DNA from: Salinirubrum litoreum | GTDB taxonomy: Archaea > Halobacteriota > Halobacteria > Halobacteriales > Haloferacaceae | DNA length: 64,000 nt | Assembly (NCBI RefSeq): GCF_020567425.1 | Contig: NZ_JAJCVJ010000001.1 | Span: 372,001 to 436,000 of the forward strand | Reading direction: 5' to 3' | Part shown: positions 1 to 64,000 of the stretch, piece by piece | Layout: every line of letters starts with the position of its first letter | Position numbering within the stretch: the first letter of the stretch is position 1 | Position numbers and translations under genes: made by a program | Notes under the pieces: model-generated | The model's input: the letters and a program-made list of their open reading frames with translations, nothing else | What the model was told of the DNA's origin: nothing | Databases searched by the model: none

Positions 1-331
1 GCGTCGGGGCGAACAGCAGGAGGGCGTGGACCCCCGGTCCGTCGCGGGCGAGTTTGACCCGGACCTCGTGTTCGTCGTCCTTGTAGAAGTAGCGCGTCAT
101 CCGGCGGTACTGGCGGAGGACCTCGTTCGCGCCGGTCGCGTGGCGGAGCGCGGCGTCGGCTTTCAGTTCGACGAGGTAGTCGACCGGCGCGGGGTCGTGG
201 ACCCGAGCGTACACGTCCACGGACCCCCGGTTGCCGTAGTGGTCGTAGGGCTCTTCGAGCCGGATCCGTGGCTCGTCGAAGGCCGACCGGAAGTGCTCGA
301 CGACGGCGGTCGCCAGTTCGTCTTCCCGCAT
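1..331 (-). CDS. PD-(D/E)XK nuclease-like protein, C-terminus outside window
   Basis: Open from an ATG (complement of 329-331) to the left edge, so only the first 110 residues are visible. The segment GSVDVYARV followed about 12 residues later by YLVELKAD has the D...ExK spacing of PD-(D/E)XK nuclease-fold proteins. The region after it (RQYRRMTRYFYKDD) would be the helix that follows the core. Many haloarchaeal proteins of this type are uncharacterised and may be inactive or act on nucleic acid. The fold assignment is inference from the motif alone; the rest of the protein is needed. Confidence 0.6.
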   Translation of the reverse strand, partial: MREDELATAVVEHFRSAFDEPRIRLEEPYDHYGNRGSVDVYARVHDPAPVDYLVELKADAALRHATGANEVLRQYRRMTRYFYKDDEHEVRVKLARDGPGVHALLLFAPT

Positions 332-499
332 CCACCGACCGGTGGACCGGCCGGGACAAAGCTCCGACGGTTCTGCGAGTCCCGTGCCACGACCGCCGCT
401 GGCGCGTTCGCTCTACCGGAGTCCCCCGAGCGTGACGTCTCTCCCTTCGCGTCGACTTCGACTGTGGAGGAAAACGGCGTCCACCACGCGACCGCCCAC

Positions 500-1459
500 C
501 TACCGCGTCGCGGCCAGATACCGACCCACGTCACCGAGGAACAACAGCGTCCCCGAGACCGGCAGAACGACCAGTCCGAGTACCACGAGGAGCGCCAGCG
601 CGGCCGGCACCAGCGTCCCACCGGCGACGACGACCAGGGGTGCGAGCGCACCCAGCAGGTAGAGGTACGCCGTCCCCTGCCCGAACTTCAGGACGACCCC
701 GCCGAACACCAGCGGGAGCGCCGCCAGTCCGACCGGGAACAGCAGTGCCGGCCCCGAGGCGGTGAGCGACGCCTCCAGAAACGCCATCGGCACCTCGACG
801 CCGAACGATCCGCCGAACAGGTTCGCCGGCGACGCGGTCACCGCCGAGAGGAACGACGACAGCGCGTCCGCGTTCGCGGCGAGATACTGGCCGACACCCG
901 CGAGGTACGCCAGGCCGGCGAGCAGGACCGCGAGCCACCCGACGAACAGCGGGGTGAGCGGCGGCAACAGCGACCGGGAGTCGCCGTACTTGCGGTCGAA
1001 CTCCTCGGCGTCGAAGGTCTCCGGGTCGAACCGGTCGTCGTCCACCGAGGGGCGCGCACCCGAACGCGTCGTGGGACTCGTGGTCACCGTCTCCGTCTGA
1101 CCGTGAGCGTTCGTCCCACCCGACCCTGCGGCGGTGTCCGCGTCCGTACCTGCGTTCTCGTCGGCCGACGGGGCGTCCGAGTCGCCCCAGCGGGCGGTCG
1201 GACCCGCCCCGCCCATCGTTGGGTAGCCGTCCATCTGCTCCGCGACGTACCGCGAGTGGCCCATCTCGTCGTAGACGCGACGCTCCTCGGTGTCGGTGAG
1301 AATCTCGTAGGCACGCCGGATGGTCTTGAACTGGGCGTGCGCTCGCGGGTCGTCGTTCACGTCCGGGTGGTACTGCCGGGCGAGCCGACGGTACGCCTGC
1401 TTGAGGTCGGACTCGTCGGCGTCCTGCTCCACGCCGAAGAGGTCGTAGAAGTCGTCCAT
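500..1459 (-). CDS. Membrane-anchored J-domain (DnaJ-like) protein
   Basis: 319 residues. The N-terminal ~65 residues are a J domain: DDFYDLFGVEQDADESDLK, then the HPD motif in YHPDVNDD (about residue 32), which stimulates Hsp70/DnaK ATPase in this family. An acidic, Ser/Thr-rich linker follows (about 80-150). The second half is hydrophobic, with about four or five predicted membrane segments. There is no Gly/Phe or zinc region, so it is not a full DnaJ but a type III J protein tethered to the membrane, presumably recruiting DnaK to a membrane site. On the complementary strand, a GATTAAACC box lies about 35 bases before the ATG. Confidence 0.85.
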   Translation of the reverse strand: MDDFYDLFGVEQDADESDLKQAYRRLARQYHPDVNDDPRAHAQFKTIRRAYEILTDTEERRVYDEMGHSRYVAEQMDGYPTMGGAGPTARWGDSDAPSADENAGTDADTAAGSGGTNAHGQTETVTTSPTTRSGARPSVDDDRFDPETFDAEEFDRKYGDSRSLLPPLTPLFVGWLAVLLAGLAYLAGVGQYLAANADALSSFLSAVTASPANLFGGSFGVEVPMAFLEASLTASGPALLFPVGLAALPLVFGGVVLKFGQGTAYLYLLGALAPLVVVAGGTLVPAALALLVVLGLVVLPVSGTLLFLGDVGRYLAATR

Positions 1460-1546
1460 GCGCCTGTCGTTGCGACGGCTACCGCACCGGGTCGGTTTAA
1501 TCTATCGGACACCGGACACACGCGCGGCTCGCCCGACCCGGTCGCG

Positions 1547-1936
1547 TCACACGGCCAACAGGCCGACGGCGTAGATGACGACCGTGCCAGCCAGCGCCGC
1601 CCCGACCGAGTAGACGTGGATCTGTCGGGCGCGTTTCCTGTCTGCTCGCCGGTCTGACTCGTCTGCGACCTCGTGTCGTTCTCCGCCGCCGGCGCTCACG
1701 TCGTAGATACCCGCCAGCGCGAAGCCGGCACAGAAGTTGAACCGGGCCTGAAAGAACCCCTCGGCGACCCCGATCAGTGGGACGACGCTCGCCAGCAGGT
1801 ACCACGTCGGGTACTGGAAGGCGACGACCCCGACCACGAGCGCCAGTGTCGCGAGCGAGGCCAGCGCACCGAGTGCGTACCGCCTCCGCTGTTCGGCCTC
1901 GCCGATGTTACAGACGCCGGGTTGGTACTCGGCCAT
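1547..1936 (-). CDS. Small membrane protein, function unknown
   Basis: 129 residues starting MAEYQPGVCN. Three hydrophobic stretches (about 25-45, 48-80 and 105-128) indicate a three- or four-segment membrane protein. Cys9 and a Cys in NFCAGFAL are the only notable residues. The ATG was chosen because hydrophobic, acidic haloarchaeal coding starts here; the upstream extension reads as an Arg-rich antisense of the next gene. It lies divergently from the metallo-beta-lactamase gene. I do not recognise the family. Confidence 0.7.
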   Translation of the reverse strand: MAEYQPGVCNIGEAEQRRRYALGALASLATLALVVGVVAFQYPTWYLLASVVPLIGVAEGFFQARFNFCAGFALAGIYDVSAGGGERHEVADESDRRADRKRARQIHVYSVGAALAGTVVIYAVGLLAV

Positions 1937-2089
1937 GCCACGTGTTCGTGATCTCTCCCGAAATTGTTTTCGCCAGCGGCGAGATCCTCGCCGTGGGGTA
2001 CGACCCTGCGACCTGTCCCCCTCTCGGCGCAGACGTTGCCGCGACCGGAAGTCCGAACGCTCTTGTCGCCGCCCGCCGGAGTCGATGGC

Positions 2090-3121
2090 GTGAAGCGAAT
2101 CAGGTTGCACAACACGGTGTTCGAGGGCGCGAACAACGTCTACGTCCTCGACGGGGCGACGACGACACTGGTGGACGCCGGCGTCGCCACCGACGACACG
2201 CGGGCGGACCTCCGGGACGGTCTCGCGGACTTCGGCCTGACGTTCGGTGACGTCGACCAGATTCTCCTGACGCACTGGCACTACGACCACACCGGTCTCG
2301 CGGGCGAGATTCAAGCCGAGAGCGGTGCGACGGTCCGGGTCCACGAGGCGGACGCGGGACTGGTCGCGGGCGACCACGAGGCACTGGCCGAGGAACGCGA
2401 GCGACGGGAGGCCTGTTTCGACGAGTGGGGCATCCCCGAGGGTCCGCTCGCGGAACTGACCGACTTCCTCGGCCACCACGAGGCGTTGGCCGGTGCAGAC
2501 GTGGACGTGACGCCATTCGAGGACGGCGAGAGGGTCCCGGTCGGCGACCACGAGGTCGAGACACTCCACCTGCCGGGTCACGCCGGGGGATTGTCGGCGT
2601 TCGTCTTCGACGCTGACGGCGGCGTGGCCGACACTGCCGAGGCCGAGGTCGGAGACCTAGCCGGCGAAGAAGCCTTCGTCGGGGACGCCATCCTGCCGAA
2701 GTACACGCCGAACGTCGGCGGGGCCGACGTGCGACTCGACGACCCACTCGGCGACTACGTGGACTCGCTGACTCGACTGATCGACCGCGACCTGACGCGG
2801 GCCTGGCCCGGCCACCGTGATCCGATCGAGGACCCCTCTGCCCGCGCCGCCACGATTCTCGACCACCACCGCGAGCGCACCGAGCGAGTGCTCGGCGTCC
2901 TGCGCGAGTACGGTCCCTCGGACGCGTGGACCGTCAGCGCCCACCTGTTCGGCGACCTCGAGAACATCCACATCCTGCACGGCCCCGGCGAGGCGTGGGC
3001 ACACCTGAACCACCTCGAACGCCACGGCGTCGTGACCCGCGACGACGACTGGAACTACGAACTACGCGACGCCGACGCCGACGCCGCCGACCTGTTCCCG
3101 AGCGTCGAGCGTTCGACCTGA
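2090..3121 (+). CDS. MBL-fold metallohydrolase (LACTB2-like)
   Basis: 343 residues from a GTG start (VKRIRLHNTV). The metallo-beta-lactamase signature THWHYDH is at residues 61-67, followed by a later metal-binding LPGHAGG and GDAILP. These give the usual His/Asp ligands for a dinuclear zinc site. The C-terminal ~80 residues (TERVLGVLREYG ... AHLNHLERHGVV) look like the small winged-helix tail of LACTB2-like hydrolases. An ATG five bases upstream is out of frame and stops at once, so GTG at 2090 is preferred. The substrate is unknown; thioester or RNA hydrolysis are both known in the superfamily. Confidence 0.85.
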   Translation: MKRIRLHNTVFEGANNVYVLDGATTTLVDAGVATDDTRADLRDGLADFGLTFGDVDQILLTHWHYDHTGLAGEIQAESGATVRVHEADAGLVAGDHEALAEERERREACFDEWGIPEGPLAELTDFLGHHEALAGADVDVTPFEDGERVPVGDHEVETLHLPGHAGGLSAFVFDADGGVADTAEAEVGDLAGEEAFVGDAILPKYTPNVGGADVRLDDPLGDYVDSLTRLIDRDLTRAWPGHRDPIEDPSARAATILDHHRERTERVLGVLREYGPSDAWTVSAHLFGDLENIHILHGPGEAWAHLNHLERHGVVTRDDDWNYELRDADADAADLFPSVERST

Positions 3122-3175
3122 TTCGTCGGATCGCCCCGCCGAGTCTCCGATCCGGTCCCGGTCGCCGTGTCCGAC

Positions 3176-4399
3176 TCAGGTCTCGCCGACCACGTCGAGT
3201 CGCTGGACGGTCCCGTCGTCGTACATCGCGAAGACCTCTTCTCGACCGTCGTCGTCGACGTCCGCGAGTGTCGCGTGGGTGAACGAGCGCGCGTTCCGGG
3301 TCGCGGTCAGACGGACCTCGCCGGTCGCCGGGTCGACGACCGAGACGGTGCCGTCGTTGCCCGTGACCACGAGTTCGGGGTCGCCGCCGCCGTCGACGTC
3401 GCCGAGCACTGCGGGGGGTGTCATCTGCACCTCGGTCGACGCGAGGCTGGCGGTCCACTCGACCGCTCCCGTCGCGGCGTCGAGACTCCGGAGCGTCCCG
3501 CTGGCGTCGGTGACGTACACCTCCGCCTCGCCGTCGGCGTCGCCGTCGTAGATCACGTCCACCGCCGTCAGGCGGTCGAACTCGGTGCGCCAGAGCACCG
3601 ACCCGTCGTCGTCCAACGCGACCGTCTCGCCGCGTGCGGTGGCGAGGACGGTCTCCAGTCCGGCGTCGCCGTCGGCGTCCCCGACCGCGAGCCACGTGAT
3701 CCCGCTGTCGGTCGCGTTCGTCCGCCACCGGACGTCGCCGTCGCCCTCGTAGACGGTGACGCGGCCGCTCCGGGAGCCGACGAGGGCCTCCTGCTCGGCG
3801 TCGGCGTCGACGTCCGCGACGGTCGGCTGGGCGAAGACGAACCCCGGCACGCGGTCGCGCCAGCGTTCCGTCCCGTCCGCGCCGAAGACGTGGACCACAC
3901 CGCGCACGTCGGCGACGACGATCTCCTGTCCCTCGGCTGGGTGGAGGTCTGCGACGACCGGTTCGGTGTACCCGTAGTCGGTCAGCGCGTAGCCGAACTG
4001 CTTCTCGCCGCCGGGGGCGAAGCCGGCGACCTCCGACTCGGTGGTCGCCGCCAAGACCTCCCGCTGGCCGTCGTCGTCGTAGTCCGCGACGGTCGGATCG
4101 GCGACCGCGTGGATCTCACAGTCCTCTGGCGGAATCTGGTAGTCCCACGCGGCGGTGCCGTCCTCGGCCGAGAGCGCGACGAGGGCACACTGGTCGCTGT
4201 CGGTCTGGCCGCTGATCGGGGCGTAGACCTGCCCGTCGGCGACCGCGACCGCGTGGTGGTTCCCGCCGACCGGACGGGCGGTGTCGCTCGTCCACGTAAC
4301 CGTCAACTGCTGGCCGCCGCCGAAGCCGAGGGCGACCACGCCGACCGCGAGGAGGCTCCCGACGAGGAGTGCGACCGCCAGCAGGGTCCGGGTTCGCAT
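3176..4399 (-). CDS. Secreted or anchored PQQ/FG-GAP beta-propeller protein
   Basis: 407 residues. The start MRTRTLLAVALLVGSLL is an Arg-rich N-region plus one hydrophobic segment, that is, a signal or anchor. The rest is a string of about 40-residue repeats of the type 'VADVDADAEQEALVGS ... VYEGDGDVRWRTN', mixing FG-GAP-like Asp-rich turns (DVDGGGDPE, DVDDDGREE) with PQQ-like Trp motifs (TAAWDYQIP, GSVLWRTEF). This predicts a seven- or eight-bladed propeller outside the cell, probably calcium-loaded. A TATA-like TTAAAC on the complementary strand at 4423-4429 lies about 27 bases before this ATG. An ATG 13 codons upstream would place it inside the promoter. Confidence 0.8.
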   Translation of the reverse strand: MRTRTLLAVALLVGSLLAVGVVALGFGGGQQLTVTWTSDTARPVGGNHHAVAVADGQVYAPISGQTDSDQCALVALSAEDGTAAWDYQIPPEDCEIHAVADPTVADYDDDGQREVLAATTESEVAGFAPGGEKQFGYALTDYGYTEPVVADLHPAEGQEIVVADVRGVVHVFGADGTERWRDRVPGFVFAQPTVADVDADAEQEALVGSRSGRVTVYEGDGDVRWRTNATDSGITWLAVGDADGDAGLETVLATARGETVALDDDGSVLWRTEFDRLTAVDVIYDGDADGEAEVYVTDASGTLRSLDAATGAVEWTASLASTEVQMTPPAVLGDVDGGGDPELVVTGNDGTVSVVDPATGEVRLTATRNARSFTHATLADVDDDGREEVFAMYDDGTVQRLDVVGET

Positions 4400-4422
4400 C
4401 GGTCCGTCTTGGGGGTGTGGCG

Positions 4423-4429
4423 GTTTAAC
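4423..4429 (-). promoter_or_regulatory. TATA-like box for the beta-propeller gene
   Basis: GTTAAAC on the complementary strand, about 27 bases from the ATG at 4399, with no Shine-Dalgarno sequence between. This is the geometry of a leaderless haloarchaeal promoter. Confidence 0.5.
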
Positions 4430-4490
4430 GACGTTCATCTGGGCGCGTGGCCGACCGACTGCGCTCGGAACCGCCGCCCCGACCGCGTGC

Positions 4491-5540
4491 TCACGCCGAG
4501 ACGACCTCGTAGCGCGTCACCAGCACCCGAACCAGCAGGTACGCACCGACCGCCAACACCCCGTAGCCGGCGACCGTCAGATACGTCACCGCGTCGGCGC
4601 TCCCGATAGCCAGTTTCGCCACCGTGTTCGCCGGACTGCCCGGCAGCAGTGTCGCGCCGCCGAAGACCGCCAGCACGCCGATGGAGTAGAGGAACTGTGC
4701 GGCCCGCCGGTCCGGAGCCAGCAGGCCGACCGCCGACCCCAGGCCGACCACCAGCAGCGAGAACGCCGCCACCAGGCCGATCAACACGACCGGGTTCGAG
4801 ACGGCGGTCCCGTTGAACCGCAGGAGTGCGATCCAGAGCCCGGCCTGTGCAGGTGCGAGCACTGCCGCCGCGAGCAACTTCCCGTCTACGATGTCCAGCA
4901 GGCTGATCGGCGCGACCCGCAGCAGTTCCAGCGTCCCGCGCTCGAACTCCTCGGTCAGGGAGTCCACCGCGATAGAGCCCGAGATGAACACCGGCAGAAA
5001 GAGCAGCAGGGGCACCAGCACGGTGTAGGTGAAGCTGTAGTACGGCGACGAGGTTCCCTCGGGCGGCAGGTCCAGCGGCGTCGAATCGAGATAGGCCGCC
5101 CGGTCGGCGCGCTCCCCGCGCTCGAACGCCCGGAGCGCGTCCCGGAGTTGGACGACCACCAGCGTCGTCCGGACGTTCGAGTCCGGCGCTAGCGCCTCGA
5201 CCTGCACCCGTCCCTCTACCGTCTCCGTGGCCAACACCGCGTCCACCTGCCCGTTCTCGAAGGCCGTCAGTGCGGCGTCTCGGGAGTCGTACCCCTCGCC
5301 CCCGAGACTCGGCGTCTCCCGCACCGCGTCCAGCAGGTCCGCTCGTGCGTCGCCGGTCACCGCGACCTCGACCTCGTACCCCTCGACGCTTCCAGGGTCG
5401 TACAGCGAGACGAGGCCGACGACGAGGAACGACGAGAACGCGGCGATGAACAACTGGATCAGCAGTGCGAGCACGATGGTCTTCTCCCGTCCCAGCACCC
5501 GGAGTTCCCGCCCGGCGATCGTCAGGCGCGGGTCAGCCAA
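4491..5540 (-). CDS. ABC-2 type exporter permease
   Basis: 349 residues with a first membrane helix at about 20-45 (IVLALLIQLFIAAFSSFLVV), a large extracytoplasmic domain (about 50-160), then five more helices. The segment LTEEFERGTLELLRVAPIS is the coupling region typical of NatB/ABC-2 permeases that pair with an ATPase. It is the last gene of a three-gene operon on the complementary strand and overlaps the preceding permease-protease gene by eight bases. It probably forms a heterodimeric exporter with that protein. The substrate cannot be inferred from sequence. Confidence 0.85.
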   Translation of the reverse strand: MADPRLTIAGRELRVLGREKTIVLALLIQLFIAAFSSFLVVGLVSLYDPGSVEGYEVEVAVTGDARADLLDAVRETPSLGGEGYDSRDAALTAFENGQVDAVLATETVEGRVQVEALAPDSNVRTTLVVVQLRDALRAFERGERADRAAYLDSTPLDLPPEGTSSPYYSFTYTVLVPLLLFLPVFISGSIAVDSLTEEFERGTLELLRVAPISLLDIVDGKLLAAAVLAPAQAGLWIALLRFNGTAVSNPVVLIGLVAAFSLLVVGLGSAVGLLAPDRRAAQFLYSIGVLAVFGGATLLPGSPANTVAKLAIGSADAVTYLTVAGYGVLAVGAYLLVRVLVTRYEVVSA

Positions 5541-7413
5541 GGAGACTCACCACCGCGAGGTTGTAGGCCGCGTGGACCACGACGGCGGCCGACAGGCCGA
5601 CGCCGTACCACCGGAGGTTCGCCCGCGCGCCGAGTGCCGACAGCGATGCGGTGACGGCGTGGAGTGCGAGCGGTGCGAGCAGGAGCGCCAGCGTGAAGGC
5701 CAGACTCGGTCCACCACCACCCGCACCCGCGACACCGACACCCGAGGGGGCGAACGCCGCCTCGCCCAGTGGTAGCTCCGGCAACCCGATCAACTGGACG
5801 ACGACGGTCAGTTTCTCGCCGACGAAGAAGCCGAGGCCCGACAGCACGCCGAGGACGAGTGCCACGCCCACGGTTCGTTCGAACCGCGCCTTCTCGAAGC
5901 CGGCGTAGACGTGGACGCTCTTCGCCACCTCCTCGACGCCCGCGATGGTGACGAGGAGCAGTGGGACCGACACGTCGATGGGGAGCGCGAACAACACCGC
6001 GACGGCCAGCAACTCCGCGATGAAGACGAACGGGATGAACAGCCCCGACAGCACCGCGACCGACGAGGCCCCGCGAAGCCGACTGTCCAGCGCGTCCAGC
6101 ACCTTCAGCGGCACCGGGCGCTGGGTGAACATGTCCTCCTCGCGGTAGACGCCGAGTCCCAGGAGGAACAACACCGAGGAGCCGAAGTAGAACGGCCCGG
6201 TCGAGAACAGATACTCGACGAGTGTCGCGCCGCCGCCCTGCAAGTCTCTGACGACGAGCGTCAGCGGCGAGATGAGCGCGATGGGCGTCACGTCGGCGAA
6301 GATGGCCGGCACGAAGGCGTAACTCGTCAGGAACGTCGAGATGGCGACCGTGACGAAGGTGAGTTCCTTGAACGACCGGGCGAACATCCCCGCCGTGAAG
6401 GTCGCAGAGAGAAACAGCAGCGCGACCGGCACGACCGCGACGACCGACAGCAGGCCACCACCGATGGCGAGGGCGATGCCGGTCGTCACCGCGACCATCC
6501 CGAGGAGGTACGGCGCGGTCTTCCCGGCGACGATGTCACCCGGCGTGACCGGCGAGACGAGCAGGAGTTCGCCGCGCCGGCCGATTCGTTCGTCGAGGAT
6601 CGTACTGCCGTAGGCCTGGATGACGAAGTTCATCGGGACCAGAAAGGCGAACGCGAGGATCAGCGACTCGAAGGGGAACGGCGGGTCGATGTCGGCCGGC
6701 GACCCGGAGTCGCCGCCGGACACGAGACCGCCGCCGAATCCGGGAACACCGACGCTCCCGCCGGAGTCGCCGTCTCCGCCCGCGCCTCCACCGCCCGCGC
6801 CGACACTCCCGAAGTCCGTGTCGCCGGACCCATCGCTCGATCCGCCATCTGCGCCCGATCCGGTGCCACCGCCGTCGCCGCCGCCACCGGTCTCACCACC
6901 GCTCCCGACGTCGGCCCGACTCTCGTAGCGCAGATCGACCAGCACCGGGAACGCGGCCGACTGGTTCGCTTCCCCGGCGAGGAGTCGGTCGTTGTGCGCC
7001 TGCACCGCAGCGCGGAACTCCGCGAGCGCCGCCTGTCCTTTCTGTCCCGGCACAGGTCTGACGCGCCCGTCTGCGAGGACGCGGAGGTCGACGTCGTCGG
7101 CACCGGGCGGTTTCGCGGTCAGTGCCGGCCGGTCCTTGACGACCTCGTGGTACTGGCTGTCGTCGTCGACGGCGACACGGTAGACGCCCTCGTCGAGTGC
7201 CAGTCCGCCCGCGCCGGTGGCGACGACCGTGCCGACGACCGCGACCGAGACGAGAATACTGACGACGCCGAGTATCGCGGTGGTCCGGTCCACGCTGCCG
7301 ACGCCTCGAGAGACCTCCCACCGGGCGATGCGGGTCACGTCCCGCGTGTGCTCGCGGAGCCACGTCGGAAGACGTTGGAGGCGAGCGAGCAGGGCAGTGA
7401 GCCGACTGCTCAC
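5533..7413 (-). CDS. ABC-2 permease fused to PrsW-type intramembrane protease
   Basis: 626 residues, two modules. Residues 1 to about 400 form an ABC-2 permease: a helix near 45, an extracytoplasmic domain, a very Gly/Ser/Asp-rich stretch (about 170-245), then helices around ERIGRRGELLLVSPVTPGD, the coupling motif of NatB-like permeases. From about 430 onward it is PrsW-like: GVEEVAKS (the paired glutamates of the family), then GLGFFVGEKL, LHAVTASLSALG and VVVHAAYNLAV, which carry the conserved Glu and His residues of this CPBP-related metalloprotease clan. Overlaps of eight bases with the downstream permease and four with the upstream ATPase imply translational coupling. Role of the protease half is unknown; processing of an exported peptide is one reading. 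Confidence 0.85.
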   Translation of the reverse strand: MSSRLTALLARLQRLPTWLREHTRDVTRIARWEVSRGVGSVDRTTAILGVVSILVSVAVVGTVVATGAGGLALDEGVYRVAVDDDSQYHEVVKDRPALTAKPPGADDVDLRVLADGRVRPVPGQKGQAALAEFRAAVQAHNDRLLAGEANQSAAFPVLVDLRYESRADVGSGGETGGGGDGGGTGSGADGGSSDGSGDTDFGSVGAGGGGAGGDGDSGGSVGVPGFGGGLVSGGDSGSPADIDPPFPFESLILAFAFLVPMNFVIQAYGSTILDERIGRRGELLLVSPVTPGDIVAGKTAPYLLGMVAVTTGIALAIGGGLLSVVAVVPVALLFLSATFTAGMFARSFKELTFVTVAISTFLTSYAFVPAIFADVTPIALISPLTLVVRDLQGGGATLVEYLFSTGPFYFGSSVLFLLGLGVYREEDMFTQRPVPLKVLDALDSRLRGASSVAVLSGLFIPFVFIAELLAVAVLFALPIDVSVPLLLVTIAGVEEVAKSVHVYAGFEKARFERTVGVALVLGVLSGLGFFVGEKLTVVVQLIGLPELPLGEAAFAPSGVGVAGAGGGGPSLAFTLALLLAPLALHAVTASLSALGARANLRWYGVGLSAAVVVHAAYNLAVVSLLG

Positions 7414-8351
7414 CGGCCACCACCCGTGCGGTCCTCCGGCGAACTTGGTCCTGCCCGCTGGGTGCGGTCGGTCCCCGACTCGGCCTGCTGGCCCCCGGCG
7501 AGGTCGAGAAACACGTCTTCGAGACTCGGTTCGCGGGTCCGGATGTCCTCGACCGCGCCGCCCGACCGCTCGGCACGCGCCCGGATCGACTCGACCGCCT
7601 CCATGTCTGGGACGATCACGCGATGACGGTCGCCGACCTGGTCGCTCCCGTCGACCGGGACCGACGTGAACACGTGGTAGGTCGTCTCGCCGTGTTCGGC
7701 GCGGATCTCCGGGACCGTGCCGCGTGCGATGATCTCGCCGCGGTTCATGATGACGACTCGGTCACAGACGCTCTCGACGTGGTAGAGGTTGTGCGCGCTG
7801 AACAGCACCGTCTTCCCCTCCTCGCTCAGTTCCTTCGTGAACTCCAGGACGTAGTTCGTCGTGAGTGGGTCGAGTCCCGAGGCGGGTTCGTCGTAGATCA
7901 ACAGGTCGGGATCGTTCACCAGTGACCGGGCGATGGCGACCTTCCGTTTCATCCCCTTCGAGACGTCGCCGAGTCTGCGCTCCCGGTGGTCGAGTTCCAG
8001 TCGGTCGAGCGCACTCCCGATGCGTTCGTCCGCGACCTCGCGGGGGACGTCGTACAGATCGGCGAAGAAGCGCAGGTACGAGTGGGCGGTCATGTCTTCG
8101 TACAGCGGCGACTCCTCGGGGAGGAAGCCCAGTTCGTGGCGCATCTCGGGGTCGCCGGCGTCGTACTCGCCGACGCGGGCGGTTCCACCGGTCGGTTCGA
8201 TCAGACCGGCGAGCATCTTCAGCGTCGTCGTCTTCCCGGCCCCGTTCGGGCCGACGATGCCGAATATCTCGCCCGACTCGACCGAGAAACTGCTCCCGAC
8301 GACCGCCGCGAAGTCGCCGTACTCCTTCCGGAGGTCCTCGACTGTTATCAT
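7410..8351 (-). CDS. ABC transporter ATP-binding protein (NatA-like)
   Basis: 313 residues from MITVEDLRKEYGDF. Walker A GPNGAGKT is at 34-41, the Q-loop is near GFLPEESPLYEDM, the signature is GDVSKGMKRKVAIARS, and Walker B with the D-loop is LLIYDEPASGLDP. The H-switch is in LFSAHNL. The C-terminal tail (about 225-313) matches the extra domain of DrrA/NatA exporters. It is the first gene of the operon and its stop overlaps the next start by four bases. An open frame runs 45 codons further upstream but its composition is not protein-like. TTTAC-containing boxes on the complementary strand lie within 40 bases of this start. Confidence 0.93.
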   Translation of the reverse strand: MITVEDLRKEYGDFAAVVGSSFSVESGEIFGIVGPNGAGKTTTLKMLAGLIEPTGGTARVGEYDAGDPEMRHELGFLPEESPLYEDMTAHSYLRFFADLYDVPREVADERIGSALDRLELDHRERRLGDVSKGMKRKVAIARSLVNDPDLLIYDEPASGLDPLTTNYVLEFTKELSEEGKTVLFSAHNLYHVESVCDRVVIMNRGEIIARGTVPEIRAEHGETTYHVFTSVPVDGSDQVGDRHRVIVPDMEAVESIRARAERSGGAVEDIRTREPSLEDVFLDLAGGQQAESGTDRTQRAGPSSPEDRTGGGR

Positions 8352-8467
8352 CGGGTACTGAACTGGTAAACGGAATCGTCCGCCGTAAACGTGCGGGTAG
8401 CTGTCAGTCGTGAGTCGTGTCGGCGGTTGGAAGCCAGTCTTTAGTCGTCGGTCGCCGAACCCGGACC

Positions 8468-8683
8468 GTGAACCGCGATCTGACACCAGCCTCGGTCCTG
8501 TTCGTCACGGGGTTCGTGGCCGTGTTGTTCTTCATGGCTGGCGGACTCGTCCTCGTCGTCGTCGGCGACGTCGGCGTCCCCGCACTCACCGGGTTGGCCG
8601 CCGCTCTCGCCGGACTGGGTGGCGTCGTCCTGTTCGCGGGACTGGTCCTCGCTGGACTTCTCCGCGTCCGCCAGAAGGGGTGA
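8468..8683 (+). CDS. Small two-helix membrane protein
   Basis: 71 residues from a GTG (VNRDLTPASVLF). Two hydrophobic segments are separated by a short GDVGVPAL turn, and the protein ends in a basic RVRQKG tail, so both ends are probably cytoplasmic. It is divergent from the ABC operon. The family is unknown to me. The open frame extends 17 codons upstream but that part is Arg/Thr-rich and overlaps the promoter region, so the GTG is preferred. Confidence 0.6.
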   Translation: MNRDLTPASVLFVTGFVAVLFFMAGGLVLVVVGDVGVPALTGLAAALAGLGGVVLFAGLVLAGLLRVRQKG

Positions 8684-8730
8684 GTCGGCCGTCGGTCTCG
8701 TCGCCGTACCGGTCGCGTCGGTCGTCTCCG

Positions 8731-8844
8731 TCAGTCGTCCGTCTCGCGCGTCTCGTCTGTGCCCCGGTCCCAGACGTTCGTCACCGAGTCGCCGGTTCGC
8801 GGTGTGTGGCTCACGTCTTTCATCGTCTGCTTCGAGTCAGTCAT
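8731..8844 (-). CDS. Putative 37-residue hydrophilic small protein
   Basis: MTDSKQTMKDVSHTPRTGD and on to RETDD is 37 residues, acidic overall and without membrane segments. The case for it being real is its promoter: GGCTTAAGC on the complementary strand (8871-8879) sits about 30 bases before the ATG with no other gene on that strand nearby. Its codon usage and Asp/Thr-rich composition fit the genome. It could also be chance. The family is unknown. Confidence 0.45.
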   Translation of the reverse strand: MTDSKQTMKDVSHTPRTGDSVTNVWDRGTDETRETDD

Positions 8845-8870
8845 CGTGGGACACGCTACCACTGGTGACA

Positions 8871-8879
8871 GCTTAAGCC
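8871..8879 (-). promoter_or_regulatory. TATA-like box for the 37-residue protein
   Basis: A symmetric GCTTAAGC lies 27-35 bases before the ATG at 8844, consistent with a leaderless transcript. A second AT-rich block follows at 8888-8918 (see findings). Confidence 0.4.
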
Positions 8880-8998
8880 TTCCCGGAAAGGTATAATAAG
8901 ATTCTATAGCATATAAGGTCTGGACGTTCGGTCGGAACGACACCCGCTCACGCCGGCGAGACGAACGCTTTTCCACTTGTTGTCCGTATCCTCACCTC

Positions 8999-9553
8999 GT
9001 GAGTCCGAGAGCGAGTCGTGGCCCGCCAGCAGACCACGACCGGGTCACCGACACCGAGAGATCCGGCGAGATCGGTCTGCTCACCGACGGTGGACGACCA
9101 CGCGAGGGGAGACGACTGGCGAAGACGCCCGACGGACGACGACTGGAACTCTGGCGGGAGATAGACGCCCCCGCCGAGACCGTCTGGTCGCTGTTCACCG
9201 ACACCGACTACTGGGCGGACTGGGGGCCGACGATCAGCGCGGTCGAACTCGACACGCTCGGGGGTGACACGGCCGACTCCGAGGCCGCCGACTCGACACG
9301 AATCGGCCAGGGAACGACCGGCCGGGTTCGCGTCGCGGGTGTCTGGGTTCCCTTCTCGATCACGACCTGTACCGACTGCCGCTGGACGTGGTCGGTCGCA
9401 CGAATCCCCGCCACCGGCCACCGCGTCGAGTCACTCGGACCCACCCGGTGTCGCGCCGTCTTCGAGCTATCGCCACTGGCCGCCGGCTACGCTCCGGTCT
9501 GCCGGACCGCACTCCGCCGACTCGACCGCCTCGCTCGGGAGTCGACGGGCTGA
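8999..9553 (+). CDS. SRPBCC (START-like) family protein
   Basis: 184 residues from a GTG. After an N-terminal ~40-residue extension, the segment LELWREIDAPAETVWSLFTDTDYWADWGP is the classic first strand and helix of the SRPBCC/Bet v1 fold (polyketide cyclase family). GQGTTGRVRVAGVWVPFSI and the C-terminal helix RTALRRLDRLARES complete a single domain. Such proteins bind hydrophobic ligands in a cavity, and the ligand is not predictable. The first ~35 residues are unusual for the family, so an internal start is possible, although I see no clear alternative. Confidence 0.75.
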   Translation: MSPRASRGPPADHDRVTDTERSGEIGLLTDGGRPREGRRLAKTPDGRRLELWREIDAPAETVWSLFTDTDYWADWGPTISAVELDTLGGDTADSEAADSTRIGQGTTGRVRVAGVWVPFSITTCTDCRWTWSVARIPATGHRVESLGPTRCRAVFELSPLAAGYAPVCRTALRRLDRLARESTG

Positions 9554-9596
9554 GACACCACCACGTCGGTCACTGTGTGACAGCGATAGTTACAAA

Positions 9597-9605
9597 AGAT
9601 TTACG
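9597..9605 (+). promoter_or_regulatory. TATA-like box for the small hydrophobic peptide
   Basis: AGATTTACG lies about 28 bases before the ATG at 9630, within an otherwise GC-rich stretch. This supports an independent leaderless promoter for the peptide. Confidence 0.5.
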
Positions 9606-9629
9606 TGGAAAGATACAGAATGGGAGTGT

Positions 9630-9773
9630 ATGTCGTTCGACTTCGACGCCCACGAGACGCTCGCACAGCACCCGAAACTCCTCTCGGCGCTCCTGACCAC
9701 CGGCGCACTGCTCTCGATGGCCGGGTCCGCCGTGGCGGTCTCCTCGTCGGTCGCCGGCCACTTCGGTCCGTAA
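9630..9773 (+). CDS. 47-residue hydrophobic peptide (DUF7503-like)
   Basis: MSFDFDAHETLAQHPKLLSA is followed by one hydrophobic segment and a terminal GHFGP. The layout of a short acidic head, a 'hP-Leu' segment, a Leu/Ala-rich helix and a C-terminal Gly-Pro matches a group of tiny haloarchaeal proteins I associate with DUF7503, though that name is from memory. It has its own TATA-like box. Its stop is four bases from the stop of the convergent CHAT protease gene, so the two genes meet tail to tail. Function is unknown. The hydrophobic segment could be a membrane helix or a secreted, cleaved peptide. Confidence 0.7.
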   Translation: MSFDFDAHETLAQHPKLLSALLTTGALLSMAGSAVAVSSSVAGHFGP

Positions 9774-9777
9774 CCGG

Positions 9778-11841
9778 TCACTGAACGGCGTAGTCTGTCG
9801 ACCACCCGAGGGTCCCGTCACGGACGACCGGCATCTCGGCTTGGGTGACGAACTCCCGAAGCGTCGCCTCGTCGACCTCGTACGTCTGACTCTCGCCTGC
9901 GACGAGTTCGTACAGACTCTCCTCGGTTACTTGCAGACTGCACATGCTTCCCATCCCCTGGTTCGTCGGGGGGTACGTCGTCACCGACAGGCGGTAGTCG
10001 TCGTCGCGTTCGTCGACGTGACAGACCGCCGGTTGCACCGTGTCGAACTGCGTCAGCGCCGCGCCGCCGTCGCCGACGACGATGTACTGGGTGCCGACGA
10101 AGCTGTGTTCTCTGACGATGTTCAGCGCAGAGCGCATCGGGAATCCGCAGTTCAGCAGTCGCGCGAGTAACTCGCCGACACCGACCGCACCGGTGTTGCT
10201 CACGTCGCTCAGGGTGACGACCCCGCCGAAACTCCCGCGTTCCAGCATGGCGAGTCCCTGCTGGTAGGAGCGACAGGCGTTCAGGAGGAAGGCGTCTACG
10301 CCGACGCGGTCGAGTGTTCGCACGTCGAGTCGCCCGTCGCGACACTCGAACCCGTTCGCGTCGATGTGGCCGATGTAGTGCAGAAAGTCGGTGTCGGTCC
10401 GCAGCACCTCCGTCAACTCGTCGGCCGACAGCGCCCGGTGATCGGTCACGGTGACGTTCGGAGCGTCACGCGATCCGTAGATGTCGTCGGTGCTGTCCAA
10501 CTCTGCGGTCATCTCCTCGTCGTTGCAGACGACGGTGATGTCGATGTCGTCGGTCTTCGGGGTGCGAGCGATCCGATTGCGGTAGCCGGCGGCCACGGCC
10601 TTCGACGCGCCGACCGGACAGCCCCTGCCGGCCCACATCTGTTCCAGCGAATCGGCCGGTTCGGGCTGGACGAAACTCGGTCGGGGGTCCGCACGCCCCT
10701 CGGGGTTCGGGACGCCCTTGCTCCGCGTGAACTCGTCGATGATCGCGTTTCTCGGCGACTCGGTCGGCGTGTACGACTCCGGACAGCGGACGTGGGCGAG
10801 TTCGTTGACGACGAACGGGAGCAGTTCGGCGTTGCCCGGTACCGGTACCACGTCGCTCGTGAGTCGCCACTGCGGGAGAGTCGGTTCGACTCGCTCGTAG
10901 GGAACCGAGAGGTACGCCCGCAGTTGTTCGGGGATCGACCGGTCGTACAACGCCGGGAAGTCGAGGTCGACGACGTCGGCGATCTCCCGACGCTCGACGA
11001 GGGCCACGTCGTAGAACCCCTCGTTGCGGGTGATGCAGTCGAAGAAGAGTACGCGCTCCAGCGTCCGCGCGACGCTCGTCTCGAACCCCGCTGGCCCGTC
11101 TAGCCGGTGGGAGAATCCCGTCTCCGTCACGACGCGCGGGACACCCCCCGGCACGACCTCGGCACCGAGGTAGTGTGCCAGCGACGCCACCGTGAAGATG
11201 GCGCTCGGGTCGGGCGGCACCTCGATCCTGACGCCCGTCTCCGGGCGGACGACGCCGTCGGGGATCGACAGTTCGTCGCCGAGTTCGACCTCCGGTGGGT
11301 GGCCCCGGAGCGTCGGGTAGGAGCGCTCGGGTGAGGTCGTCTTCAGCGCCGACCCGAAGGTCGAGACCGCCCGCATCAGGTCGCGGGGTCGCTCGGTCGT
11401 CGTCACGGTCGCGGCCGGCCTGTCGTGGTACGACCGGGCCCCGAGTTCTACGCGGGCCGGCCGCCCGAAGTCGATCCGCATCGTGTCTCTCTCCTCGTCG
11501 GTCGTCACCGACAGCGGCCCGACAGCTCTGAGGTAACACTTGATCGGTGCGGACAGTTCGACGATGTACTCGCCCGCCGAGAACGACTCGTCAGGGCCGT
11601 AGCCGACCTCACTCAGCATCTCGCCGTCGGCGTTCCGAACTGGAGTGAAGACGACACTCGGCAGTGTTATCGAATCGGTGGTGAACGAGACAGCACTGCT
11701 GACCGGGAAGTAGAACCGGTCCGGATCGATCTCGGTCGGGTCGACCGGGGTCGGCGTCGAGAGCACGTAGTGGCGACGTTCGATCGGATCGTGGATTTCG
11801 ATGCCGGGCTCTGGAACGCGTTCGAACGACGGTGTCTTCAT
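9778..11841 (-). CDS. CHAT-domain (caspase-like) protease
   Basis: 687 residues. The C-terminal third is a CHAT peptidase domain: DFLHYIGHIDANGF supplies the catalytic His (His492) and VDAFLLNACRSYQQG the catalytic Cys (Cys523), each preceded by the hydrophobic strand seen in caspase-fold enzymes. GGVVTLSDVSNTGAVGVGELL then forms the next strand and helix. Residues 1 to about 250 are beta-rich and unrecognised; residues 250-400 include helices around LYDRSIPEQLRAYLSVPYE. No TPR or other known sensor repeat is visible, unlike TPR-CHAT proteins. The start MKTPSFERVP was preferred because upstream codons enter a different compositional regime. The substrate is unknown; the convergent peptide is a candidate by position only. 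Confidence 0.85.
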   Translation of the reverse strand: MKTPSFERVPEPGIEIHDPIERRHYVLSTPTPVDPTEIDPDRFYFPVSSAVSFTTDSITLPSVVFTPVRNADGEMLSEVGYGPDESFSAGEYIVELSAPIKCYLRAVGPLSVTTDEERDTMRIDFGRPARVELGARSYHDRPAATVTTTERPRDLMRAVSTFGSALKTTSPERSYPTLRGHPPEVELGDELSIPDGVVRPETGVRIEVPPDPSAIFTVASLAHYLGAEVVPGGVPRVVTETGFSHRLDGPAGFETSVARTLERVLFFDCITRNEGFYDVALVERREIADVVDLDFPALYDRSIPEQLRAYLSVPYERVEPTLPQWRLTSDVVPVPGNAELLPFVVNELAHVRCPESYTPTESPRNAIIDEFTRSKGVPNPEGRADPRPSFVQPEPADSLEQMWAGRGCPVGASKAVAAGYRNRIARTPKTDDIDITVVCNDEEMTAELDSTDDIYGSRDAPNVTVTDHRALSADELTEVLRTDTDFLHYIGHIDANGFECRDGRLDVRTLDRVGVDAFLLNACRSYQQGLAMLERGSFGGVVTLSDVSNTGAVGVGELLARLLNCGFPMRSALNIVREHSFVGTQYIVVGDGGAALTQFDTVQPAVCHVDERDDDYRLSVTTYPPTNQGMGSMCSLQVTEESLYELVAGESQTYEVDEATLREFVTQAEMPVVRDGTLGWSTDYAVQ

Positions 11842-11939
11842 CGAAACCACGTAACAGAAGTTTACCGATCCGGCGAACAAAACTGTGGTGGCTACCGCTT
11901 CGTCTTCTAAACTCTCGCCACGAGGTCTATCGCGTCTGC

Positions 11940-12356
11940 TCAGAGGCCGACGCCGACCGCGTAGGGCCACGGCGTCGTCGAGAGCGTGAGGAAGACGAGT
12001 GCCACGCCGAGCAGTGCGGCGTTCTTCAGGAACTGCGTCATCTCGGACTGCTGATCTTCCTCCGGAACGGCCCAGAAGTCGTGCATCAGCGGGGTCGTCA
12101 CCAGGAGGAAGACGGCGATGGCTCCGGCCGCCAGCAGCGGGAACGCCCCGAGTGCGATCCCGAGGCCACCGAGTATCAACAGTCCGCCGGAGAACGGCAC
12201 GGCGAGACCGGGTGCCGGGACGCCCTTCGCGCCGGCGTAGCCGACCATCGCCTCTGTGTTCTGGAAGTGGTTCAGGCCGGTGAACGCCATGACCAGACCG
12301 AACAGAAGCCGCCCCAGCAAGAACGCCAGACTGCCGCCGGCGGTGTCGAACACCAT
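11940..12356 (-). CDS. DoxX family membrane protein
   Basis: 138 residues with four hydrophobic helices. GRLLFGLVMAFTGLNHF near the N-terminus and PLMHDFWAVPEE in the middle are DoxX family features. DoxX-like proteins are linked to thiosulfate:quinone and other redox reactions and to thiol stress, but this clade is uncharacterised. It is divergent from an HxlR-type regulator, a common pairing. A GATAAATAG box on the complementary strand at 12476-12484 would give a leader of about 95 bases. Confidence 0.85.
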   Translation of the reverse strand: MVFDTAGGSLAFLLGRLLFGLVMAFTGLNHFQNTEAMVGYAGAKGVPAPGLAVPFSGGLLILGGLGIALGAFPLLAAGAIAVFLLVTTPLMHDFWAVPEEDQQSEMTQFLKNAALLGVALVFLTLSTTPWPYAVGVGL

Positions 12357-12802
12357 CAGTCGTCACCTCGTGGGGTCTCGCTGGTCACGTTACGGGTCGT
12401 CTCACGTCGCTCTCCTGTCGCTCCGACCGACACGGATTGTGGTTGCGTCACGTTACTTGCTTACGTAGTGCTACCTATTTATCCGTTCCCGGACATAGGA
12501 GTCACCCGGTAACACCGAAGTGAGTTGGCGAGTCGTCAGGTCCGAACACCGAAACGACCGACAGGGACTCTGAAGTCGGAGAAACGACAGGTTTAGTCCG
12601 ACTCTCCTCGAACACGGTCCCGCGTACCAACGGCCGACACAGATATTAAATATATTTTATAATTCCGTAGAACGGGGCCGTCGACCACCAGTCTAACACC
12701 AGTCGATCTCTCCAGGTGGCGGTGTACCCTCCCGGCGCGACCGACCACCCGGCGTGGTTCGACAGAACGGTTTTGTAGCCGCCCGACCGTAGCGAAGGAT
12801 AG
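12357..12802. other. Intergenic region between DoxX and HxlR genes
   Basis: 446 bases without a convincing gene. It holds the putative DoxX promoter (complementary GATAAATAG at 12476-12484), a small dyad GTAG-TG-CTAC next to a TTACTTGCTTAC direct repeat around 12452-12474 that may be an operator, and a hairpin with a 7-base stem (AGTCGGA/TCCGACT, 12574-12603). An isolated AT-rich block lies at 12641-12665, and a TTTTGTAG box sits about 28 bases before the HxlR start. Confidence 0.5.
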
Positions 12803-13141
12803 ATGTCATCCGAACTCTCCGAGTCCTCGGCCGGCGGCGAGGGCTTCTGTGCGGTCGCCGACGCCCTCGAACAGATCGGCTCCCGGTGGCGGCTCGTCGT
12901 CCTCAACGACCTCCAAGACGGCGAGAAGCGGTTCAACGAACTGAAGCGGTCCACCAGCGCGAACTCCCGGACGCTCTCGCGGGTGCTCGACGACCTCGGC
13001 GAGATGGGCTTCGTCGACCGACGACTGGAGGAGGACGCGCCGGTCGCGACCTACTACAGTCTGACGGCGAAGGGCGAGTCGCTCTGTCCGGTGTTCGAGG
13101 AGATCGAGTCGTGGGCCGGCGAGTGGCTCACGAAGCCGTGA
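12803..13141 (+). CDS. HxlR-family winged-helix regulator
   Basis: 112 residues. GSRWRLVVLNDLQDGEKRFN to LKRSTSANSRTLSRVLDDL is the HxlR winged helix, and the C-terminal LEEDAPVATYYSLTAKGESL is the wing. Cys16, just before the first helix (GFCAVADALEQIG), is at the position of the redox-sensing Cys of YodB/HypR-type members. This suggests a thiol or quinone stress sensor for the divergent DoxX gene. GAAGGA at 12794-12799 is a possible ribosome binding site. Its stop overlaps the DUF429 start by four bases. Confidence 0.88.
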   Translation: MSSELSESSAGGEGFCAVADALEQIGSRWRLVVLNDLQDGEKRFNELKRSTSANSRTLSRVLDDLGEMGFVDRRLEEDAPVATYYSLTAKGESLCPVFEEIESWAGEWLTKP

Positions 13142-13881
13142 CGGTAGTCGGCGTCGACGGCTGTTCTGCGGGGTGGATCGCCGTGGTCCGGAGCGACGGC
13201 CGTCTCGACTGGGGCGTGTACGACTCCCTCTCGGCAGTCGTCGCCGACACCGCCCCCGACAGTCTGCTCCTCGACATTCCCATCGGCTTGCCGACTGCGG
13301 GTCGCCGAGCGTGCGACGAGGCCGCGAAAGAGCGTCTCGGCTCGCGGGCGTCGACCGTCTTCTACACGCCCGCTCGGAACGTGCTGACCGCCGACACCCA
13401 CGCCGACGCCAGCGACGCCAACCGCGAGGCGACCGGTTACGGGCTGTCGATCCAGGCGTGGCACCTCGTCCCGAAGATCCGTGCGGTGGACACGTTTCTC
13501 CGGGATCACCCGGAACTGGTCGGCGTCGACGACGCCGGAGAGGACGGGCCGAGAGACCCCGACGCTGCGGTGGTCCGGGAGAGCCACCCGGAACTCTGTT
13601 TCGCCGAACTGAACGGCGGCGGCCCGATCACGGAACCGAAGTCCAGCGAGGAAGGACGCGAGGCCCGACTCGCTCTCCTCGAGGAGGTGCTACCGGAGAG
13701 TCGCAGACTGTACGACGAGGTGCTGGCGGAGACGTACCGCAAGCACGTCGCCCGCGACGACGTGCTCGACGCGCTGGTGCTCGCCGGCGTCGCGGATCGC
13801 CCACTCGACTCACTCCCGGTCGACCCGCCGCTGGACGCGGTCGGTCTCCCGATGGAGATCGTCGCACCGGCTTCACGATGA
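13138..13881 (+). CDS. DUF429 (RNase H-fold) protein
   Basis: 247 residues from a GTG that overlaps the HxlR stop. It begins VTVVGVDGCSAGWIAVVR, the DUF429 opening strand with an acidic residue as in RNase H-like nucleases. It continues with LLLDIPIGLP (second conserved Asp), the ERLGSRASTVFYTPAR segment, ESHPELCFAELNGG and HVARDDVLDALVLA (Asp pair near the end). These four acidic positions would form a metal site. The biochemical function of the family is not established. Coupling to HxlR suggests co-regulation but may be incidental. Confidence 0.85.
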   Translation: MTVVGVDGCSAGWIAVVRSDGRLDWGVYDSLSAVVADTAPDSLLLDIPIGLPTAGRRACDEAAKERLGSRASTVFYTPARNVLTADTHADASDANREATGYGLSIQAWHLVPKIRAVDTFLRDHPELVGVDDAGEDGPRDPDAAVVRESHPELCFAELNGGGPITEPKSSEEGREARLALLEEVLPESRRLYDEVLAETYRKHVARDDVLDALVLAGVADRPLDSLPVDPPLDAVGLPMEIVAPASR

Positions 13882-14304
13882 GACCGTCCCGTCGGCGTGA
13901 GTGACGTCGACGAGGTTCTACGGGGCGGGAAACTGTTCGTCCGGTCGGCCACCACGGGACGACGACGGTGCGTCTGGACGTTTGCGCGAGTAATTGACGA
14001 ATATGGCCGAATTGAGAGATATATAATGGAACTTAGTGGCTGTGTATTCGCTAAGCCGAAGACTTTTACCTATGACCGGGTATTCTCGAACTGGCGCGAC
14101 AGACCGTGTGATCAATCCTGTCATGTGAGCCATCAACCACCCACTGCCCGTCGCGCCCGCGGTACCCTCCGTGATCCGGGTCGGTCCAGCCGTCCGGACG
14201 GGCGTCGGCTCTGGGTCGACGGCACGGGCGTCCCCCCGTCGCCGTCGCCGACGTTCACGACTTCGAACGAACAGTCACAAGTTCTCACAGCCGTACTGTC
14301 GGCC
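13882..14304. other. Intergenic region upstream of the Cys-rich protein gene
   Basis: 423 bases. An open frame covers part of it but its composition (Arg, Ser, Pro) is not coding-like. AT-rich spots at 14020-14028 (GAGATATATAATGG) and near 14067-14075 (GACTTTTACC) could be promoters for the gene at 14305 or for an untranslated RNA. I find no tRNA-like or long hairpin structure. Confidence 0.4.
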
Positions 14305-14742
14305 ATGTACACCGGGAAGACCGAACAGCCCTGTTGTCTCTGCGGTGATCCCGACACGGCCGCCAGACTCGACCTTCCGCCGCGTGCGGTCCAGTTGATG
14401 CAGAACGGCGATCCGATCGCGTGGCGCGACATCGTCGGGGAGGTGTCGATCCACTTCTGCCAGAGCGACTGGGACCTCGTCCGTGATCTGGTGTTGAACG
14501 TCGGCGTCAGCCCACTCTCGCGGTGTAACGTCGCCCACGCCTCCTTCGACCTCCGTGAGGACTTCGAGGCGCTGTTGAACCAGACGCGCGAGGAACCGGA
14601 CCAGACCGAACTCGAGTCCCGACTGCTCGCCCAGAGCGAGGAGGTGTTAGACGCCGACGCCGACGCACTCGTCGAGGAACGCGACGTGGTCGAAGCGACC
14701 GTCGTCCGGTGGGCACTCGCGGAGTTCGATCTCCTCTCGTAA
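14305..14742 (+). CDS. Uncharacterised haloarchaeal protein with Cys motif
   Basis: 145 residues beginning MYTGKTEQPCCLCGDPD. The CCLCGD knuckle, with a His/Cys further on (IHFCQSDWDL), suggests one zinc site. The middle is mixed alpha/beta and the C-terminus is an acidic helix (VLDADADALVEERDVVEATV). The ATG at 14305 is preferred over the much longer upstream frame because everything before it lacks coding character. The family is not known to me. Confidence 0.65.
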   Translation: MYTGKTEQPCCLCGDPDTAARLDLPPRAVQLMQNGDPIAWRDIVGEVSIHFCQSDWDLVRDLVLNVGVSPLSRCNVAHASFDLREDFEALLNQTREEPDQTELESRLLAQSEEVLDADADALVEERDVVEATVVRWALAEFDLLS

Positions 14743-14870
14743 CTGTCACGTCCGGCCCCGATTCGCGCGACAGTCGACGTATGCCGTCATCTGATCGGCC
14801 CTCTCGAACGTGTAAACTAACCAAATTAATATACTACTCGACAGTATCACTCGAGACACGACCAGTCTCC

Positions 14871-15533
14871 ATGTCACGGCCCGCAGTGCTCGTCGTCGAC
14901 AGGCGCGGTCGCGCCGTCGAGACGGCCGCAACCATCGACGACAGGTACCGAACCCGAACAGCCAGCACGGTCGACGCTGCCGTCGACCTCGCCGGACGGT
15001 GTGACGCCGTGCTCTTAGACGGCGCGACGCGCGCGGAGTCCGACGCGAGCGTCGTGGCCAGACTTCGCTCCGTCACTCCACTCCCGCCGGTCGCACTGCT
15101 GGTGCGAGAGCGCCCCGACGTTCCGCTCTTTCGGTCGCCGTTCGCCGACTACCTGCGACGACCAGTCACCCGAACCGATCTGTTGGACACGGTCGAGCGA
15201 CTCCTCGTTCGCGGGGCGTGTGATCGGGTGCTCCGCGCGTCGTACGCGACCGCCAGACGACTCGCCACGCTGGAGACCGACCGCGAGACGGAACGCGCGG
15301 AGTACGCCGCCCTCAGAGGGCGGTTCGACCGCCAGCGCGCGCGGCTCTGTGAGCATCTCGGCGACCTCGAAACGGCGAGTTACGACGTAGCGACCCGTCA
15401 CCGACGCGGCTCCGCCGCCGACCGGACCGATACCTCGCCCGCGAGCCACGACAGCGACGACCCGGCGACCGTCCGTCTCGAGACACGACGACCGGAGGTC
15501 GCGGCCGACGAGACGAAGGACCGTCCACACTGA
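14871..15533 (+). CDS. HalX-domain protein with degenerate receiver
   Basis: 220 residues. Residues 1-115 resemble a response-regulator receiver: AVLVVDRRGRAVETAATID, then CDAVLLDG with Asp50 at the phosphoacceptor position, then FADYLRRPVTRTDLL. The usual acidic pair after the first strand is reduced to one Asp and the conserved Lys is replaced by Arg, so phosphorylation is doubtful. Residues about 125-165 (RRLATLETDRETERAEYAAL) are the HalX helical domain found in haloarchaeal regulators. A Ser/Asp-rich tail follows. AT-rich DNA at 14813-14834 is the likely promoter. Confidence 0.75.
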   Translation: MSRPAVLVVDRRGRAVETAATIDDRYRTRTASTVDAAVDLAGRCDAVLLDGATRAESDASVVARLRSVTPLPPVALLVRERPDVPLFRSPFADYLRRPVTRTDLLDTVERLLVRGACDRVLRASYATARRLATLETDRETERAEYAALRGRFDRQRARLCEHLGDLETASYDVATRHRRGSAADRTDTSPASHDSDDPATVRLETRRPEVAADETKDRPH

Positions 15534-15567
15534 GTCGACGCTGCTCTCTCGTCGTCGAGTGGGGAAC

Positions 15568-15576
15568 GATTTATGT
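15568..15576 (+). promoter_or_regulatory. TATA-like box for the DICT gene
   Basis: GATTTATGT is centred about 29 bases before the ATG at 15601 with no ribosome binding site, the standard haloarchaeal leaderless layout. Confidence 0.55.
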
Positions 15577-15600
15577 ACCCGGTCCGGCGAACTCTCACCG

Positions 15601-16302
15601 ATGTCCCTCCGTTCGGTGATCGACGGCGTCGAGGGGTCGGAGAAGACGCTGACCGTCTACGACGCGGACGACGCGCTCCTCGCGGAGCTACGGGAGTACT
15701 TCGGCTCCCAACAGGTGATCGTCGAGGAGGGGACCGCGGTCGGCGGGCCGGTCGGGTTCGCCACGCTCAGCGTGGGCGACAGACTCCTGACCGCCATCGA
15801 CCTCGACGACCTCTCGACACCACTCGGCGGTGGGCGCGATCTGAACCCCGCGTTTCAGACGCTGCTCGGCCACCTGGATGGGACGACGTTCTCCTCGTAC
15901 GACACCGGACAGATGGTCGCCACCTCACGAGAGATCGAAGACCGGGCGTGGCGCGCCGGCACGGGCCAACTCCACGCCGGTTTCCAGTACTTCACCGCGC
16001 TGGCGACCCAGCAGTCCGTCTACACCGACCTCGCAGAACGCGACCTCGACATCCACGTCTACGCCGCACCGGACGGGACCGAGGTGGACCTGCCGGGTGT
16101 GACGGTCCACGCGGAGTCGGTCTCGGAGATCACCGACACGTGGTTCGTCGCCTTCGACGGCGGTGACACCCCTTCGGACAAGTGCGCCCTCCTCGCCGAG
16201 GAACGGCACCCAGACGCCTACTACGGCTTCTGGACCTACGATCCCGACATCGTCGACGACATCCTCGCGCATCTCACCGAGCAGTATCCGACGGTCGTCT
16301 GA
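15601..16302 (+). CDS. DICT sensory domain protein
   Basis: 233 residues of a single DICT domain: SLRSVIDGVEGSEKTLTVYD at the start, the SYDTGQMVATSREIEDRAWR core, then AGFQYFTALATQQSVYTDLA and a C-terminal YYGFWTYDPDIVDDI. DICT domains occur in regulators of diverse prokaryotes as ligand-sensing modules; stand-alone forms are common in haloarchaea. It follows the HalX protein on the same strand with its own promoter. Its stop codon is the first base triplet of a tandem repeat (16300-16377). Confidence 0.8.
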   Translation: MSLRSVIDGVEGSEKTLTVYDADDALLAELREYFGSQQVIVEEGTAVGGPVGFATLSVGDRLLTAIDLDDLSTPLGGGRDLNPAFQTLLGHLDGTTFSSYDTGQMVATSREIEDRAWRAGTGQLHAGFQYFTALATQQSVYTDLAERDLDIHVYAAPDGTEVDLPGVTVHAESVSEITDTWFVAFDGGDTPSDKCALLAEERHPDAYYGFWTYDPDIVDDILAHLTEQYPTVV

Positions 16303-16377
16303 AGGGTCTCGTTCAATCGCTGTTGTGAAGACTCTCGTTCGGTCGCTCTTGTGAAGGGTCTCGTTCGGTAGCAGGTG
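16300..16377. repeat. Three-copy 26-base tandem repeat
   Basis: Copies at 16300-16325, 16326-16351 and 16352-16377, each starting TGAAG then G/A-rich and CTCGTTC. Copies differ at a few positions each. The first copy contains the DICT stop codon. No dyad symmetry is obvious. Confidence 0.75.
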
Positions 16378-16610
16378 ACGGTGAACCAGTGGGGCGTGAG
16401 TCGGTGGCTCATCCAACAGTATCGACTCCTGCAACGTGCCGCCGTCGACGAGAATGGCGCGACAGTTCGTCCGCGTTCGTGTCGAGAATCGAGGTTGTAG
16501 AAAAATACAACACCTTATTACCCCGGCGTCCGTTAGCCGTCACGAAGACAGCCACCGACTGATCGACGCCTGGCAGTCGTCGGTGGGCAGTCGCCGGGCA
16601 TCCAGTCTCC
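16303..16610. other. Intergenic region between DICT and secreted protein genes
   Basis: 308 bases. The first 75 are the tandem repeat. An A/T-rich patch GTAGAAAAATACAACACC around 16496-16514, ending CTTATTA, is the most likely promoter for the operon starting at 16611, giving an untranslated leader of roughly 70 bases. Confidence 0.4.
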
Positions 16611-18191
16611 ATGAAACAGTCCACGTTACTCGTCCTCGCCGTCGTCGCACTCCTCGTCGTGCCGGCCTCGGCGGTGGCTATCACCGAAGGCGAACCGTCT
16701 CTGAGCGTCGACCTGTCCGACAACCGCGTCACCGCCGGTCAGGTCACGGCACTCGAACTGACAGTCCAGAACAAAGGAAACATCGAACGCAGCAACAACC
16801 CCTCGCTCAACTCGCAGGTGACGACCGCGAACGGGGTTCGCATCAGTCTCTCGAAGGGTGACGCGCCGGTCACCGTCAAGACGGACACGCAGGCCATCGG
16901 CACCCTGCCACAGACCGCCCGGAGCGTCCCCTTCCGCGTCGTCGTCGACGAGGACGCAGAACCGGGCAAGTACAAACTCGACGGCCAGATTCGCTACCGC
17001 TACACGAGTCTGATCGATCCCGCCTCCGGTGCGGCACAGGAGGAGGACGCGGTCCGGCGGTTCTCCCTGACGCTGATCGTCGAGGAGGAACCCCGGTTCG
17101 AGATCGTCGAGAGCCAGTCCGACGTCGCGATCGGTGACGACGGGCCGATCACCCTGACCCTGCGGAACAACGGGACCGAGGCCGCCAGCGAGTCGGCGGT
17201 GACGATCAGATCCGGCAACGACGAACTCACCTTCGCCGGGTCAAAGACGGCACGCAGTTACGTCGGCGACTGGGCACCCGACGAGACCCGGACTCTGACG
17301 TTCAAAGGCTCGATGGCCTCCGGCGCGGAGGTCCGCCCGTACAGCCTGAACGCGACCGTCAGCTACGAGGACGGCGAGGGGGTCCCCGGTCGCTCGAAGG
17401 GACTCCAGTTCGGCGTCACGCCGCGCGGTGAGCAGACGTTCGCGGTCGAGAACGTCACCAGCAGTCTGCGCGTCGGCGAGGAGGGCACCGTCACGGGTGA
17501 GGTCGTCAACACCGGCCCGCAGACGGCGAACAACGCGGTCGTCGTGCTCTCGACGGGCAACGGGAACCTGAACGTCCGGGAGTCCGAGTTCGCCATCGGC
17601 GACATCGCCTCCGACGATCGCGCGACGTTCGCGTTCGACGTGGACGTGACCGACTCGGCGGAGGCCGGCCCGCGCCAGTTGACCGCCGAGGTCCAGTACC
17701 GGAACAGCGACGGCGATCAGCGCGTCAGTGATCCCCTCGACGTGCGTGCCGACGTGGGCGAGAAGCGCGACGAATTCGGCGTCTCGCCGGTGAACGCGAC
17801 CTTCCAGGTCGGCTCCGGTGGCCAACTCGAACTGTCGGTGACCAACGCGGGCGAGGAGACCGTCTCCGACGTATCGGCGAAACTGTTCGTCGACTCGCCA
17901 GTGTCGGCCAGCGACGACGAGGCGTTCATCGACGAACTCGCGCCGGGCGAGACGCGGACGATCACCTTCGGCGTCGGCATCGCCGGCAGTGCGACCGCGA
18001 AGATCTACCCGGTCGAACTCGACTTCCAGTACACCACCGAGGAGGGTGACACGCTCGTCTCGGACACCTACAAACTCCCGGTCGAGGTCACGCCCCGGCA
18101 GGGCGGTGGCGGACTCCCCCTCCCGCTGATCGGTGGCGTCCTCCTCGTCGTCCTGCTCGGGGTCGGCGGTTACCTCTACATCCGTAGGTAA
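16611..18191 (+). CDS. Secreted CARDB/COG1361-type protein with C-terminal anchor
   Basis: 526 residues. A signal peptide (MKQSTLLVLAVVALLVVPAS, cleavage near AVA-ITEG) is followed by at least four Ig-like CARDB repeats of about 100 residues, each marked by 'L.V.N.G....(A/S)...V' such as TLRNNGTEAASESAV, GEVVNTGPQTANNAV and LSVTNAGEETVSDVS. A single C-terminal helix (LPLIGGVLLVVLLGVGGYLY) with a basic tail YIRR anchors it with the body outside. It precedes the MMPL exporter by three bases. COG1361 proteins are often encoded beside such exporters and may act as their extracellular partner, which is an inference from context. Confidence 0.85.
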   Translation: MKQSTLLVLAVVALLVVPASAVAITEGEPSLSVDLSDNRVTAGQVTALELTVQNKGNIERSNNPSLNSQVTTANGVRISLSKGDAPVTVKTDTQAIGTLPQTARSVPFRVVVDEDAEPGKYKLDGQIRYRYTSLIDPASGAAQEEDAVRRFSLTLIVEEEPRFEIVESQSDVAIGDDGPITLTLRNNGTEAASESAVTIRSGNDELTFAGSKTARSYVGDWAPDETRTLTFKGSMASGAEVRPYSLNATVSYEDGEGVPGRSKGLQFGVTPRGEQTFAVENVTSSLRVGEEGTVTGEVVNTGPQTANNAVVVLSTGNGNLNVRESEFAIGDIASDDRATFAFDVDVTDSAEAGPRQLTAEVQYRNSDGDQRVSDPLDVRADVGEKRDEFGVSPVNATFQVGSGGQLELSVTNAGEETVSDVSAKLFVDSPVSASDDEAFIDELAPGETRTITFGVGIAGSATAKIYPVELDFQYTTEEGDTLVSDTYKLPVEVTPRQGGGGLPLPLIGGVLLVVLLGVGGYLYIRR

Positions 18192-18194
18192 CAG

Positions 18195-20822
18195 ATGGAC
18201 TACCAACGTCTCGTCGATTGGGTCGACTCGCGGATCGTCGGCAGCCCCGGCAAGGTGATCGTCGCCTTCCTGCTGGTCTCGCTCGTGTTCGCAGGCGGAC
18301 TCGGCAACGTCTCGACCGAGGCCGGCACCCAGCAGTTCGCCGAGGACATCCCGGCGAACAACGCCCTGGAGGACATCAACCGGGAGTTCGGTCCGTCGTT
18401 CTCGGCGGACACCGGCAGTACCCAACTCATCCAACGAGCCGACAACGTCCTCTCGAAGAAGGAACTGCTGCGGATGCTCGAAGCCCAGAAGCGCGTCGCA
18501 GAACAGGAAGAACTGCGCGTGACGGGTACCTCCAGTGCGGCCCAGGTCGTCGCCCGGACCATCGACCCGCAGGCGACGACGCTCGGCCAGCAGATCGACG
18601 CACTCGAGGGTGCGACCCAGCGTGAGGTGGCGGCCGCAGTCCGCGCGAACGCCGACAACCCCGCGCTGACGGGCACCGTCAGCAACGACTTCAACCGTCG
18701 GTCCGCGTCGTCGTCGGCGACCATCGGCGTCGTCCAGCACACCCTCCCCTCGGGGCTCTCCGGGGGCGGCGCGGGGATGGGCGGATCGAGTCCGCTGACC
18801 GACATCCAACTCCGGATCGACCGGATCGTCGGCACCGTCGGCGGCGACATCACCGTCTTCGGGAGCGGCCTGATCGCCGACGAGTTCAGCGGCGTCATCA
18901 CCGACTCACTGCTGATCGTGACGCCCGCCGCAGTGCTGTTCATCATCTTCTTCCTGATCGTCGCGTACCGTGATCTGGTCGACCTCCTCTTGGGGACGTT
19001 CTCGCTCGGGATGGCCGTGATCTGGACGTTCGGCTTCCTCGGCCTCGTGGGGATCCCCTTCAACCAGATCATGATCTCGGTCCCGCCGCTGTTGCTCGCG
19101 GTCGGGATCGACTTCGGGATCCACGCGATCAACCGGTACCGCGAGGACCGGGAGACCGGTCTCGACATCGGCGACGCGATGACTCGGACGACCGACCAAC
19201 TGCTCGTGGCGTTCTTCATCGTCACGGGGACGACCGTCATCGGCTTCCTCGCCAACTTCGCGTCGGATCTCCCGCCGATCAAGGACTTCGGCCTCGTCGC
19301 GGCCGCCGGTATCGTGTTCACGTTCCTCATCTTCGGCATCTTCCTCCCCTCGGCGAAGGTGTGGGTCGACCGGAACCGCGAGCGGTTCCCGATCCCCACG
19401 TTCAGTCAGAAACCGCTCGGTGCAGAGGGCACGTCGCTCGGCCGCGTCCTGCAGGCCGGCGTCGTCGTCGCCGACAAGATTCCGGTCGGGTTCCTGCTCG
19501 TCGCGCTCCTTTTGTCTGCGGGGGCCGGGTACTACGCCACCGGCGTCGACACGACGTTCACCCAGGAGGACTTCCTGCCGCCCGAAGAGGTGCCGGCGTA
19601 CCTCCAGGCGCTCCCCGAACCGTTCGCCCCGGGCGAGTACAGCGTCGTGGCGACACTGAACTTCCTCGAAGAGAAGTTCCAGACGACACAGGGCGGGAGT
19701 GTGACGATCTACGTCGAGCGCCCGATGCAACAGGACTCGGTGTTAGAGGAGATACACCGGATGGGCGACAGCCCACCCGACTCCTTCGTCCAGAGCGACG
19801 GGCGCGCCCAGTCACAGAGCATCGTCACCGTGATCCAGTCACAGGCGGCGCGTGATCCGGAGTTCCGACAGGTCGTCGCCAGAAACGACCGCGACGGGAA
19901 CGGCATCCCCGACCGGAACCTGGAGACGGTGTACGACGAACTGCTCCAGACCGAGTCCCGCGACGAGGCGCTGAACTACCTCGCCGAGGACCGGCAGAGT
20001 TCGCGGGTCGTCTACTCGGTGACGGCCGACGCCTCACAGGACGAGATCACGGCCGACGGTCGGATGGTCGCAGACCGGTTCCGTGGCAGTGCCATCGCCA
20101 CCGGGAACACCATCGTCTTCGCGGCTGTCTCCGACGTGATCTTCGAGTCCGCCATCGTGAGCCTCGCTATCGCCCTGTTCGGGACAGCAGTGTTCCTGCT
20201 GTTCATCTACTGGGTGCTGGAGGGCAAGCCCTCGCTCGGACTCGCCAACCTCGTGCCCATCGTCGTCGCCGTCTCGCTGGTCGCGGGATCGATGCGCGTG
20301 CTGGGCATCGCGTTCAACGCCTTCACGGCGACGATTCTCGCCCTGACCATCGGGTTGGGGATCGACTACTCGGTCCACGTCGTCCACCGGTTCATCGACG
20401 AGCGACACGAACGGCCGCTCGTCGAGGCACTGGAGGTGACGGTGCGCGGGACCGGCGGTGCGCTGCTTGGCTCGATGCTGACGACCAGTTTCGGCATCGG
20501 TGTGCTGGTGCTCGCGGTGCTCTCGGTGCTCGGGCAGTTCGGGACGCTGACGGCGCTGTCGGTCGTCTACTCGTTCCTCGTCTCCCTGCTCGTGCTCCCC
20601 TCGGCGCTGGTCATCTGGGACCGACTCGTCGGCAACGATCCGGACCGACCGATCGGTGCCGGATCGGGGCGGACGCCGCCCGACGACGACGGGAGTGACC
20701 CGATGTTCGGCCCGACGCCGGCGGCCGACGCCGAACCACGAACTGACGGCGGCGAACCGCTCGCCGACACCTGCACGGACGCCGGTGAGCAGACTGCCCT
20801 GGAGCGAGGTGGCTCCCGGTGA
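18195..20822 (+). CDS. MMPL/RND-family exporter
   Basis: 875 residues. There is one helix near the start (VIVAFLLVSLVFAGGLG), a large extracytoplasmic loop, a five-helix bundle with VGIDFGIHAINRYRE near residue 303, then a second loop and a second bundle with GLGIDYSVHVVHRF near residue 723. The twin G-x-D-(Y/F) motifs carry the membrane aspartates that relay protons in MMPL/RND pumps. The C-terminal ~60 residues are an acidic, disordered tail. In MMPL relatives the cargo is lipid or hydrophobic compounds, sometimes via a partner. The stop overlaps the TrmB start by four bases. Confidence 0.9.
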   Translation: MDYQRLVDWVDSRIVGSPGKVIVAFLLVSLVFAGGLGNVSTEAGTQQFAEDIPANNALEDINREFGPSFSADTGSTQLIQRADNVLSKKELLRMLEAQKRVAEQEELRVTGTSSAAQVVARTIDPQATTLGQQIDALEGATQREVAAAVRANADNPALTGTVSNDFNRRSASSSATIGVVQHTLPSGLSGGGAGMGGSSPLTDIQLRIDRIVGTVGGDITVFGSGLIADEFSGVITDSLLIVTPAAVLFIIFFLIVAYRDLVDLLLGTFSLGMAVIWTFGFLGLVGIPFNQIMISVPPLLLAVGIDFGIHAINRYREDRETGLDIGDAMTRTTDQLLVAFFIVTGTTVIGFLANFASDLPPIKDFGLVAAAGIVFTFLIFGIFLPSAKVWVDRNRERFPIPTFSQKPLGAEGTSLGRVLQAGVVVADKIPVGFLLVALLLSAGAGYYATGVDTTFTQEDFLPPEEVPAYLQALPEPFAPGEYSVVATLNFLEEKFQTTQGGSVTIYVERPMQQDSVLEEIHRMGDSPPDSFVQSDGRAQSQSIVTVIQSQAARDPEFRQVVARNDRDGNGIPDRNLETVYDELLQTESRDEALNYLAEDRQSSRVVYSVTADASQDEITADGRMVADRFRGSAIATGNTIVFAAVSDVIFESAIVSLAIALFGTAVFLLFIYWVLEGKPSLGLANLVPIVVAVSLVAGSMRVLGIAFNAFTATILALTIGLGIDYSVHVVHRFIDERHERPLVEALEVTVRGTGGALLGSMLTTSFGIGVLVLAVLSVLGQFGTLTALSVVYSFLVSLLVLPSALVIWDRLVGNDPDRPIGAGSGRTPPDDDGSDPMFGPTPAADAEPRTDGGEPLADTCTDAGEQTALERGGSR

Positions 20823-21586
20823 GCCAACACGAGGCGGTCGAGGCGCTCGAACGACTCGGTCTGTCGAACTACGAAGCACGGGTGTTCGTCGCCCTCCAGC
20901 GACTCGGCACCGGGACCGCGAAGGAAGTCCACTCGGTCGCAGACGTGCCCCGGTCGCAGGTGTACGGCGCGGCCGAAGAACTGGAAGAGCGCGGGCTGAT
21001 CGAGATTCAGCGGTCGACACCCAAACGATATCGGCCGGTCAGCATCGAGACCGCGAAAGCACAGCTTCGGGCCCGACTCGAACGCGAGCAGGAGCGTGCG
21101 TTCACCTGCCTCGACGAGATTCAGCGCTCGGGCGGCGACGTGGAGTCACGCGACGACGTGTGGACAGTCCGGGGGACCGAACCCGTGACGGACCGACTCG
21201 TCGACCTCGCAGAACGCGCCGAGTCGGAACTGTTCTTCGGTGCGGCCAGTCCCGAACTCGTGCCGGACCACCTCGTCGAGACGCTCCGCCGACAGGCCGA
21301 AGCCGGGTTGTCGGTACGCGTCGTCAGCGAGTCGGCCGAGGTGCGGGACCTCTTTGCCGGCACGGAGAACGTCACGGTCGAACAGCCAGTCGAGGAGGCC
21401 CCGCGTGGGTTCACCAGTCGGTTCCTGCTGGTGGACGACAGCGCGATTCTGCTCTCGGTCGTCACCGGCGACGGCGGGCAGGTGCCGGGAACTGCCGAGG
21501 AGACGGCGATCTGGAGCGCCGACACCGCCATCGCGGCGGTGCTGTCGCTGTTCATCCGGTACGGTGTGGACGCGATTCTCGGCTGA
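20819..21586 (+). CDS. TrmB-family transcriptional regulator
   Basis: 255 residues from a GTG overlapping the exporter stop. The N-terminal winged helix is LERLGLSNYEARVFVALQRL to VHSVADVPRSQVYGAAEELE, with the wing IEIQRSTPKRYRPV, as in TrmB. A coiled linker (about 80-105) leads to a phospholipase-D-like C-terminal half (ESELFFGAASPELVPDHL ... SRFLLVDDSAILLSV), the effector domain of TrmB-like regulators. It probably controls its own operon. Effector ligand unknown; the sugar-binding C-terminal extension of canonical TrmB appears short. Confidence 0.88.
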   Translation: MSQHEAVEALERLGLSNYEARVFVALQRLGTGTAKEVHSVADVPRSQVYGAAEELEERGLIEIQRSTPKRYRPVSIETAKAQLRARLEREQERAFTCLDEIQRSGGDVESRDDVWTVRGTEPVTDRLVDLAERAESELFFGAASPELVPDHLVETLRRQAEAGLSVRVVSESAEVRDLFAGTENVTVEQPVEEAPRGFTSRFLLVDDSAILLSVVTGDGGQVPGTAEETAIWSADTAIAAVLSLFIRYGVDAILG

Positions 21587-21768
21587 ACAGACCGTCCGGT
21601 CCGCGCCGTCCGGGAGGTCTCCGCTCGGAGTTCGTCGGATGCGGAAGGCTACGAAGTACGGTCGATTCGAAAGGGGGGAGTGGGCGACCGCGCCCTACCC
21701 GTGTGGGCCATGAAGTTCCCACGGCGTGGTCGCCCTGCCGGTCCGGGGTCTGCGACCGGCAGTCGTCC

Positions 21769-21960
21769 TATGCACCACAGACATATTCGACTTTCGCCCT
21801 CGTGCGGGCGACAGAAACGACCGCGAGATGCGGGGCGCTTTTCGGGTCTGCGACAGAGTTCGGTGACATACCGACCGTCGCCGTCCTGCAGACGAGCGTC
21901 GCCGACCTGGACCCAGCGGTGCTGGCCGAACAGCGCGAGTTCGTCCCCGTGTTGGACTGA
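21769..21960 (+). pseudogene. Possible remnant or very small gene
   Basis: The frame ending at 21960 reads SYAPQTYSTFALVRATE, then GSATEFGDIPTVAVLQTSVA and a tail ending EFVPVLD. From 21802 (a GTG) it gives 52 residues with third-position GC and Asp/Val/Ala content like real genes, whereas further upstream in the frame the sequence turns Arg/Gly-rich. It may be the 3' end of a decayed gene or a small protein with a GTG start. No family is recognised and the call is weak. Confidence 0.25.
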
Positions 21961-22171
21961 GCGGTCTCCCTGTTGGTGACGTTCGAGCGGGAGCGACTCG
22001 ACAACTCTCCCGCTGTTGTTCGTGTGCTCTCGTCGGTGGCGGGACTGGTGTCGAGTGTCATCGATTCGCACGATCTCGGTTCGGAGGCGTCCAGAGACGG
22101 CAAAACGTCGACACTGTTTTCCGAGAGTGAAATTCGGCTTTCTGAAAACCAAAGCTGAGTTTTCGGTTGCC

Positions 22172-22180
22172 AAGCTTTAT
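22172..22180 (+). promoter_or_regulatory. TATA-like box for dpsA
   Basis: AAGCTTTATG is centred about 30 bases before the DpsA start region, with a purine-rich stretch directly upstream. A dyad at 22116-22149 precedes it and could bind a redox or metal regulator (inference). Confidence 0.5.
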
Positions 22181-22209
22181 GTCCGATGCGTGCGTATCTG
22201 TGGATGTCT

Positions 22210-22746
22210 ATGAGTACCCAGAAGTCCGTCCGCAGACAGTTCGGTAGCGTCGAGTCCAGCCCCGCCCTCCGACTCGAACAGAAGAAGGTCGAACAGCTCG
22301 TCGACGCGCTGAACACCGATCTCGCGGCGACCTACGTCCTCTACCACCAGCTGAAGAAGCACCACTGGAACGTCGAGGGTGCCGAGTTCCGCGACATCCA
22401 CGTCTTCCTCGGCGAGGCGGCAGGCCGCGCAGAGGAGTTCGCGGACGAACTCGCAGAGCGCGCGCAGGCGCTCGGCGGCGTCCCGATGGCCGGCGGCAAG
22501 AACTACGAGGAGCACGCACCGGTCTCGCCCGAGGGCGACGACGTGTACGACATCCGCACCTCGCTGGAGCACGACATGGAGATGTACGGCGACATCATCG
22601 AGACGCTCCGCGAGCACGTCGAACTCGCCGACAGCCTCGGTGACCCCACCACGGCCCACATGCTCCGCGAGAACCTGATCCACGTCGAGGAAGACGCGCA
22701 CCACATCGAGCACTACCTCGAGGACGACAGCCTCGTGCAGGGCTGA
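22210..22746 (+). CDS. dpsA: DpsA ferritin-like DNA/iron storage protein
   Basis: 178 residues beginning MSTQKSVRRQFGSVESS. The ferroxidase segment LYHQLKKHHWNVEGAEFRD closely matches haloarchaeal DpsA, and ALGGVPMAGG and DDVYDIRTSLEHDMEMYGD also fit. The C-terminal EEDAHHIEHYLEDD is shared with Halobacterium DpsA. Dps dodecamers oxidise Fe(II) with peroxide and store it. An ATG two codons upstream is possible, but homologues start MSTQ. A T-run follows the stop. Confidence 0.95.
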   Translation: MSTQKSVRRQFGSVESSPALRLEQKKVEQLVDALNTDLAATYVLYHQLKKHHWNVEGAEFRDIHVFLGEAAGRAEEFADELAERAQALGGVPMAGGKNYEEHAPVSPEGDDVYDIRTSLEHDMEMYGDIIETLREHVELADSLGDPTTAHMLRENLIHVEEDAHHIEHYLEDDSLVQG

Positions 22747-22766
22747 AACGCGGGCTCCGAACTCGA

Positions 22767-22772
22767 TTTTTT
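22767..22772 (+). terminator. T-run terminator after dpsA
   Basis: Six T residues about 20 bases after the dpsA stop, in GC-rich surroundings. Archaeal polymerase terminates at such T-tracts. Confidence 0.5.
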
Positions 22773-22880
22773 CGCGTGCTCACACGAGTAGCGACGCGAC
22801 TCCCGTCCCCCACCGATCCACACGATACGTCGACGAACCCGAAACGCTAAGTCGGTCGTTGCCGGAGCAATTCCCGATTG

Positions 22881-23384
22881 ATGCTCGTCGTCGTGTGCGG
22901 TTTACCGGGGGTAGGAAAGACGACCGTCGCGGAGTACGCCGTCGACCTGCTCGACGCCGAACTGCTCAGAACCGACGTGGTCCGGAAGGAACTGTTTCCG
23001 GACCCCGACTACACCGACGCCGAGCAGTCGGCGGTGTACGACGAACTGCTCGCGCGCGCCCGCGACCGACTCGTGGACGGTCACCCGGTCGTCCTCGACG
23101 GGACCTTCCACGCCTGCGAGTACCGCGAGCGAGCACTCGGTGTCGCCGACGCGACCGACAGCGCGGGCCACCTGCTCCGGGTCGTCGGCGACCAGTCGAC
23201 CGTCGAGGACCGGATCGTCGACCGCGAGGACGACGCCAGCGACGCCGACGTTCGCGTCCACCGACACTACCGCGATCTGTTCGAAGCCCTCGAACGCGAT
23301 CACGTGACGGTCGACAACTCCGGCGACCTCGATCACACCTACGACCAGATCGAGACCGCCATCGGCGTCGAACCGGCAAAGTAA
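22881..23384 (+). CDS. P-loop kinase (AAA_33/Zeta-toxin-like small kinase)
   Basis: 167 residues. Walker A GLPGVGKT is at residues 7-14. Around residue 32, RTDVVRKELFPDPDY resembles the substrate-binding loop of small AAA_33 kinases, followed by HPVVLDGTFHACEYR (Walker B-like Asp) and the lid-type DREDDASDADVRVHRHYRD. It is probably a small-molecule or nucleotide phosphotransferase; the acceptor is unknown. A TTG directly before the ATG is not needed as a start. GGAGCAA about 14 bases upstream is a weak ribosome binding site. Confidence 0.8.
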   Translation: MLVVVCGLPGVGKTTVAEYAVDLLDAELLRTDVVRKELFPDPDYTDAEQSAVYDELLARARDRLVDGHPVVLDGTFHACEYRERALGVADATDSAGHLLRVVGDQSTVEDRIVDREDDASDADVRVHRHYRDLFEALERDHVTVDNSGDLDHTYDQIETAIGVEPAK

Positions 23385-23465
23385 ACCGGCCGGGTAGCCC
23401 GTCTCAGCACCGACCCCGACTGCACCAGTGCGAACCGTGAAGTGTCACGCTAGACAACTCCGACC

Positions 23466-24539
23466 GTGACACGCGACTCCGCCCGCACCCTCCGATCCCG
23501 CCTCCCCGATCCGACCCTGCTCTCTCTGTTGGGACTCCTGTCGATCCCCGGGTTCCTGTTCCCGTCGCTCGCCGACCTCCAGGTCTTCGGTCTCTGCTTC
23601 CTGTTCGCACTCTGGCCGTTGGTCGGGCCACTCTTCTCGACCAGCGGCGACACCGACGACCCGACCGACTGGATCGAGTCCGGCGGCTCTGTCGGCCGGT
23701 TCCTGCTCTCGATGGTCGTCCTGCAGGTGAACGTCTTCGTCCAGTGGCAGAGTCTGCAACAACTGGTCGGACAGGTCGTGATCCTCGCCCGCCACAGGGG
23801 CCGCGTCCCGAGTCCCGAGACCTTCGAGAGCGCGGTGGAGTACCGCCTCCCCTTCGACGGCGAGTGGACCGTCGCCGCCGGGAGTCACCGACGCGACCAG
23901 TCTCACTCGTGGGGAATCCTGACCCAGCGATACGCCTACGACGTCCTCGCCACCGACGAGGCGGGCCGGACCTACCGGGCCGCCGGTGCGGACGACGCCG
24001 GAGAACCGAACGACTCGACCGACGACGCCGGAGTCAGAAGCGACCTCGAGAGCGACGCGCCGGACGACCCTGCCGACTACTACTGTTTCGACAGACCCCT
24101 CTGTGCGCCGGCGGACGGCGAGGTGGTCGTCGCCAGCGACGGTCACCCGGACCACGACCGGATCGGCTGGCTGGACTTCGATCAGCGCAGTATTCTCGGG
24201 AACCACCTCGTGATTCGTCACGCCGACTCCGAGTACTCGCTGTTCGCCCACCTTCGACAGGGGAGCGTCACGGTCGCGGAGGGGGAGTCGGTCGCCGCCG
24301 GTCAACACGTCGGCGACTGCGGCCACTCCGGTAACTCGACCGAACCGCACCTGCACTTCCACCTGCAAGACGGCGAGAACTTCTTCACCTCGGCGGGTCT
24401 GCCGATCAGGTTCACAGATGTCGAGATAGCCGAGGGACCGGCCGGCGAGTTCCGGCGTCACGACGCGGTGGCGATCAGTGCCGGGCAGCGCGTTCGACAC
24501 GCCGGAACCGCAGAGGGGGAGAGCCTCCGGTCGAACTGA
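23466..24539 (+). CDS. Membrane M23 (LytM-like) metallopeptidase
   Basis: 357 residues from a GTG. Two or three N-terminal hydrophobic segments (about 18-65 and 80-105) precede an M23 domain: QRYAYDVLATDE, PLCAPADGEVVVAS, GNHLVIRHADSEYSLFAHL and EPHLHFHLQD, the His-x-His zinc pair. A first ligand equivalent to 'HxGxD' is not in its usual form (the segment is SHSWGILTQRYAYD). An acidic insert (about 180-205) interrupts the domain. Haloarchaea lack peptidoglycan, so the substrate must be a protein or S-layer component, or the domain may bind rather than cleave. Confidence 0.8.
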   Translation: MTRDSARTLRSRLPDPTLLSLLGLLSIPGFLFPSLADLQVFGLCFLFALWPLVGPLFSTSGDTDDPTDWIESGGSVGRFLLSMVVLQVNVFVQWQSLQQLVGQVVILARHRGRVPSPETFESAVEYRLPFDGEWTVAAGSHRRDQSHSWGILTQRYAYDVLATDEAGRTYRAAGADDAGEPNDSTDDAGVRSDLESDAPDDPADYYCFDRPLCAPADGEVVVASDGHPDHDRIGWLDFDQRSILGNHLVIRHADSEYSLFAHLRQGSVTVAEGESVAAGQHVGDCGHSGNSTEPHLHFHLQDGENFFTSAGLPIRFTDVEIAEGPAGEFRRHDAVAISAGQRVRHAGTAEGESLRSN

Positions 24540-24547
24540 CAGATGGC

Positions 24548-25366
24548 TCAGTCCCGATTCGTCTCGAACCACTCGACCGCGTAGTCCACCAACTCGGTCT
24601 GTTCCACGAGCGCCGCGTCACCGACACCGACCTCGCCCCGCCGAACCGCGTCCGGCCGAGCCGCCTCGAAGTCGTCACCCACCGAACCGAAGTCCTCGTC
24701 GTCGATGGCGATATCACTGAACTCGGCCCAGACGCGTTCGCCGTCTCGGAGGATCGGCCCACCCTGCGTCGTCTCCGCCACGTCGATGTCGGCGCGGTAC
24801 TCCGCGAGGTGGAGTGACGTGTTGCGCTCGTGGCCGACACCGAGCAAGAGGACGCGCGCGTCGAGGTCGTAACACCGCGCGAGCGGCGACCCCTCGCCGA
24901 GTGAGTCGTCGTAAGAGTGCTCCGAGACGACGAACTCGGCGTCCGGGCCGAGTGCGGCGAAGGAGTGTGCCGGGTGGCGACTCCGGGTCGCCTCGGGGTA
25001 GTCACGGAACGTCTCCGGAATCGCCCCCATTCCGCGCGTCGGCGTGATCTCCGGGCGGTAGGCCGGCATCGTCTCCCGGATGGCCCCCTCCCAGTCGTCC
25101 GGGACCGACGGGTTCTGCCAGTCGGCGGGGTCGGAGAAGTCGGTGGAGTGTGTCGGACAGACGACCGTCCCCGACTCGCCGACCGCGTCGAGAAGCGCGT
25201 CCACGACCGCGACCGGGCCGCCGGAGACCCACCCCAGCGAGGAGAGCGAGGAGTGGACGAGGAGCGTGTCGCCCGACTCGACGCCGAGGTCGCGCAGGTC
25301 GGTGACGAGTCGGTCGGTCGTGATCGGATCGGGCGACTGTTCCTCGGGACGGGGTCGGTCTGTCAT
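24548..25366 (-). CDS. AAC(3)-family acetyltransferase
   Basis: 272 residues. It has the antibiotic_NAT fold: LLVHSSLSSLGWVSGGP near the N-terminus (acetyl-CoA site), then AVVDALLDAVGESGTVVCPT, TRGMGAIPETFRDYPEATRS and HPAHSFAALGPDA, with the GEGSPLARCYDLDARVLLLG and HERNTSLHLAEYRA region of the family. Members acetylate the 3-amino group of aminoglycosides or related amines. In an archaeon the natural substrate is unknown, so resistance should not be assumed. It is convergent with the peptidase gene, eight bases apart. Confidence 0.85.
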   Translation of the reverse strand: MTDRPRPEEQSPDPITTDRLVTDLRDLGVESGDTLLVHSSLSSLGWVSGGPVAVVDALLDAVGESGTVVCPTHSTDFSDPADWQNPSVPDDWEGAIRETMPAYRPEITPTRGMGAIPETFRDYPEATRSRHPAHSFAALGPDAEFVVSEHSYDDSLGEGSPLARCYDLDARVLLLGVGHERNTSLHLAEYRADIDVAETTQGGPILRDGERVWAEFSDIAIDDEDFGSVGDDFEAARPDAVRRGEVGVGDAALVEQTELVDYAVEWFETNRD

Positions 25367-25419
25367 GCTCGACCGACCAGTCGCGGGTCGGCTCCTTCGT
25401 GGTTTCGGGGTCGGTCCGG

Positions 25420-26607
25420 CTAGTCCGCCATACTGGTCGCCGCGCAGTTGTTCGGGCCGAGCTCCAACTCGAAGGCCGTCTCCGGGTCGGTCTCCCGCTT
25501 GCCGAGGTTCGTGGCGATGATCTCCTCGTAGTTCGCCGGGCGGGGCGGCATGTCCCGCAGGACGAACTCCACGAACGCCTCCTCGTCGCCCGCGAGATCA
25601 CCCAGTCGTTCCTCGACCTCGCCGACGGTGACCGTGTAGGTCCCGTCGTCGGCCGGGTCCTCCTCGGTGCTGTAGTGGGCCGGGCAGATGCGAGTGCGGT
25701 CCGGCAGGGGGAGAATCTCGTCGCGGATCGTCCGGGAGAGTTGTCTGGCGTGGTCCTCCGCACCGGCGTCGCCAGCCTCCAGATCCGGTCGGGCGACACT
25801 CGTCCGGAAGACGGTGTCGCCGGCGAACAGCACCTCGCCGAGGTGGTAGCCGACGGTCTCGGTCGTGTGCCCCGGCAGGGCGACGGCCGTCAGGATCAGG
25901 TCGCCGACGCGGAACTCGTCGCCGTCCTCGACGAGGGTGGCGTCGTACTCCTCGGCGAAGGTCAGCCCGCGCTTCTTCGCACCCTTCGGGAGGAGTGCGC
26001 GCGCGTCGGTCGCCTCGACGACGTCCCGCAGGCCGGAGACGTGGTCGGCGTGGACGTGCGTGTCGATCACGTACTTGAGGTCGGCACCGTGGGCGTCGGC
26101 GTCGTCGACGTAGCGGTCCGCGAACGCCCGGAGGGGGTCGATCACGACCGCCTCGCCGTCGCAGACGACGAGGTAGCTGAGACAGCCACTGGAGGGGCGC
26201 TGGTACTGGACGACCGTGCCCCCCGGCGGGACCGAGAACGTCTCGGTGACCGAGAGGCGGGCCCACTCGTCCATCCCCCCAGTGAGGTTCCGGGCCTCGA
26301 TTCCCTCCTCTGCCAGCAGACTGGCGACGTACGCCGACGCCTCGCCGCGTCCGCAGACGACCGTGATCGGTTCGGCGAGGTCGTCCACGAGGTCGGGAAC
26401 GCCGCCCTTCACCTGCGCCTGTACGAACTTGATGTACGGGACGTGGTGGGCGTCGACGGTCGGCCCGTCGAGGTGCCACTCGTCGAACTCGTCGCGGTCC
26501 CGGACGTCGAGGAGGGTGATCTGCTCGCCGGCGCGCAGTCGGTCGTGGAGGTCGGCCGGGGAGACCGCAGACACGTCGGTAACGGGGTCGGGATAGTCAG
26601 AACTCAT
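25420..26607 (-). CDS. Rhodanese/persulfide dioxygenase-like MBL fusion
   Basis: 395 residues. Residues about 10-115 are a rhodanese domain (ITLLDVRDRDEFDEWHLDG; active-site Cys85 in VVCGRGEASAYVA). Residues about 120-330 form a metallo-beta-lactamase domain with THVHADH at 183-189, ALPGHTTETVGY and FAGDTVF, as in ETHE1-type persulfide dioxygenases. The order rhodanese then hydrolase is the reverse of many bacterial fusions. It probably handles glutathione-free persulfides or thiosulfate in sulfur oxidation or detoxification (inference). The start MSSDYPDPV was chosen because upstream frame extension is Arg/Pro-rich. Confidence 0.85.
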   Translation of the reverse strand: MSSDYPDPVTDVSAVSPADLHDRLRAGEQITLLDVRDRDEFDEWHLDGPTVDAHHVPYIKFVQAQVKGGVPDLVDDLAEPITVVCGRGEASAYVASLLAEEGIEARNLTGGMDEWARLSVTETFSVPPGGTVVQYQRPSSGCLSYLVVCDGEAVVIDPLRAFADRYVDDADAHGADLKYVIDTHVHADHVSGLRDVVEATDARALLPKGAKKRGLTFAEEYDATLVEDGDEFRVGDLILTAVALPGHTTETVGYHLGEVLFAGDTVFRTSVARPDLEAGDAGAEDHARQLSRTIRDEILPLPDRTRICPAHYSTEEDPADDGTYTVTVGEVEERLGDLAGDEEAFVEFVLRDMPPRPANYEEIIATNLGKRETDPETAFELELGPNNCAATSMAD

Positions 26608-26750
26608 GGCTGACGGTACGACCTCTGACAAGAAAAATACGTCGCCCAGTTGGGGAGTCGACGGCGGCGAGACCGCCGGACACGACGGCCCGATCACCTC
26701 GCTCGCGTTCCCCGGGCAACACTCAACTGCCGGCCGGCCGTAGCCAGCGT

Positions 26751-27395
26751 ATGGACGCTGCGAGTTTCCGCGAGTCTGTCGAGTCGGCGAAGGCGACCGA
26801 ACTGAACCGACTCGGTTCACAGAAACTGCTCCTGGCGCTGACGGACGCCGAGTTGGATCGCCCGACGGTCCTGCGAGTCGCCGCCGACAGCGAGAACGCG
26901 GCACGGAACACCTTCGAGACGTGGGCGAGCGACGAGGCCGACCCGGCGGCCCGCGAAGCCTTCGCCGCGGTCGCCGAGGAGGAGACCGACCACTACGACC
27001 GCGTGCTGTCGGCGATGGACGAGGACACACGCGAGGCCTACGACCCGGCAGACGGGGGGACACTCCACTCGTACCTCCGTGGCCGGGAAGACGCCGTCGA
27101 GCGAATCGCGGCGGGACTCGTCGGTCGCGGCATCGTCGCCAGCAAGACCCACCTCCAGGTGATCAGCTTCTTCGTCAACGAACCGGACGAAGCCACGGCG
27201 AACCTCTTTCGTGAACTTCGGACCGAGACCGAGGAGCGTATCGACGAGGGACTGGCCCTACTGGCCGACCACTGCGAGACAGACGCGGACTGGGAGCGAG
27301 CGCAGGCGGTCGCGGAGTACGTCGTGCAGGTAGCGTACGACGACTACGCCGACTCGCTGGAGGGGATGGGGCTCGATCCGAAGCCGATCTGTTGA
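26751..27395 (+). CDS. Rubrerythrin-like ferritin-superfamily protein
   Basis: 214 residues, almost wholly helical. NAARNTFETWASDE and FAAVAEEETDHYDRVL look like Glu/His-bearing helices of a four-helix diiron fold, with a further pair (ELRTETEERIDEGLALL and AEYVVQVAYDDYADS). The ligands are less regular than in true rubrerythrin and no rubredoxin domain is present. A haloarchaeal 'rubrerythrin family' protein of unknown role is the best description. It is divergent from the persulfide dioxygenase-like gene. Confidence 0.7.
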   Translation: MDAASFRESVESAKATELNRLGSQKLLLALTDAELDRPTVLRVAADSENAARNTFETWASDEADPAAREAFAAVAEEETDHYDRVLSAMDEDTREAYDPADGGTLHSYLRGREDAVERIAAGLVGRGIVASKTHLQVISFFVNEPDEATANLFRELRTETEERIDEGLALLADHCETDADWERAQAVAEYVVQVAYDDYADSLEGMGLDPKPIC

Positions 27396-27537
27396 CTTCG
27401 GTGGGGGGTGGAGTCACCCCGAGCAGTGCTCTCGCCCGGCGACTCGGACACGCTCGAGTGGCCGCACGCCGACTGGCCGCTCCTCCCCCCGGATCGAGTG
27501 GTCGAGAGCGTCCGTCTCTGACTACGACAGTCGCCGT

Positions 27538-28683
27538 TCAGTCCAGCAACTCCTCTCGGTGTTCGTCCAACAGCGGTGCGCGTGTGCCCGGTTTCGAGGG
27601 TGTCTCCGTCAACTTGATCGGACAACCAGCGACCGTCACCTCCCGGTCTGCGCCGGGTTGGTCGACCTCGACCAGCATCTCCCGTGCTCGGACGTGTGGG
27701 TCTTCGAAGATATCCGCCGTGTTCTGCACCGGGGCGCAGGGCACCCGACCGGCCAGTCGCGTCTCGATAGCCTCGCTCGACAACCCCGCCGCCCACTCTT
27801 CGATCTCGGCGCGTAGGCGCTCCCGATCCGCGAGGCGACTCTGCTGGTCCGGGTAGTCGGCTGCGAGGTCCGGGCGGTCCATCGCGGCACAGAGATCCCG
27901 CCAGTGACCGTCCGAGAAGGCCGCGATCACGACGTGACCGTCGGCCGACTCCACCGCGTCGTACGGAAAGAGGGTCGGGTGGGAGTTCCCCTGGCGGGTC
28001 GGCGACTCGCCGGTGTAGCTGTACTGGTAGACAGTTCGTTCGCACAGCGAGACGATGCTGTCGTACATCGCGGTGTCGACGTACTGCCCGCCGCCGCCCT
28101 GATCGCGGTGGTGAATCCCGGCGAGGATGCCGACCGCGTTCAGCACTGCGGTGAAGAGGTCGCCGATGCCGGGCCCGACCTTCGTGGGTGGGGCGTCTGC
28201 CTGGCCCGTGATCTCCATCACCCCGCCCAAGGCTTGTGCGATCAGATCGAAGGATGGCTGGCCCTGTCGGTCCGTCTCGCCCGTGCGTGGGTCGCCGAAG
28301 CCCCTGATCGAGGCGTAGATCAGGTCGGGATTGTGTTCCCGGAGCGTCTCGTAGCCGAGGTCGAACCGCTCCATCGTCCCAGCGCGGTAGTTCTCTACGA
28401 CCACGTCCGCCGTCTCCACGAGTCGGAGGAAGTCCTCGCGGTCGTCCGGCGCACCCAGATCGAGTTCGACGCTCCGCTTCCCCCGGTTGACCGACTGGAA
28501 GTAGCCGCCGTAGGCTTCCGATTCGGGATCCTCCACGAACGGCGGATTCGGCCGGATCAGGTCGCCACCCGGTCGCTCGACCTTCACTACGTCGGCCCCG
28601 AGGTCCGCGAGCAACATCGTGCAGTACGGGCCGGCGAGGACCTGCGTCAGATCGAGGACACGCAGGTCTGACAACGCTCCCAT
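27538..28683 (-). CDS. mct: Succinyl-CoA:mesaconate CoA-transferase (class III)
   Basis: 381 residues of the CaiB/BaiF family: DLTQVLAGPYCTMLLADLGA at the start, VKVERPGGDLIR, NRGKRSVELDL and AGTMERFDLGYETL, with the catalytic Asp in the GIGDLFTAVLNA segment. The genome position decides the substrate: it is divergent from glutamate mutase, methylaspartase and mesaconyl-CoA hydratase, so it should transfer CoA from succinyl-CoA to mesaconate in the methylaspartate cycle. A complementary-strand CTTAAATCT box (28708-28716) is about 29 bases before the ATG. Another acyl-CoA specificity cannot be excluded from sequence alone. Confidence 0.88.
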   Translation of the reverse strand: MGALSDLRVLDLTQVLAGPYCTMLLADLGADVVKVERPGGDLIRPNPPFVEDPESEAYGGYFQSVNRGKRSVELDLGAPDDREDFLRLVETADVVVENYRAGTMERFDLGYETLREHNPDLIYASIRGFGDPRTGETDRQGQPSFDLIAQALGGVMEITGQADAPPTKVGPGIGDLFTAVLNAVGILAGIHHRDQGGGGQYVDTAMYDSIVSLCERTVYQYSYTGESPTRQGNSHPTLFPYDAVESADGHVVIAAFSDGHWRDLCAAMDRPDLAADYPDQQSRLADRERLRAEIEEWAAGLSSEAIETRLAGRVPCAPVQNTADIFEDPHVRAREMLVEVDQPGADREVTVAGCPIKLTETPSKPGTRAPLLDEHREELLD

Positions 28684-28707
28684 GTCCCCACGCTGTCCCC
28701 CACTTCG

Positions 28708-28716
28708 CTTAAATCT
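28708..28716 (-). promoter_or_regulatory. TATA-like box for mct
   Basis: AGATTTAAG on the complementary strand, 25-33 bases before the ATG at 28683. It shares a 142-base divergent region with the glutamate mutase promoter. Confidence 0.6.
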
Positions 28717-28792
28717 TGGTGATAGATCGTGATGGTTTGGTACTGGGTCACATTGAAGGTCCTAAAACAGTATTATCATGAAAGACCATTAA

Positions 28793-28799
28793 GTTTATC
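28793..28799 (+). promoter_or_regulatory. TATA-like box for the glutamate mutase operon
   Basis: GTTTATC, about 30 bases before the ATG at 28826. AT-rich DNA precedes it (28760-28800), including two CCATTAAG-type elements that could be BRE/TATA variants. Confidence 0.6.
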
Positions 28800-28825
28800 T
28801 GTATATCACGGTTCTTCACGGCCGA

Positions 28826-29278
28826 ATGCCGCGAACTGTCATCCTCGGTGTCATCGGGTCCGACGCGCACGTCGTCGGGATCACGATCCTCGAACAGGCG
28901 CTCGAAGCGGCGGGCTTCGACGTCGTCAACCTCGGCGTCCAGACCTCCCAGCCGGAGTTCGTCGCGGGCGCACAGGACCACGGGGCGGACGCGGTACTGG
29001 TCTCCTCGCTGTACGGGCACGCCGAGCAGGACACGCGCGGGTTCCACCACCGCCTGACACAGGCGGGGCTGGGCGACGTGACGACCTACATCGGCGGCAA
29101 CCTCGCGGTCGGCCAGGACGACTTCGCGGAGACGCGCGAGACGTTCCGCGAGATGGGGTTCGACCGCGTCTTCGACGCCGAGACGGAACCCGAAGAAGCC
29201 ATCGCGGCCCTCCAACAGGACTTGGAGATTCCGCTCACCGAAACCGACGCCGAAGAACCGGCGCGGGCCACACTCTGA
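28826..29278 (+). CDS. mamA: Glutamate mutase (methylaspartate mutase) subunit S
   Basis: 150 residues. It has the B12-binding fold with the DxHxxG motif as Asp13-Ala-His15-Val-Val-Gly18 (SDAHVVG), where the His ligates cobalt from below. GASVLVSSLYGHAEQD and TYIGGNLAVG follow as in glutamate mutase S subunits. With subunit E it interconverts (S)-glutamate and (2S,3S)-3-methylaspartate, the carbon-skeleton step of the methylaspartate cycle. The stop is directly followed by the subunit E start. Confidence 0.95.
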   Translation: MPRTVILGVIGSDAHVVGITILEQALEAAGFDVVNLGVQTSQPEFVAGAQDHGADAVLVSSLYGHAEQDTRGFHHRLTQAGLGDVTTYIGGNLAVGQDDFAETRETFREMGFDRVFDAETEPEEAIAALQQDLEIPLTETDAEEPARATL

Positions 29279-30736
29279 ATGACACGCGACAAGCGTCTGC
29301 CCGAGTCGGAGCTACAGCGTATCGCCTCGGACCTCCGCGACGACTGGCCGACGGCCGAAGCGGTCGAGTTCACCGAAGCGGTCGAGTACCACGGGACGCT
29401 CCCCGCCGAGAAGCGGTTCGCCGAGGTGCTCGAAACGGCCGACCGACCGCTCCTCCAGCCACGTGCCGGCGTCCCGCGCCTGCGAGACCAGATCGAGTTG
29501 CTGGAGGGCCTGCGAACCGAAGGCGGGGCCGACCTCCTGCCGACGACAATCGACTCCTACACGCGGGACAACGAGTACGCGAAGGCACAGGAGGGGCTGG
29601 AGGAGGCCCGCGAGACGGGCGAGGACACCCTCAACGGCTTTCCCGCGGTGAACCACGGCGTCGACGGCTGTCGGGAACTGATCGAGTCGGTCGGCGCGCC
29701 GGTCGAGGTGCGCCACGGAACGCCCGACGCGCGCCTGCTGGCGATGATCACCTTCGCCGGGGGCTTCCAGAGCTTCGAGGGCGGACCCATCTCGTACAAC
29801 ATCCCGTACACGAAGCGCCGGGACCTCGCACAGACCATCGAACAGTGGCAGTTCGTCGACCGCCTCGCCGGCCTCTACACCGAGTTCGGTGTCACGATCA
29901 ACCGCGAACCGTTCGGCCCGCTCACCGGGACCTTGGTCCCGCCCTGCATCGCTATCGCGGTGATGGTCGTCGAGGGACTGCTCTCCGCCACGCAGGGCGT
30001 CAAGAGCCTCACGCTCGGCTACGGGCAGGTCGGCACCCTCGTGCAGGACGTGGCCGCGCTCCGGGCGCTCCAGTCGCTCGGCGACGAGTACCTCCCGGAC
30101 GACGTGACGGTCACGACCGTCTTCCACGAGTGGATGGGCGGGTTCCCGCCGGACGAGGCCCGCGCGAACGGCGTCATCGGACTCGGGGGCGCGACCGCCG
30201 CAATCGCCAAGCCGGACAAGGTCATCACGAAGTCGCCCCAGGAGTTCCGGGGCGTCCCGACGATGGAGGCGAACGCGGCCGGTCTCCGGACCACCAGACA
30301 GCTCATCGACATGCTGCTCGAACAGGACGTGCAGATCGACGGTATCGACGCCGAACAGGAGTTCATCGAGCGCTCGACACGCGCACTGCTCGACACGATT
30401 CTCGAACGTGGTGAGGGTGACGTGGCACGCGGGACGATCCGCGCCTTCGAGACCGGTGAGTTCGACGTCCCCTTCGCCCCATCGGAGAGCGCTGCCGGGC
30501 AGGTCTTGCCGGCGCGTGACGACGACGGCCGGGTCCGCATCCTGGAGTTCGGCGACCTCGCACTGCCCGACGAGATTCGGGAGATCCACCGGACCAAACT
30601 CGACACCCGCGCAGAGACCGAGGGCAGAGAGCCGTCGTTCAAGATGGTCGCGGACGACGTGGACGCGATCAGCGAGGGCCGACTGATCGGGCGGCCCGAC
30701 GGCTCGAACCCCGCTCCCTCGGGAGGTGACGACTGA
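29279..30736 (+). CDS. mamB: Glutamate mutase (methylaspartate mutase) subunit E
   Basis: 485 residues. The catalytic TIM-barrel subunit: QPRAGVPRLRDQIELLEGL, TTIDSYTRDNEYAKAQ, VNHGVDGCRELIESV, EVRHGTPDARLL and GGPISYNIPYTKR are family landmarks for glutamate binding and contact with the coenzyme adenosyl group. The frame has no RNA gene or other ORF between it and subunit S. It overlaps the methylaspartase ATG by one base, so the genes are co-translated. Confidence 0.95.
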   Translation: MTRDKRLPESELQRIASDLRDDWPTAEAVEFTEAVEYHGTLPAEKRFAEVLETADRPLLQPRAGVPRLRDQIELLEGLRTEGGADLLPTTIDSYTRDNEYAKAQEGLEEARETGEDTLNGFPAVNHGVDGCRELIESVGAPVEVRHGTPDARLLAMITFAGGFQSFEGGPISYNIPYTKRRDLAQTIEQWQFVDRLAGLYTEFGVTINREPFGPLTGTLVPPCIAIAVMVVEGLLSATQGVKSLTLGYGQVGTLVQDVAALRALQSLGDEYLPDDVTVTTVFHEWMGGFPPDEARANGVIGLGGATAAIAKPDKVITKSPQEFRGVPTMEANAAGLRTTRQLIDMLLEQDVQIDGIDAEQEFIERSTRALLDTILERGEGDVARGTIRAFETGEFDVPFAPSESAAGQVLPARDDDGRVRILEFGDLALPDEIREIHRTKLDTRAETEGREPSFKMVADDVDAISEGRLIGRPDGSNPAPSGGDD

Positions 30737-32067
30737 TGCGAATCGAGTCGATACGAGCAGTTCCCACCCTCTCGGCGTTCTTCTTCGACGACCAGCGAGC
30801 CATCGTGCAGGGGGCCGAGCGGGACGGCTTCGGCTATCGGGGCGACCCGGTGACGCCGGGGTTCGACGCGATCCGGGAACCCGGCGAGGCACTGACTGTC
30901 GAGATCGATCTGTCGGACGGGACGACCGCGACCGGCGACTGCGCCGCAGTCCAGTACTCCGGTGCCGGCGGCCGTGATCCCCGGTTCGTCCCCGACGACT
31001 ATCGATCGGTGATCGAGGGCCAGATCGCAGCCGAGTTCGCGGGACGCGACCCCTACCGGTTCGGCCGGAACAGCGCCATCCTCCGCGGCATCGCGGATCC
31101 GATCACCGGCACAGACCGCCTGCACACCGCGGTCAGGTACGGCGTCTCGCAGGCACTGCTCTCCGCCGCCGCGACCGCCCGCCGGACCACGATGACGGAC
31201 GTCTTGGCCGAGGAGTTCGACACCGACCCCGCGAACGAACCGGTGCCGGTGTTCGGCCAGTCGGGCGACGCCCGCCGGGTGAACGCCCGGAAGATGCTCA
31301 AGAAGCGCGTGCCGGTCCTCCCGCACGGTCTGTTCAACAGTCTCGAGAAGGTCGGCCGAGAGGGAGAGAAACTGGTCGAGTACGTCCGGTGGCTGGCGGA
31401 ATCCGCCGACGAAATCGGCACCGAAGCCGGAGACACCGACAGCACCGACAGCGCCGACAGCTACGACCCGCGATTCCACGTCGACGTGTACGGCACGCTC
31501 GGCGAGCTATTCGGGCCGCCATACGACCGACCCGAGGTCGTGGACTACTTCCGCGACCTCCAGCAGGCGGCGGGTGACTACGACCTGAGCGTCGAGGGAC
31601 CGATAGACGCCGGCGGCCGAGCAGAACAGATTCACGCGATGAGCGAACTGCGCGACGGACTCGGGGACGCGGGGATCGGCGTCGACCTCGTCGCCGACGA
31701 GTGGTGTAACACCCTGTCGGACGTGCGGGCGTTCGTCGATGCCGGCGCGGCCGACTTCGTGCAGGTCAAGACGCCCGACCTCGGCGGGATCGGCCGGAGC
31801 GCGGAGGCGGTGCTTGCCTGTCGCGGGACCGACACGCGGGCGTACCTCGGCGGGACCTGCAACGAGACGGACACCTCGGCGCGGGCCTGCGCGCACGTCG
31901 CGCTGGCGACGGACGCCGGACAACTCTTGGCGAAGCCCGGCATGGGGTTCGACGAGGGGTTCATGATCGTCACCAACGAGATGCGCCGGACGCTCGCCAG
32001 ACGCCGACACGCGCGGGGAGACAGTCGGTCGACCGAGACCGACCCGGAGGCGACCGCCGATGACTGA
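30736..32067 (+). CDS. mal: Methylaspartate ammonia-lyase
   Basis: 443 residues, about 25 longer than typical bacterial enzymes. Enolase superfamily: GRDPYRFGRNSAILRGI, KKRVPVLPHGLFNSLEKVG, DVYGTLGELF and IEGP-like SVEGPIDAG, then VKTPDLGGIGRSAEAVLACR and the C-terminal GTCNETDTSARACAHVALA and KPGMGFDEGFMIVTNEM. It removes ammonia from 3-methylaspartate to give mesaconate, using Mg2+. A short Asp/Ser/Thr-rich insert (about 225-245, GDTDSTDSADSYD) is unusual. Eight-base overlap with the next gene. Confidence 0.95.
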   Translation: MRIESIRAVPTLSAFFFDDQRAIVQGAERDGFGYRGDPVTPGFDAIREPGEALTVEIDLSDGTTATGDCAAVQYSGAGGRDPRFVPDDYRSVIEGQIAAEFAGRDPYRFGRNSAILRGIADPITGTDRLHTAVRYGVSQALLSAAATARRTTMTDVLAEEFDTDPANEPVPVFGQSGDARRVNARKMLKKRVPVLPHGLFNSLEKVGREGEKLVEYVRWLAESADEIGTEAGDTDSTDSADSYDPRFHVDVYGTLGELFGPPYDRPEVVDYFRDLQQAAGDYDLSVEGPIDAGGRAEQIHAMSELRDGLGDAGIGVDLVADEWCNTLSDVRAFVDAGAADFVQVKTPDLGGIGRSAEAVLACRGTDTRAYLGGTCNETDTSARACAHVALATDAGQLLAKPGMGFDEGFMIVTNEMRRTLARRRHARGDSRSTETDPEATADD

Positions 32068-33268
32068 CGACCGGGGACCGCGACCCGGTGACGGCCCGGT
32101 GATTCCGGACCCGACCGACCCCGACACGTTCGCCACGGCCTACCGCCGCGCCACAGTCCGGGAGAAGGGCAACTACTTCGAGGACTTCCACGAGGGCCAG
32201 ACGATCCGACACGCTCCCGGTTTGCGACTCACCCGCGACGGCGCGGAACTGTGGACCAGCCAGACGCTGAACCACGACCCGGCCTACTGGCGGACCGACG
32301 CCGCCCGCGAGCGCGGCTTCGACGAACCCCCGATCCACCCCGACTACCTGCTGGCCTGCACGATGGGACCGAGCGTCGAGGATTTGTCCGAAAAGGGCGG
32401 CTATTTCCTCGGGCGAACCGACGTGACCTTCGGCACCGACGCGGTGTACGCCGGGACCGACCTCCGGGTCGAGTCGGCGGTGGTCGACACTAGGACCTCG
32501 TCGTCCCGCCCGAACTACGGCATCGTCACGTGGGAGACGACGAACTACGACGCCGATACCGACGAGAAACTCTGTGGCTACCGCCGGACGAACATGGTCC
32601 CGCGCCGGGAGCCTGCGACCGGCGCGGGCGAGGAGGGCGACATCTCGAAGCAGTCCACCGACGACACGACCGACGAATCCACCGACGACGACACGACCGA
32701 TCGATCCGAGTCGGCGACGAGCGCGAGCGAGGAGCCGACGAGGACGGGGGACGGTGCGACCGGCGACCGAGTACCCTTCCTCGTGCCCGACGGGCCGTAC
32801 TTCGAGGACTTCCGGGACGCACTCGACCGCGCCGACGACCGGAACCGAATCGTCGCCTATCGCCACGAACACGGGCGGACGATGGACGACACGCTCGTCT
32901 CGGTGCTGCCACTGCGAACACTCAACACCGCCCGCCAGCACCACGACGCGAACGCGATGGCCGACGCGCCTTCGGGTGACGTGGTGGCGTACGGTGACGT
33001 GACACGCTCCATCGCGCTCGGGCACGCGCGGTCCGACGAAGCGACCTACCGCGAAGTCGGCTCCCGCGACGAGACGTTCCACGAGTTCGTCACACTCGGC
33101 GACACGGTCTACGGCTTCACACGTGTCCTCGACGCGACCGAGGACGGGGCGTTTCCCGGAGAGTCGGCGGTCGGCACCGTCGAGTTCGAACACGTCGCCG
33201 TCAACCAGCACGACCGGCCGCTGTACTCCGGCCACAGAACCGCCGCGATCCGCAGACGAGACGCCTGA
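32060..33268 (+). CDS. mch: Mesaconyl-CoA hydratase (double MaoC hot-dog)
   Basis: 402 residues. Two MaoC-type hot-dog domains: N-terminal NYFEDFHEGQTIRHAPGLRL, TLNHDPAYWRTDAARERGF and PPIHPDYLLACT, and C-terminal NRIVAYRHEHGRTMDDTL to VEFEHVAVNQHDRPLYSGHR. It hydrates mesaconyl-C1-CoA to beta-methylmalyl-CoA in the methylaspartate cycle. The domains are joined by an acidic low-complexity linker of about 50 residues (about 195-240, rich in Asp/Thr/Ser/Glu) that I would not expect in most homologues. Confidence 0.92.
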   Translation: MTDDRGPRPGDGPVIPDPTDPDTFATAYRRATVREKGNYFEDFHEGQTIRHAPGLRLTRDGAELWTSQTLNHDPAYWRTDAARERGFDEPPIHPDYLLACTMGPSVEDLSEKGGYFLGRTDVTFGTDAVYAGTDLRVESAVVDTRTSSSRPNYGIVTWETTNYDADTDEKLCGYRRTNMVPRREPATGAGEEGDISKQSTDDTTDESTDDDTTDRSESATSASEEPTRTGDGATGDRVPFLVPDGPYFEDFRDALDRADDRNRIVAYRHEHGRTMDDTLVSVLPLRTLNTARQHHDANAMADAPSGDVVAYGDVTRSIALGHARSDEATYREVGSRDETFHEFVTLGDTVYGFTRVLDATEDGAFPGESAVGTVEFEHVAVNQHDRPLYSGHRTAAIRRRDA

Positions 33269-33288
33269 ATACCCGAAGCTACACTCAC

Positions 33289-34407
33289 ATGACGACACGA
33301 CTCTGCAGGACGTTCCAGACCGCACCGGCCGCCGTGCCCCGCGAGAACACGGCGAAGTATCTCGACTCCGGCCTCGACGCCACCGGCTTCGCCAAACCGG
33401 ACTGGCTCGTGCCGGACATCGAAGACGGCACGGCCCCGGACATGAAGAGCGAGGCGGTCGAGAACGTGATCGACCGTCTGCCCGAGACCGACTTCGCCGG
33501 AGAGGTGTGGCCCCGCGTCCAGTGGGGGTACGACAGCCCCGCGTTCCGCGAGGCCGGCACCGAACAGATCGACACGCTGGTCCGCGAGGTCGGCGACGAG
33601 ATAGACGGACTGGTGATCCCGAAAGTCGGCAGACTGCCGGACGTGGAGCGTGTCGCGGAGATCGTCGCCGAGAGCGAGGCGACCTACGGTTACCCCACTG
33701 GATCGGTCGAGATCGCCCTGATCGTGGAGACGCCCGGTGCGAAGTCAGATCTGCGGGAGATCGCGGCGCTCGGTCGAGGCCCCGACTTGGAGCCGTCGAG
33801 AGACGATTCGGCCGCCCCGGAGACGACGCCCGACGATCCAGAGCCGACAGCCGACGACCGCCTCGACAGACTCGCGGGGCTGATCTTCGGCCCGGTTGAC
33901 TACACCGCCGAACTCGGCGGGCGTGAGATCGCGGGCGAGCGCCCGGCGTGGGAGAGTCTGCTCGTGGACCTGTCGAACGAGGCGAGTGCGAACGACATCC
34001 TCTCGGTCGGCGGGCCCTTCGACCGACTGTTCGGTGAGCGTGCTGGCGTCCGGTTCTACAACGGTGACGCCTACGCCGAGCAAGTTACGCGCGAGGCGCG
34101 GGTCGGCCTCGACGGGAGTTGGTCGCTCCACCCCAAACAGACCGTGCAGGCGAACCGCATCCACACGCCGAGTCCCGAGGAACTGGCCCGCGACGTGGAC
34201 CGCATCGAGCGGTTCCAGTCGGCCCGCGCCGAGGGCACCGGCGCGGTCACGGTCGACGGGACGATGATCGACGAGGCGACCTACCGGAACTTCGCCAACA
34301 CGGTCGAGACGGTGACGTCGATCCACGAACGAGCGCCCGCCCAACCCGAGGAACTGTACGACGAGGCTCTGCTCGCGCGGGCGCTGGACCTCGACACCGG
34401 CTACTGA
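33289..34407 (+). CDS. Beta-methylmalyl-CoA lyase (HpcH/HpaI aldolase)
   Basis: 372 residues of the CitE-like family: RENTAKYLDSGLDATGFAK, WLVPDIEDGTAPDMK (acidic Mg2+ site), VWPRVQWGYDS, DGLVIPKVGRL and GSVEIALIVETPGAK. These match malyl/citramalyl-CoA lyases. In this cluster it should split beta-methylmalyl-CoA into glyoxylate and propionyl-CoA. An acidic insert lies at about 165-190 (PETTPDDPEPTADD), just before RLAGLIFGPVDYT. Twenty bases separate it from the hydratase stop, so it is likely the last gene of the operon. Confidence 0.9.
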   Translation: MTTRLCRTFQTAPAAVPRENTAKYLDSGLDATGFAKPDWLVPDIEDGTAPDMKSEAVENVIDRLPETDFAGEVWPRVQWGYDSPAFREAGTEQIDTLVREVGDEIDGLVIPKVGRLPDVERVAEIVAESEATYGYPTGSVEIALIVETPGAKSDLREIAALGRGPDLEPSRDDSAAPETTPDDPEPTADDRLDRLAGLIFGPVDYTAELGGREIAGERPAWESLLVDLSNEASANDILSVGGPFDRLFGERAGVRFYNGDAYAEQVTREARVGLDGSWSLHPKQTVQANRIHTPSPEELARDVDRIERFQSARAEGTGAVTVDGTMIDEATYRNFANTVETVTSIHERAPAQPEELYDEALLARALDLDTGY

Positions 34408-34440
34408 CGCGCCACCGACGCGGTCGTCGCTGGCACTTCC

Positions 34441-34923
34441 TCAGTCCTCCAGCACTCGTTTCGTCTCGCGGTGGCGACCCCGGAACATCGGCTCGAAGCC
34501 GACGACCGCGAGGGGCCCGACCGCGTCACCGAGTGGACCGAGCGGCAGGCGGTAGGAGACGCGATCCGAGACGATCGTCTCGTCGCCGTCGGCGAAGAAG
34601 CGGTGCGTGTGGACCCAGCGCCGGAACGGACCGCCCTCCATCACGTCGCGGAACATCGCCGCACCGGGCGACTCCTCGCGGTCGGTGATCCGGGAGGTCC
34701 ACCGCTGGCGCGGCCCGACACCGAAGGGTCGCATCGACATCGTGATCGCCGACCCGGCTTCCAGAATCTCGGGGTCTCGCTCGCCGTCCGGACCGACGAC
34801 CTCCTCGACGGCGAGGTGCATGAACTCGGGTGTCAGCGCCTCCAGTCCGGACACCTTGGAGTGGAACGACCAGACCTCGTCGAAGGGTGCGCGAACCCGC
34901 GTCTCCCGCTGGTACACTGGCAT
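34441..34923 (-). CDS. SRPBCC (CoxG/ligand-binding) family protein
   Basis: 160 residues beginning MPVYQRETRVRAPFDEVW, the first strand and helix of the SRPBCC fold; FHSKVSGLEALTPEFMHL follows, then a C-terminal PMFRGRHRETKRVLED. Relatives are annotated as cell-division inhibitor-like or cyclase-like SRPBCC proteins. The MPVYQ start is preferred over an ATG nine codons upstream because homologues begin here. Convergent with the lyase gene; the ligand is unknown. Confidence 0.8.
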   Translation of the reverse strand: MPVYQRETRVRAPFDEVWSFHSKVSGLEALTPEFMHLAVEEVVGPDGERDPEILEAGSAITMSMRPFGVGPRQRWTSRITDREESPGAAMFRDVMEGGPFRRWVHTHRFFADGDETIVSDRVSYRLPLGPLGDAVGPLAVVGFEPMFRGRHRETKRVLED

Positions 34924-35040
34924 CGCTCCTCGTTGGTACCGGCGGGACAAAAGCCCGTCCGTCGCTGTCGCGGTGGCGTCTGCAGTCGAGCGGTAGTCCC
35001 CACGTCACCGCAGTCCCGAACCGAACGGTCGCCGCCTCGA

Positions 35041-35865
35041 TCACACCAGTCGTTTCAGGAACCGCCAGATCGAGTCCTGCACCACGTCGGGCAGGAACCG
35101 GCCGAGCACCGCGATCTGTGCCACGGTCCCGCTCGGATACCGGGCCGGGGGCTTCGTCGAACTCGCCGCGTCGAGGATGTCCTCTGCGACGCGCGCCGGG
35201 GAGATTGCACCCGGGCCGCCGCCACCGAGAGCCTCGCTGTCCTCGAACAGACTGTAGAGGCTCTCGTACGCACCGGAGCGTTCCAGTTCGTCCAACTGGT
35301 CGTCCGCGCGGTCGGTGAACTGCGTCTCGACCGGCCCCGGTTCGACGAGTACCGCGTCGATGCCGTACTCCGACACCTCGTTTCTGAGCGCGTCGGTCAT
35401 CGCTTCGAGGGCGAACTTCGACCCGCAGTACGCGCCGCTTCCGGGGAACGCGATCCGACCCGCGACCGAGGAGACGTTGACGATGGTCCCGGACTCCTGT
35501 TCGCGCATGTGCGGCAGGACCGCCCGCGTCAGGCGGTGTGGCCCGTTGACGTTCACCTCGAACTGCCGGTCGAGGACCTCGGTCGGGACGTCCTCGGTCG
35601 GGCCGAACTGCGCGTAGCCCGCGTTGTTCACGAGGCAGTCGAGTTTCCCCTCCTCGTCGACGATGCGGTCCACGACGCGCTCCACGTCGCCCTGATCGGT
35701 CACGTCGAGCGTGGCGAGTTCACAGCCAGCCTCGCCGAGCGTCTCGATGTCGGCTGGGTTGCGAGCCGTCGCGTAGACGATCCAGTCCTCGTCGAGGAAG
35801 GCGCGCGCCGTCGCACGGCCGATCCCGGACGAACAGCCGGTGATGAGGACGGTGTCGGGTTTCAC
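35041..35865 (-). CDS. Short-chain dehydrogenase/reductase
   Basis: 274 residues from a GTG at 35865 (VKPDTVLITG). Classical SDR: TGCSSGIG at about 9-16, NNAG in CLVNNAGYAQFG, the catalytic Ser in VNVSSVAGR, and Tyr/Lys in YCGSK. An earlier GTG at 35889 is possible, but ATTTA at 35891-35896 (complementary strand) is only 5 bases from it and 28 from 35865, so the later start fits a leaderless transcript. A C-terminal hydrophobic helix (VAQIAVLGRFLPDVVQ) could bring it to the membrane. Substrate unknown. Confidence 0.85.
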   Translation of the reverse strand: MKPDTVLITGCSSGIGRATARAFLDEDWIVYATARNPADIETLGEAGCELATLDVTDQGDVERVVDRIVDEEGKLDCLVNNAGYAQFGPTEDVPTEVLDRQFEVNVNGPHRLTRAVLPHMREQESGTIVNVSSVAGRIAFPGSGAYCGSKFALEAMTDALRNEVSEYGIDAVLVEPGPVETQFTDRADDQLDELERSGAYESLYSLFEDSEALGGGGPGAISPARVAEDILDAASSTKPPARYPSGTVAQIAVLGRFLPDVVQDSIWRFLKRLV

Positions 35866-35890
35866 ACCGGGACGACGATGGGGCGGCACG

Positions 35891-35896
35891 TAAATC
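35891..35896 (-). promoter_or_regulatory. TATA-like box for the SDR gene
   Basis: GATTTA on the complementary strand, about 28 bases before the GTG at 35865. It decides between two possible GTG starts. Confidence 0.45.
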
Positions 35897-35941
35897 CCGA
35901 CGGTCCGTCACGTCCACAGCACAGGCACGCAGTGTCGCACG

Positions 35942-36010
35942 CCGTCTCGCTCACCCTCTCACTCGCCCAGTCGCCTACTCGCCTACTCGCTCACTCTCTC
36001 ACTCACTCAG
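35942..36010. repeat. Purine/pyrimidine-biased short tandem repeats
   Basis: On the complementary strand, the tail of the endonuclease V gene and its downstream DNA are units of GAGTGAG, GAGCGAGTA and GGCGAGTA. The stop codon lies inside the repeat. It looks like slippage-prone simple sequence. Confidence 0.6.
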
Positions 36011-36856
36011 GTCCCGCTTCACTTCGTCGGCGTAGGCGTCCGCGAGTCGCGTCGGCTCCGGGAGTTTGTACTTGCCGCCGACGGCCGCGACGAGTTCCAC
36101 CGTCGTCTCCGCCGAGACACGGTGGCCGGGACTGACGTACAGCGGGTTGATCGTCCGGTTCGTGTCGTACTGCCGGGACTGGTAGGCGTGTCCGATCACG
36201 GTGCCGGGGTCGGCGTTCACGTCGGCGTCCGCGTGGATCGGCGTCCGCCACCCCGCCGGTCGGTCGGTCACCGACTCGGCCGGCGTCCCGCACAGCAGGT
36301 TCTTCGCCACCCCGACGCTCGGCGTGTCGAACACGACGCCCATGTGCGTCGCCAGTCCGGCCTGCCGGTAGTGGATGCGGCCACTCCCGTCGAAGACGAG
36401 CAGGTCCGGATCGCGCTCGACCGCCGACAGTGCGTCGATGATCGGCCCACCCTCGCGGAAGGACAGCAGACCGGGGATGTACGGCGTCGACAGTTCGGTG
36501 ACGGCGTAGACCCGATCCACGACCGTACTCCCGCGCAGGAGCACCACCGCGCTGACGGCGTGGTCGTCCAGAAACGCCTGATCCACGCCGGCGATCAGCG
36601 GCCGCTCGCTGTCGGAGGCCGCACCGATCCCACCCGACTCGGTGTCGTCGTCACCAGCGTCCGGACCGCCGGTCGACAGCGTCTCGTTCACGCCCGTCAC
36701 GGTCTCCGGCGGCACGTGGTTCGCCGTCACGTCTGTCGGAGCGAAGTCGAACGAATCGGTGAACTCGGCCGCGTCGGCGACGTCGTGTTGGAGTGCCTCC
36801 ATCTCGTCGCGGCTCAGGTCGGGGTCGGGGGCGAACTCGGGACGAACCGGCTCCAT
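35999..36856 (-). CDS. nfi: Endonuclease V (deoxyinosine 3'-endonuclease)
   Basis: 285 residues. The core PLIAGVDQAFLDDHAVSAVV (first catalytic Asp), LSTPYIPGLLSFREGGPI, LLVFDGSGRIHYRQAGLATH (catalytic Asp then His region) and VGVAKNLLCG match endonuclease V, which cuts DNA or RNA next to inosine. An N-terminal extension of about 80 residues, with a DAGDDDTESGG acidic run, is longer than in bacterial Nfi. The start overlaps the rhomboid stop (TGATG), so translation is coupled. Confidence 0.92.
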   Translation of the reverse strand: MEPVRPEFAPDPDLSRDEMEALQHDVADAAEFTDSFDFAPTDVTANHVPPETVTGVNETLSTGGPDAGDDDTESGGIGAASDSERPLIAGVDQAFLDDHAVSAVVLLRGSTVVDRVYAVTELSTPYIPGLLSFREGGPIIDALSAVERDPDLLVFDGSGRIHYRQAGLATHMGVVFDTPSVGVAKNLLCGTPAESVTDRPAGWRTPIHADADVNADPGTVIGHAYQSRQYDTNRTINPLYVSPGHRVSAETTVELVAAVGGKYKLPEPTRLADAYADEVKRDLSE

Positions 36857-37773
36857 CAGAACGGCCCTCGGCCGCCGCCGCGCTGGTTGCCGAATCGGAG
36901 GTTCTCGGGCGCACGGGCTTCGCCTTTCACACGCTCGCCGTAGACGAGTCCGATCACCAGCCCCCCGAGATGGGCGAAGTGCGCGACCCCACCACCGCCC
37001 AGCGAGCCGACACCGCCGAGGTAGCCGAGTCCGGCGAGCACGCTGAACCCGGCAAAGCCGATGGTCAGCACCCACAGCGGCATCGGGATGATGAAGTAGA
37101 GGTAGACGCGCATCCCCGGATTCAGGACGGTGAGTACGCCCATCAGGGCCATGATCGCCCCACTCGCGCCGAGGACGCCCGGCACGAACTCGCCGAGGGC
37201 GGCCCCGACGCCGAGTTGGGCGAAGCCGGCGAACGCGCCCGCGACGAGAAACAGCGCGGCGAAGCGCTTCGAGCCGAGTCGGCGCTCGACGACCGGCCCG
37301 AAGAAGTACAGCACGATGCTGTTGATCCCGATGTGGACGAAGCCCCCGTGCGAGAAGATGGACGTGAGCCACGTCCACGCGTACGCCGGCGTGGGGTTCT
37401 GCGGCGAGAGGACGAAGACGGTGTTCCAGAGTCCGGAGGTGGGCTGAGCGCCCAGCAGGAACGGGAAGACGAAGTACTGCAGGAGGAAGGTGATCCACAT
37501 CAGTCCGAGGAACAGGAACGTCACGTTGCCCCGGAAGTAGCCCATCACGCCGCCGGTGCCGGTGATCCGGTCGGTGAGGCTCCCGCCGCCGCCCCGGTTG
37601 TCCACGCTGTCGTCGAAGCCGCTGTCGAAGACGCCGGAGGGGTCGTTCCACTGGTTCAGCCCCGGACACTCGTGGTTCTCCGGGAGGCGGTGCTCGGCAC
37701 AGAACGTGTTGCCGCACCGCCGACACTGGTACGGCAGTTCCTCGTGACTGCCGCACACGTCGCATTCGGCCAT
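36856..37773 (-). CDS. Rhomboid protease with N-terminal zinc finger
   Basis: 305 residues. Residues 1-38 form an AN1-type zinc finger (CDVCGSHEELPYQCRRCGN, then FCAEHRLPENHEC). After a glycine-rich linker there are six or seven membrane helices with the rhomboid catalytic pair: Ser204 in GASGA and His268 in AHLGG. The loop W-x-SIFSHGGFVHIGIN fits the oxyanion/His region. Rhomboids cut helical membrane substrates. The cytosolic zinc finger may bind ubiquitin-like proteins or the substrate tail. Overlaps nfi by one base. Confidence 0.93.
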   Translation of the reverse strand: MAECDVCGSHEELPYQCRRCGNTFCAEHRLPENHECPGLNQWNDPSGVFDSGFDDSVDNRGGGGSLTDRITGTGGVMGYFRGNVTFLFLGLMWITFLLQYFVFPFLLGAQPTSGLWNTVFVLSPQNPTPAYAWTWLTSIFSHGGFVHIGINSIVLYFFGPVVERRLGSKRFAALFLVAGAFAGFAQLGVGAALGEFVPGVLGASGAIMALMGVLTVLNPGMRVYLYFIIPMPLWVLTIGFAGFSVLAGLGYLGGVGSLGGGGVAHFAHLGGLVIGLVYGERVKGEARAPENLRFGNQRGGGRGPF

Positions 37774-38261
37774 TGGTTCAGTTTGGGCCTTGACCGCCTA
37801 AAGGGGTTTGGCTCGGGGGTGCGTACCACGTCTCACCGCAGTCGACGTGTTCTGTGGATTTACCGGTTCTGAGGAGGCCCCCCGGCGGCGGAAACCCCTT
37901 CGGGTGGCTGTCGTTTCCACCGGTCGGCGCGTGGTGGGACCCCGGCCGTCGCAGTACGCCCCACACCTCCCCGACTGCCGACGGCCCGGACTGCGAGCAG
38001 GTCACTCGCTGTCGCTCGGACACTGCTCGGAGTCGGACGTCGGCAGATCGCGTCCACACCGGGGTCCGGGGTGTCGCGGCGTGGTCGTGGGTGCCGCGGT
38101 CGTCGCCGTCGTGTACTCGTGGTTGTCGTCTGTTCGTGGTCGCCGCGTCCGTGGTTGCCGCAGGTTCGCGGTCGGGACGTGTTCGCGGTCGCGGGGGGCC
38201 GCACCGACCGGGACGACCGAGATAGGGAGGTTTCAAGTCCGGCCACACGGAAGCGTCGGGT
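37774..38261. other. Long GC-rich intergenic region between rhomboid and gatD
   Basis: 488 bases with divergent promoters at the ends: CCTAAAGG (37797-37804) about 27 bases before the rhomboid start, and GGTTTCAAG (38229-38237) about 29 bases before gatD. Between them are an inverted repeat CGAGCAG/CTGCTCG (37994-38000 / 38023-38029), a GGAAAC...GTTTCC pair with an inner CCC-TTC-GGG hairpin near 37890-37915, and a degenerate G/T-rich stretch (38075-38200). I see no protein-like frame and no RNase P or SRP signature. Confidence 0.5.
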
Positions 38262-39506
38262 ATGAACGCAGGGGACCGCGTCCGCGTCGAACGCGGGGAC
38301 GTGACCAACGAGGGCGTACTGTTACCCTCCACGACGGCCGACCACCTCGTCGTCAAACTCGACGGGGGGTACAACGTCGGCATCGACCGGGCCGACGCCG
38401 ACGTGGAGATTCTCGAGTCCGACGTGTACGACGTGGGCGGCGAGGACGGCGAGGACACGAGAAGCGAGATCGACTTCGACGACGACCTGCCGACCATCGC
38501 GCTCATCTCCACCGGCGGCACCATCGCCTCCACCGTGGACTACCGCACCGGCGCGGTCACGGCGCAGTTCGACGCCGAGGACGTGCTCCGGGCGGTCCCG
38601 GACCTCGCGGGCCGGGCGAACTACCGGGGTCGCGTCGTCGCCAACATCCTCTCGGAGAACATGGACCCCGACATCTGGCAGGACCTCGCACGGGCGGTCT
38701 CCGAGGAGATCGAGGCCGGCGCGGACGGCGTGGTCGTGATGCACGGCACCGACACGATGCAGTACAGCGCCTCCGCGCTGTCGATGATGCTCGACACGCC
38801 GGTTCCCATCGTCTTCACCGGGAGCCAGCGCTCTGCCGACCGCCCCTCCTCGGACAACGTGATGAACGCGGTCTGTGCGGTGGAAGCCGCGAAGGCCGAC
38901 GCCGCCGAGGTGATGCTCTGTATGCACGGCTCCGAGAGCGACGACTACTGTTCGCTCCACCGGGGTACCCGCGTCCGGAAGAACCACACCTCCCGCCGGA
39001 ACGCCTTCGAGACGGTCGGTGCCGAACCGCTCGGCCGCGTGGACTACGACACCGAGGACGTCTCCTTCCGGCGCGAATACGCCGAACGCGGCGCGGCCGA
39101 CCTGGCGATCCACCCGGACCTCGCAGACGACGTGGAACTCGTGAAGTTCACGCCGGGGATGGACCCAGCCGCGCTGGACTACCTCGACGGGAAGTCCGGC
39201 GTCGTCATCGAGGGGACCGGGCTCGGCCACGTCCACACGGACCTCATCCCGCGCTTCGCCGAACTCGTCGAGGACGGGACGACGGTCGTCATGACCAGTC
39301 AGTGTCTCGAAGGGCGGGTCTGTGACCGGGTGTACGACACCGGTCGGGATCTGCTAGAGGCCGGTGTCGTGGAGGCGGGCGACACCCTCCCGGAGACGGC
39401 GAAGGTGAAGCTGATGTGGGTGCTGGCGAACACCGACGCCCCCGCCGAGGCGATGGGCGAGGACCTCGTCGGCGAACTCCAGTCGCGGTCGGTGCCGTGG
39501 ACCTGA
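38262..39506 (+). CDS. gatD: Glu-tRNA(Gln) amidotransferase subunit D
   Basis: 414 residues. An N-terminal beta domain (RVRVERGDVTNEGVLLP) precedes a type I asparaginase-like domain: TGGTIAS (84-90) with the catalytic Thr, VVMHGTDTMQYSASAL, PIVFTGSQRSADRP and the C-terminal EGTGLGH. With GatE it converts Glu-tRNA(Gln) to Gln-tRNA(Gln), the archaeal pathway. A TATA-like box lies about 29 bases before the ATG. GatE is not in the window. The next gene follows one base after the stop. Confidence 0.95.
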   Translation: MNAGDRVRVERGDVTNEGVLLPSTTADHLVVKLDGGYNVGIDRADADVEILESDVYDVGGEDGEDTRSEIDFDDDLPTIALISTGGTIASTVDYRTGAVTAQFDAEDVLRAVPDLAGRANYRGRVVANILSENMDPDIWQDLARAVSEEIEAGADGVVVMHGTDTMQYSASALSMMLDTPVPIVFTGSQRSADRPSSDNVMNAVCAVEAAKADAAEVMLCMHGSESDDYCSLHRGTRVRKNHTSRRNAFETVGAEPLGRVDYDTEDVSFRREYAERGAADLAIHPDLADDVELVKFTPGMDPAALDYLDGKSGVVIEGTGLGHVHTDLIPRFAELVEDGTTVVMTSQCLEGRVCDRVYDTGRDLLEAGVVEAGDTLPETAKVKLMWVLANTDAPAEAMGEDLVGELQSRSVPWT

Positions 39507-39507
39507 G

Positions 39508-40470
39508 ATGAGCGACGCCGACGACCCGTCCGGCGACACGGCGGAGATCACGGTCCGTCAGGCAACGCCGGACGACTACGAGGCGGTCGCCGGCTTCACC
39601 CGGCACACGTGGCAGGAGCGCGGCGTCAGCGACTACATCCCGGACATCTACCACGAGTGGATCGCGGGCGACGGCCCGACCCAGCGCACCTTCGTCCTCG
39701 ACGCCGGCGACGACCTCGCGGGCATCTGTCAGGGCGTCCTGCTCTCCGAGCACGAGGCGTGGGCACAGGGGATGCGCGTCAACACCGACTTCCGGGGGCA
39801 GGGCGTCTCGCTGGACCTCTCCCGGGCGCTGTTCGACTGGGCGCGCGAGCAGGGGGCGACGGTCTGCCGGAACATGGTGTTCTCGTGGAACGTCGCCGGT
39901 CTCGGCCAGTCTCGCGCCGCCGGCTTCGGTCCCGGCACGGAGTTCCGGTGGGCACAGCCGACGCCCGACCCGGACGCCGACCCCGCCCTGCAGATCACGA
40001 CCGAAGCCGACGCCGGGTGGGCGTTCTGGTCGGGGAGCGACGCACGGAGCCACCTGCGCGGACTCGCGCTGGACGACGAGGAGACGTGGGCGCTGTCGGA
40101 ACTCACCCGCGAGCGACTCCACGCGGCGGCCGACGACGACCGCCTGTTCGTCGTACAAGACGGGGGGACGCGCGGACTCTCCTACCGCAACCGGACCTAC
40201 GAACGCGAACAGGAGACCGACGAGGGGACGGAGACGCTCACGTGGGCGGAGTACGCGGTCGGCGCGTGGGCCGATCCGGAGGCGGCACGAGCACTCTACC
40301 GGGCGGTCGCGCGGGACGCGGCCGAAGTCGGTGCCGACCGGACCCGAGTCCTGATCCCCGAAGGTGTCCGGTGGGTCTCGGACACGGCCGTCTCGCGGGT
40401 CGGCGTCTCGGAGGAACCGGACTTCGTGATGCAGGCCGATCTGACCGATCCGGCGGTCGCCGACAACTGA
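39508..40470 (+). CDS. GNAT-family N-acetyltransferase
   Basis: 320 residues. The N-terminal half is a GNAT domain: ITVRQATPDDYEAVAGFTR, GMRVNTDFRGQGVSLDLSR (acetyl-CoA pyrophosphate loop with Arg-Gly-x-Gly) and NVAGLGQSRAAGFGPG. The C-terminal half (about 170-320) is a second domain with a degenerate pattern. It starts one base after gatD, so it is co-transcribed with it. The acceptor is unknown. Confidence 0.85.
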   Translation: MSDADDPSGDTAEITVRQATPDDYEAVAGFTRHTWQERGVSDYIPDIYHEWIAGDGPTQRTFVLDAGDDLAGICQGVLLSEHEAWAQGMRVNTDFRGQGVSLDLSRALFDWAREQGATVCRNMVFSWNVAGLGQSRAAGFGPGTEFRWAQPTPDPDADPALQITTEADAGWAFWSGSDARSHLRGLALDDEETWALSELTRERLHAAADDDRLFVVQDGGTRGLSYRNRTYEREQETDEGTETLTWAEYAVGAWADPEAARALYRAVARDAAEVGADRTRVLIPEGVRWVSDTAVSRVGVSEEPDFVMQADLTDPAVADN

Positions 40471-40492
40471 CGGATCGGGCGGAGGTCGCGAG

Positions 40493-41134
40493 TCACTCTT
40501 CTGCGGGCGATCCGCGCAGGTGCCGGTAGACCGGTCCGGCGAGCAGCAGTGCTCCGACGAGTCCGACCGCGACGAGCAGTCGCAGGTCGACGACACCGGC
40601 CAGCGAGTCGGCGGTCAGCGCCTCCATCGAGTCGCCCGCGAGCACGCCCGCGACGGCCCACGGGAGTTCGCCGATAGCGGTCCCGACGACGAACGTCGGG
40701 AGCGAGACGCCGGCGACGCCGGCCCCGGCAGACACCACGTCGGAGGGGGCCGGTGCGAGGCGACTGGCAGTCACGCCGCGGACACCGCCGGTCGCGTCGA
40801 CCGCCCGGCGGCCCGCGTCGGCGAGTCGACTCTCTGCACCCACGGAGCGAGCGAAGAGGAACGTCGGGACGCTGGAGACGACGATCAACAGGAGTGCGAA
40901 GGGGAGGCCGGCGGGACCGAAGGCGTAGCCCACGGCGACCGCGAGCAGGGTCGTCGGCCATGCGAGCAGTGGGCGGACCACGGCGACTGCGAGGAGCGCC
41001 CCGGCGAACAGCAGTGGCTCGGCGGTGAGCGCGTCGAGTCTGTCGAGGGCGACAGCCGGACCGACGAGAAGTGCGAGGGCGACGACACAGGCCGGCACGA
41101 CGAGTCCGAGCGCGAGCCGGTGTCGTCGACGCAT
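40493..41134 (-). CDS. TVP38/TMEM64 (DedA-like) membrane protein
   Basis: 213 residues with about five or six hydrophobic segments. FGPAGLPFALLLIVVSSVPT and GVTASRLAPAPSDVVSAGAG fit the SNARE-associated/DedA (VTT) domain, where the Arg/Pro-containing re-entrant loops sit. Members are proposed lipid scramblases or membrane-homeostasis factors. The start MRRRHRLALG was chosen because the 41 upstream codons are Arg/Ser-rich and not membrane-like. Confidence 0.8.
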   Translation of the reverse strand: MRRRHRLALGLVVPACVVALALLVGPAVALDRLDALTAEPLLFAGALLAVAVVRPLLAWPTTLLAVAVGYAFGPAGLPFALLLIVVSSVPTFLFARSVGAESRLADAGRRAVDATGGVRGVTASRLAPAPSDVVSAGAGVAGVSLPTFVVGTAIGELPWAVAGVLAGDSMEALTADSLAGVVDLRLLVAVGLVGALLLAGPVYRHLRGSPAEE

Positions 41135-41240
41135 GGCGACTGCTGGGAGGACGTCGGGGATACGTCTTGTGATCGTTCGGGACCGGGCAGGCTCCGAGCG
41201 GGGGCGTGTCTCGCTCTCGGAGGGACCACCAGATCGAAAC

Positions 41241-41250
41241 GCCTTATCGC
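41241..41250 (+). promoter_or_regulatory. TATA-like box for the EamA-like gene
   Basis: GCCTTATCGC is centred about 26 bases before the ATG at 41271 in a divergent region shared with the TVP38 gene. Confidence 0.45.
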
Positions 41251-41270
41251 CGACCACCGCAACGCAGTCT

Positions 41271-41696
41271 ATGAACTACCTCCCGTGGGCACTGCTCGCG
41301 CTGGCCGCCTACACACTCGTCGCGCCGCTGATGAGTATCGCCACGACCGGGGACGTGAAGATTCCGAGCAACGTCGCCGCGCTGATCTCGAACAGCATGC
41401 TCGTCGTCGCCACACTCGCCGTCATCCTCTACACCGGGCAGGACGCCGGGGCGTACCTCACCCACCCGAAGGCGAAGTACGTCTACGTCGCCGGCATCTG
41501 CCTCGCGGTCGGCATCCTCGCGTACTACCGGGCGCTGTCGCTCGGTCCCGTCAGCGTCGTCGCCCCCGTCTTCGGGATGTTCCTCGTCACCAGTTCCGCA
41601 CTCGGTATCGTCTTCCTGAACGAGAGTCTGACCGCCAGAAAAGCCGCCGGCATCGGTCTCGCTATCGTCGCCGTCTACCTCGTCTCGGTGGAGTGA
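41271..41696 (+). CDS. EamA/DMT-type half transporter
   Basis: 141 residues with five hydrophobic helices: one EamA repeat, including ALSLGPVSVVAPVFGMFLV and the terminal GIVFLNESLTARKAAGIGLA, the signature of the drug/metabolite transporter superfamily. Being a single repeat it would act as a dimer, like EmrE-size proteins. The substrate is unknown. Confidence 0.85.
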   Translation: MNYLPWALLALAAYTLVAPLMSIATTGDVKIPSNVAALISNSMLVVATLAVILYTGQDAGAYLTHPKAKYVYVAGICLAVGILAYYRALSLGPVSVVAPVFGMFLVTSSALGIVFLNESLTARKAAGIGLAIVAVYLVSVE

Positions 41697-41837
41697 GCGC
41701 CGGTCGCCCCCGCCGGACACACACCTTCTCCCGGTCGAAACATCGCCTCTGGAAGCGGTTACTCAGGAAGTTGTAGTTACTCGGGGTGGATCCGGGCGAA
41801 TTCTTTTGCTCCCGTGCGTGTCAGTATCACACGCACC

Positions 41838-42878
41838 ATGCAAGCCGCGAGACTCCACGCGTACACCGACGACATGAGCGAGGCACTGCGCATCGACGAG
41901 ATCGACCGTCCCGAGATCACACGCTCCGACGGCATCGTCGTCGAAGTCCAGGGGGCGGGGTGGTGTCAGACGGACAACCACATCGTCGAGGGGATGTGGA
42001 CCGACTACGTCGAGCAGACACTGCCGATGACACTCGGCCACGAGAACGCGGGCGTCGTCGCCGAGACCGGCCCGGAGGTCCACACCGTCTCCGAGGGCGA
42101 TCAGGTGATCTGTCACCCGGTGATGACCTGCGGCACCTGCCGCCCCTGCCGACTCGGCGAGGACATGTACTGTGAGAACCTCGACTTCCCCGGCCTGACG
42201 ACCGACGGCGGCTTCGCCGAGTACCTGCTCACGAGCGAGCGTGCCGTCATCCCGCTCCCAGACGACGTAGACCCGATCGACATCGCGCCGCACGCCGACG
42301 CCGGGATCACCGCCTATCACGCCAGCAAGAAGGCCGTCGCGGAACTGAACCCCGGCGACACGGCGGTCGTCATCGGCGTCGGCGGACTCGGCCACATCGG
42401 CCTCCAGTGTCTCCGGGCCGACAGCGCCGCCGACATCGTGGCGGTGGACGTGAAAGACGCCGCCCTGGATCTGGCCGAGGACCTCGGTGCCGACTACACC
42501 GTCAACTCCGCGACCGACGACGTGGCGGCGGAGATCGCGGACTACACCGACGAGGTGGGTGCCCAGCAGGTCGTAGACTTCGTCGGCCGGGACGACACCA
42601 CCGCGCTCGCGCCGGACATCGTGGCGGCCGGCGGCGACCACCACATCGTCGGCTACGGCGGCCACATCCACGAGCCGTCTCAATCGCTCGTGGACGGCGA
42701 GTTCTCCTACCGGGGGACGCTGGTCGGCAAGTACAGCGAACTCCAGGAACTCGTCGCACTCGTGGAGCGTGGCGACGTCGACCTACTCACCTCCCGGTAC
42801 ACGCTGGACCAGATCAACGAGGTCGCAGAGAGACTGGAACACGGCGAGATCGAGGGGCGCGCGGTCATCACGCCCTGA
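41838..42878 (+). CDS. Zinc-dependent alcohol dehydrogenase (MDR)
   Basis: 346 residues. Catalytic zinc ligands Cys43 (GAGWCQTDNH) and His68/Glu69 (GHENAG) and the structural zinc cysteines 98, 101, 104 and 112 are all present. GVGGLGHIGLQC is the Rossmann dinucleotide loop; a following Asp (VAVDVKD) suggests NAD. It belongs to the medium-chain family. The ATG after ACGCACC was chosen because homologues begin MQAARLH. The substrate is not assignable; primary or branched alcohols are common. Confidence 0.9.
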   Translation: MQAARLHAYTDDMSEALRIDEIDRPEITRSDGIVVEVQGAGWCQTDNHIVEGMWTDYVEQTLPMTLGHENAGVVAETGPEVHTVSEGDQVICHPVMTCGTCRPCRLGEDMYCENLDFPGLTTDGGFAEYLLTSERAVIPLPDDVDPIDIAPHADAGITAYHASKKAVAELNPGDTAVVIGVGGLGHIGLQCLRADSAADIVAVDVKDAALDLAEDLGADYTVNSATDDVAAEIADYTDEVGAQQVVDFVGRDDTTALAPDIVAAGGDHHIVGYGGHIHEPSQSLVDGEFSYRGTLVGKYSELQELVALVERGDVDLLTSRYTLDQINEVAERLEHGEIEGRAVITP

Positions 42879-42923
42879 CCGCTCCGCTCGTCTTCGTCGA
42901 CTACCAGTCCCGTCGCTACCCTC

Positions 42924-43523
42924 TCAGAGGTCGTCCCAGTAGTCCGGTTCGTTCCCCTCTCGCCACTTGATCGAACAGCCACGCGAGGCGTGCCAGTCCA
43001 GAGCGACCGACTCGCCCGCGAGGACGCTGTCGATGGCCCGCCGCATCTCGAAGCCCGGTTCGCCCGAAGGGTCGGCGTCGGGGTTCAGCGCGTCGTCCAG
43101 TCGACCGTGGTAGGCCAGTCGGAACGTCCCGTCGTCGTTGCGGAACAGGAACGGGTCGGGCGTGCAGACCGCACCGTAGGCGGCCGCGACCGACTGCGAC
43201 TCGTCGCGGAGGTACGCGTCGAACGCGATCCGGCCGGACTCGACGTACTCCCGCATCTTCTCGCCGGAGTCGTCGGGGTACTGCTCGGCGTCGTTCGGGT
43301 TGATGCCGACGACCGCCACGTCGTCGTAGTCGGCGGCGATCGCGTTCAGCGCACCCTCTTTGGCCTTCGCGTAGGGACAGTGGTTACAGGTGAAGACGAT
43401 CAACAGGGCGTCGTTGTCGGCGAAACTGTCGAGTGTGTACGTCTCGCCGTCGGTGCCCGGGAGTTCGAAACTCGGTGCCTCCTCGTTCTCGTCGACGATC
43501 CGGAGACTCTCTGCGGCTACCAT
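42924..43523 (-). CDS. Thioredoxin-fold redoxin (peroxiredoxin-like)
   Basis: 199 residues. The redox site is Cys46-Asn-His-Cys49 (FTCNHCPYAKAKEG) after a typical AhpC/TSA-type start (ENEEAPSFELPGTDGET). VVGINPNDAEQYPDDSGEKM and YGAVCTPDPFLF follow. The CxxC makes it a thioredoxin-like redoxin rather than a one-Cys peroxidase. The C-terminal HASRGCSIKWREGNEPDYW motif is common in this group, whose members may reduce disulfides or peroxides. Confidence 0.88.
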   Translation of the reverse strand: MVAAESLRIVDENEEAPSFELPGTDGETYTLDSFADNDALLIVFTCNHCPYAKAKEGALNAIAADYDDVAVVGINPNDAEQYPDDSGEKMREYVESGRIAFDAYLRDESQSVAAAYGAVCTPDPFLFRNDDGTFRLAYHGRLDDALNPDADPSGEPGFEMRRAIDSVLAGESVALDWHASRGCSIKWREGNEPDYWDDL

Positions 43524-43597
43524 ACGTCCACGTAGGCACGCCTCCCTCTAAGGTTCTGCTCTCTCGGCGGAGAATCGGCTCCGTTCGGATTCCAGTC

Positions 43598-43645
43598 GGG
43601 GCGGAAAGCGTCGAGGACGGAAGGCTTGGGGCGGAAGGGTCGAGG
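43598..43645. repeat. Imperfect 30-base direct repeat
   Basis: GGGGCGGAAAGCGTCGAGG at 43598-43616 recurs with two changes and a one-base gap at 43628-43645, in the intergenic space between the redoxin and zinc-protein genes. Confidence 0.4.
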
Positions 43646-43651
43646 CGGACG

Positions 43652-43816
43652 CTACTCGGCTCGGTCTACGTCGATCTGTTCCCGGAGGGCTTCGAGTTCG
43701 TCGGACTCTGCGAGGGCTTCGACGCGCTCGCGGAAGTGTTCTTCACAGAGACCGACTTTGATGCCGTCTTTCTCGGCGGCGTAGGCGGCATCGCGCTCGC
43801 AGTAGTGACAGCGCAT
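43652..43816 (-). CDS. Small Cys-rich haloarchaeal protein (DUF6757)
   Basis: 54 residues: MRCHYCERDAAYAAEKDGIK, then VGLCEEHFRERVEAL and an acidic helix ending VDRAE. CxxC near the start and CEEH later make one zinc knuckle. It matches the DUF6757 pattern from memory. It is immediately upstream of the PHP gene on the same strand, 26 bases away in the other direction, so it could be part of a small operon with the redoxin. Function unknown. Confidence 0.75.
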   Translation of the reverse strand: MRCHYCERDAAYAAEKDGIKVGLCEEHFRERVEALAESDELEALREQIDVDRAE

Positions 43817-43842
43817 ACTCGGACGTAGGGTCCCGACCCGGT

Positions 43843-44634
43843 TTAACTCTGCGCTCTCGGCAGATGCTGGGCGAATCGTGTGAACGCTTCACGAGGGAGG
43901 CCGTCCTTCCCGAGTTCGGTGCCGTGCGCGTCGGTGCCGCCGGTCAGGAGGAGGTCGTTGTCGGCGGCCACCGACTCGATCAGGTCGGTGTCGACCTCGC
44001 GGCCGTAGGGGTAGTAGCGCTCGATCGCGTCGAGTTCGCTCGTCAGCGCCAGCGCCGACGCCACGTCGTCGTACCGGAACGGGTGTGCGAGACCGACGAC
44101 CGCGCAGGCCTTCGAGAGCAGTTCGACGCCGCGCGCGAAGGAGGGGATCTCGCGGGCCACGTAGCAGGGACCGTCGTCGCCGATCAACTCGTCGAAACTC
44201 TCGCGGTAGTCGTAGGGGGCCTCGGACTCGTCGATGGCGCGGGCGACGTGCGGCCGACCGAGTCCTTCGCGGGGTTCGAGTTCCAGGTCCACATCCAGTC
44301 GGTCCTCCACGCAGTCGATGATCGCCGCCCCGCGTTCGATCCGGTCCTGCTGGATGCGGTCGATCTCGGCCGTCAGCGCGTCGGTCTGGGTGACGCCGTA
44401 GCCCAGGAGGTCGACCCGGAGGTCGTCGGCCTCGACCCGGAGTTCGATCCCGTTGACGACCGTCAGGCCGTCCATCTCGACGACCGGCGCGTCGAGTTCC
44501 GGGTGGTACCGGTCGTGGTCCGTGACGGCGACGCAGTCGAGACCGGCGACGCGTGCCGCCGTCGGCAGTTCGGGGATCGTCAACTCGCCGTCGGAGTTCG
44601 TCGTGTGGACGTGGAGATCCGCGACTACAGCCAT
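43843..44634 (-). CDS. PHP-domain phosphoesterase
   Basis: 263 residues. DLHVHTTNSDG (His at 8 and 10) and AVTDHDRYH are the first PHP metal ligands; IELRVEADDLRVDLLGYGV gives the Glu, and VGLAHPFRYDD and TGGTDAHGTE the later His/Asp. This is the trinuclear-metal fold of RNase AM, histidinol phosphatase and PolX. The size and VDLLGYG segment best fit the RNase AM/TrpH-like 3'-5' nuclease subgroup, but substrate is not proven. Confidence 0.88.
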   Translation of the reverse strand: MAVVADLHVHTTNSDGELTIPELPTAARVAGLDCVAVTDHDRYHPELDAPVVEMDGLTVVNGIELRVEADDLRVDLLGYGVTQTDALTAEIDRIQQDRIERGAAIIDCVEDRLDVDLELEPREGLGRPHVARAIDESEAPYDYRESFDELIGDDGPCYVAREIPSFARGVELLSKACAVVGLAHPFRYDDVASALALTSELDAIERYYPYGREVDTDLIESVAADNDLLLTGGTDAHGTELGKDGLPREAFTRFAQHLPRAQS

Positions 44635-44736
44635 ACTCGGGCGAAGTAGTGGCCCGGAAAAGTCCCTTCCGGTCTGTGATTAAGGACCATTAAGGAATAC
44701 CGACAGTGCAAGGTCGTACATGGAAAACCGTTAAGA

Positions 44737-45045
44737 ATGATCGGCGATTCCGAAGAAGTGATGCGCTTCAACGGCACCGGCGAACTGATCGACGCACACG
44801 AGTACCCGGCGACACGGGACGAACTCGTGTCGGCGTACGGCGACCAGACTATCGAACTCCAGAACGGGACGGAGACTATCGCCGACGTACTCGGTCGCCT
44901 CGGTCCGGAGACGTACGAGACGGCAGACGACGCGCGCACCGCACTCACGAGTGCAGTCAGCCACCGCGCCATCGGGCGACGGTTCTACAGCGACCGCGAC
45001 CCGACGATGCTTTCGGAGGACGGACCGACGCCGGTGTCGTTCTGA
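44737..45045 (+). CDS. DUF5789 family haloarchaeal protein
   Basis: 102 residues. YPATRDELVSAYGDQTIELQ, the ADVLGRLGPETYETADDART segment and SHRAIGRRFYSDRDPTML match DUF5789 as I know it. It may begin at ATG 44737 or at the ATG 44761 (MRFNGTGEL), which is closer to the family's usual start; the GTTAAG box (44730-44735) is about 28 bases before 44761 and would favour it. Small, acidic and cytosolic. Function unknown. Confidence 0.75.
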   Translation: MIGDSEEVMRFNGTGELIDAHEYPATRDELVSAYGDQTIELQNGTETIADVLGRLGPETYETADDARTALTSAVSHRAIGRRFYSDRDPTMLSEDGPTPVSF

Positions 45046-45175
45046 GCATCGGCATACTCGTTCCTCGACACCGCGACCGATCCCTCGACGGGGCACCGGG
45101 CCACCGTCGTCTCCAGCATACGGGGCGGGCCGTCGCCCGCCTGTCGAGTGAAGCAGGGTCTATCAACCACCGACG

Positions 45176-46201
45176 TCACACCCACTCGATCCCGCGATCC
45201 AGATCGAGTGGGACACTGCCTTTCTTGTACCCTTCCACGTGTCCGGACGGGCGAGTCCGGAAGACGACCGCCGGGCGATGCCGCACCGGTGGTTGTTCGC
45301 CACGCACCGCGAACCAGTCGTCGTCCGGGAACGACGAACAGTCCACGAACAGCGTGACGCCGCCGCCGTGGGCCTCCAGTTGGCCGGAGGTCTTCGTCTC
45401 GGCGGTGTCTCTGACGGCCGCGACCGGGTTGCTCGCCGACCGGCGGTTCGGCGGCACCGGCCGCGTCACCTCGACCAGCGTCTCGCGGTCGTCGGTGACC
45501 GGTCCACCGGGGCGCGGACTCGCCCGGTAGTCCAGCGAGTGGCCGGTCGTCACCTCTATCTCCGGCGTGAGGTCGTAGCCCGCCGCGTAGAGCAACTGCG
45601 CCGCGTCGAACTCACCCATCGCGGCGGTCATCCGGACCAGGTCGAGTTGGGGCGAGGTGCCGAGTTTGCCGGCCATCACCTCGCGGTAGTCGTCGAGTGC
45701 GCCGGTCGCCAGAAACTCCTCGTAGAACGCCAGCGCCTCGTCGCGAGAGGCGTCCGGAAATCCGGCGGCGTGGTCGTGGAAGAACTCTCTGGTCGTGTGT
45801 CTGCCGTCCTTCGAGAGGAAGACGGGCAGGAAGAACCACGAGAGGTGCGGGTAGGGTTCGAGCCACGGCGACTGCTCGTGGAGTTCGGCCGTCAGTTCCC
45901 GTGTCGCCCACCGCGAGACCTGGTAGGGCACTTCCTCGAAGCCGAACTTGTCCGTCCGCCAGAGGGCGCTCGGCGTCTCTGTGTTGCCCATCCAGTAGGC
46001 CCCCTCGTCGCTCCAGCAGAACAGCGCGGTGTCGCCGTTGTCCATGTCGAATCTGACGGCGTCGTAGTCGGGCGGTGGGCTGAACCACGGGGTCGACATC
46101 GACGCGCCGATGTTCTGGTCGAGCGAACCGAGGAGTTCCGACCGGACGCGGTGCTCGGTCCACCGACCGGGGTCGTATCGAAAGCGAAGGGGCCGTGCCA
46201 C
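45176..46201 (-). CDS. DUF5784 family haloarchaeal protein
   Basis: 341 residues from a GTG (VARPLRFRYDPGRWTEHRV). Highly characteristic segments: TPWFSPPPDYDAVRFDMDNG, FCWSDEGAYWMGNTETP, PHLSWFFLPVFLSKDGR and TPEIEVTTGHSLDYRA. Lengths agree with DUF5784 members I recall, including the start. No catalytic motif is known. A C-terminal variable segment (about 255-290) may be disordered. Convergent with the DUF5789 gene. Confidence 0.8.
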   Translation of the reverse strand: MARPLRFRYDPGRWTEHRVRSELLGSLDQNIGASMSTPWFSPPPDYDAVRFDMDNGDTALFCWSDEGAYWMGNTETPSALWRTDKFGFEEVPYQVSRWATRELTAELHEQSPWLEPYPHLSWFFLPVFLSKDGRHTTREFFHDHAAGFPDASRDEALAFYEEFLATGALDDYREVMAGKLGTSPQLDLVRMTAAMGEFDAAQLLYAAGYDLTPEIEVTTGHSLDYRASPRPGGPVTDDRETLVEVTRPVPPNRRSASNPVAAVRDTAETKTSGQLEAHGGGVTLFVDCSSFPDDDWFAVRGEQPPVRHRPAVVFRTRPSGHVEGYKKGSVPLDLDRGIEWV

Positions 46202-46311
46202 GGGGGCAGGTAACGCGCCATCCCGTTTACGTCTTCCGAGCGTCGGGCGACTGGGCGTGGCTCGCAGGTTGCTCGACTCTGGTTCGTCACACCAACTCCT
46301 GTAAACGACCG

Positions 46312-46323
46312 TTACATATATAA
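46312..46323 (+). promoter_or_regulatory. TATA-like box for the DUF5786 gene
   Basis: TTACATATATAAC is centred about 33 bases before the ATG at 46351, one of the clearest AT boxes in the window. Confidence 0.6.
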
Positions 46324-46350
46324 CGGCGAATTGCCAAGTCAAGTCGTACC

Positions 46351-46527
46351 ATGTCAATGGGTGCCTATGACGAGGACGAACACGAGCGTCGTGAGCAGAA
46401 GGCCAGTCAAGTCGACACCGACTTCGACGACGTTCGGACAGAGTACCGGGGGAAAGTAGAGTACGACTCCGGTGACTCTGCGGAGGCGCTCCTCGACCAG
46501 TTCCACGAGATGCAGGACGGCGACTGA
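46351..46527 (+). CDS. DUF5786 family small acidic protein
   Basis: 58 residues: MSMGAYDEDEHERREQKASQ, a VRTEYRGKVEYDSGDSAEAL segment, and an LDQFHEMQDGD tail. It is the DUF5786 pattern as I recall it, one of the most conserved small haloarchaeal proteins. The strong TATA box supports it. No known function; strongly acidic and probably monomeric or partly disordered. Confidence 0.85.
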   Translation: MSMGAYDEDEHERREQKASQVDTDFDDVRTEYRGKVEYDSGDSAEALLDQFHEMQDGD

Positions 46528-46605
46528 GCCGCCTTCTCACTCTGTACCGACGGGTCGTGAGCGACGGCTCTGGCGGTCTGTCGGTGGCCGCGAGAGGTAT
46601 GATGC

Positions 46606-47865
46606 TCAGACCGGTCGCGCGAACGCGTACACCGTCTGGTGGCTCGTGATCTCGACGTCGGCGAAGTCACCCGGTTCGAGGCCGTACTCCGACGCGTTCT
46701 GGACGATCACCTGCCGGTACGCCGAGTCCCGGCACTTCACCGAGTCGCCGGTGCCGTCCTCGACCACCAACACCTCGCGCCGGTCGCCGATCATCGACTC
46801 GTAGGCCTCGGCGACGACGTCCATCTTCAGGTCGGTCATCTCCGAGGAGCGTTCCTTCTTCAGCGTCCCGCCGAGGCCCTTCATGTCGGCCGCGTCGGTG
46901 CCGGGCCGCTTCGAGAAGCGCGTGACGTTGATCTTCTCCGGGCGGGTCTCCCGCAGGAGTGCGAGACTCTGCTGGAAGTCGGCGTCCGTCTCCGAGGGGA
47001 AGCCGACGATGAAGTCCGTCGAGAGCGTCCAGTAGTCGAGTGCGTCGTCGAACGCCGCCACGACCTCCAGATACTCCTCGACGCAGTGCTGGCGGCGCAT
47101 GTCGGCCAGCACCTCGTCGCTGCCGGACTGGACCGGCGCGTGGATGAAGTCGTACAGTTCCTCGTGGCGCGCGAACACGTCGGCCAGTTCCTCGCGCACG
47201 CCGTGGAGGCCCTTCGGGTTCGCCATGCCGACCCGGACGCGGAACTCGCCGTCTATCTCCGAGCAGATCCTGTCGAGCAGTTCCGGCAGGAGACTCGTCC
47301 CCTGGTTCACGTCCCACCCGTAGACGCCGGTGTCCTGTCCGGTGATCCTGATCTCCTTCGCGCCGGCGTGGACCAGCGCGCGGGCCTTCTCGACGTTCTC
47401 TTCGACGGAGGGCGACTCGATGCGCCCCGTCGCACGCTTGGTGATGCAGTACGAACAGTCGGACATACAGCCCCGCGCGATGGGGAGGATGCCGATCACG
47501 CCGTCGAGAATCGGTTCGGTGTCGGGTGTGACGGTCGGACACTCGCCGTTCATCGCGGCCTGCGGCACGTCGTCCCAGTGGAGTACCTCCGCGTCGATGC
47601 CGGCCTCGCGGAACTCCTCGCCTTGCGCGAGTGCCATACAGCCGGTGACGATGAGGTCGGCGGTCTCCTCCTGTAACTCCTCGGCCCGGCGGAGCATGTT
47701 GCGCTCCGTCTTCTCGACGACCGTGCAGGTGTTGAGGATCGCCACGTCGGCGTCCGCGGGGCCGTCGGCCGGGTGGTGGCCGCCGTCCCGGAGGGCCTGC
47801 TCGATCTGCCGGCTCTCGCCCCGGTTGGACGTACAGCCGTATGTCTCGATGTGATACCGGGCCAT
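46606..47865 (-). CDS. tRNA t6A methylthiotransferase (MiaB/MtaB family)
   Basis: 419 residues. The N-terminal cluster Cys are 11, 47 and 76 and the radical-SAM CxxxCxxC is 133, 137 and 140 (CMSDCSYC). The HIETYGCTSNRGESRQIEQA start and the C-terminal TRAM region (about 350-415, GDRREVLVVEDG) fit the archaeal e-MtaB group that makes ms2t6A at tRNA position 37. A GCTTTTTGCC box lies about 30 bases before the ATG. It is convergent with the DUF5786 gene. Confidence 0.93.
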   Translation of the reverse strand: MARYHIETYGCTSNRGESRQIEQALRDGGHHPADGPADADVAILNTCTVVEKTERNMLRRAEELQEETADLIVTGCMALAQGEEFREAGIDAEVLHWDDVPQAAMNGECPTVTPDTEPILDGVIGILPIARGCMSDCSYCITKRATGRIESPSVEENVEKARALVHAGAKEIRITGQDTGVYGWDVNQGTSLLPELLDRICSEIDGEFRVRVGMANPKGLHGVREELADVFARHEELYDFIHAPVQSGSDEVLADMRRQHCVEEYLEVVAAFDDALDYWTLSTDFIVGFPSETDADFQQSLALLRETRPEKINVTRFSKRPGTDAADMKGLGGTLKKERSSEMTDLKMDVVAEAYESMIGDRREVLVVEDGTGDSVKCRDSAYRQVIVQNASEYGLEPGDFADVEITSHQTVYAFARPV

Positions 47866-47890
47866 TCGTGCCCGGAGTTACCCGTGCGTG

Positions 47891-47900
47891 GCAAAAAGCG
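47891..47900 (-). promoter_or_regulatory. TATA-like box for the methylthiotransferase gene
   Basis: CTTTTTGC on the complementary strand, about 30 bases before the ATG at 47865. Confidence 0.45.
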
Positions 47901-47911
47901 CGACGGTCGGG

Positions 47912-47969
47912 GGTGGGTGTGTGTCGGCGTGGCGCGATTCGAACCGCCGAGGAGTGGGACACACCCACC
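47912..47969. repeat. Inverted repeat upstream of the DUF87 ATPase gene
   Basis: GGTGGGTGTGT (47912-47922) and its exact complement ACACACCCACC (47959-47969), 11 bases each with a 36-base spacer. A second ACACCCACC copy occurs at about 48014-48022. It lies in the divergent region between the methylthiotransferase and ATPase genes. Confidence 0.65.
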
Positions 47970-48032
47970 GGCGTCTGACGACTGTCCGACGGAGAGTTAT
48001 GTGGAGTCGGCGACACCCACCGACAAGCACCG

Positions 48033-50126
48033 ATGAGCAAGGAGACGATCACAGTCGCGGACGTGAGCAGGGGGGTCGGGGGGAGCGACGAGACCGAACC
48101 GGGAACCAGCGTCGAGTTGCCGGTCGTCGAACTCCTGACGGGGCGCGGGTTCGTGACCGGGAAGTCGGGGTCCGGGAAGTCGAACACGGCGAGTGTCATC
48201 ATCGAGAAACTACTGGACAACCGCTTTTCCACGCTGATCGTCGACACCGACGGGGAGTACTACGGCCTGAAAGAGGAGTACGAGATCCTCCACGTCGGGG
48301 CCGACGAGGAATGTGACATCGTCGTCAGCCCGGAACACGCCGAGAAGATCGCCGAACTCGCCTTAGAACAGAACATCCCCATCATCCTCGACGTCTCGTC
48401 GTTCTTAGACGAGTCCGAGGCCGAGGAACTGCTCCTGAACGTCACCCGCCAACTGTTCGCCAAGGAGAAGAAACTGAAGAAGCCGTTCCTGATGCTCGTC
48501 GAGGAGGTCCACGAGTACATCCCCGAAGGCGGCGGGATGAGCGAGGTCGGGAAGATGCTCATCAAGGTCGGGAAGCGCGGCCGGAAACACGGCCTCGGCA
48601 TCGTCGGCATCAGCCAGCGCCCGGCCGACGTGAAGAAGGACTACATCACCCAATGTGACTGGCTGGTCTGGCACCGCCTGACGTGGCAGAACGACACGAA
48701 GGTCGTCGGACGCATCCTCGGCTCGGAGTACGCCGACGCCATCGAGGAGATGAGCGACGGCGAGGCGTTCATGATGACCGACTGGTCCGAGTCGCTCCGC
48801 CGGGTGCAGTTCCACCGCAAGCAGACCTTCGACGCGGGCGCGACCCCCGGACTGGACGACTTCGAGCGACCCGAACTGAAGTCGGTCTCCAGTGACCTCG
48901 TCAGCGAACTCTCGGACATCTCAGACGAGAAGGAACGCCGTGAATCGGAGATCGCCGACCTGAAGCAGGAACTCGACAAGAAGCGCCAGCGCATCCAGCA
49001 GTTGGAACGCGAGTTGGAGGAGGCCAGAGACCTCTCGGAGATGGCCGACCAGTTCGCGCAGGCGATGCTCCGGAAGTCCGGTGCCTCCTACCACGGAGGC
49101 GACGGGTCGAACCCGTACCGCGACGACGACGGGCAGGCCGGACTGGAAGACTACGAACGGGCTGGCGAGACCGGGGAAACAGACGAGGAGACTCCGACCG
49201 ACGAGTCGGTCGCGACGACGTCGACTCACGAGACGCCCGAGAGCGAACGCTCCGATCGCGAGACGCCACAGATCGAGGACCCCTTCGGTGACGCGACGGC
49301 GTACCCCGGGACCGAGGAGGAGTCGTCGGCAGACGATCCCGCGATGGCCGGTGACGCCGGTGCGACGACGGGAGGCGGCGAGACGCCCACCGACGAGGCG
49401 GTGTCGACCGACAACCGGGGGCGAGAGTCGGCGACAGCGACCGAGACGGCCGACGAACCGACGACCGACCTCCCGGTCGAACTCGACGCCGGCCTCGGCG
49501 AGAAGCGACCCATCGTCTCCCACCTCCGGGCGCTCATCCGCGAACTCGACCCGATCTCACGAGAGATGCTGGCTCACTACCGCGAGACCGGCGCGAGCGA
49601 TCCGGTCGAGGCACACGTCGCCGTCGGCGGGTCCGGTGACACCAACGTCGCGTACAGTCGGAACCGACCACTCCGCCAGACCGGGCTGATCGAACACCAG
49701 CGCGCCGGCCAGTACGGCTACGCGCTCCCCGACATCGTCCGGGAGACCTACGCCGACGAACTCGCGGAGGACGAACTCGTGGCGGTCGTCCAGGCGGTCG
49801 AGGAGGTGTTCGTCGACGAGGCCGACCTCGAGGCGACGCCGTGGGCCGACGGCCTGTTCGGTCGGCCCGACGGACCGGAGTCGGGTGCCGGTGACGACGC
49901 CGGGGCCGACGACGGCGTCGAGGTGTTGAAACACGAGGAACCGGCACCGGCCGAGAAACCAGAGCGACTCCACGGGCTCGACACGCCGGACGACGCGGAG
50001 GTCGTCGAGTCGGCCGACACTGACTCGCCTGCCGAGGAGGGCGAGAGCGGGACCGAGTCGGCGTCGAGACGCGAGTCGGAGGCCGACGACGCACCGAGCG
50101 ACGGTGCCGAGATCATCGACCAGTAG
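48033..50126 (+). CDS. DUF87/HerA-like ATPase with coiled coil
   Basis: 697 residues. Walker A GKSGSGKS is at 43-50 and Walker B LMLVEEVHEYIPEGGG near 155; GISQRPADVKKDYITQCDWL is the sensor region of HerA/VirB4-type ATPases. After residue 290 comes a coiled coil (SDEKERRESEIADLKQELD ... LEREL), an acidic Asp/Glu/Thr linker (about 350-480) and a C-terminal domain ending with winged-helix-like REMLAHYRETGASDPVEAH and GLIEHQRAGQYGYALPDIVR, then another acidic tail. HerA proteins form hexameric DNA pumps in end resection; this version has no NurA neighbour. Confidence 0.82.
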   Translation: MSKETITVADVSRGVGGSDETEPGTSVELPVVELLTGRGFVTGKSGSGKSNTASVIIEKLLDNRFSTLIVDTDGEYYGLKEEYEILHVGADEECDIVVSPEHAEKIAELALEQNIPIILDVSSFLDESEAEELLLNVTRQLFAKEKKLKKPFLMLVEEVHEYIPEGGGMSEVGKMLIKVGKRGRKHGLGIVGISQRPADVKKDYITQCDWLVWHRLTWQNDTKVVGRILGSEYADAIEEMSDGEAFMMTDWSESLRRVQFHRKQTFDAGATPGLDDFERPELKSVSSDLVSELSDISDEKERRESEIADLKQELDKKRQRIQQLERELEEARDLSEMADQFAQAMLRKSGASYHGGDGSNPYRDDDGQAGLEDYERAGETGETDEETPTDESVATTSTHETPESERSDRETPQIEDPFGDATAYPGTEEESSADDPAMAGDAGATTGGGETPTDEAVSTDNRGRESATATETADEPTTDLPVELDAGLGEKRPIVSHLRALIRELDPISREMLAHYRETGASDPVEAHVAVGGSGDTNVAYSRNRPLRQTGLIEHQRAGQYGYALPDIVRETYADELAEDELVAVVQAVEEVFVDEADLEATPWADGLFGRPDGPESGAGDDAGADDGVEVLKHEEPAPAEKPERLHGLDTPDDAEVVESADTDSPAEEGESGTESASRRESEADDAPSDGAEIIDQ

Positions 50127-50207
50127 TCGGCCTGCTCGCGACGTACTCCAGGGAGAACCGCGGACACAGAAGGGTTAACACCGGGTCACGTAGATGGTAT
50201 ATCGGGA

Positions 50208-50588
50208 ATGTCGGGACTCGGAGAGCAGGCAGAGCTGATCGCGTTCTGCCGAGAGATGGTCGGTGACGCGTTCTACGGGGTCATCGCGTACTGGGCGGAC
50301 GACTTCGAACTCCTGCACATCCACGACACGATCCGGACGGTCGTCACCGACGATCAGGTCCAGTCGCTGGTGGAGAACGCCCGCGACATTCACGCGGTCG
50401 TCACCGACGCGGGGAGCGTCGACTCGGCCGTCGGTCGCCCCCGAACGGTTCTCACCGAGTTCCAGAACATGCTGACGGTGCAGGTGCCGGTCGACGAGCA
50501 CCGCGGCGTCGTCGTCGCGTTCGACCCCTCTGTCGGGAGTAACTTCACGGAGTTCACTCACCGACTCGCACAGCGAATCGACGCCTGA
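50208..50588 (+). CDS. Uncharacterised haloarchaeal protein, likely sensory
   Basis: 126 residues. Mixed alpha/beta: GDAFYGVIAYWADDFELLHI, IRTVVTDDQVQSLVENARD, FQNMLTVQVPVDEHRGVVVA and FDPSVGSNFTEFTHRLAQRI. The shape is reminiscent of Roadblock/PAS-like small sensor folds but I cannot assign one. A GGGTTAAC box about 33 bases before the ATG supports it. It is conserved-looking and cytosolic. Confidence 0.6.
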   Translation: MSGLGEQAELIAFCREMVGDAFYGVIAYWADDFELLHIHDTIRTVVTDDQVQSLVENARDIHAVVTDAGSVDSAVGRPRTVLTEFQNMLTVQVPVDEHRGVVVAFDPSVGSNFTEFTHRLAQRIDA

Positions 50589-50614
50589 CGACCGACGCGG
50601 GACGCCGCTCGACG

Positions 50615-51262
50615 TTACCGGAGCGGCGCGACCAGGTCCTCGAGTGCGGCGCGGGGGTCGTCGGCCTTCGCGACGCCCGAGGCCAGCAGGATGCCGGTGG
50701 CACCGAGGTCGCCGGCGGCGGCCACGTCGTCGCCGGTCGAGATGCCGGCACCGCAGTAGACGTCGACGTCGTCGTCCACGGCCGCCGCCGCCTCGACCGC
50801 GTTCCGGACGATGTCCGGGTCGGCGTCGCTGACGGGGTCCGGACCGCCGATCAGTTCCGGCGGTTCGACGGCCACCGAGTCGGGACCGAGTGCGGTCACG
50901 CCGGCGATCTGTTCGGGGTTGTTCGCACAGACACACGTCTCCAGGTCGGCACGCCCGGCCGCATCGAGGGAGGCGTCGATGTCTGCGAGTTTCATGCGGT
51001 TCTCGGAGTGGTTGAGCAGGGTGCCGGTCGCGCCCGCCTCCGCGACTGCCTCGGCGAGCGTCGACCCGGTGTGACTGCCGTAGTCGTTCGGGCTGACGTG
51101 CTGTGCCCACGTCTCGACGCCGGTGTCGGCCACCTGTGAGAGGTGTGCGGCCTGCGGCGCGACGGCGATGCGGACGCCCGAGTCGTCGGCGACGTCTCTC
51201 GCGGCTGTGGCGACTTCGACCGGATCGCAGGGGTACGCCTTGAGGTTGACGAGGATGAACAT
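50615..51262 (-). CDS. tpiA: Triosephosphate isomerase
   Basis: 215 residues, the short archaeal type. [13 protein letters not shown] provides the Asn/Lys site, [10 protein letters not shown] the catalytic His, AVEPPELIG the catalytic Glu and [15 protein letters not shown] the phosphate loop. It interconverts dihydroxyacetone phosphate and glyceraldehyde-3-phosphate. A CTATTTGG box (complementary, 51287-51294) lies about 29 bases before the chosen ATG. The ATG three codons upstream is possible but the box fits 51262. Confidence 0.95.
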
Positions 51263-51356
51263 CACTCTCACCTGCGTCCGACGAGACCAAATAGCTGATC
51301 GTTCAGACGCGTTCGGCGGGCACGTCGACCCACCCCACGGTAAGAGAGGTTCCCGC

Positions 51357-51896
51357 TCAGTCTTTCCGCTTCACCACGTCACCGAGCGTCGTCGTCGTCG
51401 AGGACCCCGAGGACCACTCCTCCTCCTCGTCGTCCACACCTTCGACGAGCGAGATGTCCAGTTCGCGCTCCAACTTCGTCCGCACGTCGTCGGAGGGGAG
51501 GATGTCGCCGCGTTCGAGTTTCCGGATGAGACTCGCCTTCTCGTTCAGTTCCTTTGCGAGGTCCTCCTGGCTCAGTCCGCGCGACTCGCGGGCCTGCCGG
51601 ATACGGTCGTCGTAGTCCGCCGCGACTTCGTCCATGTCGTCGAACATGTCGCGTCTCCGCCGACGCGACCCACCGCCGGAACTGGACGACCCGGACCCGG
51701 AGGAACCTGACGACCCGGACTTCGCCTTGCCGGACGAGGAGGACGTGGAGTACTTCGACGAGGAGGAACTGGAAGACTCAGTGCGCACCTCGGTCCCGAA
51801 CTCCTTGCAGTCGTCGCAGAGTTCGAGTTCGGCACCCTCGACTTTCGTGGTCGTGAGTGCGGCCTGCTCTTTGCCGCACATCTCGCACTGGGGCAT
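51357..51896 (-). CDS. mbf1: Archaeal multiprotein bridging factor (aMBF1)
   Basis: 179 residues. An N-terminal zinc ribbon ([18 protein letters not shown], then CDDC), a Ser/Gly linker of about 40 residues, a basic run of five Arg, then a Cro/cI-type [35 protein letters not shown], with a C-terminal acidic tail. aMBF1 associates with ribosomes and transcription factors. The strong TATA box at 51922-51928 is about 29 bases before the ATG. The linker is longer than I expect for the family. Confidence 0.93.
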
Positions 51897-51921
51897 AGTA
51901 CGCGGATAGACGACCGCCGGG

Positions 51922-51928
51922 TATAAAA
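51922..51928 (-). promoter_or_regulatory. TATA box for aMBF1 gene
   Basis: TTTTATA on the complementary strand, 26-32 bases before the ATG at 51896; a near-ideal leaderless promoter. Confidence 0.7.
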
Positions 51929-52004
51929 GACACGCCCGGTCCGCGTGAGACGACCATCCGGGCGTCGATCCGGCGGCGACCCCGACGACGCTCCCGATCC
52001 CGAC

Positions 52005-52610
52005 TCAGTCGAGATCGGACCACGCGCCCCAGAACCGCTGGAGTGCGGTGAAGTGGCCGACGACCGCAAAGAGCACGAGCAGCAGGCCGACGACCCCGAG
52101 GCCGACGACGAGTGGACCGGGAACCACGGCCGCCGCCACGCCCGCGAGACCGATCAGCGCGAGTCGGTCCGCCCGGCCGAGCAGGCCGCCGTACTCTCGC
52201 CCGAGTCCTACGGCCTGGATCTGCGTCCCGAGGTAGGAGGTCATCAGCACGCCCGTCACGGCCGCGAGACCGAGCAGATACTGGCCGATGCCGGCCGAGA
52301 GGCCGGCGATCACGGCGATGTCGGCGTACCGATCCAGCACGTGATCCAACAGGTCGCCGCCCTTCGAGTCCACGCCCTGCTCGCGGGCCAGCGCCCCGTC
52401 CAAGAGATCGAGCCAGCCGTTGACGAAGACGAAGACCGCCCCGAGGACGTACCAGAGCGGGTCTGCGATGGTGAACGCCGCCCCGGCCGCGACCGCGAAC
52501 CCGAACGCGATGAGACTCACGCCGTCCGGCGTCAACCCGATCCGATCGGAGACGGCGACGAACGGTTCGAGCGCCCGATCCGCGAGCGAGCGGTACTGGT
52601 CGAGTGTCAT
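52005..52610 (-). CDS. CDP-alcohol phosphatidyltransferase (archaetidyl transferase)
   Basis: 201 residues. The CDP-alcohol motif D-x2-D-G-x2-A-R-x8-9-G-x3-D-x3-D is present as LDLLDGALAREQGVDSKGGD followed by LLDHVLDRYAD. Six or so membrane helices. Such enzymes place a polar head group on archaeal CDP-archaeol lipids; archaetidylinositol phosphate, archaetidylglycerol phosphate or archaetidylserine synthase are the options. It lies just upstream of the kinase and hisC on the same strand. Confidence 0.85.
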   Translation of the reverse strand: MTLDQYRSLADRALEPFVAVSDRIGLTPDGVSLIAFGFAVAAGAAFTIADPLWYVLGAVFVFVNGWLDLLDGALAREQGVDSKGGDLLDHVLDRYADIAVIAGLSAGIGQYLLGLAAVTGVLMTSYLGTQIQAVGLGREYGGLLGRADRLALIGLAGVAAAVVPGPLVVGLGVVGLLLVLFAVVGHFTALQRFWGAWSDLD

Positions 52611-52632
52611 TGCCGAGAGGTGCGCGCGTCGG

Positions 52633-53139
52633 TCATAAGTAGTCGGTGAAGTCGACGGTGCCGGCGCTCGGGTCCCGGTCGCCGGCGATCACCGCGCGCA
52701 CGTCGTCTGCGACCGCCTCCGGGTCGCGGTCGGTGGTGTCGATCTCGTAGACCCGCTCCACGCCGAATCGCTCGACCGCCTCAGAGAGGATCACGTCCAG
52801 TGCCTCGCTCTCGGCGTTCTCCCGGGCAGACTCGGGCGACTCGCCGCGTTCGGTGAGTCGTGATTCGAGCAGATCTGGGCGACAGCGCAGGACGACCACC
52901 TCGTCGGCGTCGAGGTAGTGCGCGAGGTGTGAGTCCACGATCCCCTCCCAGTCGCCGAGCCAGTCCACGATGGCGTCGAAGTCGGCGACCAGCGACCCGC
53001 CGCGGTCGGGGTCTTCGCCCTCGTAGAGGTCGTGCTCGCGGATGGCGTCGTTGAGGTGGATCACGTCGTAGTCCTCCGCCAGCAGGTCCGCGACCGTCGA
53101 CTTCCCGGTGCCGGGGGTGCCCGTCAGCGCGAGTCTCAC
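52633..53139 (-). CDS. Adenylate kinase AK6/Fap7-type NTPase
   Basis: 168 residues from a GTG (VRLALTGTPGTGKST). The P-loop is GTPGTGKS at 7-14. HLNDAIREHDLYEGED and DSHLAHYLDADEVVVLRCRP match hAK6/Fap7, with a C-terminal DTTDRDPEAVADDV. These NTPases help mature the small ribosomal subunit (partnering uS11) in archaea and eukaryotes. The GTG overlaps the hisC stop by four bases, so the two are co-translated. Confidence 0.9.
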   Translation of the reverse strand: MRLALTGTPGTGKSTVADLLAEDYDVIHLNDAIREHDLYEGEDPDRGGSLVADFDAIVDWLGDWEGIVDSHLAHYLDADEVVVLRCRPDLLESRLTERGESPESARENAESEALDVILSEAVERFGVERVYEIDTTDRDPEAVADDVRAVIAGDRDPSAGTVDFTDYL

Positions 53140-54284
53140 TCCGAGACCACCCCGGACTCCGACTCGGTCTCCGCCGACTCGTCGTCGGTCTCGGTGAGCG
53201 TCGCCGCGTCGAGGTCGGCCAACACCTCGTTCAGCGTCTCGACCGCGTACCGGGTCTCCGCTCTCGTCCCGCAGGAGATGCGGATACACTGCGGGAGGCC
53301 GAAACTGGAGCAGTCACGGACGATGACGCCGGCACGCTGGCTGGCCTCGGCGACCGCCTCGGCGTCGCCGACCTCCGCGAGGACGAAGTTGCCGGCCGAC
53401 TCCCACGTCGGCGCGTCGAGTTCGGCTCGGATGAACTCCCGCGCCCAGCGGGCCGTCTCGACCGTCTGCTCGACGTGGTCGTCGTCGTCCAGTGCGGCGA
53501 GTGCGGCCCGGCACGCGACCTCGTTCGTGGCGAAGGGGGTGTTGACGCGGGCGTAGGCGTCGGCCCACGACTCGGGCACGGCGGCCCAGCCGACCCGCAG
53601 ACCGGCGAGGCCGAACGCCTTCGAGAAGGTGCGCGTGACCGCGACGTTGTCGTACTCCGCGAGGAGGTCGATGCTGCTCGGGCGTTCGCTGTACTCGCCG
53701 TAGGCCTCGTCGACGACGAGGAGGGTGTGGTCCTCTACCGATTCGGCGAGGGTGGTGATCTCCTCGCGGGCGAACTCGGTGCCGGCGGGGTTGTGCGGCG
53801 TCGTCAGGTAGACGATACGCTCGCCGTCGTACGCCTCTAGGACGACCTCGGCGGTCTGGGCGAAGTCGTCGGCCTTCGACAGGTCGTACTCCGCGACGGT
53901 GCCGTGGTGGTAGCGGGCCGTCATCGGGTAGTAGGAGAAGCCCGGCGTCGGACAGAGGACGCGGTCGCCGGGGTCGAGCATCGCCCGCGAGAGGTAGTCG
54001 AGCGCGCCGTCCGCGCCCGGCGAGAGCCAGACCTGTTCGGGTTCGAGGTCCCACTCGTCGGCCAGTTTCTCGGTGAGGTCGGCGTGGGCCGTGGTGGGGT
54101 AGACGTCCACGTCGGATGCGGTCTCTCGGATGGCCGCGACTGCGGCCGGCGAGGGACCGTGAGGGTTCTCGTTCGAGGAGAGTTTCACGAGGTCTGCAGG
54201 GTCCATCCCGAGTTCGCGTGCTACCTCCTCCGATCCCCTGCCGGGGACGTACGGCGAGTTGGCGGAGAGGTCCCGTGGTTGCAT
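53136..54284 (-). CDS. hisC: Histidinol-phosphate aminotransferase
   Basis: 382 residues. LVKLSSNENPHGPSPAAVAA at the N-terminus, the PLP aldimine region TRTFSKAFGLAGLRVGWA (catalytic Lys), DEAYGEYSERP and YLTTPHNPAGTEFA are hallmarks of HisC among class I/II aminotransferases. It makes histidinol phosphate from imidazoleacetol phosphate and glutamate. The start MQPRDLSANSPYVPGR is preferred because 29 upstream codons are Arg-rich. It lacks neighbouring his genes, as is usual in haloarchaea. Confidence 0.93.
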   Translation of the reverse strand: MQPRDLSANSPYVPGRGSEEVARELGMDPADLVKLSSNENPHGPSPAAVAAIRETASDVDVYPTTAHADLTEKLADEWDLEPEQVWLSPGADGALDYLSRAMLDPGDRVLCPTPGFSYYPMTARYHHGTVAEYDLSKADDFAQTAEVVLEAYDGERIVYLTTPHNPAGTEFAREEITTLAESVEDHTLLVVDEAYGEYSERPSSIDLLAEYDNVAVTRTFSKAFGLAGLRVGWAAVPESWADAYARVNTPFATNEVACRAALAALDDDDHVEQTVETARWAREFIRAELDAPTWESAGNFVLAEVGDAEAVAEASQRAGVIVRDCSSFGLPQCIRISCGTRAETRYAVETLNEVLADLDAATLTETDDESAETESESGVVSE

Positions 54285-54320
54285 GCTCCACGATGCGGCC
54301 CGGCCGGGCTTAAGCGTGGT

Positions 54321-54393
54321 CACACGCGGTCGTCGCTGGATCGTCACAGGCCGCCGGCGGGACGGGCACACGCGGCCGACGCTGGACCGTCAC
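54321..54393. repeat. 27-base direct repeat upstream of the helicase gene
   Basis: Copies at 54321-54347 and 54367-54393 differ at three positions (first begins CACACGCGGTCGTCGC, second CACACGCGGCCGACGC). A third partial match (CACTCGCGGTCGG) begins at 54391, so a degenerate array of period about 46 or less is possible. Confidence 0.55.
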
Positions 54394-54488
54394 TCGCGGT
54401 CGGTGCCGACCGTGTCGCGCGCGGCAAGGGGGCACACCCCACCCACAGAGGGAAAGCCGTATCCCGGCCGACCACCGACTCTCCGGCG

Positions 54489-56351
54489 ATGACAGCGGAT
54501 GGGGGACTCCCCGCCAGACTCAGACGCGCCGTCGAGGACGACGACCTCGGAGCCTTCTACGACGCCCTCGAACGCGAGGGTCGCCCGGTCGTGACCGCAC
54601 AGCAGGTCGCCCGGCGACTCGACCGTTCACAGGCCGAGGCCGAGGACCTGCTCGCCGGCCTCTCGGACTCGGGGTCGGTCGGCTCGGTCGACGTCTCGAC
54701 CGACCCGGTCGTCTGGTATCCGACCGAGTGGGGTGAACTGGCGACCAGAGAGCGCGTGATCCTCTTTCCGGAGCGTCGGGAGATAATCGTCGACTGTCCG
54801 ACGCAGTACACCCGTGCGCAACTCTCGCAGTTCGCCACGTTAGACGACACGACCGGGGAACGCGAGGACGGCACGCGCGGGTTCGTCTACTCGATCCGCC
54901 GAGAGGACATCTGGCAGTCGCCCTTCGAGGAGTTGGGCACCCTGCTCGCGTCGGTGCGGTCGGTCCTCCCGCGCCGGTCGCCACATCTGGAGGGCTGGAT
55001 CGAAGACCAGTGGACACGCGCCCGGCAGTTCACGCTCTGGACACACGAGGACGGCTATACGGTTCTCGAAGCCGCGAGCGAGGACCTCATGGGCAACGTC
55101 GCCCGGCAGAAGTTGGACGAGGAACAGCTCCACGCGCCCATCTCGGACACCGAGGCGTGGGTCCGGGAGGGCGCGGAAGGCGAGATCAAGCGCGTGCTCT
55201 ACGAGGCCGGCTACCCGGTGCAGGACGACCGCGAACTCGACCCCGGCGATCCACTCGACTTCGAACTCCACCTGCAACTTCGGGACTACCAGCAGGACTG
55301 GGTCCAGCGGTTCGTCGAACAACAGTCGGGCGTCTTCGTCGGCCCGCCGGGCAGCGGGAAGACGGTCGCCGGGATGGCCGCGATGGCCGAGATCGGCGGC
55401 GAGACGCTGATTCTGGTTCCCTCGCGGGAACTGGCCGAACAGTGGCGCGACGAACTGCTGGCACACACCACGCTCGACGAGGAACAGGTCGGCGTCTACC
55501 ACGGCGGCGCGAAGGAGGTCCGGCCCGTCACGGTCGCCACGTACCAGATTGCCAGCATGGACCGCCACCGGAGTCTGTTCGACAGTCGTGGCTGGGGGAT
55601 GATCCTCTACGACGAGGTCCACCACATCCCGAGTCCGATCTATCGGCTCTCTGCGGATCTCCAGTCCAAAGCCAGACTCGGCTTGACCGCCACCCCGGTC
55701 AGAGGCGACGACCGCGAGACGGAGATCTTCACGCTCGTCGGCCCGCCCATCGGCACCGACTGGGACAAACTGTTCGACGCCGGCTACGTCGCCGAACCGG
55801 AGGTCGAAGTACGACTCCTGCCGTGGGCCGACGAGGAGTCCCGGAACGTCTGGGCGAACGCGGAGGGGCGAGAGCGCCACCAACTCGCCGCGACGAACCC
55901 ACGGAAGATCGAGGAGATTCGCCGACTGCGTGACGACCATCCCGAAGCGAAGGCGCTGATCTTCGTAGACTGGCTGAAGCAGGGTCACGACATCGCCGAG
56001 ACGCTCGGCCTCCCGTTCGTCTCCGGCGAGACGCCACACCACGAGCGTCGCCGACTGTTCGGTGAGTTCCGCGACGGCGACCGCCGGACACTGATCGTCT
56101 CCCGCGTCGGCGACGAGGGGATCGACCTGCCGAGTGCCGAACTCGCCATCGTCGCCTCGGGACTCGGCGGATCGCGCCGGCAGGGTGCCCAGCGCGCCGG
56201 CCGGACGATGCGCCCGACCGGGAGCGCGCTGGTGTACGTCCTCGCTACTCGGGGCACGAGCGAGGAGAACTTCGCGGAACGGCAGACGCGACACCTCTCC
56301 GAGAAGGGCGTGCGAGTCAGAGAGCGCACGGTCGCAGAAGACGACGAGTAG
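54489..56351 (+). CDS. XPB-like superfamily 2 DNA helicase
   Basis: 620 residues. N-terminal domain (1-270) with a Cren-/XPB-type damage-recognition-like region, then motifs: Q/I LRDYQQDWVQRFVEQQ and GPPGSGKT (285-292), LILVPSRELAEQWRDEL (Ia), DEVHH (375-379, II), TATPVR (III), ETLGLPFVSGETP (IV), VGDEGIDLP (V) and GSRRQGAQRAGRTMRP (VI). The RED-like loop is in the middle. Archaeal XPB partners Bax1 nuclease, which I do not see nearby. The ATG at 54489 starts the first clearly acidic, protein-like stretch. Confidence 0.93.
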   Translation: MTADGGLPARLRRAVEDDDLGAFYDALEREGRPVVTAQQVARRLDRSQAEAEDLLAGLSDSGSVGSVDVSTDPVVWYPTEWGELATRERVILFPERREIIVDCPTQYTRAQLSQFATLDDTTGEREDGTRGFVYSIRREDIWQSPFEELGTLLASVRSVLPRRSPHLEGWIEDQWTRARQFTLWTHEDGYTVLEAASEDLMGNVARQKLDEEQLHAPISDTEAWVREGAEGEIKRVLYEAGYPVQDDRELDPGDPLDFELHLQLRDYQQDWVQRFVEQQSGVFVGPPGSGKTVAGMAAMAEIGGETLILVPSRELAEQWRDELLAHTTLDEEQVGVYHGGAKEVRPVTVATYQIASMDRHRSLFDSRGWGMILYDEVHHIPSPIYRLSADLQSKARLGLTATPVRGDDRETEIFTLVGPPIGTDWDKLFDAGYVAEPEVEVRLLPWADEESRNVWANAEGRERHQLAATNPRKIEEIRRLRDDHPEAKALIFVDWLKQGHDIAETLGLPFVSGETPHHERRRLFGEFRDGDRRTLIVSRVGDEGIDLPSAELAIVASGLGGSRRQGAQRAGRTMRPTGSALVYVLATRGTSEENFAERQTRHLSEKGVRVRERTVAEDDE

Positions 56352-56396
56352 GTCGGCGGCGGGTGGTGACTGTCGCCGGTTCGCGGTTTGCGGCGA

Positions 56397-57482
56397 CTAC
56401 AACACCGCTTCGAGCGCGTCCATCGCGCGATCCACCTTCTCGACCTCTGCGCCGTAGCCCATGTGCCCGACGCGGAGAACGTCGTCAGCGCCGTCGCCGA
56501 GACCGGTCGCCAGCGTCACGTCGTGCTCCTCGGCGAGCCTCGTCTGGAGTTCGTCGGCACGGCCCGGCACCTCGAAGGCCGTGACGGTCGGCGAACTCCG
56601 GGAGTCCTCGCCGGGGACGACCGACAGACCGAGTTCTGCGCCGCGTGCCCGGCAGTGTGCGGCGGCGTCTGCGTGCCGGGCGAAGACGGACTCGACACCT
56701 TCCTCCAGCACGACGTCCAGCGACTCGTCGAGTCCGTAGACGTTCGAGACCAGATGCGTGTAGGGGAACCACTCGTCTTCGACGACGCTCCGCCACGGGA
56801 GCAGGTTCGTGTAGTAGCTGTCCGGATCGACCGCCTCGATACGGTCCCACGCCCGGTCGCTGACGGCGACGGTCGTCAGGCCCGCCGGCGAGGACAGACA
56901 CTTCTGGGACGCGCCGAGACAGAGGTCGATGCGGTCGGTCGGGACCGGCGTCCCGCCGAGCGAGGAGACGGCGTCCACGATAGAGAGCACGTCGTGCTCG
57001 TCCAGCAGGTCGAGGATCGGATCGAGGTCGTTCAGCACGCCGGTCGGTGTCTCACAGTGGACCAGCGTGGCGACCTCGAAGTCGTAGTCGTCGGACGCGA
57101 GGAGGTCGGCGACCTCTTCGACCGGGAGTGGGTCGTCGTGATCGACCGCGGCGACGACTGGGTTGCCTCCGACGCCGGAGACGAAGTCGGCGAAGCCCTC
57201 GCCGTAGACGCCGTTGGCGACACAGAGCACGTCGTCCCCGGGCGCGACTACCGACTCGACGGCGGCTTCGAGTCCGAGGATGCCCTCGCCGCCGAGGACG
57301 ACCACGTCGTGATCCGTCGCGGTCGCACCGGACTCGTCGGCACCGTAGACGCGGGCGAGTTTCTCACAGACCGACTCGTACAACTCGACGAACGCGGGGT
57401 CTACGTCGGGGTTGATCGGCTCACGGGCCATCGCCTCGCGGACGCGGTCCGGGACCTCGGTGGGGCCGGGTGTCAGCAACAT
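56397..57482 (-). CDS. Alanine--glyoxylate/serine--pyruvate-type aminotransferase
   Basis: 361 residues of class V aminotransferases. MLLTPGPTEVPDRVREAMA is the typical start, VLGGEGILGLEAAVESVV and VDAVSSLGGTPVPTD the PLP-binding Asp region, and LGASQKCLSSPAGLTTVAVS the aldimine Lys. Family members act on alanine, serine or aspartate with glyoxylate or pyruvate as acceptor. It could supply glycine from the glyoxylate made by the methylaspartate cycle (inference). Confidence 0.9.
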   Translation of the reverse strand: MLLTPGPTEVPDRVREAMAREPINPDVDPAFVELYESVCEKLARVYGADESGATATDHDVVVLGGEGILGLEAAVESVVAPGDDVLCVANGVYGEGFADFVSGVGGNPVVAAVDHDDPLPVEEVADLLASDDYDFEVATLVHCETPTGVLNDLDPILDLLDEHDVLSIVDAVSSLGGTPVPTDRIDLCLGASQKCLSSPAGLTTVAVSDRAWDRIEAVDPDSYYTNLLPWRSVVEDEWFPYTHLVSNVYGLDESLDVVLEEGVESVFARHADAAAHCRARGAELGLSVVPGEDSRSSPTVTAFEVPGRADELQTRLAEEHDVTLATGLGDGADDVLRVGHMGYGAEVEKVDRAMDALEAVL

Positions 57483-57506
57483 ACCAGACGGTTCGTGCGG
57501 AGCGAC

Positions 57507-58661
57507 TTAGCCGAACCGGGACGTGAGTGTCGGGTAGTCGTCGGTCTCGCGGACACGGGCGACGACCGTCCCGATGCCGCCGACCGACGCGACAGTCAGC
57601 AGTCCGAGACCGCCCACCGAGAGTAGACCGCCACCGACGACGACCGCAACGCCGACGAGGAGGCCGACGCCGGCACCGACCAGGAGTCCGAGACTGTCCA
57701 CACCGACCCCGGCGACTCGGTCGATGCCGACCTGTCGGACGACGACCCGGCCGACCGCCGACTGCGTGACCGCCAGTCCGAGGAGTCCGCCGAGACCGGC
57801 GAGGCACACGAAGACGACGACAAGCGGCAGGCCGACGACCGAGACGACGAGCAGGCCCGCGAGCACGCCAGCACCGAGGAGTCCACCGAGACCGGACAGG
57901 AGACTCCGGCGTGGATGCTCGGCCAGTCTGTCGGAGAGATCGGTCGTGGTCGCCGGGAGCCAGCGTCTGCCGGCGAGTCCGGCGACGAGACCGAGGAGTG
58001 GTGCGAGCACCGGGAGAAACCGAAGCCCACGCAGGAGTGTCCCGAGTGGACCGAGGAAGCGATTCGTCTGGCTGATTCCGCCCGCGACCGACCCGCCCCG
58101 ATCCACGAGTCTCGCGTCGTAGGTCATCGCTCGCGCGACGCTCGCGGACTCGCCGAGGATCACCCGGCCACCGGTCGCCTGCACCGAACTGTTCACGGTT
58201 CCGTCGAGCAGGACGCGCGAGCCGCCGGTGTTGAACAGTGCCTCGACCCGGCCGGAGTCGGCGAGTTCGACGCTCCCGCCGTAGGCGACGAGACTCCCGC
58301 CGACCGTGCCCGTGACGCGGACCGTCGCGCCGAACGCCTGCACGTCGCCGGTGACGTTCCCCGCGACGAGGACGGTGCCACCGTAGAGTTTCAGGTCGCC
58401 CTCGTGGCGACCGGCGACGACGACGCGGCTCCCGCTCGCAGTGATCGACCCGGAGGTCGTCTCGCCCGCCGGGACGACGACGGTGGTGCCGAGGGCTGTC
58501 GTGTCGTCGGGAGCCGCGCCGGCGACCTCGTCGACACCAGAAGGAGCCGCGTCGCCCCCACCGAACCCGGCGACTGCACCTGGCGTCACGAGGAGCGCCG
58601 GGACGACAAGGACGAGGACGACGAGTGCGAAGGAGGGTCGCAGTCGGCGGGGACGAACCAT
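57507..58661 (-). CDS. Bactofilin/polymer-forming-like membrane protein
   Basis: 384 residues. An Arg-rich start (MVRPRRLRPS) and signal helix precede a repetitive Gly/Val beta-helix stretch (about 55-190): GSITASGSRVVVAGRHEGD, YGGTVLVAGNVTGDVQAFG and TVRVTGTVGGSLVAYGG, typical of polymer-forming cytoskeletal (bactofilin) domains. The second half has about five or six membrane helices. Similar domain pairs are common in haloarchaeal envelope proteins of unknown function. A start eleven codons upstream is possible but includes no signal. Confidence 0.8.
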   Translation of the reverse strand: MVRPRRLRPSFALVVLVLVVPALLVTPGAVAGFGGGDAAPSGVDEVAGAAPDDTTALGTTVVVPAGETTSGSITASGSRVVVAGRHEGDLKLYGGTVLVAGNVTGDVQAFGATVRVTGTVGGSLVAYGGSVELADSGRVEALFNTGGSRVLLDGTVNSSVQATGGRVILGESASVARAMTYDARLVDRGGSVAGGISQTNRFLGPLGTLLRGLRFLPVLAPLLGLVAGLAGRRWLPATTTDLSDRLAEHPRRSLLSGLGGLLGAGVLAGLLVVSVVGLPLVVVFVCLAGLGGLLGLAVTQSAVGRVVVRQVGIDRVAGVGVDSLGLLVGAGVGLLVGVAVVVGGGLLSVGGLGLLTVASVGGIGTVVARVRETDDYPTLTSRFG

Positions 58662-58714
58662 GCCCGCCGGTTCCGGGGCGTAGTACAAAAACACCGCGTC
58701 GTCGGGCGGGAAAC

Positions 58715-58810
58715 GACGGTGGTGGTTGCGGTCGGTGCGACGGTGGTGGTTGCAGTCGGTGCGACGGTGATGCTAGCAATCTGTGCGACGGTGATGCTAG
58801 CGGTCGGGGC
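58715..58810. repeat. Four-copy 24-base tandem repeat
   Basis: Units at 58715-58738, 58739-58762, 58763-58786 and 58787-58810. The first two are near identical (GACGGTGGTGGTTGC); the last two share a GACGGTGATGCTAGC variant. The unit is a multiple of three and would encode Val/Ala-rich octapeptides on the + strand, but no gene start precedes it. Confidence 0.75.
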
Positions 58811-58869
58811 AGTGGCCGCGGTGGCCGTTCTCGCAGTCGGTCGCGTTCTCGCGGACCGGTCTCGGGGAG

Positions 58870-58876
58870 TTTAAGA
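58870..58876 (+). promoter_or_regulatory. TATA-like box for rfcS
   Basis: GTTTAAG, about 27 bases before the ATG at 58900. Confidence 0.55.
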
Positions 58877-58899
58877 CCCGAAAGGCCCGACCCTGTGGT

Positions 58900-59871
58900 A
58901 TGAGCGAGGCCGGGAGTTCGCCGGGGCGAGAGGTCTGGATCGAGAAGTACCGACCGCAGACGCTCGGCGACATCAAGGGCCACGAAGACATCGTCGAACG
59001 ACTCCAGAGCTACATCGACCAGCAGGACCTGCCGCACCTCCTGTTCTCGGGACCGGCGGGCGTCGGGAAGACCACCTCGGCCACCGCCATCGCACGAGCG
59101 GTGTACGGCGACGACTGGCGGGGGAACTTCCTCGAACTGAACGCCTCCGACCAGCGTGGCATCGACGTGGTTCGCGACCGGATCAAGAACTTCGCGCGCT
59201 CGGCGTTCGGCGGCTACGACTACCGGATCATCTTCCTCGACGAGGCCGACTCGCTGACCTCGGACGCGCAGTCGGCGCTCCGCCGGACGATGGAGCAGTT
59301 CTCGGACAACACGCGCTTCATCCTCTCGTGTAACTACTCCTCGAAGATCATCGACCCGATCCAGTCCCGGTGTGCGGTCTTCCGGTTCGGGCCGCTGTCG
59401 GACGAGGCCATCGAGGCACAGGTCCGCGAGACCGCCGCACAGGAGGGCATCGAGGTGTCGGAAGACGGTGTCGAGGCGCTGGTGTACGCCGCCTCGGGCG
59501 ACATGCGCCGGGCGATCAACTCCCTGCAGGCCGCGGCGACCACGGGCGAGGTGGTCGACGAGGAGGCGGTCTACCGGATCACCAGCACCGCGCGCCCGGA
59601 GGAGATCGAAGCGATGGTCTCGACGGCGATCGACGGCGACTTCCTCGCGGCGCGGTCCACGCTGGACACCCTGATCACCGACGTGGGGATGGCCGGCGGC
59701 GACATCATCGACCAACTGCACCGGTCGGTGTGGGACTTCGATCTGACCCAGCGCGAGGCCATCACCCTGATGGAGCGCATCGGCGAGGCGGACTACCGGA
59801 TCACCGAGGGTGCGAACGAGCAGGTGCAGTTGGAGGCGCTGTTGGCCGCACTCGCGCTGGACGACGCCTGA
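58900..59871 (+). CDS. rfcS: Replication factor C small subunit
   Basis: 323 residues. AAA+ clamp-loader: [18 protein letters not shown], Walker A GPAGVGKT (51-58), Walker [18 protein letters not shown], the SRC arginine-finger motif (IQSRCAVF) and the C-terminal collar domain. It loads PCNA with the large subunit. The gene has no intein although haloarchaeal rfcS is a frequent intein host. Flanked by the bactofilin-like gene and a long non-coding stretch. Confidence 0.97.
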
Positions 59872-60141
59872 AGCGTGTCGTGAGACCGCTCCGGGCGTCG
59901 TCGTCTCTGTAGCCACCGACCGAACTCGCACCAGCGTCGGTCTCCTCTCCCGGACTCTCGCCGACGAGCAGCTGCGACCGAACCAGTGTCGGTGACGACA
60001 CTCCGGACGACAGGGACTTAGAGTGCACAGCACCGGACACGCACCGTCGCAGGACGAAACCACACCCTCTCCGAGGGCCTGGATGCCACCGACATCATCG
60101 ACCATCCACCGCTCCCGATCCGACGACAGAACAGTACTCTG

Positions 60142-60912
60142 TCAGTCCAGCCGATCCGTCGCGCGCTCCTGCCACGTCTCGACCCGTGACTGCTCGAAGC
60201 CGAGGAGGTCGGCGACCAACTCCGGCGTACAGGTCGCCAGACTCCTGACGGAGGTGACACCCGCGTCCGCCAACTGCTCTGCGTCGTCGGACACCAACCC
60301 GTCGATCACGGTCACCGGCGTCGGGACACTGCGCTCGCGCCACGCCGACTCGGCGGCCACCGCGTCACCGCTCCCGTCGGCCGTGGCGTCGCCACTCGTC
60401 TCGGTCTCGTCGACCGACGCGCCCGCATCGCCCCAGTCGCCCGGCGTCCAGTCACCGGTCGTCGCCTCGTCGTCTCCCGCAGAGCCAGTCGCCGGGCCGT
60501 CACCGGGTGTCCAGTCTTCGTCCCGTCCCGCACCGGCCTCCTCGGTCCCGTCGCCGGTCCCTCCCGCCTCGTCTGCCGACTCGGCCCAGTCGCCGGAACT
60601 CGCGGCGACCCACGCGCGTTCGTCGTCCTGCAAGCCTCGGACCTGCTCCGACCGGCGGTCGAGACCGCCCCCCGAGTCGAACGACCACGACAGCGAGTGA
60701 CACCGGCGGATCTTCGCCGCCACGCCGGGGTTGACACCCGCCTCGACGAGCATGCTGTAGGAGACCCGTTTGGCAGCGACGTCCGTTGCGTCGAACGCCG
60801 CCGCCGTGACGACCTCGGCGGTCGCCGGACCCACGAACTTCAGGTCGGTCGGCTCCGTGACCGATCGCCCGTCTGCGGCCGTCTCGTGGTCGGTTTCGGC
60901 CGTGTCAGTCAC
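60142..60912 (-). CDS. Protein with helix-hairpin-helix ends and acidic linker
   Basis: 256 residues from a GTG. Residues about 20-65 (TDLKFVGPATAEVVTAAAF ... YSMLVEAGVNPGVAAKIRR) and about 200-256 (GLVSDDAEQLADAGVTSVRS, TCTPELVADLLGFEQS) resemble helix-hairpin-helix DNA-binding elements. Between them is a low-complexity acidic linker with two DWTPGD copies (DEDWTPGDG and TGDWTPGDWGD). It may bind DNA or RNA at both ends. The family, if any, I cannot name. Its promoter is in the 130-base divergent gap to the dehydrogenase gene. Confidence 0.6.
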   Translation of the reverse strand: MTDTAETDHETAADGRSVTEPTDLKFVGPATAEVVTAAAFDATDVAAKRVSYSMLVEAGVNPGVAAKIRRCHSLSWSFDSGGGLDRRSEQVRGLQDDERAWVAASSGDWAESADEAGGTGDGTEEAGAGRDEDWTPGDGPATGSAGDDEATTGDWTPGDWGDAGASVDETETSGDATADGSGDAVAAESAWRERSVPTPVTVIDGLVSDDAEQLADAGVTSVRSLATCTPELVADLLGFEQSRVETWQERATDRLD

Positions 60913-61012
60913 GTTCGATCACTACTGTTCGAAGCACTCGACTGGCGGTTCATGAACGTTTCCGTACGTGTCAGAATCGAGAACGAATCTGTCTCAGGGT
61001 CGATCACCATTC

Positions 61013-61018
61013 TTTATT
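61013..61018 (+). promoter_or_regulatory. TATA-like box for the hydroxyacyl-CoA dehydrogenase gene
   Basis: TTTATT, about 28 bases before the ATG at 61043. Confidence 0.55.
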
Positions 61019-61042
61019 CGGGCTCCCGTCGCAGTATCCGCC

Positions 61043-61900
61043 ATGCGCGAACTGGCTGACATCGACACGGTCGGCGTCGTCGGCGCGGGGACGATGGGCA
61101 ACGGGATCGCACAGGTCGCCGCCACCGCCGGCTACGACGTGGTGATGCGCGACATCGAACGGGAGTTCGTGGATCGGGGGTTCGACAGCATCGAGGACAG
61201 TCTCTCGCGGTTCGTCCGGAAGGAGAAACTGTCAGAGTCGGAGGCCGACGAGATCCGGGGCCGGATCACGGGGACGACCGACCTCGCGGATCTCGCCGAC
61301 TCGGACCTCGTCGTCGAGGCGGCGGTCGAGAAGATGGACGTGAAACAGTCGATCTTCGCCGATCTGGACGACGTGACCGACGACGACGTGGTGCTGGCGA
61401 CGAACACCTCGACGCTGTCGGTGACGACCATCGCGTCGGCTACCGAGCGACCGGAACTCGTCGGCGGCCTGCACTTCATGAACCCGGTGCCGATCATGAC
61501 CGGCGTCGAACTGGTGGTCGGCGAGAAGACCGACCCGGCGGTCGTGGACCTCCTACACGACTTCTCGGAGTCGCTCGACAAGGAGACGTGGGAGTCCGAC
61601 GACAAACCCGGCTTCGTCACCAATCGGATTCTGATGCCGTGGCTCAACGAGGGGATCAGAGCCTACGACGAGGGTGTGGCCTCGAAGGAGGACATCGACG
61701 CGGGGATGACACTCGGCACGAACGTCCCGATGGGGCCGCTGGAACTCGCCGACCACATCGGACTGGACATCTGTCTCGACGCGAGCCAGACGCTCCACGA
61801 CGAACTGGGCGACCGGTACAAGCCGGCGTACCTGCTGAAGCGGAAGGTCGCGGCGGGCGACCTCGGCAAGAAGACGGGCAAGGGCTTCTACGAGTACTGA
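61043..61900 (+). CDS. 3-hydroxyacyl-CoA (3-hydroxybutyryl-CoA) dehydrogenase
   Basis: 285 residues. GAGTMGNG near residue 14-21 is the NAD(P) Rossmann loop, ATNTSTLSVTTIA and GLHFMNPVPIM carry the catalytic His region, and the C-terminal domain (DKPGFVTNRILMPWLNEG) is the helical dimer domain. Catalyses (S)-3-hydroxyacyl-CoA oxidation in fatty acid or PHB/ketone metabolism. The TATA-like box fits a leaderless ATG; the frame continues 25 codons upstream but without protein-like composition. Confidence 0.93.
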   Translation: MRELADIDTVGVVGAGTMGNGIAQVAATAGYDVVMRDIEREFVDRGFDSIEDSLSRFVRKEKLSESEADEIRGRITGTTDLADLADSDLVVEAAVEKMDVKQSIFADLDDVTDDDVVLATNTSTLSVTTIASATERPELVGGLHFMNPVPIMTGVELVVGEKTDPAVVDLLHDFSESLDKETWESDDKPGFVTNRILMPWLNEGIRAYDEGVASKEDIDAGMTLGTNVPMGPLELADHIGLDICLDASQTLHDELGDRYKPAYLLKRKVAAGDLGKKTGKGFYEY

Positions 61901-61993
61901 CGTCGATTCGGACGGTCGACTCGCCCACTCTCGTCGGCAGATCAGACGTGGGAAGCCGGAACGCACACAAAGGAGGGTGCCGACGACTCGGGT

Positions 61994-62386
61994 ATGGGAT
62001 TCGGAGACACCGCGAAGAAACTCCAGAAGGTCGCCGACATGGCGGAGGACGTGTACCGCAAGCTGAACGAACTCCGCGAGCAGGTCGTCGAGACGAAGGA
62101 GACGGTCGAGGAGACGAAAGCCCGCGTCGACAGTCTCGAAGCGGACACCGCCGAACAGCGCGCCATCCTCGAGGCCCTCGCCGAACAGCAGGGTATCGAC
62201 ATCGACGACGTCATCGCCGAGGCACACATCTCGGAGGCCGAGGCCGCCGAGGCGGACGCCGAGGGTGGTGACTCCGACGACGCTGGCGGAGCGACCGACG
62301 GCACCGCCGACACCGGCGGGACCGACAGCACCGACAGCGATACGACCGACGACACCCAGCACGCGTCGGCCGACCCCTCGAACTGA
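61994..62386 (+). CDS. DUF5798 family coiled-coil protein
   Basis: 130 residues. The first ~75 residues are a coiled coil (MGFGDTAKKLQKVADMAEDV, ELREQVVETKETVEET, ILEALAEQQGIDIDDV), then an acidic Asp/Thr/Ser tail. The first part matches DUF5798 as I know it, a conserved haloarchaeal small protein of unknown function. It may associate with DNA or membranes as a scaffold. Confidence 0.75.
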   Translation: MGFGDTAKKLQKVADMAEDVYRKLNELREQVVETKETVEETKARVDSLEADTAEQRAILEALAEQQGIDIDDVIAEAHISEAEAAEADAEGGDSDDAGGATDGTADTGGTDSTDSDTTDDTQHASADPSN

Positions 62387-62467
62387 CCGCCGTTCTGCGA
62401 CCCCTGTGCGTTCTCGGGGCCACCGAGGACAGTAACACTAACAACCGGTGGCAACATTTGCGACCGC

Positions 62468-63448
62468 ATGACCACGCATCGGGAGCCACTCGACTCGGTC
62501 CTCGACACCATCGGGGAGACGCCCCTCGTCCGGGTCCACGCCTCGCCCGACGCCGTCCCCGTCTACGCGAAACTGGAGTCGTTCAACCCCGGCGCGAGCA
62601 TCAAGGACCGCATCGGGAAGTACATGCTCAAAGCCATGCTGGACGACGGCACCCTCGAACCGGGCGGGACCGTCATCGAACCGACCGCCGGCAACACCGG
62701 CATCGGCATCGCGGTCGCGGCCGGCCAACTCGATCTGAACGCGGTGTTCGTCGTCCCGGAACGGTTCAGCGTCGAGAAACAGCAGTTGATGCGCGCGCTC
62801 GGTGCGGAGGTGATCAACACCCCCAGCGAGGACGGGATGGGTCGGGCCATCGAGCGGGCACACGAACTCGCCGGAGAACTGGACAACGCCGTGGTCCCCC
62901 AGCAGTTCTCCAACCCGCTCAACGCCGAGGCGCACTACGAGACGACTGCCCCCGAAATCTACGACGCACTCGACGGCGAGGTCGGCGCTGTCGTCGCCGG
63001 GTGTGGCACCGGCGGGACGCTGATGGGGATGGCCGAGTACGCCCGCGAACAGCACCCCGACACCCACGTCGCCGCCGTAGAACCCGAGGGGTCGCTGTAC
63101 GCGACCTTCCTCGGGCGTGACGCGGAGGAGGCCGAGTACAAGACCGAGGGCATCGGCACCCACGACACCAGCACGAACGAACTGTTCGACCCCGACCTGG
63201 TCGACGACGTGATCCAGATTCCGGACCGGCGGACCCACGAGGAGATGCAGCGACTCGCACGCGAGGAGGGACACCTGGTGGCCTCCAGTGCGGCCGCGAA
63301 CTCGCTCGCCAGTCTGCAGATCGCTCGTGACATCCGGGACGGCGAGATCGACGCCCCGCACGACTCGGTGGTGACGGTCTTCGCCGACTCCAGTGAACGC
63401 TACCTCTCGAAGGGCGTCTACCGCTCGTTCGAGGAGTGGGAGAACTGA
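62468..63448 (+). CDS. cysK: Cysteine synthase (O-acetylserine sulfhydrylase-like)
   Basis: 326 residues of fold-type II PLP enzymes. VLDTIGETPLVRVH is the start, the PLP Lys is Lys46 in PGASIKDRIG, PTAGNTGIGIAVAAGQ is the substrate loop and GCGTGGTLMG the phosphate loop. Close to CysK/CBS; it probably makes cysteine from an activated serine and sulfide or persulfide. It is 81 bases after the DUF5798 gene. Confidence 0.9.
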   Translation: MTTHREPLDSVLDTIGETPLVRVHASPDAVPVYAKLESFNPGASIKDRIGKYMLKAMLDDGTLEPGGTVIEPTAGNTGIGIAVAAGQLDLNAVFVVPERFSVEKQQLMRALGAEVINTPSEDGMGRAIERAHELAGELDNAVVPQQFSNPLNAEAHYETTAPEIYDALDGEVGAVVAGCGTGGTLMGMAEYAREQHPDTHVAAVEPEGSLYATFLGRDAEEAEYKTEGIGTHDTSTNELFDPDLVDDVIQIPDRRTHEEMQRLAREEGHLVASSAAANSLASLQIARDIRDGEIDAPHDSVVTVFADSSERYLSKGVYRSFEEWEN

Positions 63449-63507
63449 GACAGGTCGATCGCGGCGAGCACCGACAGACGAGTGGTTCGGTGCGTCTCGG
63501 TCACGGC

Positions 63508-63720
63508 TCAGTCACGTCGGCTCGTTTCCTCCAGTTGCCGTGCCTGCTCGCCGACCCGCCCGAGTTCCCGGCCCGCCTCCTCGTCACCGCTCCCGTGGGC
63601 ACGTCGCACGGATCGATCGAGCGGCGAGGGGACGAACTGTGAATCGTCGTCGTCGCTCTCGTCCGTCTCGGCGGTCCCGCCGAACAGGCCGTGAAGCCAC
63701 GCCCGAAGTCGGTCGAGCAC
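63508..63720 (-). CDS. Small uncharacterised protein with amphipathic N-terminus
   Basis: 70 residues from a GTG (VLDRLRAWLHGLFGG), an amphipathic or membrane-binding helix, followed by an acidic, Glu/Arg-rich tail with a TAETDESDDDDSQF run. The frame is compatible with coding but I know of no family. Followed on the same strand, 6 bases before, by the CoA-binding gene. Confidence 0.5.
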   Translation of the reverse strand: MLDRLRAWLHGLFGGTAETDESDDDDSQFVPSPLDRSVRRAHGSGDEEAGRELGRVGEQARQLEETSRRD

Positions 63721-63726
63721 GGTCGG

Positions 63727-64000
63727 TCACCCGAGCAATCGGCCGTGTTCGACTTTCATGCACCTGTCCTGCACGACGCGAAGCCCGGCCTCCTCGGCGC
63801 GTGCTGCGGCCTCGTCGTGACTGATACCGAGTTGAAGCCAGATCGCCTGCACGTCGCCGCGCGACTGCTTCCGGTCGAGCACCTGGTCGACGATCCCCGG
63901 CACCTCGTCGCTCGGCCGGAAGACGTTCACGAGGCCGACGTCGGCGTCCACCCCGGCCAGCGAGTCGGCCGGTTCGACGCCGAAGATCTCGTCGGCGTAG
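63727..64000 (-). CDS. CoA-binding domain protein, start outside window
   Basis: About 90 C-terminal residues are visible. YADEIFGVEPADSLAGVD, VGLVNVFRPSDEVPGIVD, QAIWLQLGISHDEAA and the terminal VVQDRCMKVEHGRLLG match the small YccU/CoA-binding family (Rossmann-like). The start lies beyond the right edge, so the frame continues to base 64000. It may bind a nucleotide in metabolism control. Confidence 0.85.
   Translation of the reverse strand, partial: YADEIFGVEPADSLAGVDADVGLVNVFRPSDEVPGIVDQVLDRKQSRGDVQAIWLQLGISHDEAAARAEEAGLRVVQDRCMKVEHGRLLG

Follow-up and report, generated by a model that had tools for sequence, protein, structure and literature searches.

The locus

In the window, i.e. the whole stretch of 64,000 nucleotides that was analysed, two genes face each other tail to tail. 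The larger one (9778-11841, reverse strand, with an ATG start at 11841 in the open reading frame) encodes a 687-residue homologue of caspase-fold (CHAT-like) cysteine proteases, as judged from its reading frame, the fold search and its relatives. The smaller one (9630-9773, forward strand) encodes a peptide of 47 residues, MSFDFDAHETLAQHPKLLSALLTTGALLSMAGSAVAVSSSVAGHFGP, which matches the Pfam family DUF7503 (PF24335; E 1.6e-8, 34.4 bits against a curated cut-off of 27). Four bases (9774-9777) separate the two stop codons. Among relatives this distance ranges from -6 to 126 bases, 0 and -4 being the commonest values. A preliminary description of this DNA had proposed a 687-residue protein with a His492/Cys523 dyad and, four bases away, a 47-residue peptide with one hydrophobic segment and its own TATA-like box. 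Both reading frames and their coordinates hold, and in relatives, too, the peptide gene is preceded by an AT-rich stretch that resembles a promoter.

The peptide contains a single hydrophobic segment, residues 17-35 (9678-9734, forward strand; mean Kyte-Doolittle value of 1.66 over 19 residues), and a C-terminal tail, SSSVAGHFGP (9741-9770, forward strand), ending in a Gly-Pro that is conserved in 90% (Gly) and 88% (Pro) of 128 paired peptides. The putative promoter lies at 9589-9629 (forward strand), where the AT-rich block recurs in relatives. Another candidate, the element TTACGTGG, which precedes both genes in the window, was not seen in relatives and was dropped. DUF7503 is a real gene family, and its pN/pS of 0.26 among Haloferax copies implies that selection acts on the protein.

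The catalytic residues of the protease are His492, in the motif HYIGH (codon at 10366-10368, reverse strand), and Cys523, in the motif LNAC (codon at 10273-10275, reverse strand). Both are kept without exception in the relatives compared, 81 of 81 on named haloarchaeal contigs and all 30 in whole genomes. Searches of Pfam, NCBIfam, PADLOC and PDB sequences gave zero matches for the protease. The Pfam CHAT profile (PF12770) matches neither the protein at E 10 nor the host genome; only with distant archaeal relatives does it reach E 0.006-0.02, below the curated cut-off. The N-terminus shows neither a hydrophobic stretch nor a signal sequence, and the protease is therefore probably cytosolic.

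Predicted structure of the protease

An AlphaFold2 model built with 72 relatives (mean pLDDT 89.4, pTM 0.90) was compared with other folds using Foldseek and VIA-align. The similarities fall within residues 324-634: gingipain R (Z 19.4, rmsd 3.0, 241-244 residues), SAVED-CHAT (Z 17.5, rmsd 2.6, 170 residues), separase (Z 17.2, rmsd 4.1, 222 residues), the CHAT-bearing region of DdvA (Z 16.5) and TPR-CHAT (Z 13.6, rmsd 3.6, 216 residues). The catalytic caspase-fold domain would thus span residues 428-600 (10042-10560, reverse strand), the match to SAVED-CHAT covering 428-599. Residues 324-430 (10552-10872, reverse strand) align with the subdomain that precedes the catalytic domain in gingipain, separase and TPR-CHAT, the alignments starting at 324-335, and presumably form an inactive subdomain. 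These comparisons argue for a caspase-fold identity that is CHAT-like in structure. By its modelled fold and its dyad the protein belongs to the caspase-fold (clan CD) kind of peptidases, and peptidase activity is predicted. The CHAT label given in the preliminary description is hence upheld by the fold and not by the PF12770 profile. Since no profile matched over its cut-off, we call the protease CHAT-like by fold and do not file it under that family.

The large N-terminal region had been described as unassignable, and it indeed matches no known enzyme in sequence or fold searches. Residues 1-322 folded alone (pLDDT 92.6) are predicted to be largely beta and match no solved fold at E 0.001. 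A predicted beta-sandwich at residues 1-140 (11422-11841, reverse strand) bears a weak likeness to the beta-supersandwich of sugar-active enzymes and to the periplasmic domain of YidC (Z 5.6-8.9); the fold search with residues 141-322 matched nothing. There is no TPR fold among the structural matches of the N-terminal region, themselves weak (Z up to 8.9).

Co-occurrence and adjacency of the two genes

In the genome search, protease homologues were found in 364 of the 392 sampled genomes of the order (93%) and DUF7503 in 332. The peptide family is present in 332 of the 364 genomes with the protease and in none of the 28 without it (Fisher test, p 2e-26, which is only nominal because the genomes are related). 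Two protease candidates were scored per genome, so that protease copy numbers are lower bounds. The host genome contains four protease/DUF7503 pairs, all convergent, and every one of its four DUF7503 genes is paired. The pair is present in at least 11 Haloferax species, and DUF7503 also in H. volcanii, which served as a control. Outside the order, the phylum sample holds relatives of the protease in only four genomes of a single family (f25), none with a recognisable peptide partner beside it.

Among 80 loci from named haloarchaeal genomes, 73 of the 82 protease ORFs converge with a DUF7503 gene. Conversely, when 44 DUF7503 loci were collected without regard to the protease, 38 of them faced one. 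Four of the six unpaired loci are repeated copies in one genome, G180. Scattered over this genome are four or more repeats (L191, L195, L198, L201), some 250-380 bp long and 78-94% identical, and each bears an orphan DUF7503 gene whose encoded protein is identical in all four. Of 79 protease genes, 63 have a convergent ORF of at least 30 residues ending in GP within 150 bp; of 412 control ORFs, 5 do. This excludes chance as the origin of the arrangement. Furthermore, the distances among proteases are correlated with those among peptides (Mantel r 0.45, 0 of 999 permutations). Co-occurrence and adjacency were the checks suggested in the preliminary description, and both turned out in favour of the pairing. 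They refute the view that the two genes are mere neighbours with unrelated functions, to which we give next to no credence. The protease and the small peptide are a dedicated two-gene unit of haloarchaea.

A third gene accompanies some of the pairs. In 23 of 66 loci a DUF7504 gene lies directly upstream of the protease on the same strand (L041:7151-7861, L069:6917-7864 and others). In Haladaptatus it is fused to the signalling domain HalOD1, and the host genome has 14 DUF7504 copies, two of which adjoin proteases. Nothing besides DUF7504 is common around the pair. In the window, genes for an ABC transporter ATPase and two ABC-2 type permease-like proteins are found nearby (7410-8486, 5533-7413 and 4491-5540, reverse strand), and the list of open reading frames gives no sign of a link between them and the pair.

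CHAT proteases elsewhere act in defence or cell death; for this locus, a defence role is not borne out. Neither protein has a PADLOC match and the protease family is near-universal in haloarchaea. Carriage of the protease by viruses was rejected, as none of its relatives was found in viral contigs. The distribution is chromosomal and near-universal, with several paralogues; PADLOC matches are lacking, and DUF7504/HalOD1 genes are neighbours in a third of the loci. This speaks for a regulatory or stress (or housekeeping) role rather than for defence.

The Gly-Pro tail and its natural variants

The consensus of the 128 paired peptides is MSDNTLAAYLAENPRMIGVLFTILLLLSQAGNAAAGNGGTIAGP. Pro14, Phe21, Gly31 and the final Gly-Pro are among its most conserved positions, and 113 of the peptides end in GP. 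The feature common to the partner peptides is a tail of the form ...[S/A/G]GP and not the hydrophobic segment; the N-terminal parts of the peptides that carry this tail are otherwise unrelated. In Haloplanus the partner facing the protease (L017/L092 in Haloplanus ruber, L020, L024, L011, L049) has no hydrophobic part and consists instead of a 13-residue unit, [YFSM][NT]ADGN[GS]GG[IV]SGP, repeated 2, 4, 7, 10 or 13 times in tandem, with the final copy ending the protein. The unit aligns with the usual tail (GNGGGISGP with GNGGTIAGP). Its Ser-Gly-Pro codons vary synonymously between copies, and it is therefore the amino acids that are being kept. One family (f7) has, in ten genomes, another protease, paralogue B (HYIGHC/LNACGS), which faces short non-hydrophobic peptides that end in [VI]S[TS]Y[GS]GP and are unrelated to the usual one. 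Conservation of the tail is thus independent of the membrane segment. Accordingly, the enzyme-effector pair of the preliminary description survives as a pair, given co-occurrence and adjacency, but the membrane segment does not survive as its essential part, since the Haloplanus and paralogue-B partners do without it and keep the Gly-Pro.

We also considered that the tail might reflect the overlap of both stop codons in the DNA. This was rejected, since GP persists at gaps of up to 126 bp and since its codons vary synonymously, as the Haloplanus repeats show. In the common form of the tail no charged residue is conserved, and no obvious cut site can be read from it.

Tandem identical units are typical of peptide precursors, e.g. 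yeast alpha-factor. The peptide might hence be a precursor whose GN-GG-T-I-S/A-GP tail is released or modified into a signal or natural product, with the protease as maturation enzyme. This would fit the Haloplanus units kept by synonymous change, the resemblance to a signal sequence of a hydrophobic segment followed by small residues, and the fact that one genome may hold several pairs whose tails differ. Yet, no conserved exporter or receptor gene adjoins the pair, and an export signal is lacking from the peptides of paralogue B and of Haloplanus. We regard such a role as unlikely. One might speculate that a haloarchaeal caspase-fold enzyme matures short Gly-Pro-ended peptides, carried singly on a membrane-anchored precursor in the majority of species and in up to 13 tandem copies in Haloplanus. 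We find this distinctly unlikely, but if true it would be the first caspase-fold-dependent system of peptide signalling or peptide products in archaea.

Proteases without a Gly-Pro peptide

Eleven paralogue-B proteases have an intact dyad and no GP peptide within 1.1 kb, and the protease can hence work without such a peptide. In families other than f7, where paralogue B lacks a GP peptide within that distance, a gene for a TbsP-type transcription regulator adjoins it downstream (L140, L145, L161). Seven further paralogues (L164, L165, L166, L167, L168, L170, L172) lack both catalytic residues, the position of His492 being mostly Pro. This catalytically dead haloarchaeal subfamily has no GP peptide beside it. 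In one Haladaptatus clade the peptides end one step earlier (TIS, TIR, TVG), without GP, and the protease of the same clade differs close to its catalytic His, G497 being replaced by E, H or K. A change of the active site matching the loss of GP in one clade carries little weight, and the correlations from dead paralogues and Haladaptatus span few clades only. Wherever the GP peptide is present, His and Cys are invariant.

This last observation weighs on the idea of the protease protein as a regulator, which would use its caspase fold to bind the peptide and would leave it uncut. The existence of a non-catalytic subfamily and the adjoining DUF7504/HalOD1 genes, which point to signalling, would suit such a regulator, but the invariance of both residues speaks against it and we regard it as very unlikely.

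The dead paralogues also bear on a third possibility, in which the peptide acts as an inhibitor or pseudosubstrate. Its Gly-Pro tail would sit in the active site and keep the protease inactive until the peptide is removed or pulled into the membrane, much like an antitoxin. That these paralogues keep no peptide would be consistent with this, as would the tail being the feature common to all partners and the separate putative promoter of the peptide gene; the tandem units of Haloplanus would make the inhibitor multivalent. On the other hand, the eleven intact paralogue-B proteases have no GP peptide within 1.1 kb, and repeats inside the chain would be of no use to an inhibitor that acts through its free C-terminus. 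Nor are the genes arranged as the two co-directional genes of a classical toxin-antitoxin operon, since they converge here as in 73 of the 82 relatives. An inhibitor thus seems rather doubtful.

How the pair might work

The peptide could be a substrate, an inhibitor or a signal precursor. Our preferred reading is that it is the dedicated substrate of the protease, although taken as a whole we hold this tentatively, as slightly more doubtful than probable. The contact point of the pair is probably the Gly-Pro tail. The caspase-fold protease, in the cytosol, would recognise this tail and, with less certainty, would cut the peptide. In most species the hydrophobic segment would hold the peptide in or at the membrane, and cutting would release or activate one of its parts. 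In about a third of the loci the upstream DUF7504 protein, fused to HalOD1 in Haladaptatus, may couple the unit to a signal. Because of the Haloplanus repeats, we argue that the tail site is either read internally or produced by cutting. Several points count against a substrate, among them that the tails do not show where a cut would fall. If the peptide inserts with its N-terminus in, the tail would be outside and away from a cytosolic protease. Also, the eleven intact paralogue-B proteases have no GP peptide nearby.

Some known systems resemble this unit. In Craspase, of type III-E CRISPR, TPR-CHAT (Csx29) is likewise a caspase-fold protease with a preceding subdomain, and its partner Csx30 is a dedicated protein encoded nearby, as is the peptide here. 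Yet, the partner is here a peptide of 44-47 residues, the ORFs read around the pair include no recognisable CRISPR component, and the first 322 residues of the protease match no TPR or solved fold at the threshold used. The CHAT and caspase-like activators of bacterial gasdermins are also caspase-fold enzymes adjoining a membrane-associated partner, but the facing gene is here a 47-residue DUF7503 and not a gasdermin, and several partner variants have no membrane segment. Fold and dyad are common to SAVED-CHAT (CBASS-like), separase and gingipain. However, we found no SAVED domain and no securin-like partner, and the signal peptide of gingipain is absent from the protease. Similarity to these proteins at the sequence level is too low for profiles to pick up. 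In the open-licence literature we found no paper naming DUF7503 or DUF7504 (PF24336), both Pfam families of unknown function, none joining CHAT domains with haloarchaea or Haloferax, and no published description of the protease-peptide pairing.

Seth-Pasricha and colleagues (PMC3615174) described very high caspase-like activity in Haloferax volcanii, with a preference for Asp substrates and without an assigned gene, and stated that archaeal genomes lack clear caspase homologues. As DUF7503 is found in H. volcanii and the pair in so many Haloferax species, we hypothesize that the protease family is a candidate source of this activity. A caspase-fold family with an intact dyad, present in 93% of the sampled genomes of the order and endowed with a dedicated small partner, makes the H. 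volcanii question experimentally tractable, and the pairing provides a testable lead to the origin and target of archaeal caspase-like activity. The disk-forming signal of H. volcanii is a proteinase K-resistant small molecule (PMC12240190), and we have no evidence for a pheromone link of the pair to it.

These analyses provide a hypothesis of function both for DUF7503 and for the protease family, which is so far missing from Pfam and NCBIfam. Haloarchaeal plasmids also carry relatives of the protease; these are annotated mostly as hypothetical proteins, once as CHAT domain-containing and once as a caspase family protein.
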